Shown here: piece after piece, positions 1 to 46,201 of the stretch
Layout of the letters: every line of letters begins with the position of its first letter
How positions within the stretch are numbered: the first letter of the stretch is position 1
Source of the DNA: Phycisphaerae bacterium
Lineage (GTDB): Bacteria; Planctomycetota; Phycisphaerae; UBA1845; Fen-1342
Direction: 5' to 3'
Length of the DNA: 46,201 nucleotides
Assembly: GCA_028279405.1 (NCBI GenBank)
Contig: JANQNU010000044.1
Span: 1 to 46,201, forward strand
Notes under the pieces: model-generated
Databases searched by the model: none
What the model was told of the DNA's origin: nothing
The model's input: only the letters and a program-made list of their open reading frames with translations
Position numbers and translations under genes: made by a program

Positions 1-350
1 GCTCCTTTTGAAGGCAACTTCAAAACTCCTCGGCTGGTCGTTATACCAGCCAAGGAGCAACGGACGTTCATCCCAATCTAGAAGGGTGGGGCACCTCGCG
101 CGATTCAGGCAACGCCTTCCCGATCCCCTCGCTTGCGCTCGGGGCTCGTCCTGGGTGGGGTGGCACTGGCGGCTTGTCCGCCAGTGTTCTGAACGATCAG
201 GTCGTTGCTTGCGCTCCGGGGGAGCAAGCTCCCTTTGCGAGGCCCTTGTCTGCGCCAAAAAGGCCCCGGCGCGAACCCGACGCTCATCACATCGAGCCCC
301 GAGCGTCAAGCTTACTCTGGGGCAGCGTGTGCGAGCCAATCGCTCGGGCG
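1..350. repeat. Intergenic region with hairpins and dispersed repeat fragments
   Basis: No gene is supported here. Positions 6-25 form a perfect 8-bp hairpin (TTTTGAAG, loop GCAA, CTTCAAAA), followed by a second hairpin at about 26-57 (GGCTGG/CCAGCC core). Positions 84-99 hold the motif GGGTGGGGCACC seen in other gaps of the window. Positions 164-186 form CACTGGCGG-CTTGT-CCGCCAGTG, also found at 32697, 32875 and 37109. Positions about 209-320 are a diverged inverted copy of the 94-bp unit found in tandem at 23322. Open frames through this region come from repeat DNA and from the antisense of pntB, so they are not called. Confidence 0.7.
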
Positions 351-1835
351 CTACGAGCTCTTCAATTCGCTGACGATGCCGGTAATCGTGGCCTTGGCGT
401 CGCCGAAGAGCATGACGGTGTTCTGCAGGAAGAACAGCGGGTTCTCGATGCCGGCGTAGCCCGGATTCAAGCTGCGTTTGAGGACCATGACCGTCTTGGC
501 CTTGTCCACGTTGAAGATCGGCATCCCGTAGATCTGACTGCCGGGGTTGTCGCGCGCGTCGGGATTCACGACGTCATTGGCACCCACGACAATCACGACA
601 TCCGTCTGCTCCATCTCGCTGTTGAGATCAAGATCGTGCAGCTGCTCGTACGGCACGTTGGCTTCGGCCAACAGCACGTTCATGTGGCCGGGCATACGAC
701 CTGCGACCGGATGGATACCGTATTTGACGCTGACGTCCTTCTTGCCGAGCAGTTCGGCCATCTCCGCGACCGCGTGCTGCGCTTGCGCGACGGCCATTCC
801 GTACCCTGGGATGACGACGACATTCTGGGCGGCCTCGAGCACCATGACCGCTTCTTCGGGATCCATCTGCCGGACGGTGAGACCTTCCGCGCTGGCCGTC
901 GAGCCGGGGCCGGCCGCTTCCTGGCCGAATCCGCCCGCGAGGACGTTGATCATCGAGCGGTTCATCGCCTTGCACATGATCTGAGTCAGGATCAGCCCCG
1001 AAGCACCGACCAGCGAACCACTGATGATCAGGCCGGGGTTCTCCAGGACGAAGCCCGTCGCACACGCCGCGAGGCCCGAGTACGAATTCAAGAGTGCCAC
1101 AACCACCGGCATGTCGGCGCCGCCGATCGGAATCGTCAGCAGCACGCCGAGCAGCATCGCCAGCAGCAGCATGAGGATCACCGCCCAGTTGGCGGTCGGG
1201 TTGGCACCGAGGGCGTAGATCAGGCCGGCAGCCGCCAGCAACAGGACCAGGTTGACGACGTGCTGGCCCGGGTAGACCAGTGGATTACTGAGCCGTACGC
1301 CGCGAATGGACATCCCGCGCAGTTTGCCGAAGGCGATCAGGCTGCCAGTGAACGTCACCATGCCGATCAGCACGCTGAGGTTGACCGTCACTGCCGTATC
1401 GACACGCAGCACATCCTCCGCCGACCAGAACTCCGCCGACGCGACCATGGCCGATGCCAGACCGCCGGAGCCATTGAACAGAGCGACGAGCTCGGGCATG
1501 CCGGTCATCGCGACCCGGCGTGCCGCAAAGCCGCCGACGAGTCCGCCAACGAGCAGACCGGCGACGATGATCGGCCATTCCAGGCCGCCGCGCAGGAGCG
1601 TGACCACAATCGCGATCAGCATGCCCAGCATCGCGACGCGGTTACCGTTCCGCGCGGTCTTCGGCGACGAGAGCATCTTCAGTCCGAAGACGAAGAAGAC
1701 CGCCGAGATCGCATAGGACAGCGTCACCGCGAACTGCAGCAGCGCACCGTTCGTTGCGGACACCGCCTGGGTGGTGGTCGGCATCGTGCTCGTGACGCTC
1801 GCGAGGATCGAAGACAGGCTTGGGACCAGGTCCAT
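351..1835 (-). CDS. pntB: NAD(P) transhydrogenase subunit beta (PntB)
   Basis: This is the beta subunit of the proton-translocating nicotinamide nucleotide transhydrogenase, an inner-membrane enzyme that moves hydride from NADH to NADP+ at the cost of the proton gradient. The 494-residue length is normal for the family. The first ~270 residues are a series of hydrophobic helices (domain II). The C-terminal NADP(H)-binding domain III is complete and shows the GYGMAVAQAQ nucleotide-binding loop near residue 342, then HPVAGRMPGHMNVLLAEA and VVIVGANDVVNP. It is the last of three co-directional genes, 12 bases after pntAB, with a purine-rich AAGGGG ribosome site before its ATG. The three-gene split (AA, AB, B) is common in bacteria. 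Identification is secure. Confidence 0.96.
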   Translation of the reverse strand: MDLVPSLSSILASVTSTMPTTTQAVSATNGALLQFAVTLSYAISAVFFVFGLKMLSSPKTARNGNRVAMLGMLIAIVVTLLRGGLEWPIIVAGLLVGGLVGGFAARRVAMTGMPELVALFNGSGGLASAMVASAEFWSAEDVLRVDTAVTVNLSVLIGMVTFTGSLIAFGKLRGMSIRGVRLSNPLVYPGQHVVNLVLLLAAAGLIYALGANPTANWAVILMLLLAMLLGVLLTIPIGGADMPVVVALLNSYSGLAACATGFVLENPGLIISGSLVGASGLILTQIMCKAMNRSMINVLAGGFGQEAAGPGSTASAEGLTVRQMDPEEAVMVLEAAQNVVVIPGYGMAVAQAQHAVAEMAELLGKKDVSVKYGIHPVAGRMPGHMNVLLAEANVPYEQLHDLDLNSEMEQTDVVIVVGANDVVNPDARDNPGSQIYGMPIFNVDKAKTVMVLKRSLNPGYAGIENPLFFLQNTVMLFGDAKATITGIVSELKSS

Positions 1836-1847
1836 TCCGGGAACCCC

Positions 1848-2186
1848 TTACTTGCGTTTGAACATTTCAAGCATGCGGTCGGTGACGGCGAATCCGCCCA
1901 CCACGTTGATCGTGGCCAGCGCGACGGCCAAAAAGCCGAAGACGTAGCTGACCCAGCCATGTCCGCCGCCGGCGATCAACAGCGCGCCAACCACGGTGAT
2001 GCCGGAGATTGCGTTGGAACCGGACATCAACGGGGTGTGCAGCGTGGGCGGGACCTTGGAAATCACCTCGAAACCCAGCAGGATCGCCAGTACGAACGCC
2101 ACCAGACTGATCGAGAGCGACTTGAGCATCTCGACCGTCGCCTGTTCGGAGGCCGACTGGGCCAATAGCAGCACGGAATCAACCAT
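1848..2186 (-). CDS. pntAB: NAD(P) transhydrogenase subunit alpha, membrane part (PntAB)
   Basis: This 112-residue protein is the small membrane-embedded C-terminal piece of the transhydrogenase alpha subunit, encoded separately from the NAD-binding piece. It contributes helices to proton-conducting domain II. It has three to four hydrophobic segments and the family signature HTPLMSGSNAISGI in the middle, and it ends in a short basic tail (FKRK). It starts only 2 bases after the pntAA stop, with GGGGAG upstream as ribosome site, and is followed by pntB. That spacing indicates one operon and coupled translation of the three subunits. Length matches stand-alone PntAB proteins. Confidence 0.95.
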   Translation of the reverse strand: MVDSVLLLAQSASEQATVEMLKSLSISLVAFVLAILLGFEVISKVPPTLHTPLMSGSNAISGITVVGALLIAGGGHGWVSYVFGFLAVALATINVVGGFAVTDRMLEMFKRK

Positions 2187-2188
2187 GG

Positions 2189-3328
2189 TCAGGACTCCCC
2201 GCCGGCCAGCGCTTTGTTGACACCCTCATGACGGATCCCACCATCATGCGTCACCAGCGCGCCGGCGATGATTTCGTCTTCGAGATCGAGCTGGAACTGG
2301 CCTTCCTTCCAGAACTCCAGGATGAACGTCGTCATGTTCCGCGACCACAGCGTGCTGCCGTGAAAAGGCATCGTCGATGGCAGATTCAACGGCGCGCAGA
2401 TCTTGACGTGATGATGCGTGGACGTCGTGCCCGGCTCCGTCAACTCGCAGTTGCCGCCGGCCTCCGCCGCCAGGTCCACGATGACCGAGCCGGGACGCAT
2501 CTTCTCGACCATCGCTCCGGTGATCAGCTTCGGCGCCTTCACGCCGCCGATCAGCGCCGTCGTAATCACGACATCGCTCGCGGCGCAGCGGTCGGCGATG
2601 AGCTGGGCCTGCTTCTCGTAGAATTCTTTCGACAGTTCCTTCGCGTAGCCGCCGGCAGTCTCCGCATCTTCGCCGGCGTCCACCCCGACGAACTTGCCGC
2701 CGAGACTCTCGATCTGCTCCTTGACCGACGAACGGGTATCGGTCGCTTCGACGCTGCCGCCGAGTCGTTTGGCGGTCGCGATCGCCTGCAAGCCGGCGAC
2801 GCCCGCACCGATGATGAACACCTTAGCCGGGAAGACCGTGCCCGCGGCCGTCATGAACATCGGGAAGTACTTGTTGACCTCGACGGACGCGATCAGCACG
2901 GCCTTGTAGCCGGCGATATTCGCCATCGAGGAAAGCGTGTCCATCGACTGGGCCCGCGTGGTCCGCGGGATGCAATCCGTCGAGAACGCGCTGACCTTCT
3001 GACTTGCGAGCTGCTGAACCCGTTCCACGTTGCGGATCGGCAGCAGGGGCCCGATCAGCTTGCACCCCGCCGGTAGGGCGGCGACATCGTCCGCCTCCGG
3101 GACGGAAACGGTCAGCAGGAAGTCGGTCTCCGCCAGCAGCTTGCCGCGGTCGGGCTCGATCGTCGCACCGACCGACACGTAATCGCCGTCGGTGAAGCTC
3201 GAAGCCACGCCGGCGTCCGCCTCGACCACGACCGTGATGTCCTTGGCGACCAGCTTCTTGACGGATTCGGGCACGAGCGCGACGCGGTTCTCGTGCTCGC
3301 GAACCTCCTTCGGGACGCCGATCTTCAT
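2189..3328 (-). CDS. pntAA: NAD(P) transhydrogenase subunit alpha, NAD-binding part (PntAA)
   Basis: This is the soluble NAD(H)-binding domain I of the transhydrogenase, related to alanine dehydrogenase. The N terminus MKIGVPKEVREHENRVALVP is the family signature. A Rossmann GAGVAGLQAIATAKRLGG motif lies near residue 172, and the segment AEAGGNCELT is also typical. I chose the ATG at 3328, giving 379 residues, because it matches family N termini and has GGGGA six bases upstream. An in-frame ATG at 3340 would add four residues. It is first in the pntAA-pntAB-pntB operon. A possible promoter lies about 70 bases upstream (see 3398-3427). Confidence 0.95.
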   Translation of the reverse strand: MKIGVPKEVREHENRVALVPESVKKLVAKDITVVVEADAGVASSFTDGDYVSVGATIEPDRGKLLAETDFLLTVSVPEADDVAALPAGCKLIGPLLPIRNVERVQQLASQKVSAFSTDCIPRTTRAQSMDTLSSMANIAGYKAVLIASVEVNKYFPMFMTAAGTVFPAKVFIIGAGVAGLQAIATAKRLGGSVEATDTRSSVKEQIESLGGKFVGVDAGEDAETAGGYAKELSKEFYEKQAQLIADRCAASDVVITTALIGGVKAPKLITGAMVEKMRPGSVIVDLAAEAGGNCELTEPGTTSTHHHVKICAPLNLPSTMPFHGSTLWSRNMTTFILEFWKEGQFQLDLEDEIIAGALVTHDGGIRHEGVNKALAGGES

Positions 3329-3837
3329 TGATGTCCCCATCTGAACTCGGTTTTTTGGGAAGCCGACCGCGCCAGCTAGTCGGAGCTTTCAAACATGAGT
3401 ATACGTCAACTTGCGCATCGGTACAAAGGCACACCCGCGCTCAGTTTCGTAAAGCCTTGATGGAACTGAAAGAACGTCGCAAAAAAACATTCGCATGTTC
3501 ATCATTCTCATACACCGCTGTGTTTCAGGAGCGCCGTACGCCAACATCAATCGTGCCGCGCGCCATGCATCAAACGCAGCCGGCTGCGCGAAGACGCGCA
3601 TCGCGCAATAACGGCGCGTGCGCGGTAGGCCGGGGGTAGGTCTGCATGAACACCGAGGTGGCATGGGTTGTGCTCTATCAGTGTTCAGGGTTGCTTGGAG
3701 GCAATGGCTCCGTTCACGAGGCTCGGGGCTTGTGATGTGGGGGCAGCGCCGATGCGAGCCCGGAGCGCAAGCGACGGGGCTATCGCCCCGCGCTCCTTGA
3801 ACCCCTTGTTGGTAGAGCCAACACGCGCGAGCACGGG
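3329..3837. other. Intergenic region, no gene supported
   Basis: The gap between pntAA and the zinc-ribbon gene holds the pntAA upstream region, a relatively A/T-rich stretch, and repeat relics. About 3646-3700 resembles the element at 32595-32640 (AACACCG-GGTGGCA ... CAGTGTTCAGG) but its hairpin arms have decayed. About 3749-3800 has the motif GCGAGCCCGGAGCGCAAGCG, also found near 36929, followed by the small hairpin CGGGGC-TAT-CGCCCCG. Open frames here lack ribosome sites and family resemblance. Confidence 0.6.
3398..3427 (-). promoter_or_regulatory. Possible sigma-70 promoter for pntAA
   Basis: On the minus strand TATACT (3398-3403) is a good -10 box, preceded after 18 bases by a weak -35-like TTTGTA at about 3422-3427. 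Transcription would start near 3391 and leave a leader of ~60 bases before pntAA. The -35 match is poor, so this is only a candidate. Confidence 0.35.
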
Positions 3838-4578
3838 CTATTCTTCGAACGTGTACCATTGCGGCGTCAGCCATGTTGTGGGACGCGGGGCCGTCTCGGG
3901 CCCGGGCGGGGGATCGTGAACGAAGCCGATCGGGTCGATTATGTTGTGCCCGGTTGTGAAGTAGGTAGAGCGGGCGTCCCGGCCGGACGAAATCCCCTCG
4001 ATCCGATACAGCCCGATCCAGCGGGGCCGTGCGTCGCCGTTTTCGCGGAAGCGAGTGACGGCCTCCTCGAAGGCCGACTGGCTCAGCTTGAATCGCACCC
4101 ACAACGGCCAGGGGTAGACCGCACAGCTTGCCACGAGCAGAACGCACATGGGCGCCACGAACCAGCGGCCGATGTGCCGTCGACGGGTGGGCCCGTCAGA
4201 CGACGTGCGGCTGGTGTCCAGCGCTACGCACAGGCCTCGGATAACGGCCGCCGCGACCAGCAAGAATGCGGTCGGCAATCCGCACAGAAATGTACCTATG
4301 AACAGCACCGTAAGCCCGTCGTTCGCACTGACCTCCAGCAGTCCAAGAACGGTCAGCAGCGCCAACAGCCAGCACTCGATCCGTGTCGGCGGCCGTGCCA
4401 GCCTATGCCAAAGAGCAGCGCGGCGGGAACCGCGATAGGTCGTCGGGTCGGCCGGATCGAACGCGCGGCCACACTCCGGGCAGTTTCGACGGCTCAGGCC
4501 GGTGAGCCGATAGCCGCAGTCGAGGCAAGTGGCTTGCGGGACTGGAGCGGTCGGTGGCGTGGAGAAGCGGATTGGCAT
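3838..4578 (-). CDS. Hypothetical zinc-ribbon membrane protein
   Basis: I do not recognise a characterised family. The 246-residue protein opens with a zinc ribbon made by C18-x2-C21 and C33-x2-C36 (CLDCGYRLTGL...CPECG), a head common on planctomycete membrane proteins of unknown role. Two hydrophobic stretches at roughly residues 68-113 and a third near 138-155 suggest three or four membrane helices. The C-terminal ~85 residues are polar and hold no motif I can name. It stands alone, convergent with nothing and divergent from the metal importer 340 bases away. The coding call rests on the intact zinc ribbon and membrane pattern. Confidence 0.75.
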   Translation of the reverse strand: MPIRFSTPPTAPVPQATCLDCGYRLTGLSRRNCPECGRAFDPADPTTYRGSRRAALWHRLARPPTRIECWLLALLTVLGLLEVSANDGLTVLFIGTFLCGLPTAFLLVAAAVIRGLCVALDTSRTSSDGPTRRRHIGRWFVAPMCVLLVASCAVYPWPLWVRFKLSQSAFEEAVTRFRENGDARPRWIGLYRIEGISSGRDARSTYFTTGHNIIDPIGFVHDPPPGPETAPRPTTWLTPQWYTFEE

Positions 4579-4915
4579 CAGCCGAACAGTACGCTGGTAC
4601 TTGGCGAAGGTTCAAGACCGGGCCCGTCTCATTGCGAGCGCTGCGATTGCCGACTGCGTTGCGAAGGTACGGCCAGCATGCCGAGCGCTGCGCGTCGGCA
4701 TGCATCCGACGTATCCCGAACGCCTTGCTCGCCGGGGGTCGCGGACTACAAGATCCGTCGAACGATCGGCCGATGACTATTATCAGACGTCGTCGGGCGC
4801 GCTTGCAATTGAAATGTAGCACGATATACTTTTATTACCATGTGTAACGGCGTCCGTCGGCCGCAGGCGCGGGATCGGCGTTCGCTTGCAGAGCGCCACG
4901 AGTGCGAAGGGACTC
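4579..4915. other. Intergenic region upstream of the metal importer
   Basis: No gene is supported in the gap between the divergent zinc-ribbon gene and the metal importer operon. The only feature I can point to is the promoter at 4803-4830 and a small inverted repeat just downstream of it, both described separately. Confidence 0.5.
4803..4847 (+). promoter_or_regulatory. Promoter and possible operator of the metal importer operon
   Basis: TTGCAA (4803-4808), a 16-base spacer and TATACT (4825-4830) form a plausible sigma-70 promoter in an A/T-rich pocket, with a predicted start near 4837. A short inverted repeat TTAC-N5-GTAA (4835-4847) sits on that start point, where a metal-dependent repressor could act. 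The repeat is short and matches no known metal-box consensus, so the operator is speculative. Confidence 0.45.
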
Positions 4916-5926
4916 ATGATGACCATCGGTATTCGTTTAATCGCGGCGACCGCGATGATTCTCGGTCTGTTCGGCCTGCCCGGATGTGACAGTGCCTCCA
5001 CTGCGGGCCAGCAGCAGCCGCGGCAACGGGCGTCGGGGGAGAAGTATCGGGTCGTCTGCACGGTTGGGATGGTCGCGGACATCGTTCGCGAAGTGGTCGG
5101 CGAGCAGGCGGAAGTGCAGGGTATCATTGGCGAGGGGGTCGACCCGCACTTGTACAGTCCGACCCGCAACGACATCGCGGCGTTGCAATCGGCGGACGTG
5201 ATTTTCTACTCGGGCTTGATGCTCGAGGGCAAGATGGCGGACGCGTTGGTCAAGGTAGCGCGGACGGGTAAGCCGGTATACGCGGTGACCGAGGAGATCG
5301 AAGCTTCATACCTGCTCGAGCCGCCCGGGGCTGTAGGGCACGCCGACCCGCACGTGTGGATGGACGTCAAGGCCTGGAGTCAAGCGACGCGGGTGGTCGC
5401 GGACGCGTTGGGTACCTACGATTCGAAGCATGCACCGGTCTACAGGGACAACGCCGAGCGGTATCGGGCGGAGTTGGCCAAGCTCGATACGTATGCGAAG
5501 TCTGTGATCGCATCGATTCCGCGTGAACAGCGCGTGCTCGTGACCGCGCACGACGCGTTCAACTACTTTGGTCGGGCTTATGGGATCGCTGTACAGGGGA
5601 TCCAGGGAATCTCGACCGAGTCGGAGGCTGGTTTGCAGGACATTCGTCGACTGATCGACTATATCGTCGAGAAGCGGGTGCGAGCGGTTTTTGTCGAAAC
5701 GAGCGTTGCCGACAAGAACGTACGGGCATTGATCGAAGGTGCCGAGGCGCGTGGCCATTCGCTGGTGATCGGTGGCAGCTTGTTCTCGGATGCGATGGGC
5801 AAGCCCGGGACGTACGAAGGAACCTATCTGGGCATGATCGATCACAACGCGACGACGATCGCGCGGGCGCTGGGCGGCGAGGCACCGACCGGCGGAATGC
5901 AGGGCAAGTTGACGGGCGGCGAATGA
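4916..5926 (+). CDS. Metal ABC transporter substrate-binding lipoprotein (TroA/ZnuA family)
   Basis: This is the extracytoplasmic metal-binding component of a Mn/Zn/Fe ABC importer (cluster A-I, TroA/MntC type). The 336-residue product starts with a lipoprotein signal peptide ending in LPGC, so it should be lipid-anchored. The four ligand positions of TroA-like proteins are all present: H78 (GVDPHLY), H146 (ADPHVW), H212 (TAHDAF) and D292 (SDAMG). There is no long His-rich loop of the zinc-specific ZnuA type, which leans towards Mn or Fe, though metal choice cannot be fixed from this. The start is set by GAAGGGA a few bases upstream; the adjacent ATG at 4919 is equally possible. It overlaps the ATPase gene by ATGA. 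Confidence 0.93.
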
Positions 5927-6795
5927 TGTTGCACCAGAATCGACCACTCGTCAGTGATGAGGCGTCGAAGCCGTCTGCGCCCGAGGTCGTCCAGCGTACG
6001 GCGGACCCGGTTGCCACCGGCGCCGAGCACCCCGAAACGGCGCCGCTTTCGATGCACGATGTCACGGTGGCGTACCATCGCAAGCCGGTGCTTTGGGACG
6101 TCGATTTCGATGCGCCCGAAGGCCATTTGATCGGGATCGTCGGACCGAACGGTGCGGGCAAGAGCACGTTGCTCAAGGCGGTGCTCGATCTCGTGCCGCG
6201 CGTCAGCGGTATCGTGACGATTTTCGGTCGCCCTTATCGCACGCAGCGACAGCGGGTCGGCTACGTTCCACAACGCGAGAGCGTCGATTGGGATTTTCCG
6301 GTGAGCGCTCTCGATGTCGTTACGATGGGGCGCTACGGACGAATCGGCTGGTTCAAGCCGGTCGGCCGTGCGGACAAGGAGGCCGCGCATGCGGCGCTCG
6401 ATCGAGTGGGCATGGCTGACTACGCAAAGCGGCAGATCAGTCAACTTTCGGGTGGTCAGCAGCAGCGGGTCTTTCTGGCGCGGGCGCTGGCTCAGGAAGC
6501 GGATCTCTACCTGATGGACGAGCCTTTCGCGGGTGTCGATGCGGCGACCGAGAAGGCGATCATTCGGATCCTGCAGGAGCTTCGGGAAAAGCGACGGACG
6601 GTGCTCGTCGTACACCACGACCTTCAAACAGTCCCGGAGTACTTCGACCACGTCGTGTTGCTCAACATGCGCGTTGTCGCCCAGGGTCCGACTTCGGAGG
6701 TATTCACACCGGAGAACCTGCGGAAGACCTATGGTGGCCGGTTGACGCTGCTCGAGGAAGCGGCGCATGCCATCAAGCGTGGCGGACACGGGTGA
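5923..6795 (+). CDS. Metal ABC transporter ATP-binding protein (TroB/ZnuC family)
   Basis: This is the ATPase that powers the metal importer. All core motifs are intact: Walker A GPNGAGKS (residues 74-81), signature LSGGQ (175-179) followed by [10 protein letters not shown], and Walker B LYLMDEP with D199 and E200, then the switch histidine region VHHDL. Its length of 290 residues includes about 45 extra N-terminal residues before the usual start of the domain. It overlaps the binding-protein gene by ATGA at 5923-5926, so translation is probably coupled. The neighbours on both sides encode the other importer parts. Closest analogues by motif are TroB, MntB and YtgB. Confidence 0.95.
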
Positions 6796-6799
6796 TCGC

Positions 6800-8188
6800 A
6801 TGTCGACCGGCGTGACGCACGCAAGTCGGTTCGTGGACGAGCTTCTGCATGTCCTGACGCTGCAGGATTACAACACGAACGTCGTGGTCGTCGGCGTCAG
6901 TGCTCTGGGACTGGCCTGTGGACTGATCGGGAGCTTCCTGCTGTTGCGGAAGCGGGCGCTGCTCGGCGACGCGATCAGTCATGCGATGTTGCCGGGGATT
7001 GCGGGCGCCTTCATGGTCATGTCGGCACTCGGCGGCAGCGGGAAATCGCTGGTCGGGTTGCTCATCGGGGCGGCGATCTCCGGCGCAGCGGGGTTGGCGT
7101 GCATTCTGTTGATCCGTCATTTCTCGCGTATCAAGGAAGACGCGGCACTCGGCATCATCTTGAGCGTATTCTTCGGATTGGGGGTCGTACTGCTGACCTT
7201 GATTCAGCAGATGCGCACGGCCAGCGCCGCCGGTCTGGAGTCGTTCATTTACGGCAAGACCGCCTCGATGCTGGCAAGTGACGCGATCGCGATCCTGATC
7301 GCTGCGGTCGTGATCTCGATTGCCTGCCTGGTCCTCTTCAAGGAGTTCACCGTTCTCTCGTTTGATCAGGCATATGCGCAGTCGCAGGGGTTTCCGGTGC
7401 ACGGTCTCGATATCGTGATGACGGCGCTGGTCATTGCGGTGATGGTCATCGGATTACAGGCGGTGGGGTTGATTCTGATGATCGCGATGCTGGTGATTCC
7501 GCCGGCGGCGGCGCGGTTCTGGACGGATCGGCTGCACCGAATGCTGTTCTGTGCCGGCGCCATCGGATTGCTCAGCGGGCTCTTCGGCGCCCTGATCAGC
7601 ACGCTCACTCCGCGGATGCCGGCGGGAGCAGTGATCGTGCTGGTGGCCGGCGCGATCTTTTTCGTCAGCATGGTGTTCGGGACGGCGCGCGGCGTCGTGC
7701 GGCGCGTGGTAGAACACGTCGGGCTGGCGCGCAAGGTCGCGCTGCAGCACTTGCTGCGTGCCATGTACGAGTTGCGCGAAGCGCAGGCCGACTGCGAGGT
7801 CACGCCGACGGTCTTGCAAGAAGGACGCTTTAGCGCGGATGCGCTCCAGCCCCGTCGCGCCTGGAACGGTGGCGAACTGCAGCAAGCGATTCGGCTTGCA
7901 CGTCGGGCCGGGTATCTGACGCCGGACAGCCGCGGCGGCGTGCGACTGACCGAGTCCGGAGCAAACGCCGCGATTCATGTCGTTCGCAATCACCGGCTTT
8001 GGGAGATCTTTCTGATTACGCACGCGGACATCGCGCCGAGTCATGTCGATCGCGACGCGGACATGGTCGAGCACGTTCTCGACCCGGCGATGATCGCCGA
8101 ACTCGAGGCGGTGCTGGCCAAGACGGACCCGGCGTTGGCTACGCTGGCCAGCCCGCATCACCTGCCGAGCGCCGGAGGTGCGGGATGA
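6800..8188 (+). CDS. Metal ABC permease fused to a DtxR/MntR-like module (first)
   Basis: Residues 1-~300 are a full ABC-3 family permease (TroC/ZnuB/YtgC) with eight or nine hydrophobic helices and the family motif ALLGDAISHAMLPG. From about residue 314 the chain continues into a DtxR/MntR-like module: a winged-helix region ending in GGVRLTESG, then the dimerisation helices with NHRLWE (H398) and DMVEH (D421, E424, H425). These align with MntR metal ligands H77, E99, E102 and H103, with Asp in place of E99. The C-terminal CPHG-x-PIP motif of DtxR is degraded to SPHHLPS. I start at ATG 6800, four bases after the ATPase stop; an ATG at 6767 is possible. Chlamydial YtgCR has the same kind of fusion. 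Confidence 0.9.
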   Translation: MSTGVTHASRFVDELLHVLTLQDYNTNVVVVGVSALGLACGLIGSFLLLRKRALLGDAISHAMLPGIAGAFMVMSALGGSGKSLVGLLIGAAISGAAGLACILLIRHFSRIKEDAALGIILSVFFGLGVVLLTLIQQMRTASAAGLESFIYGKTASMLASDAIAILIAAVVISIACLVLFKEFTVLSFDQAYAQSQGFPVHGLDIVMTALVIAVMVIGLQAVGLILMIAMLVIPPAAARFWTDRLHRMLFCAGAIGLLSGLFGALISTLTPRMPAGAVIVLVAGAIFFVSMVFGTARGVVRRVVEHVGLARKVALQHLLRAMYELREAQADCEVTPTVLQEGRFSADALQPRRAWNGGELQQAIRLARRAGYLTPDSRGGVRLTESGANAAIHVVRNHRLWEIFLITHADIAPSHVDRDADMVEHVLDPAMIAELEAVLAKTDPALATLASPHHLPSAGGAG

Positions 8189-9555
8189 GCGAGTTGCTGT
8201 CGATGGTGCAGTGGCAGACGCTGGATACATGGATCGTGGTGGTGGGGGCGCTGTGCGGGATGTCATGCGCGCTGTTGGGCACGTTCCTGGTCCTGCGCCG
8301 AATGAGCATGATGGGCGACGCAATCAGCCACGCAGTTCTTCCGGGGCTCGCGATCGCCTTCCTTGTGGCCGGATCGCGCGGGAGTCTCGTCATGCTCGTC
8401 GGGGCCGGCGTTGTCGGACTGCTGACGGCCGTGTTCACGCAGTGGATCCATCGCGCGGGGCGTGTGGATGAAGGCGCGTCAATGGGCGTCGTCTTTACGG
8501 TGCTATTTGCGATCGGGCTGATCCTGATCGTGCATGTCGCCGAGCACGGTAGCGACGAACTGGGCCGTGCGGCGGGCGTCGATCTCGATCCGCGCTGCGT
8601 TCTGCAGGGGGCGCTTGAGATGGTTCACCTCTATCCGGTGACGCTGTTCGGCGTCAGCGCGCCACGGGCGTTCTGGATCACCGCGGCGGTCTTTATCGCG
8701 AACGTCGCTATCGTTGCGCTGCTGTACAAGGAACTCAAGATCAGCGCATTCGATCCGGCGCTCGCCACGTCGTTGGGAATCAGTGCCGATTGGATGCACT
8801 ACCTGCTGATGACGCTGGTAGCCATTACGACGGTTGTGGCGTTCGAGAGTGTCGGGAGCATCCTGGTGATCGCGATGCTGATCGTGCCCGCGGCCGCCGC
8901 CCACCTGCTGACGGACCGGCTGGGCAGCATGCTCGGGTTGGCAATGATCATCGCGGTCATCGCGGCCGTGACCGGTCACTGGTCGGCGATCAACGTCCCC
9001 AGCTGGGTCGGCTTCGATGGACAAAGCGCGAGCACGGCCGGCATGATCGCCGTCGTCTCGGGGCTCGTCTTTTCCCTGGCACTGCTCTTGGCGCCGCGAC
9101 GCGGCATCGTGAGTCAGATACTCAACCGGTTGGCGCTATCGGTGCGCGTCGCGCGCGAGGACGCGCTCGGTCTCCTGCTCCGTGCCGAAGAACGCGGTGG
9201 CACACTCACGCCGACCGAACTGCGCGGCGCTGTGCGCGCCACCGGGGCAGGGAGCGGTGCGGTCAGCTGGGCTTTGCATCAGTTGCAGCGACAGCAGCTT
9301 GTGCGACACGATTCCGGCAGGCTGCAATTGACTGTCGCCGGCAAGGCCCGTGCGACGGAACTGCTGAGATCGCACCGCTTGTGGGAAACCTACGTGGAAG
9401 AGCATTTCCACCTGCCCACGGATCACGTTCACGGACCCGCCGAACGACTCGAGCACGTGACCGACCCTGCGTTGCGCGAACGCCTCGCCGATACGCTGGC
9501 GAATCCGACCCACGACCCGCATGGCCGGCCAATTCCGCCAAACGACGCTACGTAG
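8185..9555 (+). CDS. Metal ABC permease fused to a DtxR/MntR-like module (second)
   Basis: This is the second permease of the importer (456 residues). It overlaps the first by ATGA and has a strong GGAGG ribosome site at 8174-8178. Residues 1-~305 form the ABC-3 membrane domain with SMMGDAISHAVLPG. From about residue 322 a DtxR/MntR-like module follows: winged helix ending GRLQLTVAG, then SHRLWE (H397), ERLEH (E420, E423, H424) and DPHGRPIP (444-451). This module is better preserved than the one in the first permease, with both glutamates and the closing PHG-x-PIP motif. The N-terminal D8/E11-type ligands of MntR are not clearly conserved. No separate DtxR gene lies nearby, so these modules may be the regulators or cytoplasmic metal sensors. 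Confidence 0.92.
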   Translation: MSELLSMVQWQTLDTWIVVVGALCGMSCALLGTFLVLRRMSMMGDAISHAVLPGLAIAFLVAGSRGSLVMLVGAGVVGLLTAVFTQWIHRAGRVDEGASMGVVFTVLFAIGLILIVHVAEHGSDELGRAAGVDLDPRCVLQGALEMVHLYPVTLFGVSAPRAFWITAAVFIANVAIVALLYKELKISAFDPALATSLGISADWMHYLLMTLVAITTVVAFESVGSILVIAMLIVPAAAAHLLTDRLGSMLGLAMIIAVIAAVTGHWSAINVPSWVGFDGQSASTAGMIAVVSGLVFSLALLLAPRRGIVSQILNRLALSVRVAREDALGLLLRAEERGGTLTPTELRGAVRATGAGSGAVSWALHQLQRQQLVRHDSGRLQLTVAGKARATELLRSHRLWETYVEEHFHLPTDHVHGPAERLEHVTDPALRERLADTLANPTHDPHGRPIPPNDAT

Positions 9556-9588
9556 CGCCGAGGGCAGGGAGTGTTCGGGCGCAAAGAA

Positions 9589-9616
9589 AACGCCGCCCTG
9601 CATCAAGGACGGCGTT
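9589..9616 (-). terminator. Intrinsic terminator for the secreted EF-hand protein gene
   Basis: AACGCCG (9589-9595) pairs with CGGCGTT (9610-9616), and the inner bases extend the stem with one mismatch. Read on the minus strand, the hairpin is followed at once by TTTTCTTTGC, a proper U-tract, so it should end transcription from 9684-12416. It may also act on the convergent importer operon, but there is no U-tract in that direction. Confidence 0.65.
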
Positions 9617-9683
9617 CCACTATGCACTACGCTTCAATCCCGTCTACGGTGACTCGATTACGTCACCGGTTCTCGCGAGGAAG

Positions 9684-12416
9684 CTAGTTGGAGCACGGCG
9701 TGCCACTGGTGACGGCGGTGACGAAGTCATTGATGTCGCCGACCGACACGTCGTTGCTGCCGTTGGTGTCGTTCGCACAGAGGTAGTCGCACGGAGCGGT
9801 ACCACCCGGGAACAACGCATTCCACGCGGCCTCGCCACCGGTGACGGCGGCCACGAAGAAGTTGATGTCGCCAACCGTGACCATACCGTCGCAGTTCGAG
9901 TCGGCGCAGGCGCCGCAGTTGTCGCCGGTGATGATCGCGATGTCATCCTGATCGACGTCACCGTCGCAGTCGACGTCACCATCGCAGTACGTCGGGTTCT
10001 TCATGCCGAGGTTACCGTTGGCGATGGTCTCGTCGTTCTCGTCGACGTTGCCGTCGAGGTTGAGGTCGCCACGCGTGGTCTCGAGGATCGAGAGCACGTC
10101 GTCGAGGTCGTTCTCGTCGACAATCAGGTCACCGTTCATGTCGCAGCTCAGGTCGATCTGGACAGCATCGTCGAGGTTCGACCAGTCGCCGAAGTTCGAG
10201 CAGACATAGTTGATGTCTTCGCAGTCGACAATGCCGTCGGCACCGAACGGCGACGCACCAGCGGTCGGACCGTCTTCCGAACCCGCGACGTCGGCGCGCG
10301 AGTCGCCGTTGTCGTAGGTGGCGCTCGGGTTGGCCAGCGTCGTACCGAAGTAGTTGCCGCCGAAGGCCACGTCGACGTTGGTGAAGCCGACCTGACGATC
10401 GAGGTGCATGCCGCCGGTACCGTTGGCGGGATTCGGAACCATCGCCAGACCGTCGGCGTGATAGCGAACGTCGAGGGCGTCGAAGTTGCCGTCGGCGTTG
10501 TAGTCACCGATGATCTCGGGGATGACATAGTCGGAACCGAGGTCACCGGCGTCGCCACCCTGCAGACCTTCGTTCGTGACGAACGCCCGCGGATCCTGAA
10601 CGGCCGCCACCAGCGAAGCGATGTCGTTCGCGTCGCGGTCGCCGTCGTTGTCGAAGTCACCCATGAGCTGGTTACGCTCGTTGAGTTCGATGCCACCGAC
10701 AACCGTCAGGTTGCCGTTGAAGTCGGCGAAATCGCCGTTGATGCTGCCGTCGCTGTAGCCGTCGACAACCAAGTCACCGTCGAAGTCCGGGTTCTCCTGA
10801 CGATCCGGCACCTGACCGGCGACGTTGACCGAGCCGTACGGGAACGGATCGCCGCCCGCTCCGAAGTCGTTGTTGACGCGGATGAAGTCCTGCAGCGCCT
10901 GGCTGAAGCCCGACGGCAGGTTGTTGCTGTCGACGAAATTGGTCGGGTTCGCAAGCTCCGGCTGGCAGTCAACACCGGCCAGCAGGAAGAAGGTGGTCGA
11001 GAGGAACTGACCCGGCATGTTCTGGTCTTCCGAGAGACCCGGCGCGGCGACGAAACCGGCAATGCTCTCGACGATGTTGCGGAGGTAGCTGGCAGCCGAC
11101 TGGCTGGCCATGAAGGCTGGCGAACCGGGATTCGCCTCGAGCGGGTTGCCGACGCTGGAGAAGGTGATCGCGCCACCGAGCTGCCAGCCGGTGTTCGGAT
11201 CGCAGTTGTCGAGGACCGCATCGACACTCGGACGGACGAACATGTTGCCGCCGCGGTCGTCGAACATGATGTTGACGATCTCGTAGCGACCCGAGCGCGA
11301 GTCGGCAACCGAACGGCTGCCGCCGGCCAGACCGGTGTAACCCAGGGCCAGACCGTCGTAGCGGACGACGTCTTCCATGATGCTGGAACCGCCGTTGTTG
11401 GTCGGCTGGTGATTCGGGCCCGGACGGTCGAGCAGGTTACCGTCGTTCTGTTCGTTGCCCTCGTTGTCGCCACGGCCCCAGGCCGGGTCGATACCCGTCG
11501 TGTTCATCTGTGCGTTACGCGTACCGGAACCGACCGAGCGGGTCGCACCGCGGAGGTTCTCACCGCTGGGCAGACGACCGGCGGCCATCAGGTGACGCAC
11601 CTCGGTGATGCGGATGTCCTCGACACCCGTACGACGGTTCGCGATGTAAGCGATCGGGCCCCAGGCGATCGTCGAGTCGAAGACCGTGTTCGCATCCGGG
11701 TTCGCAGTGTTGGTGTTGAGCGAGACGCTGCCGAGACCGACGACGTCGCGGCTGAGCGAGGGCAGCTCGCTGAGCAGACCGGTGCTCGACGGAATCGGGT
11801 TCTGGCCGTAAGCCGTGCTGCCCGGGGTCGAGTTCCAGTTCGCGCCGACGATCAGGTCCTGACGCGTCGACCAGACCAGCGGAATGTCCGCGATCGCGAG
11901 GTCGATCGTGTCCAGGCAGATCGGCGTACCACTGTTGTTGCAGTCGGTGCAGCCATCGTTGACGGTGTTGCCATCCTGAGCATAGGTGATGCGGTTGATC
12001 AAACCGCGCTCGGACGGCGGGTCGGTCTGAATGACGCCCAGCAGCTGGAAGTCGATGAACTCGGCAACGCCGTTGACCGAGCCGACCGAGCGGTCATTGA
12101 CCAGCCAGCAGCCATTCCAGTTCGGGCACGTGTAGGCCGGGCCAAGGTTGTCGACGAAGAAGCACGGCGGGGTCGGCGTCGGGTCGAACCCGAAGCAGCC
12201 GTCGCCGTCGGCATCGATGAAGTCGTTGCTCGACGCCGGCGAGATGAAGAAGTCGACGAACAACGTCGCGCCCGAGATGTTCACCTGGCCACAGTTGGTG
12301 TTCGCGTCAAAGTTCGCGTTGTTCGGGCAGGCCGGGTCGCACATGTTGCCGGCAATTGCCGTCCCGGTCGCGCCCAGCAGCGCGATCGCGGGAAGCATCC
12401 TACAAAAACGTGTCAT
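9684..12416 (-). CDS. Large secreted PstS-like protein with EF-hand/dockerin repeats
   Basis: The 910-residue product has a clear signal peptide (MTRFCRMLPAIALLGATGTAIA|GN). The start at 12416 is fixed by GGAGG nine bases upstream. The N-terminal ~500 residues resemble a periplasmic phosphate-binding (PstS/PBP-like) fold: an opening ISGATLFVDFF, the segment EDIRITEVRHLMAAGRLPSG and a ligand-loop-like VGSGTRN. This match is by eye only. The C-terminal third is a run of about eight calcium-loop repeats such as GDFDNDGDRDANDIASLV and CDGDVDCDGDVDQDD, ending in two dockerin-like units of the VTVGDINFFV type. The chain is very Asp- and Asn-rich and has many Cys. The ligand and anchoring partner are unknown. 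It lies downstream of a pseudopilin gene and probably has its own promoter. Confidence 0.8.
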   Translation of the reverse strand: MTRFCRMLPAIALLGATGTAIAGNMCDPACPNNANFDANTNCGQVNISGATLFVDFFISPASSNDFIDADGDGCFGFDPTPTPPCFFVDNLGPAYTCPNWNGCWLVNDRSVGSVNGVAEFIDFQLLGVIQTDPPSERGLINRITYAQDGNTVNDGCTDCNNSGTPICLDTIDLAIADIPLVWSTRQDLIVGANWNSTPGSTAYGQNPIPSSTGLLSELPSLSRDVVGLGSVSLNTNTANPDANTVFDSTIAWGPIAYIANRRTGVEDIRITEVRHLMAAGRLPSGENLRGATRSVGSGTRNAQMNTTGIDPAWGRGDNEGNEQNDGNLLDRPGPNHQPTNNGGSSIMEDVVRYDGLALGYTGLAGGSRSVADSRSGRYEIVNIMFDDRGGNMFVRPSVDAVLDNCDPNTGWQLGGAITFSSVGNPLEANPGSPAFMASQSAASYLRNIVESIAGFVAAPGLSEDQNMPGQFLSTTFFLLAGVDCQPELANPTNFVDSNNLPSGFSQALQDFIRVNNDFGAGGDPFPYGSVNVAGQVPDRQENPDFDGDLVVDGYSDGSINGDFADFNGNLTVVGGIELNERNQLMGDFDNDGDRDANDIASLVAAVQDPRAFVTNEGLQGGDAGDLGSDYVIPEIIGDYNADGNFDALDVRYHADGLAMVPNPANGTGGMHLDRQVGFTNVDVAFGGNYFGTTLANPSATYDNGDSRADVAGSEDGPTAGASPFGADGIVDCEDINYVCSNFGDWSNLDDAVQIDLSCDMNGDLIVDENDLDDVLSILETTRGDLNLDGNVDENDETIANGNLGMKNPTYCDGDVDCDGDVDQDDIAIITGDNCGACADSNCDGMVTVGDINFFVAAVTGGEAAWNALFPGGTAPCDYLCANDTNGSNDVSVGDINDFVTAVTSGTPCSN

Positions 12417-12837
12417 GAACTCTTTCCTCCTCAATGGTTTCATTGGATCACGAAACGGAAAATCGGTTCGGTCGAGACGCAGCAACGTGTGAGAGTTTGT
12501 CGTCTCCAACCATCGGTTCACGACAGGTATTGTCGAATCACTTCACTTGCGAACTGTTAAGGCCGCGCATGAGATTCGTTATTTGTGCGGGGAAATGCAG
12601 ACGATGGACTTGACAAGCAGCGGCGTTCAGCGCGCAGCAACAACAACGAGCGCCCTACCGAGATCTCGGCGATACACCTACGGCACCGCCGGAATTCAGC
12701 AGAACGCTGCTGCCAGATCGTTGTTAACTGCACACCAAAAGATCATGCGCCGGGTCGGGCGACCCAGCGCCAATGATGATCTTCTTTTCGTCCCGGCCGT
12801 TCGCGCCGATCGAACGTTGCCGGGCGACCCACGCGCC
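12417..12837. other. Intergenic region between pseudopilin and secreted protein genes
   Basis: No gene is supported. It holds a likely pseudopilin terminator (12747-12770) and a small perfect inverted repeat CGACA-N5-TGTCG (12521-12535), about 100 bases before the secreted-protein start, which could be an operator. No convincing -35/-10 pair was found. Confidence 0.5.
12747..12770 (-). terminator. Candidate terminator after the pseudopilin gene
   Basis: GCGC-C-GGGTC and GACCC-A-GCGC form a 9-bp stem with one C/A mismatch and a GGGC loop. On the minus strand it is followed by ATGATCTTTTGG, a short U-rich stretch set off by a few bases. It lies 68 bases past the pseudopilin stop. Confidence 0.45.
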
Positions 12838-13890
12838 TTAGCGCGGCGTATCGGGCAGTACTTCGTTCTCGCCCGTCACCGAGAAGTACTTCTCACCCCA
12901 TTCGCGGTTTCGCAGCGTTGAAAGCACGGTCGTGCGCTTTACCGAGCCGTCCACGAACAGGAAGTTGGTCGTCCCGCCAAGCTGATCACCGCCCGGGTGG
13001 TGCCGACCGATCGCATTCGTCTCCGGACCCCGCGCTCCGTCGATCAGCCCCGGGATGTTGCGGATCTGCGTGAGCGGCTCGAGACCGTAGAACGGATCTC
13101 CCTGCGTCTCGTCACCGTAGATGAAGCCGAGCGCCGGGCTTGAGTACTCATTGGTGCCGGACCCGATGTGATAGAACGGGTTGATCGGACGGTGGCTCTT
13201 GGACTTGAGGGAGCTGCCTTCGTTGACCGCGGCGGTGGCCCAATCCTGATGGAACTCGCTCGCCAGGATTACGCCGCGCGACGATTGCAACTCGGTCTCA
13301 GAAACCCAGCGGTTTCTTCGCGGCCCGGCATTGCCGTTGAACTTGTTCCGCGGCATTACCGCAGCATTGGCGGCGAACGCCAGCCGCGGAACCTGCTTGT
13401 CCTCGCGCGATCCGGCGTTGGGGGTCGAAGAACCACTGTCGTCAACCTGCTGTCCAAGCTCCCAAAACCGAGCCTGCGGTCCGGGATTGGTACGCGGGAC
13501 GCCGCCGTTGAGGATCTCGGGGCATTCAAATGCCTCATCCTGCACCTGACCACGATTAAAAAGGAACCACGACCAGTGAATGTAACCGAACGTGCTCGCA
13601 TTCAATCCCTGATCAGCCATGTTGTAGTTGCCCTCCCAGTCGCTCGCGTACAGGTACGACGCCGGGAAGGTGGCATTGTTCTCCGCCAGGTAGATGTGCA
13701 CGGCCTGGCCGACCGAGCGCTGATTCGATCCGCACACGCTGGCCTTGGCGCTCTTCCGCACGCCATTGAGGGCCGGCAACAGAATCGAGATCAGAATCGC
13801 GATGATCGCGACCACCACGAGCAGCTCGATCAGCGTGAATGCGCTAACTCCATTGCGCGACCGCCGATCCGGGTTGACCATTCGGGACAT
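12838..13890 (-). CDS. Type II secretion-type pseudopilin (large-substrate family)
   Basis: This 350-residue protein has the class III prepilin leader: a basic head (residues 1-17), then FTLIELLVVVAIIAILISILLPAL with the conserved Glu at +5 (E22). The -1 residue is Ala (A17) rather than Gly, a tolerated variant. The rest is the large globular head typical of planctomycete DUF1559-like or H-X9-DG proteins, with GRHHPGG and NFLFVDGSVKR near the C terminus. It should be processed by a prepilin peptidase and act in a type II secretion or pilus-like machine. The start at 13890 is preferred over 13905 because GGAGAGA precedes it. No other secretion genes lie nearby, as is usual for these dispersed paralogues. 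Confidence 0.88.
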   Translation of the reverse strand: MSRMVNPDRRSRNGVSAFTLIELLVVVAIIAILISILLPALNGVRKSAKASVCGSNQRSVGQAVHIYLAENNATFPASYLYASDWEGNYNMADQGLNASTFGYIHWSWFLFNRGQVQDEAFECPEILNGGVPRTNPGPQARFWELGQQVDDSGSSTPNAGSREDKQVPRLAFAANAAVMPRNKFNGNAGPRRNRWVSETELQSSRGVILASEFHQDWATAAVNEGSSLKSKSHRPINPFYHIGSGTNEYSSPALGFIYGDETQGDPFYGLEPLTQIRNIPGLIDGARGPETNAIGRHHPGGDQLGGTTNFLFVDGSVKRTTVLSTLRNREWGEKYFSVTGENEVLPDTPR

Positions 13891-14411
13891 CAAGTCTCTC
13901 TCCATACTTCTGCCCTTCTGAATGAATGTAACGATAATGACTGATTGTTAGACGCCGACCACTTCGAGATTAAGCTCGAACGAATTGGGCACCGGCGTCC
14001 TTCAACCACCGCCTACCGGTGCAAGCCGCAGCGGGCCGATCAGAAACCGCCTATCGCCAACCCTGTGCGACCAATACCCACATCTCTTCCAACAAACGCC
14101 GAGCCAGATTAAAAACCGGTCCAGTTAAGAGTTCTTTAAGGCCACATTAATTCGCGGGCTTTCAGCACGCTTCGTCTCCAGAGAAGAAACGTATGCCCAG
14201 CGACGCCGTAAACGCCGCAAGATCCGCGGTTTCCGGGCCGTTGAAACGGTCATGGCGTCCCGAAGGAAACGAAACGGCTCAAGATGAGCGCAAGCGATGT
14301 GTTAACGGATTACGAAAATCGGCGCACCAGTCAAAGTTGGGGTTGCCCGGTGCCTCGGATCGGAAACGTCACCTCTGCCGCCATCGGACAGGGGCGCACG
14401 GCGGCGACAGA
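13891..14411. other. Intergenic region upstream of the pseudopilin gene
   Basis: There is no supported gene in 521 bases. An A/T-rich pocket around 14098-14155 is the most likely place for a pseudopilin promoter, but I see no convincing -35/-10 pair. The end nearest 14411 follows the stop of the AsmA-like gene, and no clear terminator hairpin is visible. Confidence 0.45.
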
Positions 14412-17400
14412 TCAGTCGGGCAGGCTAAGCAGTCGACGGATCGCCGCGTTGACGTTGTGGAGCGGTTCGAGACGGACCGTCGGTCGATCGGGCGTGCCGT
14501 CGATCTGATACTTCATGATTTCCTGGCCCGCAGCCTCGACGAAGTCGCTGATGATGGCAATTCGCGGCCAGTGGCGCGGGTGGGCCCCGACCAGCTCGGC
14601 ACGGATCCGGTTCGTCGCCAGGTTCCAGCTTCCCTGGCCCAACAAACGCAGGTCACGCGACTCGATTTCGACCCGCGTCAGCTCCAGTTCGCTACCGCGC
14701 CACAGGAACTCGATCTCGATCCGATCCAGGTCATCCGTCGTTCGGCGGGCGACCTGCTCGCTCGCTTTCGCGATCGACGCCAACACCGGTGTACCGCGGA
14801 AGGACGCCCGCAGCACCTGCAACTGGCCGCCACCCTCGCGTGACGAATCGTCGCCGGCGACGCCCGTCAGGTGCACATGTCCCGAGAGCCAGCCGCCACG
14901 CGCACCCCCTTGTTGCGGCGCCCGCTTGACGAATTGCACCAGGTCCACATCCTGCAGGTCGAGCGAAAGACGATAGGCGCCATGCTCCGGTTCGATGGTG
15001 GCCATCCCCTGGGTTTTGCCGCCGCAGATGTTCCCGCCGAAGGACTCGATCTGGACGAGCGGGTCGCCGACCTTGCGAACCAAACGGCCAGACCAGTTTG
15101 AGACGGGGCGACCCTGCAGGCGACCCTCGATGACCGAAATGTCCGCCGCGATCTCCAGATCGCCGCCGGGCAGCAACTCCACCCAACCGACGAGGTTTCC
15201 CTCCGTGATCTCCAGCGGAATGCCGAGCGAGAGCGCTGCCTGTCGCAGCAGCACGCGCCCGTCGAGTCGCCATTTTTCGGTCGCGACGTTCTTGGTGGAC
15301 TCGCGGCGGATCCGGTCGAGCAGCACGTCCGCGTCACCTGTAGCATCGATTCGGGTCAACAACGATGCCAGCCGCGGCGGCATGGCGCCAATCAGGGCCG
15401 GCTCCAGCTTCAGCCGCTGGGCCTGAACCGACCACTCGGCGATCTCGCGCGTGCCCTCCCACTCGAATCGGCCGCGGGCGGCGATCTCTCCGCCGGACTC
15501 AATCGTCGCCGCGAACGATTCCACTTTACATTGTTCCTGCGCGATGCGCGCCTTGATCGTCGCATTCCGCAACGGGAGCGGCATCGCGTCGGGTTCGAGG
15601 CGGTCGATATTGCCCTCGATCGTGAGTGCTTGCTGCCCATTCGCGTCCGCGGCGAGCGTGACGCGCGCCTCGGCCGCGCCACGGATACCGAACGCGCGAA
15701 TTCGCTCCAGACCACCAGCGGGCACGAACTGTGGCAGGACGCGCGCGACGTCCGGCGTCTGAATGTGGAACGCGAGGTTGGCCGGCCGATCGCCTCCGAT
15801 GGAGCCGTCGATGGTGAGGCGCGTGTCGTCCTGTTCGGCGACCAGCTCGCGCACGAATTGCTGCGAACCGCTCTGCACGACCCAACCGTTGACGTGCTGC
15901 CAGGGGCGCGCAGGGTCGAGCAGCGTCAGCTCACCGTCGCGGATTCGGAGCGACAGGTCATCGTCAGGCGACGTGCCTGGACCACGGCTGCCGGCGCGGC
16001 GTCCCCAGACATCGGCAAGACCGTCGAACCGCACCGTCGTGAGTCGTTCGTGGACCCGCATCGTTGCATCGAAGTCGATCGGCAACCCCTGGCCTTCGAG
16101 TTGGAACGCGAGCCCCGATAGGTCGTCCGCGCTAGCCGCCTCGCGCGCGCCTGATACGCGCAACGTACCGTCGTCGGCATAACCGAATAGATCGCGGATG
16201 CGTATGACGTCATCCTGTACTTCGATCCGTCCGTCGGCTTCGGTGAGCCGCAAGTCTCCCGCGAACAGGCTGCCGGCGATCAGCCGCGTTTGAACGTCGA
16301 TGGATACGGGTTGTCGCGTGCGCGTCTCGGCGCCGTCCTCGCGATGCACCGTCACGTCGACGTTTGCGAGTCCCAGCGGAGCGACACGATCCCAGAGCCG
16401 CTGGTACTCCGCCGGCAACGCATCGTACAGGGCGCGGTCGAGCGGGACATCGACGCAGCGAAACCGCAGATCGAATCCGGCCCAGGTCTCGGGGCTGTCA
16501 ACCTGCCCGAAGACGTCGATCTGCGCACTGCCGTGCCGTGCGCGTACGCCCTCCAGACGTGTGACGCCTCGCGCGAACGAAATGCGACCGCGGGCATTCT
16601 CAAACGGATAGGGAAAGCGGAAATAGTGGCACGTCGCGCCGCGTGCGATCAGCGCACCCTCCAAGAGCGGCTTGCCGTCGCGCGTGGCCTTGATTCGTGC
16701 AGTCGAATCGGACGGCGGTAGTCGTAGCTCGAGGTCGATCGGACCGGCGGGCTCGTAGTTTCGAAAGAAGTCGCGTACCGCTTCAGGCAGCGCCAAGCTG
16801 GTGACGAAATGCGGGTGCGTGCTGCGGGTCGGCAGCTCGAGGCCGCGGATCGACATCTGGAACGACTCCAGATCGCTCAGCTCCGGCCGACGCTGCTTGC
16901 TCAACTCCACGAGTGCCGCAGGTGCGAACGCCCGCAGCGTGGCGATCGCTTCGTTCACATTTCCCTGAGTCTGCAGCGCGAACCGCTGGCGGGCCGGCCG
17001 TTGGGCGTCGTAGCCGATCTCACCCGACCAATCCTGAAGCCGGACGAAGCGGTCCTGGGCCGCAACGGTCCGTTCGTTGCTCGATTCGCCCCAATCCGCG
17101 ACCGGCAACGAGGCGTTGAGTCGTTCGAGGGCGATCGTCGCGCGCCGAACATCCTCGATGCGCTTCGGCGGAAAAGCGGCGAGTTCGACGTCCGACAACG
17201 CCACGCGACCCTCGAGCTGCAACTCGTCGAGTCGTTGCGCGAGCGAGCCCGGAAGGAAGTTGCGCAGGGAGTCGAGCTCGAGCCAGCCGAACTTGGCGCG
17301 CACCCGACCGTCATTCCGCCAATGGACATCCGCCAGCATCCGATTGTCGCGTAACGCACGCTGCGCATCGAGGTGATACCCGTCGCGGTCCGCCTTGCCG

Positions 17401-17942
17401 CGCAACTGTACGACCCAGCGCTCCAGCAGTCGCATGCGGGCGCCGTCCTTTAGAAAGAACCGGATCGACCCGCGACGCACATTCAGCGAGGGTTGTACCA
17501 GCACGTCCTGCGCCAGCAACTCCTCCAGTGCCTCGGCGGCGGACGACGCCCGCCAATTGGCGGCGTCGCTGTCGGCGTCGCGACTGAGGTTCAGCTCAAA
17601 CTCGCCGATCGAAACCCGCGTGATCCGCAAGCGATCACGCAGCGCCTCCCAGGTCGAGAACCCGAGCTTGATATCGTTGAAGCGGGCAAGGGGCGCGTCG
17701 TCCGGCCGAGTGGCGTCGTTGGTTCGCAGCGCGAGCGACGCGATCGACAGTCCTTCCCACGGCCGAAAGCTGATCGTTCCGATCTCGGCGCGCAAGCCGG
17801 GGGTGCGTTCGAGTTGGGCGCGCAGCCGGGCCTTGAGCTGTCCCGGGCTGGTCAGGTAAAGATAGGTCGTCGCGACAATGACAAACGCGCTGACCAGCGA
17901 CCATGCGATCCATCGGATGGTTCTTCGCTTCCTGCGTTTCAC
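14412..17942 (-). CDS. AsmA-like envelope protein, 1176 residues
   Basis: The product starts with a basic patch (VKRRKRR) and one membrane anchor (WIAWSLVSAFVIVATTYLYL). A very long periplasmic region of beta-rich, amphipathic repeats follows. The C-terminal ~150 residues carry AsmA C-terminal-like sequence (LQVLRASFRGTPVLASIAKA, then RIEIEFLWRGSELELTRVEI). AsmA/TamB/YhdP-type proteins are thought to bridge the envelope and carry phospholipids to the outer membrane; that role is inferred here. I start at GTG 17942, just before the basic patch; no in-frame ATG fits and the ribosome site is weak. The frame stays open beyond this point only because it runs antisense through the next gene. It follows the glycosyltransferase-like gene by 88 bases. 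Confidence 0.82.
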   Translation of the reverse strand: MKRRKRRTIRWIAWSLVSAFVIVATTYLYLTSPGQLKARLRAQLERTPGLRAEIGTISFRPWEGLSIASLALRTNDATRPDDAPLARFNDIKLGFSTWEALRDRLRITRVSIGEFELNLSRDADSDAANWRASSAAEALEELLAQDVLVQPSLNVRRGSIRFFLKDGARMRLLERWVVQLRGKADRDGYHLDAQRALRDNRMLADVHWRNDGRVRAKFGWLELDSLRNFLPGSLAQRLDELQLEGRVALSDVELAAFPPKRIEDVRRATIALERLNASLPVADWGESSNERTVAAQDRFVRLQDWSGEIGYDAQRPARQRFALQTQGNVNEAIATLRAFAPAALVELSKQRRPELSDLESFQMSIRGLELPTRSTHPHFVTSLALPEAVRDFFRNYEPAGPIDLELRLPPSDSTARIKATRDGKPLLEGALIARGATCHYFRFPYPFENARGRISFARGVTRLEGVRARHGSAQIDVFGQVDSPETWAGFDLRFRCVDVPLDRALYDALPAEYQRLWDRVAPLGLANVDVTVHREDGAETRTRQPVSIDVQTRLIAGSLFAGDLRLTEADGRIEVQDDVIRIRDLFGYADDGTLRVSGAREAASADDLSGLAFQLEGQGLPIDFDATMRVHERLTTVRFDGLADVWGRRAGSRGPGTSPDDDLSLRIRDGELTLLDPARPWQHVNGWVVQSGSQQFVRELVAEQDDTRLTIDGSIGGDRPANLAFHIQTPDVARVLPQFVPAGGLERIRAFGIRGAAEARVTLAADANGQQALTIEGNIDRLEPDAMPLPLRNATIKARIAQEQCKVESFAATIESGGEIAARGRFEWEGTREIAEWSVQAQRLKLEPALIGAMPPRLASLLTRIDATGDADVLLDRIRRESTKNVATEKWRLDGRVLLRQAALSLGIPLEITEGNLVGWVELLPGGDLEIAADISVIEGRLQGRPVSNWSGRLVRKVGDPLVQIESFGGNICGGKTQGMATIEPEHGAYRLSLDLQDVDLVQFVKRAPQQGGARGGWLSGHVHLTGVAGDDSSREGGGQLQVLRASFRGTPVLASIAKASEQVARRTTDDLDRIEIEFLWRGSELELTRVEIESRDLRLLGQGSWNLATNRIRAELVGAHPRHWPRIAIISDFVEAAGQEIMKYQIDGTPDRPTVRLEPLHNVNAAIRRLLSLPD

Positions 17943-18030
17943 AGGAGCATTGTGACCGCGCCGCGTCCGCGCGTAAACGCGCGATGTCGCCCCATCGCGC
18001 CGAGAGCCGACTCGGTCCGCCCGAATCCGA

Positions 18031-19851
18031 TCAGCGCGCGTCGATGCCGGCGTCGGCACGTCGGAGCAGGAAGACCGGCTTGTTGGCCCAGGGAATGCGC
18101 GCCACATTCTGAGTTCGTGCCGTGCCGATCGCCTCGTTGTAGTACGAGCGCCACCAGGCGTCCGGGTGTGTATCGGCGTCGTCAGCGGTATAAACGAGCC
18201 ACTCGGGCAACGTTGACGGATCCAGCCCGGAAGGTTCGGCGTCCGGGAGCAGTACGACCGTTCGCCGGGCGAAATCCAGCGGCGGAACGCTGTACGGGGC
18301 CGGTTCCTGGAGCACGCCGATCGCAGAACCCGACGGCACCGGCGCCAGGACGATGGCGGCCAGACGGCGCGACTCCTTCTCGGCACCAACGTCGATCCGG
18401 AACGCGTCGACATACCCTTTGACGTTGCTTTGCGCGATGGCAATGAAAAGCAGGGGCGCTGCCAGTATCGGCAGCCGATCGAACAACGCGCCGAGTTGTA
18501 CCCCGGCAGTGATGGCCAGCAGAATCGCGGGCAGCAACAGGAACCGCGCAAACTCGGCGGGCTTGCCAGCAGCCAGCGCACAGCAGAGCGCCAGCATCAA
18601 CAGCGGCCCCCCGAACGCGATCGCAACCCGCCGACGTTCGGCGAACGCCAAACGCAGCAGCCCCAACCCACCGAGCAGTAGCGTGACGCCGCCGACCGAC
18701 TCGACGAGCAGCGTCCCCACCCGCAGGCAACCGTCCGGCAGCTGTCGCAGCTGGTCGGCGTACATTGCCCAAGAGTTGCCGAGGTTGCCGGACAACGCAG
18801 CGGGTCGAAACAGACTGTTGTAAATCACATATGGATTGGTCAGTGCGTATATTGTCAAGGCGATCAGCAGCGGGAGGACCAGCGTCCGGACGTTGATCGC
18901 CGATCGCGTTGGCGGTCCGGCGGTCGCGGTTGCGCCCGTCGCACCCTGGGCGGGTTCGCCTGGCGCCTGTCGGATTCGGGCGGCGACAAGCAGCCCCAGC
19001 CAGGTTCCGACGGCGGCGAGACCCGTCAACACCAGGCCCATCGCGAGCCCGCTGGTAACGCCGATGCCGACGAGCTTGCGGCGCGACGGTCGCTCGAGAT
19101 ACGCGATTGCGAGCGATGTCGCGCAAAGAAGCATGCTGACGGAGGGCAGGTGCGGCTTCGCCTCCAATGCACCCGTCAGAAACACCGGCGTCGCCGCGAC
19201 TAGCACGAGCGCGATCAGCCCCGCGACCGGGTTCCGGAGTTGACGACCAATGGTATAGGCCGCGAGTAGCGCGAGAGCGCCGAACAAGAGCGAGATGCCA
19301 CGTCCGACGAGATAGAACCGTGCGAACAGTTCCGGCTGTTCGAGGTAGGTGCTGACGTCAGCAACGGTCAGCCAGCCGACAGCAGAGAGGGCACCGATCG
19401 CCGCCCCGATCCCGTAGATGTAGGCGCCCCCATATTGATAGAGCTGCGGGTCCAGGTCGCCGGCGCCAGGATTCATCCGTTGCAGCGCCATGAACGTGAT
19501 CATTTCGTCGGGTTGGCGAGAGAACAGCCGGTAGCGTCGAAGTATCTCCGCGCGCCGGGCGGGGGTAGCGGTCAACTCCGTAAAGCCGTCTCGCGATTCG
19601 ATTGGATTCAAATCGGTATCGGCGCCGCTCGTGCGCGTCGATCGCTCAGCGAGGGCCGCCTCGACTTCGTAGCGTTCCGCGGGCCAGGCCGGGGCGCCTC
19701 CAAAAAGGAACTCGTCGTTCTGCGTGCTTGGCAGCCCCCAATGCGCCAGCGGCCACATGAGCATCAACCAGCCACCGACGAGCAACCCGCACAGAGGCGC
19801 CAGTCGGTCGGGCCCGGTGTTCCGTTTGGCGTGCGGGTCGTCGCCGATCAT
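18031..19851 (-). CDS. GT-C fold glycosyltransferase-like membrane protein (GT39/ArnT-like)
   Basis: This 606-residue polytopic protein has about ten to twelve hydrophobic helices over residues 20-480 and a soluble C-terminal part. After the first helix, in the first external loop, it has QNDEFLF, in the place where GT-C enzymes carry their catalytic acidic residue. Helices such as YLVGRGISLLFGALALLAAYTIGRQL are typical of the PMT/ArnT class. Such enzymes move a sugar from a polyprenyl-phosphate donor to protein or lipid on the outer side of the membrane. Substrate cannot be told. It overlaps ubiA by ATGA at 19848-19851 and precedes the AsmA-like gene. Confidence 0.7.
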   Translation of the reverse strand: MIGDDPHAKRNTGPDRLAPLCGLLVGGWLMLMWPLAHWGLPSTQNDEFLFGGAPAWPAERYEVEAALAERSTRTSGADTDLNPIESRDGFTELTATPARRAEILRRYRLFSRQPDEMITFMALQRMNPGAGDLDPQLYQYGGAYIYGIGAAIGALSAVGWLTVADVSTYLEQPELFARFYLVGRGISLLFGALALLAAYTIGRQLRNPVAGLIALVLVAATPVFLTGALEAKPHLPSVSMLLCATSLAIAYLERPSRRKLVGIGVTSGLAMGLVLTGLAAVGTWLGLLVAARIRQAPGEPAQGATGATATAGPPTRSAINVRTLVLPLLIALTIYALTNPYVIYNSLFRPAALSGNLGNSWAMYADQLRQLPDGCLRVGTLLVESVGGVTLLLGGLGLLRLAFAERRRVAIAFGGPLLMLALCCALAAGKPAEFARFLLLPAILLAITAGVQLGALFDRLPILAAPLLFIAIAQSNVKGYVDAFRIDVGAEKESRRLAAIVLAPVPSGSAIGVLQEPAPYSVPPLDFARRTVVLLPDAEPSGLDPSTLPEWLVYTADDADTHPDAWWRSYYNEAIGTARTQNVARIPWANKPVFLLRRADAGIDAR

Positions 19852-20729
19852 TGTACGAGGATGTCCGCAATTCCGAGCGTCGCCAGCAGCACACCGACGA
19901 CGCCGTTGATCGTAAAGAACGCCAGGTTCACCCGGCTCAGGTCGTTCGGACGGACGATCGCGTTCTCAACGGCCAGCAGGATCGCCACACACCCGACGCC
20001 CAGATAGTAGAGCGTACCGCGCTCGGTCAGCACTCCCAGCGCGACCAAACCAACGGTCGTTAGCAGGTGGAACGCGCGGGCCATCCAGAGTGCGGTCGCG
20101 ACCCCCATCCGCGCCGGAACGCTGTGCAGCCCGCTTGCGCGATCGAATGCGACATCCTGACAGGCGTAGATCAGGTCGAAGCCTGCGATCCAGAACAGCA
20201 CGGCGCCCATCAGGACAAAGGCCGCGGGCCCGAGTGTCGTCGGCGAAACGGCGATCCACGCCGCCACGGGCGCGAAAGCGATTCCCGCCCCGAGCACCAG
20301 ATGCGACCAGCGTGTAAAGCGTTTGGTATACGAATAGAAGCACAGGAACGCGAGCGTGGGCACGCTCAGCAGCAGTGGCCAGGGATTGCGCTCCCACACC
20401 CAGAACCCGGCGCAACCCGCAAGAAAGGCGATCGTCGCGCCCGCGAAGAACAGCCATGCGGTTCGTGACCGAATGAGCCCGGCAGGCAATGCGCGCACAG
20501 CGGTGCGCGGGTTGTCGGCGTCGATTCGCGCGTCGGCCAGGCGGTTGAACGTCATCGCCGCACTGCGGGCGGCGACCATGCAAAGGACGATCAGCACGGC
20601 CTGAACTACCGTCGGCGTCTCAGGCGCGGCGGCGAGGAACATCGCCAACAACGCGAAGGGCAGCGCGAACAACGAGTGGCTGAACTTGATCATCTCCCCC
20701 CATGTGCGGATGCTCGCGATCGCGCTCAT
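19848..20729 (-). CDS. ubiA: UbiA family polyprenyltransferase (MqnP-like)
   Basis: This 293-residue integral membrane prenyltransferase transfers a polyprenyl chain onto an aromatic ring in quinone synthesis. The first Asp-rich site reads NRLADARIDADNPRT and the second reads DLIYACQDVAFDRASGLHSVP, both in the canonical order. The N terminus IKFSHSLFALPFALLAMF is typical of the subgroup found with the futalosine menaquinone pathway (MqnP) rather than of E. coli UbiA. The product is therefore probably a menaquinone intermediate. It overlaps ubiX by ATGA at 20726-20729 and the next gene by ATGA at 19848-19851. No UbiD-type decarboxylase partner is in the window. Confidence 0.92.
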   Translation of the reverse strand: MSAIASIRTWGEMIKFSHSLFALPFALLAMFLAAAPETPTVVQAVLIVLCMVAARSAAMTFNRLADARIDADNPRTAVRALPAGLIRSRTAWLFFAGATIAFLAGCAGFWVWERNPWPLLLSVPTLAFLCFYSYTKRFTRWSHLVLGAGIAFAPVAAWIAVSPTTLGPAAFVLMGAVLFWIAGFDLIYACQDVAFDRASGLHSVPARMGVATALWMARAFHLLTTVGLVALGVLTERGTLYYLGVGCVAILLAVENAIVRPNDLSRVNLAFFTINGVVGVLLATLGIADILVQ

Positions 20730-21340
20730 TCGGGGGCCCGCTCCGTTCCGCGTGTGGCCTCGGGATCCCAGCGGACGTTCAGGTCATGCGGCAGGCCGAA
20801 GAGGTCAAGGACCCGCCCGACAACGAAGTCGATCAGCTCCGCGACCCGCGTCGGTCGCATGTAGAAGCCCGGGCACGCCGGGCAGACGATGCCGCCGGCC
20901 CGACTGATGCGCAGCAGGTTTTCGAGCTCGATCGCGTGCAGCGGCATCTCGCGCGGGACGAGAATCAAACGCCGCGCTTCCTTGAGCGTAACCAACGCCG
21001 CACGTGTGACCAGATTGTCGGCCAGGCCGCTCGCGACCGCTCCGATGGTGTTGCTGCTGGCCGGACAGATCACCATCCCGATCGTCGGGAACGAGCCGCT
21101 GGCGATCGTCGCACCGACATCCTTGTGGTTGTGCAGCGTGACGCGCTCGGCAGTATCCCCGACCAGCGACTCCGCCGTCACCGTGCGGAGGTCCAACTCG
21201 TCCGCGAGTACCCGTCGACCGAGCGCCGAAATAACGACGTGAAGCTGCACGTCAGGCGTTCGACTCAGGCATTCGGCGAGCCGTTTGGCGTAAGGGGCGC
21301 CGCTGGCGCCGGTGATGCCGAGCACGACGTTGCGCGTCAC
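20726..21340 (-). CDS. ubiX: Flavin prenyltransferase UbiX
   Basis: This 204-residue enzyme attaches a dimethylallyl group to FMN and makes the prenylated flavin needed by UbiD-type decarboxylases. The family motifs are present: VVLGITGASGAPYAKRL at the N terminus for flavin phosphate, then ASGSFPTIGMVICPASSNTIG and RRLILVPREMPLHAIELENLL, with the C-terminal region holding GIVCPACPGFY. It starts with GTG, and that GTGA overlaps the stop of the upstream membrane protein gene. Directly followed by ubiA, it most likely serves quinone synthesis together with a UbiD partner encoded elsewhere. Confidence 0.95.
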   Translation of the reverse strand: MTRNVVLGITGASGAPYAKRLAECLSRTPDVQLHVVISALGRRVLADELDLRTVTAESLVGDTAERVTLHNHKDVGATIASGSFPTIGMVICPASSNTIGAVASGLADNLVTRAALVTLKEARRLILVPREMPLHAIELENLLRISRAGGIVCPACPGFYMRPTRVAELIDFVVGRVLDLFGLPHDLNVRWDPEATRGTERAPE

Positions 21341-23274
21341 GAATCGGCCCCGTCGGCGTCGCGCCGTCGCGCGGGAAACCGCTGCAACCAGTCCAGCGCG
21401 GCTTGGGACCAGTAACCGCCGCGACCGTCGGCCGCGAGCGTTTCGAGGCGCTCGACGCCACGGTTGCGTGCAGACTCGTCATCGCGGCCCAGGACCTGCA
21501 ACTCGATCTCCGCCAGCCGATAGGCCGCTTCCGCGGCGGCGTCGCCGGTCCGGTAGAGCGCGAGAAAACTGGTGAGCAGTCCGGCCCGCCGACCCGGGTC
21601 GTTCTCCAGCTGAATCCACGTCAACAGAAGATTGTCGGACAATTTCGTGTCACGATGCGCGTCGCACAAGCGCAGCAGGGCACCTTCATAGCCGATCCGA
21701 TGCGGGTCCAACCCGGCCAGCGCGATCAGCGCGGCATTGCCGCTCGGTTCGACGGCGCGGTTGTTCTCGAGCAGGTCGTACAACTGACAGGCTTCATTCC
21801 GATAGGGGGCTACATCGACGTTCAACGACTCGTGGGCGGCGCTCCGTGCCAGCCAGTGCTCCGCGGCCGAACGCGTTGTCGCCATCAGCCGTTCGGCGGT
21901 CTTGCGGGAGGTCTCCAGCAGCGCCAGAGCCCGCTCGAGGTCGCCCGCCCGCCACTGAAGCTGCGCCGCGCGATACCCGGCAACCACCGCCATCGGCGTG
22001 TCGGTGAACTTGGTCGCGAGGTCCTCCCAATGTTCGAGCGACTCGATGTGCGGAAAGTCGAAATAAAGCTCACGATACGGTCGCGCACCCAGGAAACGCC
22101 GCTCGTCCAGGCGCGCGTCGAGGACCCGGCCACGAATGTACAAGACGTTGGGTATGTAGCGGCTGGTGGGATAGTCCGCGATGAATCGCCGACAGGCCTC
22201 CGAGCCCGCTCGGCGCGCTTCCATCACGTCGACGGTCATTCGATCGAATATGCCCTGCTTGATCTCTGTGCGCGCTCCATCACGTCCCTCCCACAAAGCG
22301 AGCAGCGTTCGATGACCCGGGTCCAACTCGCCACCGTCGCGCGTTGCCCGATGCAGCAGTTCACGCACCTGATCGGTCGCATCCTGAACGGGTTCGAAGA
22401 TCTGCGATTGCGGTCCGTACTCACGCTCCAGGACGCGGTACGCGACCTCGTCCATTCCCACGTGGCGATGGAACAGCACGGTCGGCGTCGCGAACATCAC
22501 CGCGATCACCGGCGGAACGACGCCCGGCCGGTAGTTCACGATGCGCGAAAGTACCAGGATCGCACCGCACATCACGCAGGCCCCGAGAATCGTGATGACC
22601 CACGGCAACGCCAGCAACTGCTTCTCTTCCGGCGACGCAAACGCCTCACCGGCATCAGCACCGCGCGTCGCGAGGAACAAGTACAGCAAGAACGGCAGCA
22701 TTCCGACCAGCGCGGACGCAAAACGGAACTTGAGCCGGAACGGCTTGACCGAGGCGAGCATGCAACACAGAACCACATTCACCGCCATCCACGGCATATG
22801 CGCGAAGATCAACACGGCACCCGCAAAGGGGAGCGAGGCCGGGAATCGGTATAAGATCGATACCGAGATCGGAACGGCCACCATCGATGCCATCAACAAG
22901 CCGAGCACGATCGCGTGCCAGGGCGTGTCGACCACGCTGATCGGGTACCGCAGGAAGTCGTTGAGGCTCTGCGTCTGGGAGCCCCAGAAACGCATCGGCT
23001 CGAAGTAGCTGGACCACGAGAAGTCGAACGGCTGGGCCACCCGCAGCCAGAAGATGAACACACACAGCCCGCAAAACAGGCTCAGGTTCACCAGCAGCAG
23101 CACCATCGCACGAATGCGATACTTCGGTGAGGTCCGCGACCAGACGTCGACGATCTCCGTCGTCGATGGCGGGGAGGCAGCGCTTGCCGCGGGCGACTCT
23201 CGGCGCGCGGCCGACGATCGTGCCGCCCGGGTTCCATTCGATTGTGGCGGCGGATCTATCAACGCCTTGTTCAT
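21337..23274 (-). CDS. Membrane protein with C-terminal TPR-like region
   Basis: I do not recognise a named family. The 645-residue product has a low-complexity Ala/Ser-rich N terminus (~45 residues), about six membrane helices between residues 57 and 290, and then a long soluble helical part. That part contains a segment like those in BamD/YbgF-type tetratricopeptide proteins (RRFIADYPTSRYIPNVLYIRG). It ends with helix pairs of regular length. The helices and TPR pattern suggest a scaffold or assembly role in the envelope. It is first in a five-gene run and shares a GTGA overlap with ubiX. The upstream region is the repeat array at 23322. Confidence 0.72.
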   Translation of the reverse strand: MNKALIDPPPQSNGTRAARSSAARRESPAASAASPPSTTEIVDVWSRTSPKYRIRAMVLLLVNLSLFCGLCVFIFWLRVAQPFDFSWSSYFEPMRFWGSQTQSLNDFLRYPISVVDTPWHAIVLGLLMASMVAVPISVSILYRFPASLPFAGAVLIFAHMPWMAVNVVLCCMLASVKPFRLKFRFASALVGMLPFLLYLFLATRGADAGEAFASPEEKQLLALPWVITILGACVMCGAILVLSRIVNYRPGVVPPVIAVMFATPTVLFHRHVGMDEVAYRVLEREYGPQSQIFEPVQDATDQVRELLHRATRDGGELDPGHRTLLALWEGRDGARTEIKQGIFDRMTVDVMEARRAGSEACRRFIADYPTSRYIPNVLYIRGRVLDARLDERRFLGARPYRELYFDFPHIESLEHWEDLATKFTDTPMAVVAGYRAAQLQWRAGDLERALALLETSRKTAERLMATTRSAAEHWLARSAAHESLNVDVAPYRNEACQLYDLLENNRAVEPSGNAALIALAGLDPHRIGYEGALLRLCDAHRDTKLSDNLLLTWIQLENDPGRRAGLLTSFLALYRTGDAAAEAAYRLAEIELQVLGRDDESARNRGVERLETLAADGRGGYWSQAALDWLQRFPARRRDADGADS

Positions 23275-23604
23275 ACACCGTATATGCTAGCCGCACCAGT
23301 TGGGGATGCAATCGGCCCCGTAAAGGGAGCTTGCTCCCCGCTCGCTCGCGATTGGGGCTCTTTGTGTTTGGTGTTTGGTTCGCGCCGGGGCCTGTGGCGT
23401 AGACACAGGCCTCACAAAGGGAGCTTGCTCCCAGCTCGCTCGCGCTTGGGGCTCTTTGTGTTTGGTGTTTGGTTCGCGCCGGGGCCTGTGGCGTAGACAC
23501 AGGCCTCACAAAGGGAGCTTGCTCCCCGGTTGGCCGGCGCACGGGCCGCGGCTACAATCGCGGCTCGACGAACAATTCACGTTTCCCGTGCCCTGAGGTG
23601 ATTC
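23275..23604. other. Intergenic region dominated by a 94-bp tandem repeat
   Basis: This divergent gap between the TPR membrane protein gene and the Fe-S oxidoreductase gene is mostly taken up by the array at 23322-23528. The short open frames that repeat the same peptide in shifted frames are products of the 94-base period and are not genes. The ribosome site GAGGTG (23595-23600) belongs to the next gene. Confidence 0.7.
23322..23528. repeat. Tandem array of a 94-bp hairpin-rich unit, 2.2 copies
   Basis: Units begin at 23322, 23416 and 23510 (two full copies and a 19-base third). They are nearly identical. Each carries two hairpins: GGGAGC-TT-GCTCCC and GGCCTGTG-N7-CACAGGCC. Diverged inverted single copies lie at about 41115-41235 and 209-320. 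No target duplication or transposase is visible. Confidence 0.9.
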
Positions 23605-25752
23605 ATGCTCGCGAGCGCCGTCGCGATGACGCTGCTGCTGATCGTCGGCATCGGCCTGTTTGCCAACACAGCCCGCAAGCGCTGGGCGCTCATGCAAGCC
23701 GCCCAGGCACCGGCCGATCGTCTGACCGACGCCGGTCGGCGCGCGGCGAACGTGCTCTGGTATATGTTCGGGCAGGCGCGCATGTTCCGGTACACGGCGG
23801 CGGGAATCGCGCACGCCTTCATCTTCGGCGGCTTCGTGGTATTGGGACTGCGGACGCTCGTCCTGATGGCGCGCGGCTACACGACCGACCCGCATTTCGG
23901 TTTCTGGATTTTCGACGACGACGCGCCGCTCGGCATGGCCTACCTGTTCCTCAAGGACATCATTGGCCTGCTCGTGCTTCTCGGCGTGGCGTACTTCCTG
24001 TACCAGCGGCTCGTGGCGCGACCCGGTCGCCTCGAACTGAGCACCGAGGGCGTCTTCATCCTGTGCATGATCTCCGGGCTGATTCTCTCGGATCTGTTCT
24101 ATGAAGCGGGGCAGTACATTCGAGAATCAGAGGGCGCGCTTACGTTCCACGCGGTCACGCCCGCAGCATCGACCGTGTCGTTTCTGCTCGCCGGTGCGCC
24201 ACCCAGCGCCGGGCTGGCGCTCGGTGCCATCGGCTTCTGGATGCACACAATCATCGTTCTGACGTTTCTGAACTTCTTGCCGCTGGGTAAGCATTTTCAC
24301 GTGATCACGGTGTTGCCGAACGTGTACGCGAGCGATACGGCGCGCGTCGGGCTGCTTCGCGGTATCCAGGAGATCGAGGAGAAGCTCGAGCGCGAGGAGA
24401 CGCTCGGTGTCCGAACTGTGCAGGACATGAGCTGGAAGGACGTTCTCGACCTTTACACGTGCACCGAGTGTGGTCGCTGCAGCGACCACTGTCCGGCGAC
24501 GAACACGGGCAAGCTGCTCTCGCCCAAGCACCTGACGATGGCGCTGCGGGATCACATGTACGCGCATGAGGACCACCTGATCAAGTTGCCGCGAAAACCG
24601 TCGACGTCCACCGCCGAGGAGGCGTCGACGACGGAAGACAGCGGGGTGTATACGCTCAAAGAGGACGAGAAGTATCAGTTGAGCCCCGGAATCGTCGATC
24701 CGGAGGTGATCTGGGCGTGCACCTCCTGCGGCGCCTGCGAGCAGGAATGCCCGGTCTTCATCTCCTACGTCGACAAGATCATCGGCTTGCGACAACACGC
24801 GGTCATGGAGCAGGGGACCTTTCCGGATCAACTTCAGAATGCTTTTCGCGGGCTCGAGACGGTCGGAAACCCGTACAGTTTCGCGAATGAGCAGCGGGCC
24901 GAGTGGGCGGAAGGGCTCGACGTGCCGTTGCGCAGCGACAAACCGGATGCGGAGTACCTTTACTGGGTCGGCTGCTCACCGTCATTCGACGATCGCGCGC
25001 GGAAGATCGCCCGCGCGACCGCGCAGCTGCTCAAGGCGGCGGGTGTCGATTTCGCGATCCTGGGGCCTGAAGAAACCTGCAACGGCGACCCGGCGCGACG
25101 TGCCGGAAACGAGTACCTGTTCCAGATGTTGGCGCAACAGAACGTTGAGACGCTAAACGGTTACAACGTGCGCAAGATCGTGACCACGTGTCCGCATTGC
25201 TTCAACACGCTGCTCCGCGAGTATCCGGAGTTCGGCGGGCAGTTCGAGGTCATCCATCACACCGATTTCCTGTACGACCTGGTGAAGGCGGGGCGGCTCA
25301 AGCCGCAGCATGAGGTGCCGGGACGTATCGTTTACCACGATTCGTGCTACATCGGGCGCTACCACGGCATCTACGATCCGCCGCGTGAGATCCTGCGGGC
25401 GATTCCCGGGCTCGAGGTGGTCGAGGCCAAGGAGAGCCGATCGCGCGGAATGTGCTGCGGCGCCGGCGGCGCGCAAATGTGGAAAGAAGAGGAGCCGATT
25501 CGTCGCGAGGGCAGCCGCGAGGGCGACGGCAAGGTCAACCACGCCCGTACACGCCAGCTGCTCCGCGTGTTGCCGAACGGCGCGCCCAACCGCCGAATCG
25601 CCACCGCGTGTCCGTTCTGCAAGACGATGATCGGCGACGGCGTTACCGATCAGGGTGAGGAAGCGGTCGACCGACGGGACGTTGCGGAATACCTCCTGCT
25701 GGCGGTACAGGGAACTGCCGAGCGGGCTACGCAAGCGGAAAGTTCGACATAG
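23605..25752 (+). CDS. Membrane Fe-S oxidoreductase, EtfD/HdrD-like (ETF:menaquinone type)
   Basis: The 715-residue protein joins an N-terminal NarI-like membrane part (about six helices to residue ~255, with several His that may bind haem b) to a soluble HdrD/GlpC-like part. Two ferredoxin-type clusters are seen: CTECGRCSDHCPA near residues 284-296 and CTSCGACEQECPV near 371-383. Two CCG-type cysteine regions follow, including CPHCF, HDSCY and MCCGAGG. This architecture is shared by bacterial ETF:menaquinone oxidoreductases (mycobacterial EtfD, Geobacter/Syntrophomonas homologues), which pass beta-oxidation electrons to menaquinone. Quinone and ETF links are inferred; no etfAB is nearby. GAGGTG sets the start. 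It meets the DinB-like gene in TAGTG. Confidence 0.85.
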   Translation: MLASAVAMTLLLIVGIGLFANTARKRWALMQAAQAPADRLTDAGRRAANVLWYMFGQARMFRYTAAGIAHAFIFGGFVVLGLRTLVLMARGYTTDPHFGFWIFDDDAPLGMAYLFLKDIIGLLVLLGVAYFLYQRLVARPGRLELSTEGVFILCMISGLILSDLFYEAGQYIRESEGALTFHAVTPAASTVSFLLAGAPPSAGLALGAIGFWMHTIIVLTFLNFLPLGKHFHVITVLPNVYASDTARVGLLRGIQEIEEKLEREETLGVRTVQDMSWKDVLDLYTCTECGRCSDHCPATNTGKLLSPKHLTMALRDHMYAHEDHLIKLPRKPSTSTAEEASTTEDSGVYTLKEDEKYQLSPGIVDPEVIWACTSCGACEQECPVFISYVDKIIGLRQHAVMEQGTFPDQLQNAFRGLETVGNPYSFANEQRAEWAEGLDVPLRSDKPDAEYLYWVGCSPSFDDRARKIARATAQLLKAAGVDFAILGPEETCNGDPARRAGNEYLFQMLAQQNVETLNGYNVRKIVTTCPHCFNTLLREYPEFGGQFEVIHHTDFLYDLVKAGRLKPQHEVPGRIVYHDSCYIGRYHGIYDPPREILRAIPGLEVVEAKESRSRGMCCGAGGAQMWKEEEPIRREGSREGDGKVNHARTRQLLRVLPNGAPNRRIATACPFCKTMIGDGVTDQGEEAVDRRDVAEYLLLAVQGTAERATQAESST

Positions 25753-26231
25753 TGGCGGCGAGCGTAGCGGAACAGATCGCTGCTCACCTGAAGGCCGTTT
25801 ACTTCGGCGGCAACTGGACCTCCGTGAATCTGAAGGATCAGCTCGCGGACGTTACCTGGGAGCAGGCAACCTGTCGGGTCGGGTCGTTTCATACCCTGGT
25901 GGCGCAGGTTTACCACATGAACTACTTCGTCGCCGCGGTGCTGAAGGTCTTGAGGGGTGGGCCGCTCGATTCTCACGACAAGTTTAGCTTCGACCATCCT
26001 CCGATCGGTTCGCAGGAAGACTGGCAACGAATGCTGGAAAAGGTGTGGAGTGAAGTCGAGGAAGCCGCACGGCTGATCGAGCAACTGCCGGACAAGAGAC
26101 TCGCGGAAGATTTCGTGGACGGAAAGTACGGCAACTATTACCGTAACTTGCAGGGCGTCGTCGAGCACTGCCACTATCATCTGGGGCAACTGGTACTGAC
26201 GAAAAAGATGCTCGCTGACCGGTCGTCGTGA
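25752..26231 (+). CDS. DinB-like putative metalloenzyme
   Basis: This 159-residue protein looks like a DinB/YfiT four-helix bundle. The three-histidine metal site is complete: H47 in the second helix (GSFHTLVAQVYH) and H139-x3-H143 near the C terminus (HCHYHLGQLVL). Many members are thiol-dependent transferases or of unknown function, so the reaction is not assigned. The start is a GTG whose G is the last base of the preceding stop (TAGTG), which suggests re-initiation and co-expression with the Fe-S oxidoreductase. It is convergent with selA with only 16 bases between stops. Confidence 0.82.
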   Translation: MAASVAEQIAAHLKAVYFGGNWTSVNLKDQLADVTWEQATCRVGSFHTLVAQVYHMNYFVAAVLKVLRGGPLDSHDKFSFDHPPIGSQEDWQRMLEKVWSEVEEAARLIEQLPDKRLAEDFVDGKYGNYYRNLQGVVEHCHYHLGQLVLTKKMLADRSS

Positions 26232-26247
26232 TCGGCCTTGGCTGCGA

Positions 26248-27681
26248 TTACCCTTCCCGTAGCACTTCGCTGATTGCCAGGACGAGCGGTTCGAGTTCGT
26301 TGGTGGTGATCGTTCGACAGTCGAGAACGAGTGCGTCGTCGCGGATCCGCGCGATCACCGGCAGGTCGCGGGTGCGCAGCGCCGCGGTCACCTGCTCGAT
26401 CCGCAAGTCGGGGTGGCAGACTTGTACGCACCACGTGGGCAGTGCGATGGCCGGCAGCGCTCCGCCGCCGGCGTATGAATCCTCTTCGCGCAGAGCGACG
26501 TCCGCCGATTCGCCGAGTGCGCCGGATAACTGGGCCTGCAACTCCTCGGCGCGCTCACGGATGGACTCGGGTGTGGCCAGCAGCATGCGCAACACCGGCA
26601 CGTGTTCGATGAGTGTCCGCGGCTCGCGGTAGAGCCGAAGCGTCGCTTCGAGGGCGGCGAGGCACAGCTTGTCCGGGCGCAGGATGCGCATGAGCGGATT
26701 CTGTCGCATTCGCGCGAGGAGTTCTCGTCGTCCGACGATGATGCCCGCTTGCGGTCCGCCGAGCAGTTTGTCGCCACTGAACAACGCGACGTCGGCGCCG
26801 TCTGCGATGCTTGCGCAAACGCTGGGCTCGCTCGCGAGCACGTTCGCATCGGGCGCGACGAGCGTGTCGCTCAGCCAGCCGCTGCCGAGGTCGTCGATCA
26901 GGTGCCACTGGCCGTGGCAGCGATCGCGCAGGGCCGCAAGCGCCCGCAGTGTCGGTTTCGCGACGAAGCCTTCGATGCGATAGTTGCTGGTGTGCACCCG
27001 AATGACGGCGGCGGTAAATTCCGACAAGGCCCGCTCGTAGTCGCTCAGGTGCGTTCGGTTGGTCGTGCCCACCTCGACCATTCGGCAACGGGCCGCGGCC
27101 ATCACGTCCGGCATCCGGTATGAGCCGCCGATCTCGACCAGTTCGCCGCGCGAGATGATCGCGTCGCTGTCGACGGCGAGCGTATTCAACGTCAGATAAG
27201 TGGCGGCGGCATTGTTATTGACGACGAGCGCATCTTCGGCGCCGGTCAACTCGCACAGCAGCGCCTGAACGCACGCGTGCCGGTCGCCGCGTTGGCCGCT
27301 GTCGAGGTCGAACTCGAGGTTACCGTAGCCGCTAGCGATGTCGTTGAGTGCTTCGATCGCCTCTTCTGCCAGCGGGGCTCGGCCGAGACCGGTATGGATG
27401 ACGATGCCGGTAGCGTTGATGACCCGCCTGAGGTTTCGTCGGGCCCGCTGCTGTAACTCGCTGCGGACGTCGAGCGCGATCGTCGGCAGTGTGACGTCGG
27501 TTGATTCGCCGGCGACAATCGATTTTCGGCGCCGCTCAAGGACGATCCGGACCGCGCGGGTCAGCTCGGAGCGTGGATACTCTGCGAGCAGGTTGCTGAT
27601 GGCCGGCTGCTGCAGCAAGGCATCGACTGCGGGCAGACGACGGAGCGGCGTCTGGGGGCGTCCGTGCGCGTCGGAGGTCAT
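26248..27681 (-). CDS. selA: L-seryl-tRNA(Sec) selenium transferase SelA
   Basis: SelA is a PLP enzyme that converts seryl-tRNA(Sec) to selenocysteinyl-tRNA(Sec) using selenophosphate. The 477-residue length is close to E. coli SelA (463). The N-terminal domain contains LRRLPAVDALLQQPAI and the central core has NATGIVIHTGLGRAPLAEEA, both family signatures. The PLP lysine is K305 in SGDKLLGGPQAG. I start at ATG 27681, where the family-like sequence begins; the frame stays open upstream only because it runs antisense to the sigma factor gene. No selB, selD or selC is in the window. The gene is divergent from the sigma factor (54 bases) and convergent with the DinB-like gene. Confidence 0.95.
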   Translation of the reverse strand: MTSDAHGRPQTPLRRLPAVDALLQQPAISNLLAEYPRSELTRAVRIVLERRRKSIVAGESTDVTLPTIALDVRSELQQRARRNLRRVINATGIVIHTGLGRAPLAEEAIEALNDIASGYGNLEFDLDSGQRGDRHACVQALLCELTGAEDALVVNNNAAATYLTLNTLAVDSDAIISRGELVEIGGSYRMPDVMAAARCRMVEVGTTNRTHLSDYERALSEFTAAVIRVHTSNYRIEGFVAKPTLRALAALRDRCHGQWHLIDDLGSGWLSDTLVAPDANVLASEPSVCASIADGADVALFSGDKLLGGPQAGIIVGRRELLARMRQNPLMRILRPDKLCLAALEATLRLYREPRTLIEHVPVLRMLLATPESIRERAEELQAQLSGALGESADVALREEDSYAGGGALPAIALPTWCVQVCHPDLRIEQVTAALRTRDLPVIARIRDDALVLDCRTITTNELEPLVLAISEVLREG

Positions 27682-27735
27682 CTCTACATGATACTCGCAT
27701 CTTTGCCGTTTTGGATTCCGCGTCGGGTGAGTAAT

Positions 27736-28359
27736 ATGGTGTGCACCATGGATGCTGATGGACGCAATTCGACAGTGACGCAGTTGACCGCCGACGAGGA
27801 GCGCCTGATCGATCGGCTCCAGGCCGGTGACGAGAAGGCGCTGGCCGCGATCGAGCGGCAGTACTCGGACGAACTGCGCCTGTTCTGTCGGCGAATGCTC
27901 AATGATTCGGCGGCGGCAGACGACCTCGTGCAGGACGTGCTCTATACGTGTTGCCGAACGGATGCGGCGGCGCGCCCGACCCACAGTGTCCGCGGCTGGC
28001 TCTACCAAATCGCGCGGCGACGCTGCATCGACCAATTGCGCCGTCAACGCGGCCCCGACGTCGCGGCGGCACGGGGAAAACGCCGACCGCAGCCGACGTT
28101 TGAACACGCGGTCGACCCGTTGACCACGCCCGCCGGAAAGGCCCTCAAGCGCGATCGCGCCGAGCGGCTGCTGGCGGTGCTGGACGAGCTGGACGAAGAC
28201 CTTCGCAGCGTCGTTGTCATGCGCTACTTTCAGGACCTGTCACGCGAGGAAATCGCCGAGGCGGTGGGGCTGACGATTGCGGGAACCAAGACACGGCTGA
28301 CCAAGGCCATGGGAATTCTGCGGGAGAAGCTCGGCCAACTCGACGAATCCGGCTCATGA
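27736..28359 (+). CDS. ECF-type RNA polymerase sigma factor
   Basis: This 207-residue protein has the two-domain layout of ECF sigma factors. Region 2 is seen as LFCRRMLNDSAAADDLVQDVLYTCC...GWLYQIARRRCIDQLRR. Region 4 is seen as VVVMRYFQDLSREEIAEAVGLTIAGTKTRLTKAMGILRE. The acidic DDLVQDV stretch that contacts the polymerase clamp is present. I use ATG 27736, which has GGTGAG five bases upstream; ATG 27748 is also possible. Its stop overlaps the start of the kinase gene (ATGA), and that kinase carries an anti-sigma-type zinc finger, so the pair very likely forms one signalling unit. The promoter it recognises is unknown. Confidence 0.93.
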   Translation: MVCTMDADGRNSTVTQLTADEERLIDRLQAGDEKALAAIERQYSDELRLFCRRMLNDSAAADDLVQDVLYTCCRTDAAARPTHSVRGWLYQIARRRCIDQLRRQRGPDVAAARGKRRPQPTFEHAVDPLTTPAGKALKRDRAERLLAVLDELDEDLRSVVVMRYFQDLSREEIAEAVGLTIAGTKTRLTKAMGILREKLGQLDESGS

Positions 28360-31274
28360 CCTGCGAACAGATCGATGACCTGCTGCTCGAGTTCGTCGAA
28401 GGCGAACTGCCGCGGGACCAGACCGAGGAAGTCCGGGCCCACGTGCGCGGCTGCCCGAAATGCACGATGCGCCTGCGCGACACGCGCGAGATCGTCGGCG
28501 ATCTCAGTGCCGCGCGATCTCTCGACGACCTGTACCATATGCCCGAAGACGAGGTCGAACGGAAGAAATCCGTCGACGCGCTCCAGGGGCGTGACCAGGT
28601 CGGCGACTTCCAGATCGAAGGGGAGCTGGGACGCGGCGGAATGGGTGTCGTCTACCGTGCCCGACAAGTCAGCTTGAACCGCATCGTTGCCCTCAAGTTG
28701 TTGTCGCTCGGGGCGCTGCAAACCGAGCGGGCCGTTGCGCGCTTCCGAAACGAGGCCCAGGCAGCGGCGCGTCTGCACCATACCAACATTGTCCCAATCT
28801 ACGCCCAGGGGGAGGATCAGGGCTGCTTCTATTACGCAATGGAGCTGATCCAGGGGCGCTCGCTCGCGGAGATTCTGCGGCGCGATCCGATTCACCTCCG
28901 GGCTGATGCCGACACGCCCAACGGTGTCCCCGAGACGCATCGAACCGATACGCCGCGGTCGCGCTGGGGAACGGAATCGACCGCGTCGACGACGGCATCG
29001 ACGGCCAGCGGCGTTCGTTCGGCGATTCGCGTCCTGCTTTCCGGCACCTTCGTAAGACCGTCGTCGCGGCCGACGATGGTTTACAAGCGGATCGCACGAC
29101 AATTCGCGGAGGTTGCGGAAGCGCTGGACCACGCGCACGAGGCGCAGATCGTCCACCGTGACATCAAGCCGCAGAACCTGCTGTTGGGTGAGGACGACAG
29201 CCTGCACATCACCGACTTCGGACTGGCGCGGCTGCTGGACGAGCCGGGGGTGACCCTCAGTTTCGAGATGGTCGGCACGCCGGCGTACATGGCTCCGGAG
29301 CAAGCGCGAGATCGGGCGCGGATCGACGGACGCACCGACCAATACTCGCTGGGTGTGACGCTCTATGAGGTGCTGGCTCGTCAGCGGCCGTTTCAGGCAG
29401 AAACATACGAGAAGATACTGGACCAGATCCTGAACCGTGAGCCGGTACCGCCGCGGCGGATCGACACGTCCGTACCGATCGACCTCGAGACGATCTGTCT
29501 GCGCGCGATGGAGAAAGAGCCCGGGCGACGTTTCACCAGCGCGGGGGAGATGGCGCGTGACCTGCGGCGATATGCACAGGACTTCCCGATCGCGAGTCGA
29601 CGGGTTGGGCCGCTGGGCAAGACCTGGCGCTGGATTCGCCGACACAAGGCCCGCAGCATCGCGATCGCTGCGATGATGGTGGTGGCCATGCTCGTCCCGG
29701 CGCTGTACCGCGTCTCGCAGCAGTATGCGGACGAACGCATCGATCAGGCATACGACATCCTCCTCGACGACTACGGCGAGTCGAAGCGCGCGCTGGCCGT
29801 TCTGGACCGCGTGTCCTGGATGGGCGGCGATCGACGCAAGACAATGCTGGTTCGCGCTCTGGCGGAGATGCGTCCCGACGCCGACGCGGCGCGCTCCCGG
29901 CTGCAGGCGTGGGTTGCGGCGCACCCGGAGGACGTCGAAGCGCTGTACATGCTCGCCTGGACATGTCGTGCCACCGGTCGTAATGCAGAGCTGCGTCAGC
30001 ATCTGCAACACGCCGACGCGTTACTGACCGCGGCACCTTGGTCCGCGACCGGTCCCGCATACTTCTACCGCGGCCAGGCGTACTACCACAACGATCTCGA
30101 CAAGGCGAACCAGTCCTTTCGCGACGCGATCAAGGAGCATCATCCGAAACGCTTCCCGCAAGCGATGCTGCATCGGGCGCGGGTTCTCAATCAGGCGATG
30201 TACGTGTTCCGCAAGATCGACTACTTCGACGACGCGCGGGCGTCGCTGGATGCGGTAATCGATCTGCAACCAACGGACCCATATCCGGTCTACTTTCGTT
30301 CCATCGCTTACCGGCTCAAGGCCGAGTTGCGGATGGCCCGGGCCGAGGAATTCCGTACGCGGGAAGAGCGTGATCGGCGCCGGGCCGAAGCGGAGGCGGC
30401 GTACCGGCAGGCGCTGGATGATGCCGAGGCTGCCCGCGAAATGGCCGGCGATGGCAACCCGTATCCGTATCTGGCGGCCGCCGAAGCGTATGAGAGTTGG
30501 GGGCTGCACAGCGACGATCCGACCGAGCGCGACCGTCTGCTGGGGCAGGCGATCGCCGCGTGGGAGATTCCGCCGGAGGCGCTCGAGGGCGTCTCACGGG
30601 CAGCGATGTCGCGCCACGCGTATCTCATGCGACTCCTGTTCTGGGTCGGCGCGTACGAGCAGGCCGAGACCCAACGCGCGGCGCGCTACGCGACGACCGT
30701 CAATCCGGGTTCGGCTGACCATCGACCGGAGCCGGATGCCTACGTGTTGGAGGCTTTGTTCGCGCGATGTCGAGGGGACGATGCGCGCGCGTCGGCGGCC
30801 CTCCGAAAAGGGGCCTCGGCGGTGGGTGACCACGCGGAGCCGCTACTGGTTCTGTGGGCGGGTTACCATCTGTGCGGGCTCGATCCTCCGGACGGCTTGC
30901 TGACGCGCCCCGTAGACTTCGAGAAGTCATTATCAACCAACTGGGATGCGGCATGGCTTCGAAGCCTGTACGACTTTGTGCAGGGTCGACGGAGCTGGGA
31001 GGAAATCAGCGACCTGGCGCATCGTGGGGAGGACCGGGAGCGTAGTCTCGCGGCGACCCAGCGCGAGGCGGGCGCCTGGTACTTCAAGGCGGCCGTCGCG
31101 GCTCGTGACGGTGACGTTGCGGCGATGCGGGAGGCACTGGAGCGGGCCGCGAAGAAGTACGATCTAGAACATTATTGCTTCCAGGCCCGTTTGTGGCTGG
31201 AGAAGATGCGCATCGAGCGACAACCGTGGCCGCCTTGGATTTATTCGGACGGTGCGGGGATCGCGGCGCCTTGA
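28356..31274 (+). CDS. Anti-sigma zinc finger / Ser-Thr kinase / TPR fusion protein
   Basis: The 972-residue chain has four parts. Residues 1-45 are a zf-HC2/ZAS-type finger with C3, H29, C33 and C36 in the anti-sigma H-x3-C-x2-C pattern. Residues ~83-395 are a Hanks-type kinase (glycine loop GRGGMG 92-97, Lys K114, HRD 267-269, DFG with D287, APE in MAPEQ), with a Ser/Thr-rich insert of ~60 residues before HRD. A membrane helix lies at ~430-450. The C-terminal ~520 residues are TPR-like and should be outside the cytoplasm. The catalytic set is complete, so an active kinase is expected. The gene overlaps the ECF sigma gene by ATGA. A model is that the zinc finger holds the sigma factor and kinase signalling releases it. 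Confidence 0.9.
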   Translation: MTCEQIDDLLLEFVEGELPRDQTEEVRAHVRGCPKCTMRLRDTREIVGDLSAARSLDDLYHMPEDEVERKKSVDALQGRDQVGDFQIEGELGRGGMGVVYRARQVSLNRIVALKLLSLGALQTERAVARFRNEAQAAARLHHTNIVPIYAQGEDQGCFYYAMELIQGRSLAEILRRDPIHLRADADTPNGVPETHRTDTPRSRWGTESTASTTASTASGVRSAIRVLLSGTFVRPSSRPTMVYKRIARQFAEVAEALDHAHEAQIVHRDIKPQNLLLGEDDSLHITDFGLARLLDEPGVTLSFEMVGTPAYMAPEQARDRARIDGRTDQYSLGVTLYEVLARQRPFQAETYEKILDQILNREPVPPRRIDTSVPIDLETICLRAMEKEPGRRFTSAGEMARDLRRYAQDFPIASRRVGPLGKTWRWIRRHKARSIAIAAMMVVAMLVPALYRVSQQYADERIDQAYDILLDDYGESKRALAVLDRVSWMGGDRRKTMLVRALAEMRPDADAARSRLQAWVAAHPEDVEALYMLAWTCRATGRNAELRQHLQHADALLTAAPWSATGPAYFYRGQAYYHNDLDKANQSFRDAIKEHHPKRFPQAMLHRARVLNQAMYVFRKIDYFDDARASLDAVIDLQPTDPYPVYFRSIAYRLKAELRMARAEEFRTREERDRRRAEAEAAYRQALDDAEAAREMAGDGNPYPYLAAAEAYESWGLHSDDPTERDRLLGQAIAAWEIPPEALEGVSRAAMSRHAYLMRLLFWVGAYEQAETQRAARYATTVNPGSADHRPEPDAYVLEALFARCRGDDARASAALRKGASAVGDHAEPLLVLWAGYHLCGLDPPDGLLTRPVDFEKSLSTNWDAAWLRSLYDFVQGRRSWEEISDLAHRGEDRERSLAATQREAGAWYFKAAVAARDGDVAAMREALERAAKKYDLEHYCFQARLWLEKMRIERQPWPPWIYSDGAGIAAP

Positions 31275-31320
31275 GCGTCGTTGTCCGATTTGATTCACGG
31301 CTTCCGAGCTCGCATAATCG

Positions 31321-31349
31321 TTAACTTTCCTGAATCGGGGGCCTACAAT
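31321..31349 (+). promoter_or_regulatory. Promoter of the exported repeat protein gene
   Basis: TTAACT (31321-31326), a 17-base spacer and TACAAT (31344-31349) match the sigma-70 pattern (about 4/6 and 5/6). The start would fall near 31356, giving a ~35-base leader that contains the GAGAGGAAAGAG ribosome site. Confidence 0.5.
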
Positions 31350-31390
31350 GTCCTGTTACGGTTCACATCTCGAGCGTGGAGAGGAAAGAG

Positions 31391-32563
31391 ATGATTAAGC
31401 CAGCCCGGTACCGTTTCGCCCTGATTGCGCTAACGCTTGCGTGCGCCATTCCTGCGCTCGCCGAGGATTTTACGGCAATCAACCCGTTGCCTGCACCGTT
31501 CTATTCGTTCGATCGTAACTCGCCGACCATTATTGCGACGCCGTTGGATGCCGGGGACGTCCTTCGGCATCCGGGTCCGGTGGTCTTCATCGATCGGGCG
31601 AATCTCGGGTTAAACAGCATCAATGATGAACTGGACGGCCTGTCGTTCGGCAACGCCGGCTTTTCGACGATGACCGAGTTCGTGATCCGGTTTTCGGTGG
31701 ATCGCGCGTCGATGGGAGCGGTTCCGCCGGATCCCGGCTTGGTTGCATTGGGGTTCCCGTTCAACGTGCAGGATCAGGCAGGCCTTAACCAGCAGGCGGC
31801 GGACGAGTTCATATCGCTTCGGCGGTTTACGCGCATGGGCATTCAGCCATTGGTGGGTACAGGGGTTTCGAACAACAACACGCAGACGCGCAACCAAGGC
31901 GATGCCGGCGGGATCGACTTTAGCGCGTCGCCGGACACATCGCCGACCGAGCCGAATGGCGGGGCCCAGGATGACGTCAAATCCGGCGCCGCCGAAACGG
32001 GGGCACTTGTTGGTACCGGGCCGCCGCCGCCGTTGTTCTTCACGGCTCGGCGTTTGAGTCCGTCGCTGTTAACGCTCCCCGGTACCGGCAGTGGGGCAGA
32101 CATCTTCGTCGATTTCAACACCGGTGCCCCAGGCGGTCAGAATCTGTACGTATCGGCGGCGATGCTGGGCTTGCAGCCGAACGACGACATTGACGCCTTG
32201 TTGATCTTTGAGAGTGGGGACGGCAAGTTCAATCGAAATCGAGACCAGATCCTGTTCTCGCTGGCACGCGGTTCGCCGTCGCTCGAAGGCATGGGCTCGC
32301 CGGCGGCGATCTTCACGACCACGCCGGGCGGGCTCAACGTGTTCGCATCTGCGGCCGACCTCGGTCTGGCGGAGACGGACAACATCGACATGCTCGAGCA
32401 GGTGCCGTGTGACGACGTACTGTTTTGCGTTTCCGAGTTCGGCATTGGCAACAAGCCGCCGATCGTGCCCGCCGCCCAGCCATGGGGGGTGGTCCTGCTT
32501 TGCGTCGTGCTCGCGTTTGTGGGTTCGGTCCTGCTGCGTCGGCGAATGGTCCGCACCGCATGA
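31391..32563 (+). CDS. Exported repeat protein with C-terminal sorting-like tail
   Basis: The 390-residue product has a signal peptide (ALIALTLACAIPALA|ED) and no named domain. I see three related segments of ~55-75 residues, each containing a form of 'VDAANLGLxxxDDIDAL': VVFIDRANLGLNSINDELDGL, then NLYVSAAMLGLQPNDDIDAL, then LNVFASAADLGLAETDNIDML. The C terminus is a PP-x-VPAAQPWG stretch, one hydrophobic helix and RRR, which resembles IPTL-CTERM/PEP-CTERM sorting tails. A surface role is likely but unproven. The start at 31391 is chosen because GAGAGGAAAGAG lies directly upstream; a GTG at 31376 is less likely. Its stop codon sits in the first unit of the 177-bp tandem repeat. Confidence 0.75.
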   Translation: MIKPARYRFALIALTLACAIPALAEDFTAINPLPAPFYSFDRNSPTIIATPLDAGDVLRHPGPVVFIDRANLGLNSINDELDGLSFGNAGFSTMTEFVIRFSVDRASMGAVPPDPGLVALGFPFNVQDQAGLNQQAADEFISLRRFTRMGIQPLVGTGVSNNNTQTRNQGDAGGIDFSASPDTSPTEPNGGAQDDVKSGAAETGALVGTGPPPPLFFTARRLSPSLLTLPGTGSGADIFVDFNTGAPGGQNLYVSAAMLGLQPNDDIDALLIFESGDGKFNRNRDQILFSLARGSPSLEGMGSPAAIFTTTPGGLNVFASAADLGLAETDNIDMLEQVPCDDVLFCVSEFGIGNKPPIVPAAQPWGVVLLCVVLAFVGSVLLRRRMVRTA

Positions 32564-32912
32564 TCTGAGGTAAGGCTGCCCCACGAGGACTTCGCATGAA
32601 CACCGGGTGGCACTGGTAGCTTGCTACCAGTATTCAGGGGGTGCTAGTGCGGTATTCGCTGAATCCACTAGCGACTTGATCAAACGCACGGCCCAGCACT
32701 GGCGGACAAGCCGCCAGTGCCACCCAAACGCATCGCATGATCTGAGGTAAGGCGGCCTCAGGAGGGTCTCGCATGAACACCGGGTGGCACTGGTAGCTTG
32801 CTACCAGTGTTCAGGGGGTGCTAGTGCGGTATCCGCTGAATCCACTAGCGACTTGATCAAACGCACGGCCCCGACACTGGCGGACAAGCCGCCAGTGCCA
32901 CCCAGAACGGCC
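32558..32912. repeat. Imperfect tandem duplication, two 177-bp units
   Basis: The first unit runs from about 32558 (including the stop codon of the upstream gene, GCATGATCTGAGGTAAGG) and the second from 32735, with a period of 177. Each carries ACTGGTAGC-TT-GCTACCAGT (32612-32631, 32790-32809) and CACTGGCGG-ACAAG-CCGCCAGTG (32697-32719, 32875-32897). Between them is a block (GAATCCACTAGCGAC-TGATCAAACGCAC) also found near 37070. No gene is supported from 32564 to 32970. Confidence 0.9.
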
Positions 32913-32970
32913 GGATCAGTGCGGGCTATGCACCTTCATGCCATATCCTCTCCAGGGTCGACTCCTCTGA

Positions 32971-33813
32971 TTAGCCGGCCTTGCGTCCCGCGATGTCCAG
33001 GCTGGTGATGAAATCCGCCGGCTTTGTCCCCGCGGGTAGCTTCGCGACGATCTCGCGGTAGAGCGGGTCCTGCACGTCATCGAGCGTTTCCATGTAGCCG
33101 GGGCGCGGCGTCAGCTCGATCTGGGCCAGGCCCGCGGCCTGCATCATCTGCTGCGTCTCGTCCACCAGTACCGCACCCGCAACGCAGCCGATCAACGCCT
33201 CGACCGACGTGCGAACCGTCTCCGGCAACGGTTGTAGCAGTGCGAGGTCCGAGACTGCAACGCGCCCGTTCGGCTTGAGCACGCGCGCGATCTCCCGCCA
33301 GACCTGCGGCTTGCTCGGCGACAAGTTGAGTACACAATTGGAGATGATGACGTCTACGCTCGCGTCCGGGAGCGGCAGGTGTTCGATCTCGCCGAGCCGG
33401 AACTCGACATTGTCCAACCCGCTCCGATCGCGATACGCAGCAGTGTTGCCGCGCGCCTTCGCCAGCATGTCGGGCGTCATGTCAACGCCGATCACCCGGC
33501 CGCTTGGCCCCACCCTTGGACCGGCGATGAAGCAATCAAAGCCGCCGCCGCTGCCAAGATCGACCACCACCTCACCAGGCTGAAGCGAGGCCAGCGCAGT
33601 CGGATTGCCACATGAAAGGCCCATGTCAGCACCCGCGGGAAGCTGTTCGAGGTCCGAAGCCGCGTATCCGACACGCTCTGCGACCGAAGCCGCGCCGTCC
33701 CCGCAGGAACCGCTACATCCACACGAAGTCCGCTCGCCACGCGCGATCGAGCCGTAGCCCGCACGTACCGCATCGCGGACCCGATCCGAATCCGATGTGT
33801 TGATCATGCTCAT
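32971..33813 (-). CDS. arsM: Arsenite S-adenosylmethionine methyltransferase ArsM
   Basis: ArsM methylates As(III) in the cytosol using S-adenosylmethionine. The 280-residue protein has the SAM loop VDLGSGGG (residues 84-91). Cysteines C68 (MGLSCGNP), C160 (ISNCVLNL) and C210 (IGCVAGA) match the three catalytic As-binding cysteines of characterised ArsM, with 50 residues between the last two as in the algal enzyme. An extra Cys cluster, CGCSGSCG at residues 31-38, precedes them. The start has AAGGAG eight bases upstream. It is divergent from arsR across 180 bases, which should carry shared control. Confidence 0.95.
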   Translation of the reverse strand: MSMINTSDSDRVRDAVRAGYGSIARGERTSCGCSGSCGDGAASVAERVGYAASDLEQLPAGADMGLSCGNPTALASLQPGEVVVDLGSGGGFDCFIAGPRVGPSGRVIGVDMTPDMLAKARGNTAAYRDRSGLDNVEFRLGEIEHLPLPDASVDVIISNCVLNLSPSKPQVWREIARVLKPNGRVAVSDLALLQPLPETVRTSVEALIGCVAGAVLVDETQQMMQAAGLAQIELTPRPGYMETLDDVQDPLYREIVAKLPAGTKPADFITSLDIAGRKAG

Positions 33814-33958
33814 GAAAGGTACTCCTTATCTTTTTCGCTATGTGTTCAGTTCACGATCCCAGCCGACCGGCGTTCGTTCGGGGAACGATCCCGCGGCCCC
33901 AAGGCAACGCCGACGCGTACGGGACGTCCGCCACCGACAGAGCGCCGCCGACCACCAC

Positions 33959-33987
33959 TTGACATCCTCGTCTCTGGATAATAACAT
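33959..33987 (+). promoter_or_regulatory. arsR promoter, probably leaderless
   Basis: TTGACA (33959-33964), a spacer of exactly 17 bases, and TAACAT (33982-33987) form a good sigma-70 promoter. The expected start, six or seven bases on, falls at the A of the arsR ATG (33994). No Shine-Dalgarno sequence is visible, which fits a leaderless mRNA. Confidence 0.55.
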
Positions 33988-33988
33988 A

Positions 33989-34006
33989 CTTGCATGAATG
34001 TGCAAG
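33989..34006. promoter_or_regulatory. Inverted repeat over the arsR start codon, likely ArsR operator
   Basis: CTTGCA and TGCAAG are perfect 6-base arms separated by TGAATG. The repeat covers the predicted transcription start and the arsR ATG at 33994. Repressor bound here would block initiation. It lies 175 bases from the arsM start, so a second site may be needed there. Confidence 0.5.
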
Positions 34007-34365
34007 CAAGCAAGGATAAAAAGTTGCCGATCGTGGAGCGGCAGCAGTGCTGCAGCCAGCTGGATTCGGCCCTGGATCCGCTCTTTTTCAAGGCCTTGAG
34101 CGATCCGACACGGATTCAGGTTCTGTTGTGTTTGGTACGGTGTTGTGATCCGCAGACGGTTACTGACGTGGCGCGTTGTTGTTCGGTGGACATGTCGGTG
34201 GTTTCGCGTCATCTCGCGACATTGCGCGACGCGGGCGTCCTGTCGGTCGAGAAGCAGGGTCGACAGATGCGTTATGCGGTCCGGTATCGCGAGTTGGCTC
34301 GCCGACTGCGTTCCCTGGCGGAGGCGGTGGATCGCTGTTGTGCGGACGAGCCAGCGGGTTGCTGA
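33994..34365 (+). CDS. arsR: ArsR-family transcriptional repressor
   Basis: This 123-residue winged-helix protein is an ArsR/SmtB family regulator, expected to release DNA when it binds As(III). The DNA-binding helix region is TVTDVARCCSVDMSVVSRHLATLRDAGVLSVEKQGRQMRYAV. It is unusually Cys-rich, with ten cysteines: C19-C20, C46, C50-C51, C62-C63, C115-C116 and C123. The C62-C63 pair sits where classical ArsR has its ELCVC-type site. It lies next to arsM, divergently transcribed, so arsenic is the likely signal. It converges with the efflux adaptor gene with 15 bases between stops. Confidence 0.93.
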   Translation: MNVQASKDKKLPIVERQQCCSQLDSALDPLFFKALSDPTRIQVLLCLVRCCDPQTVTDVARCCSVDMSVVSRHLATLRDAGVLSVEKQGRQMRYAVRYRELARRLRSLAEAVDRCCADEPAGC

Positions 34366-34380
34366 CGGCGTGACCGCGAG

Positions 34381-35370
34381 TTAGCCGGGCTTTTTGGTGC
34401 GTGTACTCTCGGGGGGCACTTCGGTCGCGTCCGTGTCGGGGCTGCTGGCGACTGCCTGCGTGGCGCCCAGGAAGCGGTCGTGACAAGCGACGGGTTTTCC
34501 GGGACGGGTATGTTGGGGGTCGGATGGGACGGTAACGCGCACTCGAATGCCGGCGAGCCAATCGAGTCGCGGGTTATCGACCAGCAGTCGCACGCGGAAC
34601 AGTCGGCTGTCGGCATGCACGACGTGGTTGATGAAGACGATCCTCCCGATCCGGGGTGACCAGTCGGCATCCATAGGGGTTACGACGAAGGTGTCGTTGA
34701 TGCGCAGTTGATTCGCCAGCGCGAGCGGACAATCGACGGCAACTTCCAGCGGATCGAGTTGTACGAGTCGCAGGATTCCCTCGTGGGCGTCGACGGCTTC
34801 ACCGACATCTTTCAAGCGTTCGGCGATAAAGCCATCGAAGGGCGCGACGGTATGGTGCTCGGCAAGCAGCTGTTGCTGTAGCTGTTGATTGAGCTGGTCC
34901 TGTGTGTGTCGAAAACGGGCGGTCTCCCATTCGATCCGGGCCACGTCCGCTTCGGTCCGCGTGTCGGCGACCTCCTTCTGCGATGCGAGTTGTCGCGTGC
35001 GCAGGCTGACGACCCGATCGTGCTCGCGCTGCGCCTTGTCCATCCGGATGCGCGCCTGTTCGACCTCGAGTTGAGATCTGGCGCGTGCGTCGGCGATCGC
35101 CGTTCGAATCCGTTGGGCTTGATCGTCGAGGCGAATCAGCGGATCGCCGGCGCGAACGAAGGCTCCGGGGCGTGCCTGGATCGCGCCGATGCGACCGCGT
35201 TGTGTGGCTGAGACCAGCGCCGTGCGCGATGGCGACGTGTGTCCGATCGCAAAGTGGGACTGCCGGAGCAGGCCGTGCGGTAGGGGGGCGGCGGACCGGG
35301 CGGATGGAGCCGCCGAGAGGAGCGCAATCGCGAGTGCGGTTGCTCGGAAGATGGTGAGATCCGGGCGCAT
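34381..35370 (-). CDS. RND/HlyD-type periplasmic efflux adaptor
   Basis: This 329-residue protein is a membrane fusion (HlyD/AcrA-type) adaptor that links an inner-membrane pump to an outer-membrane channel. It has a signal peptide (FRATALAIALLSAAPSARSA), a lipoyl half (GRIGAIQARPGAFVRAGDPLIRLDD), a long coiled-coil hairpin rich in Arg/Glu/Gln (residues ~85-160), the returning lipoyl half (VAPFDGFIAERLKDVGEAVDAHEGILRLVQLDPLEV), and a beta-barrel domain. The C-terminal 40 residues are disordered and rich in Thr, Ser and Pro. GAGAGGGG seven bases upstream fixes the start. No pump or channel gene is beside it. Confidence 0.85.
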   Translation of the reverse strand: MRPDLTIFRATALAIALLSAAPSARSAAPLPHGLLRQSHFAIGHTSPSRTALVSATQRGRIGAIQARPGAFVRAGDPLIRLDDQAQRIRTAIADARARSQLEVEQARIRMDKAQREHDRVVSLRTRQLASQKEVADTRTEADVARIEWETARFRHTQDQLNQQLQQQLLAEHHTVAPFDGFIAERLKDVGEAVDAHEGILRLVQLDPLEVAVDCPLALANQLRINDTFVVTPMDADWSPRIGRIVFINHVVHADSRLFRVRLLVDNPRLDWLAGIRVRVTVPSDPQHTRPGKPVACHDRFLGATQAVASSPDTDATEVPPESTRTKKPG

Positions 35371-35807
35371 TCTTACGAACCCCTCTCGTTATTGGGACGC
35401 AGCGTTATCGCAGTCAGGTGTCGAATTGGCCCTGTTCGCCGGCTGTGGAACGCGGAGAGGTTCCGCCGATCCTGCCTTCGCATCGGCTCGGACCGCGCAT
35501 GACTTGCCTTGACGAGGACGATTGCGGGGTGCGATCTGAGGGGCCGGTAAGGTGGAGCAGGTCGCGGCGTACTTGCGGGGGCTGGTGATATTATCGGCAG
35601 GTGATGGGGGTCTTGGTGCTGAGGAGCCGCACGGTCGACAGCCGATGCCGATAATGGAAAACGCAGAACGGGCCGCGCTCTCAGGGTGCGCGACCCGCTC
35701 CGCTTGCTGGGGCCGTTGATGCCGTCGGGGATCGTGAGAGGGGCGGGCAGATCCCGACGGTGGCTGACGGCCCCACGCTGTGGCAGGGGGTTGTCGGCCC
35801 GCGTGTC
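35371..35807. other. Intergenic region with stacked inverted repeats
   Basis: No gene is supported. Three inverted repeats lie in a row: ATTATCGGCA/TGCCGATAAT (35590-35655, 46-base spacer), a GGG-CGCGC/GCGCG-CCC hairpin at about 35671-35697, and the long hairpin at 35709-35774. These lie downstream of the dockerin gene (minus strand). The upstream side of the adaptor gene shows no clear promoter. Confidence 0.6.
35709..35774 (-). terminator. Long hairpin downstream of the dockerin gene
   Basis: GGGGCCGT (35709-35716) pairs with ACGGCCCC (35767-35774), and CCGTCGGGGATC (35722-35733) pairs with GATCCCGACGG (35750-35760) with one bulge. The total is about 19 bp with an internal loop. On the minus strand it starts 33 bases after the dockerin stop. 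A second hairpin then leads into a TTCTGCGTTTTCC stretch. A composite terminator is likely; a regulatory RNA structure is an alternative. Confidence 0.5.
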
Positions 35808-36704
35808 TTAGTCGCCGCCGAGCACCAGCTCGACGAATCCGTTGATGTCGCTGACGGTGACGGCGAGGTCCGCGTTGACGTCGCCGGCGAGAGCGTCGCA
35901 GGTCGGGAAGAGTTCGCCGTAGGCCAGCGGGTCGGTCAGTGCGAGCACGAACGGGTTGATGTCGCCGACGGTGACGGCGCCGTCGCAGTTCATGTCGCCG
36001 GGGATCGGGCCGCCGGTCATGAACACCTCGTCCGGTTCGGCGCCATCGGCGAAGAGCAGGATCAGGCCGCCGGGGGCTGCCCAGACATCCGGCTCGGGGA
36101 AGTCCGGAAGGCCCAGTTCGCCGAGAATCATGGCTTCGTCTTCCGCCGGGATCGGGAAGGCGCCGGGTGCCATCATCGCAGCGCCCGGAGGTTGCGGGAT
36201 GAAGCCGCCGGTTGCGGCGCTGTTTCCGGCGCCGGACTGCGTCTGCGAACCGACCGGGAAGTTCATGCGTCCGGTACCAATGGTCTGGCCGTTGCGCTTG
36301 TAGGTGATGATGACCACCGGCTTATCGCCGTTTGGGGTCTGGACGATGATTCGCTGGTAGGTCTTCTGGATATCGGTCCCCGGTGTCGTCTCGCCGTTGC
36401 GGAACGACATCCGATTCCCGTTCGGCGTGACGATCGTGAAGTCAGGCGCCGGGGGCTGCTGATCGATTCGCAGGACGATCGCGGGGCCGCCGGGGGTGTT
36501 GACGCTGGTTGCGGAGCCGACGCGCTCGTTCGGCCCCAGCTGGACCGGCGTTCCGTTCGGCTGCGGGTGCACGACGACCGCACGGCCTTCCTGCGCGAGG
36601 GCCGATCCGGTGACGGCCAGTCCGAGGCAGGTCGCGAGCGTTGCGCTGAAACGACGGAGTCCGGCGTTGTCCTGATTCGAGCGGGGTCGAGCGGTGCGGA
36701 TCAT
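35808..36704 (-). CDS. Secreted protein with C-terminal dockerin-like repeats
   Basis: The 298-residue product has a signal peptide (ATLATCLGLAVTGSALA|QE). The N-terminal ~130 residues are a small beta-rich domain with Asn-Gly turns and no named family. A Gly/Pro/Ala/Met-rich linker follows. The last ~70 residues form two dockerin-like calcium loops: GDMNCDGAVTVGDINPFVLAL and GDVNADLAVTVSDINGFVELVLGG. These repeats are typical of exported planctomycete proteins; the binding partner is not known. The second loop has Leu where the first has Gly (NADLAVT against NCDGAVT), so it may be weaker. A composite terminator follows. Confidence 0.78.
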   Translation of the reverse strand: MIRTARPRSNQDNAGLRRFSATLATCLGLAVTGSALAQEGRAVVVHPQPNGTPVQLGPNERVGSATSVNTPGGPAIVLRIDQQPPAPDFTIVTPNGNRMSFRNGETTPGTDIQKTYQRIIVQTPNGDKPVVIITYKRNGQTIGTGRMNFPVGSQTQSGAGNSAATGGFIPQPPGAAMMAPGAFPIPAEDEAMILGELGLPDFPEPDVWAAPGGLILLFADGAEPDEVFMTGGPIPGDMNCDGAVTVGDINPFVLALTDPLAYGELFPTCDALAGDVNADLAVTVSDINGFVELVLGGD

Positions 36705-37222
36705 CTTGAAAACCTCCGTTGGTGCTGGGCCGTCGCGAGTCGGCGATGACCGTCATTCATTGGCTGGGGCGCCGAACGCGACGCGGGTAGCCGATTAACC
36801 CTTGCATTCACCGCAGACGACGCTCGACAACCCGCGTCGGCTGTCGAAACGGGCTTCGATGGGGCAAAAAAAACGGCAAAAAGTGATGTGGGTCGTATTC
36901 GGACCTGCGCGCAACAATAGGGCTCCAATGCGAGCCCGGAGCGCAAGCGACGTGGTCGTTCGGTTCGCGCGTCGTGAACCGCTCGCTGGTGACCCAGGGT
37001 TCTACCCTGGGGGACACAATGATGTTTCGCGAAGCGCGTCGTCCACTCTAGGAGGGTGGGGCACCGCGGCTGAATCCACTAGCGACTCGATCAAACGCAC
37101 GTTCCCCACACTGGCGGACAAGCCGCCAGTGCCACCCGGAAAGACCGAATCACTCCGCGCTAACCACCTTCATGGTCAACCCTCTAGTGCCACCGATGTG
37201 CGCCGGAAGTCCTCAACGTGCG
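36705..37222. repeat. Intergenic region filled with dispersed repeat fragments
   Basis: No gene is supported. About 36929-36948 repeats the GCGAGCCCGGAGCGCAAGCG motif of 3751. Positions 36993-37011 form the perfect hairpin CCCAGGGT-TCT-ACCCTGGG. About 37052-37065 holds GGGTGGGGCACC. About 37070-37131 is a block shared with both units of the 32558 array, ending in CACTGGCGG-ACAAG-CCGCCAGTG (37109-37131). The dockerin gene promoter must be near 36705-36800, but no clear boxes were found. Confidence 0.7.
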
Positions 37223-38209
37223 CTATGGCAGGTACTGCTGGGCGGCGCGGACGACCTCTTCGACGATGAAGTCGAACCGGCCGCGACGTCGGGCACCTGC
37301 AGCGGCGTGGTGTCCGCCGCCGCCGAAGTGTTCGGCGAGCGGGAGGATCGAAAGGCCGCTTTCGCCACGGAAATTCATCCGCACGACGCCCGCTTCGCCT
37401 TCGGTGAAGAGGATCGCAATCGAGATCCCCTCGATGGACCGCGGAACCTCGACCTGGTCGTCGATCGTACTTGCATCGCAGTCGGCGGCGACGATCTCGT
37501 CGTGCGTAGCGGTGCTCCACGCGATGCGTCCGTCGTCACTGACGCGGGTATTGGCGTAGATGACCTTGAGTAGCGCGAACTCGGCGCGACTCTGACTGCG
37601 GTGCAGCCGTTCGCACAGCTCCGGGATCCGAGCACCCGCCAACGCCAGGTGATGGGCCACGTCGAGACTGCGCGGGGTCGTATTCGATAGTGAGAAGCCC
37701 ATCGTGTCGGAGAAGATGCCCGAATAGAGCAGCGTCGCGATCGGAGGTGTAATCGGCACATCGAGCGCCGTGAGTAACTCGAAGACCATTTCACAAGTGG
37801 AACTGCGGTTGGCATCGACCCAGTTGTAGCGGCCGAAACCCTGGTTGGTCGCGTGATGATCGATGTTCACGATCGGCAAATCGCCGAGCGCCCGCGCCAC
37901 CTCGCCTGCGTTGACGCGCTTGTCCTTCGCGGTGTCGAGCACGATCGCGAGATCGCAGCCGTTGAGGTCGGCGGGCGATTGCAGCGTTAGTTCTCCCACG
38001 CCGACCAGGTACTCGAGCGAGCGCGCGAGCGCACCGGGCACGCACAGCAGAGGGGTCCGACCGTGTCGCTGGAGACCGAGTCCCAGCGCACCGATCGAGC
38101 CGATACAATCGGCGTCCGGCGTCACATGCCCGAGGACGACGGGTCGCTCGGCGGCGCGGATCGCGGAAATCAGCTCCGCGGGAACTTCGCTCACATCGTG
38201 CACTGACAT
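37223..38209 (-). CDS. DHH-family phosphoesterase (NrnA-like)
   Basis: This 328-residue protein is a DHH/DHHA1 phosphoesterase of the NrnA class, which degrade short oligoribonucleotides and often 3'-phosphoadenosine 5'-phosphate or cyclic di-AMP breakdown products. The DHH motifs are in order: GHVTPDADCIGS, VLDTAKD, NIDHHATN, then SDTMGFSLSNTTPRS. The C-terminal DHHA1 motif reads FGGGGHHAAAGA. All Mn-binding Asp/His positions appear intact, and length is normal for NrnA. It is divergent from pyrB across ~150 bases. The precise substrate cannot be told from sequence alone. Confidence 0.9.
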   Translation of the reverse strand: MSVHDVSEVPAELISAIRAAERPVVLGHVTPDADCIGSIGALGLGLQRHGRTPLLCVPGALARSLEYLVGVGELTLQSPADLNGCDLAIVLDTAKDKRVNAGEVARALGDLPIVNIDHHATNQGFGRYNWVDANRSSTCEMVFELLTALDVPITPPIATLLYSGIFSDTMGFSLSNTTPRSLDVAHHLALAGARIPELCERLHRSQSRAEFALLKVIYANTRVSDDGRIAWSTATHDEIVAADCDASTIDDQVEVPRSIEGISIAILFTEGEAGVVRMNFRGESGLSILPLAEHFGGGGHHAAAGARRRGRFDFIVEEVVRAAQQYLP

Positions 38210-38362
38210 GGTGCTCCTTCAATCGGCCTCGATCTCATGCCCCTGTGGCGTTTGGGATCGATCGTCGGTCTGCCGGGTCTCGCCACTGCCCGGACGTCGA
38301 CGAAACGCATAAGATGGTAACCGTCCGCTCGGTGTCCGGCGAATGACCGGCGGCGGTTCGTC

Positions 38363-39310
38363 GTGGAGCCATCGAATGAGAACGCTGTGCTGAAACAGAC
38401 GATTGACGACAAATGGGACTTGCTCTCGCTGGACGCCCTGGATGCGACAGCGATAACAGCGCTGCTCGACGAAGCAGCCCGACACGCGGGGCGTCGCGCA
38501 CCCCTGCCGGAGCAGCCGGCCGCTGGTCATACCGTGGCGGTCGCATTCTATGAGGCCAGTACGCGGACCAGCCTGAGTTTCGAACGCGCCGCCCAGCGGC
38601 TCGGTGCCGACGTGCTGCACTTCGCTTCCCCGGCATCGTCCGCAAAGAAGGGAGAATCGCTGCTCGATACCGGTCGGACGATCGCCTCGATCGGCGCGGA
38701 CGTCATCGTCTTGCGACATCCCAGCGCCGGCGCACCGGCCCAACTGGCACGCTGGCTGGAAATCCCGGTGATCAACGCCGGCGACGGTCGTCACGAGCAC
38801 CCGACCCAGGGGCTGCTCGACCTGTTGACAATCCGGCAGCGCAAGTCGCGGATCGATGGTCTGCGGGTTGCGATCGTGGGTGACGTCGTGAACTCGCGCG
38901 TCGCGCGCAGCGCGCTCGCCGGACTCCACAAGCTGGGGGCAGCGGTGACGCTCGTCGGACCGCCGACCTTGTTGCCAGAATCATTTGCGGCGCTCGGTGC
39001 GACCGTTGCCCACGACTTCGATGCCGTCATCGCCGACCAAGACGTGGTCATGATGCTTCGCGTGCAGCATGAACGGATTGCAGGCAAGGCCTTCTCTTCG
39101 GTCGACGAATACGTCTATGGCTATGCGCTCGATGCCCGGCGCCTGGCCATCTGCAAGCGTGACGTGCTGATCATGCATCCCGGACCGATGAACCGCGGGG
39201 TGGAACTCAGCGTGGAGGTCGCGGACGACGCACGTTGTCTGGCCCGCGCGCAGGTCGCGAACGGCGTCGCCGTCCGGATGGCTGTGCTCGGCCGCGCACT
39301 GGGAATCTAG
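38363..39310 (+). CDS. pyrB: Aspartate carbamoyltransferase catalytic subunit
   Basis: PyrB condenses carbamoyl phosphate and aspartate, the first committed step of pyrimidine synthesis. Motifs: carbamoyl-phosphate loop EASTRTSLSFE, the 80s-like loop ASSAKKGESLLDT, HPTQGLLDLLT, and the aspartate-side HPGPMNRGVE. At 315 residues it has the usual length. No ATG fits the start: I use GTG 38363, but GTG 38387 would give a protein 8 residues shorter and the ribosome site is weak for both. No pyrC or pyrI is next to it. The stop overlaps that of the convergent SnoaL-like gene by four bases. Confidence 0.93.
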   Translation: MEPSNENAVLKQTIDDKWDLLSLDALDATAITALLDEAARHAGRRAPLPEQPAAGHTVAVAFYEASTRTSLSFERAAQRLGADVLHFASPASSAKKGESLLDTGRTIASIGADVIVLRHPSAGAPAQLARWLEIPVINAGDGRHEHPTQGLLDLLTIRQRKSRIDGLRVAIVGDVVNSRVARSALAGLHKLGAAVTLVGPPTLLPESFAALGATVAHDFDAVIADQDVVMMLRVQHERIAGKAFSSVDEYVYGYALDARRLAICKRDVLIMHPGPMNRGVELSVEVADDARCLARAQVANGVAVRMAVLGRALGI

Positions 39311-39651
39311 CCGGCGCGGGACACGATTCGCAGGACATCGATTAGACCCTCCTTGGCCCGCAGTTCGATCGTTCCCTCGATCACGTCGGCATCTCGTGCC
39401 CAGGCGTAGGTGGTCTGGGCAACATCCGACTGCGAGATGATGTCGCCGACGCACAACTCGTCCGTCGGCGGACGCTCTTCAAACGCGGCGATCACTGCTG
39501 TGCGGCCGACGAATGGACCCATCGGCAAGCCGTCGAATGTCATCTGGAGGGTTGGCGAGAACAGCTCGGCAAGTTTGGCGAACGAGCCCGTCCGCACTCC
39601 AAGATTGTGGCGCTCGACGTATTGTTGTAAGAGCGCTGCTGCTTCGTCCAT
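39307..39651 (-). CDS. SnoaL/NTF2-like small protein
   Basis: This 114-residue protein fits the SnoaL-like/NTF2 cone fold: an N-terminal helix pair (LLQQYVERHNLGVRTGSFAKLAELFSPTLQMTFDG), a GPFVGRTAVIAAF helix typical of the family, and a C-terminal beta-sheet ending in IELRAKEGLIDVLRIVSRAG. Members act as small enzymes or binding proteins, so no reaction is given. I prefer ATG 39651 because GGAGG lies eight bases upstream; ATG 39675 would add eight residues. The gene ends inside the last codons of pyrB on the other strand (4-base overlap), so the two transcripts are convergent. Confidence 0.78.
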   Translation of the reverse strand: MDEAAALLQQYVERHNLGVRTGSFAKLAELFSPTLQMTFDGLPMGPFVGRTAVIAAFEERPPTDELCVGDIISQSDVAQTTYAWARDADVIEGTIELRAKEGLIDVLRIVSRAG

Positions 39652-39675
39652 CCGTCGCGCCTCCGCGTTGACCAT

Positions 39676-39920
39676 GGCAATGATACGGCGATCGCCGACG
39701 GCTTGGCCAGTAACAGTGCCGCATCCCGTCGCTCGCGCTAGCGCCAGAAGCCAGTGTCGTCCACAACGAGCCGCGAGCGCGAGCGAGCGGTCAAACGCAC
39801 TTGCCCGGACCCGTCGCTTGCAAGCAAGGGGATCTGGCGATGCTCGCTGCTCGACGAAGGTGAATGAAGGGGGTGTTCGTCAATCCCCCATCCCTGGAAG
39901 GGATGGGGCACCCTCGCGGA
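39676..39920. repeat. Intergenic repeat relics and a perfect hairpin after the sigma-70 gene
   Basis: The hairpin CCCCATCCCT-GGA-AGGGATGGGG (39886-39908) has a 10-bp perfect stem and lies 12 bases past the sigma factor stop on the minus strand. It has no U-tract and belongs to the GGGTGGGGCACC-type repeat family seen at 84 and 37052. About 39725-39830 holds decayed fragments of the 177-bp repeat (GGTCAAACGCAC) and GAGCGCGAGCGAG motifs. No gene is seen. Confidence 0.6.
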
Positions 39921-40898
39921 TTAGAGGTAGCGTTCGACGTACTCTTCGAGTTTGCGCTTGGCTTCCTTCTCGATTTGCCGAACGCGTTCGCGGGTGAGTC
40001 CGACGGTTTCGCCGATCTGTTTGAGCGTCAGGCGCTTCCCGCCGCCGTTGAGGCCGTACCGCAGTTTCAGGACAACGGCTTCGCGGTCGCTGATTCGTGC
40101 GAGCATCTGCGTCACGAAGTCCGTATCCGAGGCGGAGAGGATCGCGTCGTGTGGTTGTGGCGTGCGTGTGTCCGGGATGGACTCGGCCAGTGCGTCGTCG
40201 CCGTCCGCGGATGTCGAACCGCGGCTGGTGCACGATCGGATTGCGTGCGCGATGGCCTTCGCTTTCCGCGGCGAGATGCCCATGTGATCGGCAAGCTCTT
40301 CGAGCGTCGGTTGCCGGCCGTGCTCTTCCTCGAGTTCGCGCAGAGCGATCCGCATCCCGCCGATGTGCTCCATCAGGTAGCTGGGAATATGGATGATCTG
40401 CTGAGCTGATTGTACTGCCCGTCGAATTGCCTGATCGATCCAGTAGCCCGCATAGGTGCTGAAGCGCGAACCGACCTCGGGATCGAAGCGATCCACGGCG
40501 TTGACCAGCCCGACGTTGCCTTCGTTGACGAGGTCTTCCATTGGCAAACCGCGGTTGCGGAAGTGCTTCGCGACGCTGATCACCAATCGCAGGTTGGCCT
40601 GGATCATCCGGTCGCGAGCGAATGCGGCCTCACGGAGGATCGTCTCCCGTTCGTCGAGGGTGATTTCGCCCTGCGCGAAGCGCAGCTCGCAGTCGCGCGC
40701 CGCACGGATCCGCTGTCCGAGCTCCTGTTCCTCTTCGGGGGTGAGGAGCTCGAAGTGCTTGATCTCTCTCAGGTAGTCAGTGATCCCGGACTCGAGTCGT
40801 GCGCCCACGTGTGGATTCCGATAACTTGCCAGGTCGTTCAGCCTACCGCCGTTGGTTGCTGATCCGTGCGGGGTATCGGTGCGCAACTTTCGCGGCAT
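39921..40898 (-). CDS. Sigma-70 family RNA polymerase sigma factor (RpoD/RpoS-like, no region 1.1)
   Basis: This 325-residue sigma factor has region 1.2 (ITDYLREIKHFELLTPEEEQELGQRI), region 2 (NLRLVISVAKHFRNRGLPMEDLVNEGNVGLVNAVDRFDPEVGSRFSTYAGYWIDQAIRRAV), region 3, and region 4 with the -35 helix-turn-helix (LTLKQIGETVGLTRERVRQIEKEAKRKLEEYV). It lacks region 1.1 and is too short for a usual planctomycete principal RpoD, so a group 2 alternative factor is likely. In region 2.4 the common W-W-I-R-Q reads Y-W-I-D-Q, which may change -10 recognition. No ribosome site is evident at the ATG. It stands alone between repeat-filled gaps. Confidence 0.93.
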   Translation of the reverse strand: MPRKLRTDTPHGSATNGGRLNDLASYRNPHVGARLESGITDYLREIKHFELLTPEEEQELGQRIRAARDCELRFAQGEITLDERETILREAAFARDRMIQANLRLVISVAKHFRNRGLPMEDLVNEGNVGLVNAVDRFDPEVGSRFSTYAGYWIDQAIRRAVQSAQQIIHIPSYLMEHIGGMRIALRELEEEHGRQPTLEELADHMGISPRKAKAIAHAIRSCTSRGSTSADGDDALAESIPDTRTPQPHDAILSASDTDFVTQMLARISDREAVVLKLRYGLNGGGKRLTLKQIGETVGLTRERVRQIEKEAKRKLEEYVERYL

Positions 40899-41264
40899 CA
40901 GTGTGCGGCCGGAAAAGCGGCCGGATGCGATCGGATCAATCGTTTACCGGTAGCGGTCGTCGGGTATGGGACGCATTGACGAGGGGGGCCATCGCGGCCG
41001 ACGTTGCTCGACGCGGGTGCCCCAGGGTTCGACCGCTGGCGGCCTCATTGGCGGCGCGTGCGAAACGCGTCCCCTACCCTGGAACGGTGGGTCACCGGGC
41101 CAGTGCCATCCAAGGACGAGCCCCGAGCGCAAACAAGAGGGGGAGCAAGCTCCCTTTGCGAGGCCTGTGTCTACGCCACAGGCCCCAGCACGAACCAGAC
41201 ACTCAATAAACGAGCCCCGAGCGCAAGCGAGGGGATCAAGTGGCTAGTGTTCGGGGATCCGGCG
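40899..41264. repeat. Intergenic region with inverted copy of the 94-bp unit
   Basis: No gene is supported. About 41115-41235 is a diverged copy, in inverted orientation, of the unit tandemly repeated at 23322. It keeps GGGAGCAAGCTCCC and GGCCTGTG-N7-CACAGGCC and is flanked on both sides by GAGCCCCGAGCGCAA. About 41024-41110 holds relics of the CCCAGGGT/ACCCTGG element. The upstream side of the sigma factor shows no clear promoter. Confidence 0.7.
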
Positions 41265-41915
41265 TCAGGGCGGACTTGCTGTCGGGATTCCGACCCGGGC
41301 GAACAGGTCTCGTAATACTTCGAGTGGTAGTCCGACGACGTTTGAGAAACTGCCGTCGATCCGTTCGACCAGGGCGTCTCCGACGGTTTGGATCCCGTAG
41401 GCGCCGGCTTTTCCGGCCCAGTCCCCGGTCTCGATATATTGCTCGATCAGAAGCGGATCGTCGCGCATCCAGACGGTGGTGCTGACGGCGGTCAGATAGC
41501 GTTCGATGCCGACGGGGCCCGATTCGACATTGTTGACGGTGCGGTCGGTGGTTCGGCACAGGCAGAGGCCGGTGATGACCGTGCTGCGCGCGCCGGCCTG
41601 GAGCTGTAGCATGGCCCGCGCGTCGTCGGCGTTGGCAGGCTTGCCGAGTAGCCGACCGGCACAGTCGACGACAGTATCGGCGCCGAGCGTCCATTGGCGG
41701 GGACGCGCGTCGGCGACCGAACGGGCCTTGAAATGAGCCAGCGCGACGGCCCATGCGGACGCCGAGGTGTTGTCGGGCTTCGAAGACGGCTCAGCGTAAG
41801 GACTGCCGACCGCTTCAAACGGTACGTCGAGCTGTGTGAGCAGGGTTCGGCGCTGCGGGCTTGCCGACGCCAGGACGATCGTGACACGATGTTGACGGGT
41901 AGTCACGCGTTGCAT
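41265..41915 (-). CDS. maf: Maf-like nucleoside triphosphate pyrophosphatase
   Basis: This 216-residue protein belongs to the Maf family, which hydrolyse non-canonical or pyrimidine nucleoside triphosphates to monophosphates. Signatures: IVLASASPQRRTLL near the N terminus, LGADTVVDCAGRLLGKP in the middle and YIETGDWAGKAGAYGIQ near the C terminus, the last typical of the YhdE (dTTP/UTP) branch. The ATG at 41915 gives a ~13-residue extension before IVLASASP; GTG 41906 is an alternative. No ribosome site is visible. It is divergent from nfo with only 13 bases between start codons. Confidence 0.9.
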   Translation of the reverse strand: MQRVTTRQHRVTIVLASASPQRRTLLTQLDVPFEAVGSPYAEPSSKPDNTSASAWAVALAHFKARSVADARPRQWTLGADTVVDCAGRLLGKPANADDARAMLQLQAGARSTVITGLCLCRTTDRTVNNVESGPVGIERYLTAVSTTVWMRDDPLLIEQYIETGDWAGKAGAYGIQTVGDALVERIDGSFSNVVGLPLEVLRDLFARVGIPTASPP

Positions 41916-41928
41916 TAGAAACCGTTGA

Positions 41929-42816
41929 ATGGCAGTGGTCAAAAAAAGGTCGGCATCGCCGCGTTTCGGAGCGCATCTCTCGATCGCGGGTGGTGTAGAG
42001 AATGCGATCCGTGCGGCGCTCGATCTGCGGTTCGATACGGTGCAGGTATTCGTGAAGAACCAGCGGCAATGGCGCGCCAAGCCACTCGCCGACGAGAGTG
42101 TCGCGGCTTGGCATGCGTTGCACGCCGATCATTCGGATTTCGGTCCGGTCGTCGCACACGGCACGTATTTGATCAACCTTGCGTCCGGGGACAAGACGCT
42201 GCAGGAGCGGAGTTACGCGGCTTTTGTCGACGAACTGCTGCGGTGCGATCAACTCGCAATCCCGTACCTCGTGTTCCACCCTGGAGCGGCAAAGGATGAC
42301 GCCCGCAACGTTGCGCTTCGACGGGTGGCACGAATGCTGAGTCGGGCGCTGCGGGCGCATCCGGAGTTGGAAGTGATGCCCTTGTTGGAAACGACCGCCG
42401 GGCAGGGGACGACGCTCGGTGCGACGTTGGAAGAGTTGTCGGCGATTATCGAGCAAGTGGCGCAGCCGGAGCGGGTGGGGGTGTGTTTCGACTCCTGTCA
42501 CGTCTTTGCTGCGGGTTACGACATTCGCGATCCGGAGACGTATGAGTCGATGGTCGCGCGTGCCGACGAATTGTTCGGCGTCGACCGAATCCGCTGCTGG
42601 CACCTCAATGATAGCCAGCAGCCGCTCGGATCGCGTCGGGACCGTCATGCGGAGATCGGTCAGGGCTGCATCGGCTTTCGGGGATTTCGGCATATCGTGC
42701 GGGATCCGCGGTTCGCAGGCCTGCCGATGGTGATCGAGACACCGAAGGGTGAGGACGAGCGGGGGCGCGATCTGGACGTGGTGAACGTCGGGCGGTTGCG
42801 TCGGATGCGACGTTGA
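41929..42816 (+). CDS. nfo: Endonuclease IV (apurinic/apyrimidinic endonuclease)
   Basis: Nfo cleaves DNA 5' of abasic sites in base excision repair, using a three-zinc centre. At 295 residues it has the usual length. Motifs in order: GAHLSIAGG, AHGTYLINLAS, FHPGA, LLETTAGQGTTLG (metal Glu), CFDSCHVFAAGYD (Asp and His), WHLNDSQQPLGSRRDRHAEIGQGCIG, and IETPKG with the last metal Glu. All expected ligands are seen. It starts 13 bases from the divergent maf start and ends 61 bases before the rRNA-operon promoter. Confidence 0.95.
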   Translation: MAVVKKRSASPRFGAHLSIAGGVENAIRAALDLRFDTVQVFVKNQRQWRAKPLADESVAAWHALHADHSDFGPVVAHGTYLINLASGDKTLQERSYAAFVDELLRCDQLAIPYLVFHPGAAKDDARNVALRRVARMLSRALRAHPELEVMPLLETTAGQGTTLGATLEELSAIIEQVAQPERVGVCFDSCHVFAAGYDIRDPETYESMVARADELFGVDRIRCWHLNDSQQPLGSRRDRHAEIGQGCIGFRGFRHIVRDPRFAGLPMVIETPKGEDERGRDLDVVNVGRLRRMRR

Positions 42817-42877
42817 TCCTCAGGACACGAACATCGCCCTATCATTGTGGATTTCGCGGAATTTCAATCCGGCGCGA

Positions 42878-42905
42878 TTGACACTGAATTGGAAATGCGT
42901 AGTAT
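42878..42905 (+). promoter_or_regulatory. Promoter of the tRNA-Ile/tRNA-Ala/23S unit
   Basis: TTGACA (42878-42883), a 16-base spacer and TAGTAT (42900-42905) lie ~120 bases upstream of tRNA-Ile in an A/T-rich stretch. This is the only good promoter between nfo and the tRNAs and would drive the unit on its own. Confidence 0.55.
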
Positions 42906-43027
42906 ACGTGGCTCGCCGATAAATGAGCTGAGTGCTTATGAGGCGGCGGGAACGCGGCTTTTGCCGTGTTTTGAGTGACTTTGAGCGTCGAGGCCGATTG
43001 GCCGGCGGCGGGCAGCCTCGGCAAAAC

Positions 43028-43101
43028 GGGCTCGTAGCTCAGTTGGTTAGAGCGCGTCCCTGATAAGGACGAGGTCCCTGGTTCGAATCCAGGCGGGCCC
43101 A
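43028..43101 (+). tRNA. tRNA-Ile (anticodon GAT)
   Basis: A complete 74-nt cloverleaf: acceptor GGGCTCG/CGGGCCC with one G-T pair, D arm GCTC/GAGC, anticodon stem CGTCC/GGACG with loop CTGATAA (GAT at 43062-43064), T arm CCTGG/CCAGG with loop TTCGAAT, and discriminator A. CCA is not encoded. It is the first of two spacer-type tRNAs. Confidence 0.97.
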
Positions 43102-43142
43102 TTCAGGAAGGCGCTGGTAAGCAGCTTGCAGACTGGCGTTTG

Positions 43143-43223
43143 ATGGACGTTTTCCTGACGTACCTTGCGATGGTCCTTCTGGCTGTGTTGTTGATCTGGA
43201 ACACGGCGAAGGGCGGCGGCTGA
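43143..43223 (+). CDS. Possible 26-residue membrane peptide between the tRNAs
   Basis: An ATG at 43143 opens 26 codons ending in TGA (43221-43223). The peptide is almost one hydrophobic helix (MDVFLTYLAMVLLAVLLIWN) followed by a short TAKGGG tail, so a single-pass membrane peptide is predicted. It lies between the tRNA-Ile and tRNA-Ala genes. No clear ribosome site is present and the fragment is short, so it may be chance. No function is assigned. Confidence 0.25.
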   Translation: MDVFLTYLAMVLLAVLLIWNTAKGGG

Positions 43224-43270
43224 GGCCCGCGAGGTTGTGGCTAGGAGTTTCCTGGCCAGGGAACGGAATC

Positions 43271-43343
43271 GGGGCCGTAGCTCAATTGGGAGAGCGCCGC
43301 GTTTGCAACGCGGAGGTTACCGGTTCGATCCCGGTCGGCTCCA
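43271..43343 (+). tRNA. tRNA-Ala (anticodon TGC)
   Basis: A complete 73-nt cloverleaf: acceptor GGGGCCG/CGGCTCC with one G-T pair, D arm GCTC/GAGC, anticodon stem CCGCG/CGCGG with loop TTTGCAA (TGC at 43304-43306), T arm ACCGG/CCGGT, and discriminator A. CCA is not encoded. With tRNA-Ile it forms the classic pair normally found between 16S and 23S genes. Confidence 0.97.
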
Positions 43344-43687
43344 TTATCGAGTCGGCGGGCGGTGAGGTGAGCCGAAGGGCATTTTCGGGTGCGGGTTACC
43401 GTGCTCGGCAGTGGTTTTCGGCCCGCTTCGGCGGGTAGCTGGGCTTCGGCTCGGCGAGTCATGTGCTGCGGGATTTTCCGCGGTGCCTGGCTGTGCTCTT
43501 TGACAAGTTCATAGGTGGAAGACATGGGGCAATTCACCGTAGTCTGAGCCGGTTCCGGCGGCGGCTGACTGTGTGGTTTCACGCGGTTGGTTTGTTGGCG
43601 GACCCGCTCTCTCGATGAACGAATGAATGATTACTCAGGTGCGGCTTGGTTGCAGATGGATTTCTGATTTCAGGGATTCATAAATGT
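43344..43687 (+). other. 23S rRNA leader
   Basis: The 344 bases between tRNA-Ala and the mature 23S start hold a boxA antitermination site (43495-43507) and, presumably, processing stems. No protein gene is supported; apparent frames on either strand are by-products. Confidence 0.6.
43495..43507 (+). promoter_or_regulatory. boxA antitermination site
   Basis: TGCTCTTTGACAA differs by one base from the E. coli rRNA boxA (TGCTCTTTAACAA). It is the site for NusB/NusE-dependent antitermination, and a boxA ahead of 23S is known from other bacteria. I find no clear boxA before tRNA-Ile. Confidence 0.75.

Positions 43688-46201
<2,514 letters not shown>

Follow-up and report, generated by a model that had tools for sequence, protein, structure and literature searches.

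The known precedent for a metal importer in which permease and regulator are joined in one protein is YtgCR of Chlamydia trachomatis. Within a four-gene metal-importer operon, an ABC-3 permease runs into a DtxR/TroR-like domain; YtgCR undergoes cleavage, and the operon is repressed by YtgR, its own product (PMC5599777, PMC6504234). YtgR has been described as the sole known iron-dependent regulator of Chlamydia (PMC6504234). Control at the level of transport is known from other importers, and MetNI and ModABC are established cases of trans-inhibition through C-terminal sensor domains (PMC10710835). In the literature that was found, the permease-repressor fusion was described only as an oddity of Chlamydia, and no paper on a permease-DtxR fusion in Planctomycetes was found in the open-licence literature. 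The sequences considered below show that such fusions extend across the PVC bacteria.

The locus analyzed here lies in a stretch of 46,201 nucleotides (the window) from a Phycisphaerae bacterium. A sequence-only reading of the window had claimed that both permeases of a metal importer carry a fused DtxR/MntR-like module and had named YtgCR as the precedent, an apt choice.

Domain architecture of the importer

The operon (positions 4916 to 9555) encodes a binding protein, an ABC ATPase, and two ABC-3 permeases, here called A and B (Table 1), and this gene order is kept in relatives. The two permease genes overlap in the sequence ATGA. The best NCBIfam matches of the ATPase, with scores under the cut-off, were Mn/Fe importer ATPases. 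These closest families, together with the predicted MntR-type operator, suggest that the locus is a two-permease ABC importer of the Mn/Fe type.

Table 1. Predicted features of the importer operon and other features of the window
Feature	Position	Strand	Basis or remarks
Predicted MntR-type operator, GAAATGTAGCACGATATACTTTTA	4811-4834	+	One good, one weak half-site
ZnuA/PsaA-family substrate-binding protein P0001, 336 aa	4916-5926	+	PF01297, 4.5e-79
Importer ATPase P0002, 290 aa	5923-6795	+	PF00005, 1.9e-30
Permease A with DtxR-like module, P0003, 462 aa	6800-8188	+	Pfam, AF2 model
ABC-3 permease domain of A, residues 27-293	6878-7678	+	PF00950, 3e-59; PsaC structural match
Connecting helix of A, residues 299-329	7694-7786	+	AF2 model; continues into module helix 1
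DtxR-like module of A, residues 309-441	7724-8122	+	PF02742 at 384-441, 48.8 bits
Permease B with DtxR-like module, P0004, 456 aa	8185-9555	+	Pfam, AF2 model
ABC-3 permease domain of B, residues 17-305	8233-9099	+	PF00950, 8.5e-46; PsaC structural match
Connecting helix of B, residues 308-336	9106-9192	+	AF2 model
DtxR-like module of B, residues 316-451	9130-9537	+	PF02742 at 383-451, 76.6 bits
Secreted-looking protein, 945 aa	9684-12521	-	Dockerin-like, Asp-rich repeat segments; gene converges on the operon
Tandem tRNA-Ile and tRNA-Ala genes	43028-43343		As in an rRNA operon spacer

In P0003 and P0004 alike, the ABC-3 domain continues into the DtxR-like module in a single reading frame without an intervening stop, and the module is attached past the last membrane helix. 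The profile comparison that the sequence-only reading had suggested for the C-terminal regions gave a divided result. PF02742 (Fe_dep_repr_C; cut-off, 27 bits) scored above its cut-off in both proteins and in 66/66 fused relatives, and PF01325, the Pfam model of the DtxR DNA-binding domain, matched the sequence of neither P0003 nor P0004. Module A consists of a diverged winged helix and a metal/dimerization half; module B stops after a DPHGxxIP motif and has no FeoA/SH3 domain. In a profile search against solved structures, the front part of the proteins matched PsaC and the back part matched DtxR, IdeR, SloR, ScaR, and MntR.

AlphaFold2 models, built on alignments of 41 relatives for A and 25 for B, had mean pLDDT values of 86.7 (P0003) and 80.7 (P0004). 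For both permeases the predicted fold was that of PsaC, followed by one long helix and then by a winged helix and dimerization helices. In structural comparisons with VIA-align, residues 24 to 297 of the P0003 model resembled PsaC (7kyo; Z, 30.9) and residues 309 to 455 resembled domains 1 and 2 of DtxR/MntR (best Z, 13.4). The corresponding parts of the P0004 model were residues 12 to 306 (PsaC; Z, 25.0) and 315 to 456 (IdeR/DtxR/MntR; Z up to 17.4). Because both models match DtxR/MntR, the winged helix is present as a fold even though its sequence has diverged. Sequence, predicted fold, and recurrence in relatives confirmed that both permeases carry genuine DtxR/MntR-like modules. A frameshift, sequencing, or assembly error merging separate genes was ruled out, because the fusion recurs in many independent genomes.

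A conserved metal site and a diverged winged helix

Metal ligand positions were mapped by alignment to DtxR/MntR numbering (DtxR positions 10, 79, 83, 98, 102, 105, and 106). In module A, the residues at these positions (Q316, H398, E402, D417, D421, E424, and H425) were invariant in 41/41 sequences. In module B, D326, H397, E401, H416, E423, and H424 were invariant in all 25 sequences, and E420 was found in 18/25. Module A has aspartate at the positions of DtxR His98 and Cys102 and glutamine at the position of Met10. The predicted metal site of module A is thus altered relative to that of DtxR, yet it is invariant.

The metal/dimerization half of the fused modules was nearly as conserved (mean JSD, 0.64 in A and 0.58 in B) as that of stand-alone regulators at the same loci (0.70 and 0.69), whereas the HTH/wing half was much less so (0.38 and 0.40, compared to 0.61 and 0.68). 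PF01325 matched none of the 66 fused modules (0/41 A, 0/25 B) but all 38 of the neighboring stand-alone regulators. By this sequence criterion, the DtxR DNA-binding signature has disappeared from the winged helix of the fused modules. The HTH of module A has invariant residues of its own, R353 and W355, which are absent from the DNA-binding neighbors, and the winged helix of this module has therefore probably been repurposed rather than left to decay.

The spacing between the membrane and module helix 1 was constant: 18 residues in A (G298 to Q316; 41/41 and 20/20 sequences) and 19 residues in B (G307 to D326; 25/25 and 23/23 sequences). The length of the HTH varied widely among fused modules, but the length of the membrane linker was fixed without exception. 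The fixed length and the continuous helix in both AlphaFold2 models are better suited to rigid coupling than to a cleavable linker.

Fused permeases across PVC bacteria

The search for proteins combining ABC-3 and Fe-dependent repressor domains, also suggested by the sequence-only reading, yielded relatives on two scales. A related importer was present in 31 of 61 genomes from the same family and order, and every one of the 31 systems kept at least one fused module; a system without any module was not found among them. Both permeases were fused in 23 systems, only B in 2 (G032 and G036), and only A in 1 (G043), and 5/31 had a single permease gene, which was fused (G004, G009, G014, G022, and G045). 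The single-permease importers are presumably homodimeric. Their modules (loci L081, L077, L078, and L075 in G014, G009, G004, and G045, respectively, and G022:C113) have a DtxR-type ligand set.

When 85,000 genomes were scanned with the alignment of A, at least 295 relatives were confirmed, and the best 80 loci were analyzed; this set partly overlaps the genome set (L091, for example, is G002). Most of the best 80 of the at least 295 belonged to Planctomycetota, Verrucomicrobiota, Kiritimatiellota, and Lentisphaerota; a few odd bins were also represented, and chlamydial loci were not among the 80. The status of B could be resolved in 77 of the 80 loci, with 24 fused in both permeases and 53 in A only, a proportion that is not a census because the sample was chosen by the A-module motif. 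Fusion of one permease was the usual state in Verrucomicrobia and fusion of both in Planctomycetota. No plasmid record had one place covering 80% of P0004, and the module alone matched only annotated regulators among the plasmid matches listed. The permease-DtxR fusion is old and widespread in PVC bacteria.

Operators follow the separate regulators

The operon in the window has no stand-alone DtxR gene, as the sequence-only reading had noted. Its view that this absence fits a built-in regulator was not supported. Three stand-alone proteins with both PF02742 and PF01325 are encoded elsewhere in the genome (contigs C13, C39, and C86), and these rule out an organism without any such regulator. 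Furthermore, a stand-alone DtxR/MntR gene adjoins the operon in 41 of the best 80 loci and in 15 order-level loci, about half; this gene is mostly divergent and located upstream of znuA. In 28 + 9 loci, no stand-alone regulator was found within the fetched stretch. Four loci of family f4 genomes and G010 (L084, L085, L089, and L090) have DtxR-like open reading frames of ~345 to 350 amino acids, longer than normal regulators.

With a matrix built from the znuA promoters of relatives, the best site in the window scored 14.8 bits (next best place, 2.1). This predicted MntR-type operator lies inside the stretch from 4803 to 4847 that the sequence-only reading had proposed for a DNA-binding test. 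It is imperfect, with 9/12 core positions matched, and is one of three places with at most 3 mismatches from the consensus in the 5.6-Mb genome; a reversed-pattern control also gave three.

Two operator classes were distinguished upstream of znuA at a threshold of ≥10/12 matched positions. TGTAGC-N4-GCTACA was found in 12/23 loci with a neighbor of the MntR type, which is short, and in 0/33 with a neighbor of the longer DtxR/TroR type, whereas TCTTGA-N4-TCAAGA was found in 24/33 DtxR/TroR-type and 1/23 MntR-type loci; these counts are descriptive, as related sequences are not independent. Because the operator class switches with the type of neighbor, the operator follows the separate regulator and not the fused module.

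A third class, CTTTGA-N4-TCAAAG, was observed upstream of znuA in Verrucomicrobial loci without a DtxR-family gene in the fetched stretch (L119, L135, L145, L154, L155, L160, L161, L164, and L169). A near-perfect MntR-type operator (1 mismatch) was also present in G000 on contig C43 (100447 to 100468; L186, 3448 to 3469), at the start of a gene of the alkaline phosphatase superfamily (L186, 1725 to 3458, minus strand). It is possible that this gene is a second target of the same regulator.

Phylogeny and permease tails outside the PVC group

In the permease tree, the Deinococcus, Paracoccus, and Azospirillum permeases that grouped with A were not those that grouped with B, and the split between A and B therefore predates the PVC group. 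In the module tree, the fused modules grouped together, apart from the sampled PVC stand-alone regulators (SH-aLRT, 99). This grouping favors, but does not show, one fusion event that preceded the A/B split, because an alternative tree placing B with the stand-alone DtxR type was not rejected (AU test; P = 0.46).

Permease 2 of Deinococcus and permeases 1 and 2 of Paracoccus have a short winged-helix-like tail without the metal half. The best tail pairs gave hhalign E values from 5e-6 to 4e-8, compared to 0.009 or worse for shuffled and tail-less negative controls; these pairwise values come from single sequences and are rough. A Halomonas permease has a similar short tail, judged by eye, and permease 1 of Azospirillum has a longer degenerate one (loci with winged-helix-like or degenerate tails are L174, L175, L176, L178, L188, and L190). 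Such C-terminal tails may occur more widely among ABC-3 permeases as a feature that has gone unannotated.

What the fused modules might do

The sequence-only reading had offered three roles for the modules: direct gating of transport, dimerization across the permease pair, and release as a repressor. Release, as in Chlamydia, would mean that the modules, once cleaved from the permeases, repress the operon in a metal-dependent manner. The cleavage of YtgCR and self-repression by YtgR (PMC5599777, PMC6504234) speak for this, as do the winged-helix fold retained in both models and the 28 + 9 loci without a stand-alone regulator in the fetched stretch. However, the DNA-binding signature is gone from 66/66 modules and the HTH is poorly conserved, the linker length never varies, the operator class depends on which stand-alone regulator is present although the fused module is retained throughout, and there are three stand-alone DtxR genes here, compared to YtgR as the sole known iron regulator in Chlamydia. 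Release as a repressor is thus quite improbable. Also unlikely is a role of the tail in stability or assembly, through docking to the ATPase or the membrane, with no sensing and with the metal ligands kept for structure. The tails outside the PVC group that lack the metal half would fit such a role, as would the invariant R353 and W355 of module A, but the near-perfect conservation of seven A and six B ligand-position residues across the superphylum is difficult to account for if no metal is bound.

Where both modules are present, their pairing as a DtxR-style heterodimer, the working unit being a gate or scaffold across the permease pair, is possible, if somewhat doubtful. PF02742 is a dimerization domain, the dimerization/metal half is the conserved part, and the five single-permease systems, presumably homodimers, also carry the module. 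Pairing is not generally needed, though, because many systems keep one module only: on A in 53/77 resolvable loci and G043, and on B in the two genomes G032 and G036. Among gating, a dimer across the pair, and a released repressor, direct gating appears to be the best of the three.

On balance, we lean toward the view that the permease-tethered, DtxR-derived domain is a cytosolic metal sensor that throttles import when Mn or Fe is high. This view draws on the retained metal site, the lost DNA-binding signature, the rigid spacing to the membrane, the separate repressors, and the fact that at least one module is always kept. With sufficient Mn2+ or Fe2+ in the cytosol, the conserved DtxR-type site of the module would be occupied by metal, and the rigid connecting helix would relay the change to the permease or ATPase and slow import, a trans-inhibition comparable to that of MetNI and ModABC. 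Transcription of the operon would be controlled separately by a stand-alone MntR-type repressor at 4811 to 4834, probably the MntR-type protein encoded on contig C13. The module therefore looks more like an import shut-off valve than a gene switch. Several observations count against a tethered sensor. The homologous domain in C. trachomatis is a cleaved DNA-binding repressor (PMC5599777, PMC6504234), and thus there is at least one lineage in which the DtxR-like fold is able to act on DNA. Furthermore, known trans-inhibited ABC importers have the sensor on the ATPase and not on the permease, the operator in the window is imperfect, and the metal site of module A is altered.

More tentatively, the tethered sensor could be an ancient part of one branch of Mn/Fe ABC importers that predates the split of the permease genes and gates transport by metal feedback. 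If so, the use of the sensor as the gene repressor in Chlamydia YtgCR would be derived, and the winged-helix tails on permeases of Deinococcus, Paracoccus, and Halomonas would be what is left of a reduced module. Free-living members of the PVC group keep separate repressors in addition to fused permeases. Transport-level feedback in Mn/Fe ABC importers becomes testable in these nonpathogens, as does the question of how, in Chlamydia, a transporter-bound sensor became a free repressor, or the reverse.

Comparison with known systems

Several described systems share parts of this architecture. The manganese importers PsaBC and MntBC (7kyo, 7kyp) have permeases of the same fold and family but no C-terminal sensor module. 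Stand-alone MntR and DtxR/IdeR/TroR share the winged helix, the metal/dimerization domain, and the main ligand positions with the fused modules, which differ in having no PF01325 match and no FeoA/SH3 domain. In Treponema TroABCD-R and the mnt-type loci of Deinococcus, the importer has the same subunits, and a DtxR-family gene lies within or close to the operon; unlike the modules in the window, the regulator is not joined to a permease. In D. peraridilitoris, the DtxR-family gene directly follows permease 2 with overlapping ends, an arrangement that could yield a fusion. MetNI and ModABC are alike in the logic proposed here, in which import is limited by a C-terminal cytosolic domain that senses the substrate; there the sensor is on the ATPase and has another fold, whereas the module in the window is DtxR-like and on the permease.

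YtgCR differs in that one permease is fused and YtgD is not, whereas both are fused in the window; the YtgCR/YtgD layout is shared by the Verrucomicrobial loci in which A is fused and B is not. Moreover, unlike YtgCR, the fused permeases in the window occur in a genome with stand-alone regulators, and their modules lack the DtxR DNA-binding signature. Because a system with one fused permease was already known, the importer in the window is not a wholly new type: YtgCR is the precedent, and the double-permease fusion is a variation on it.
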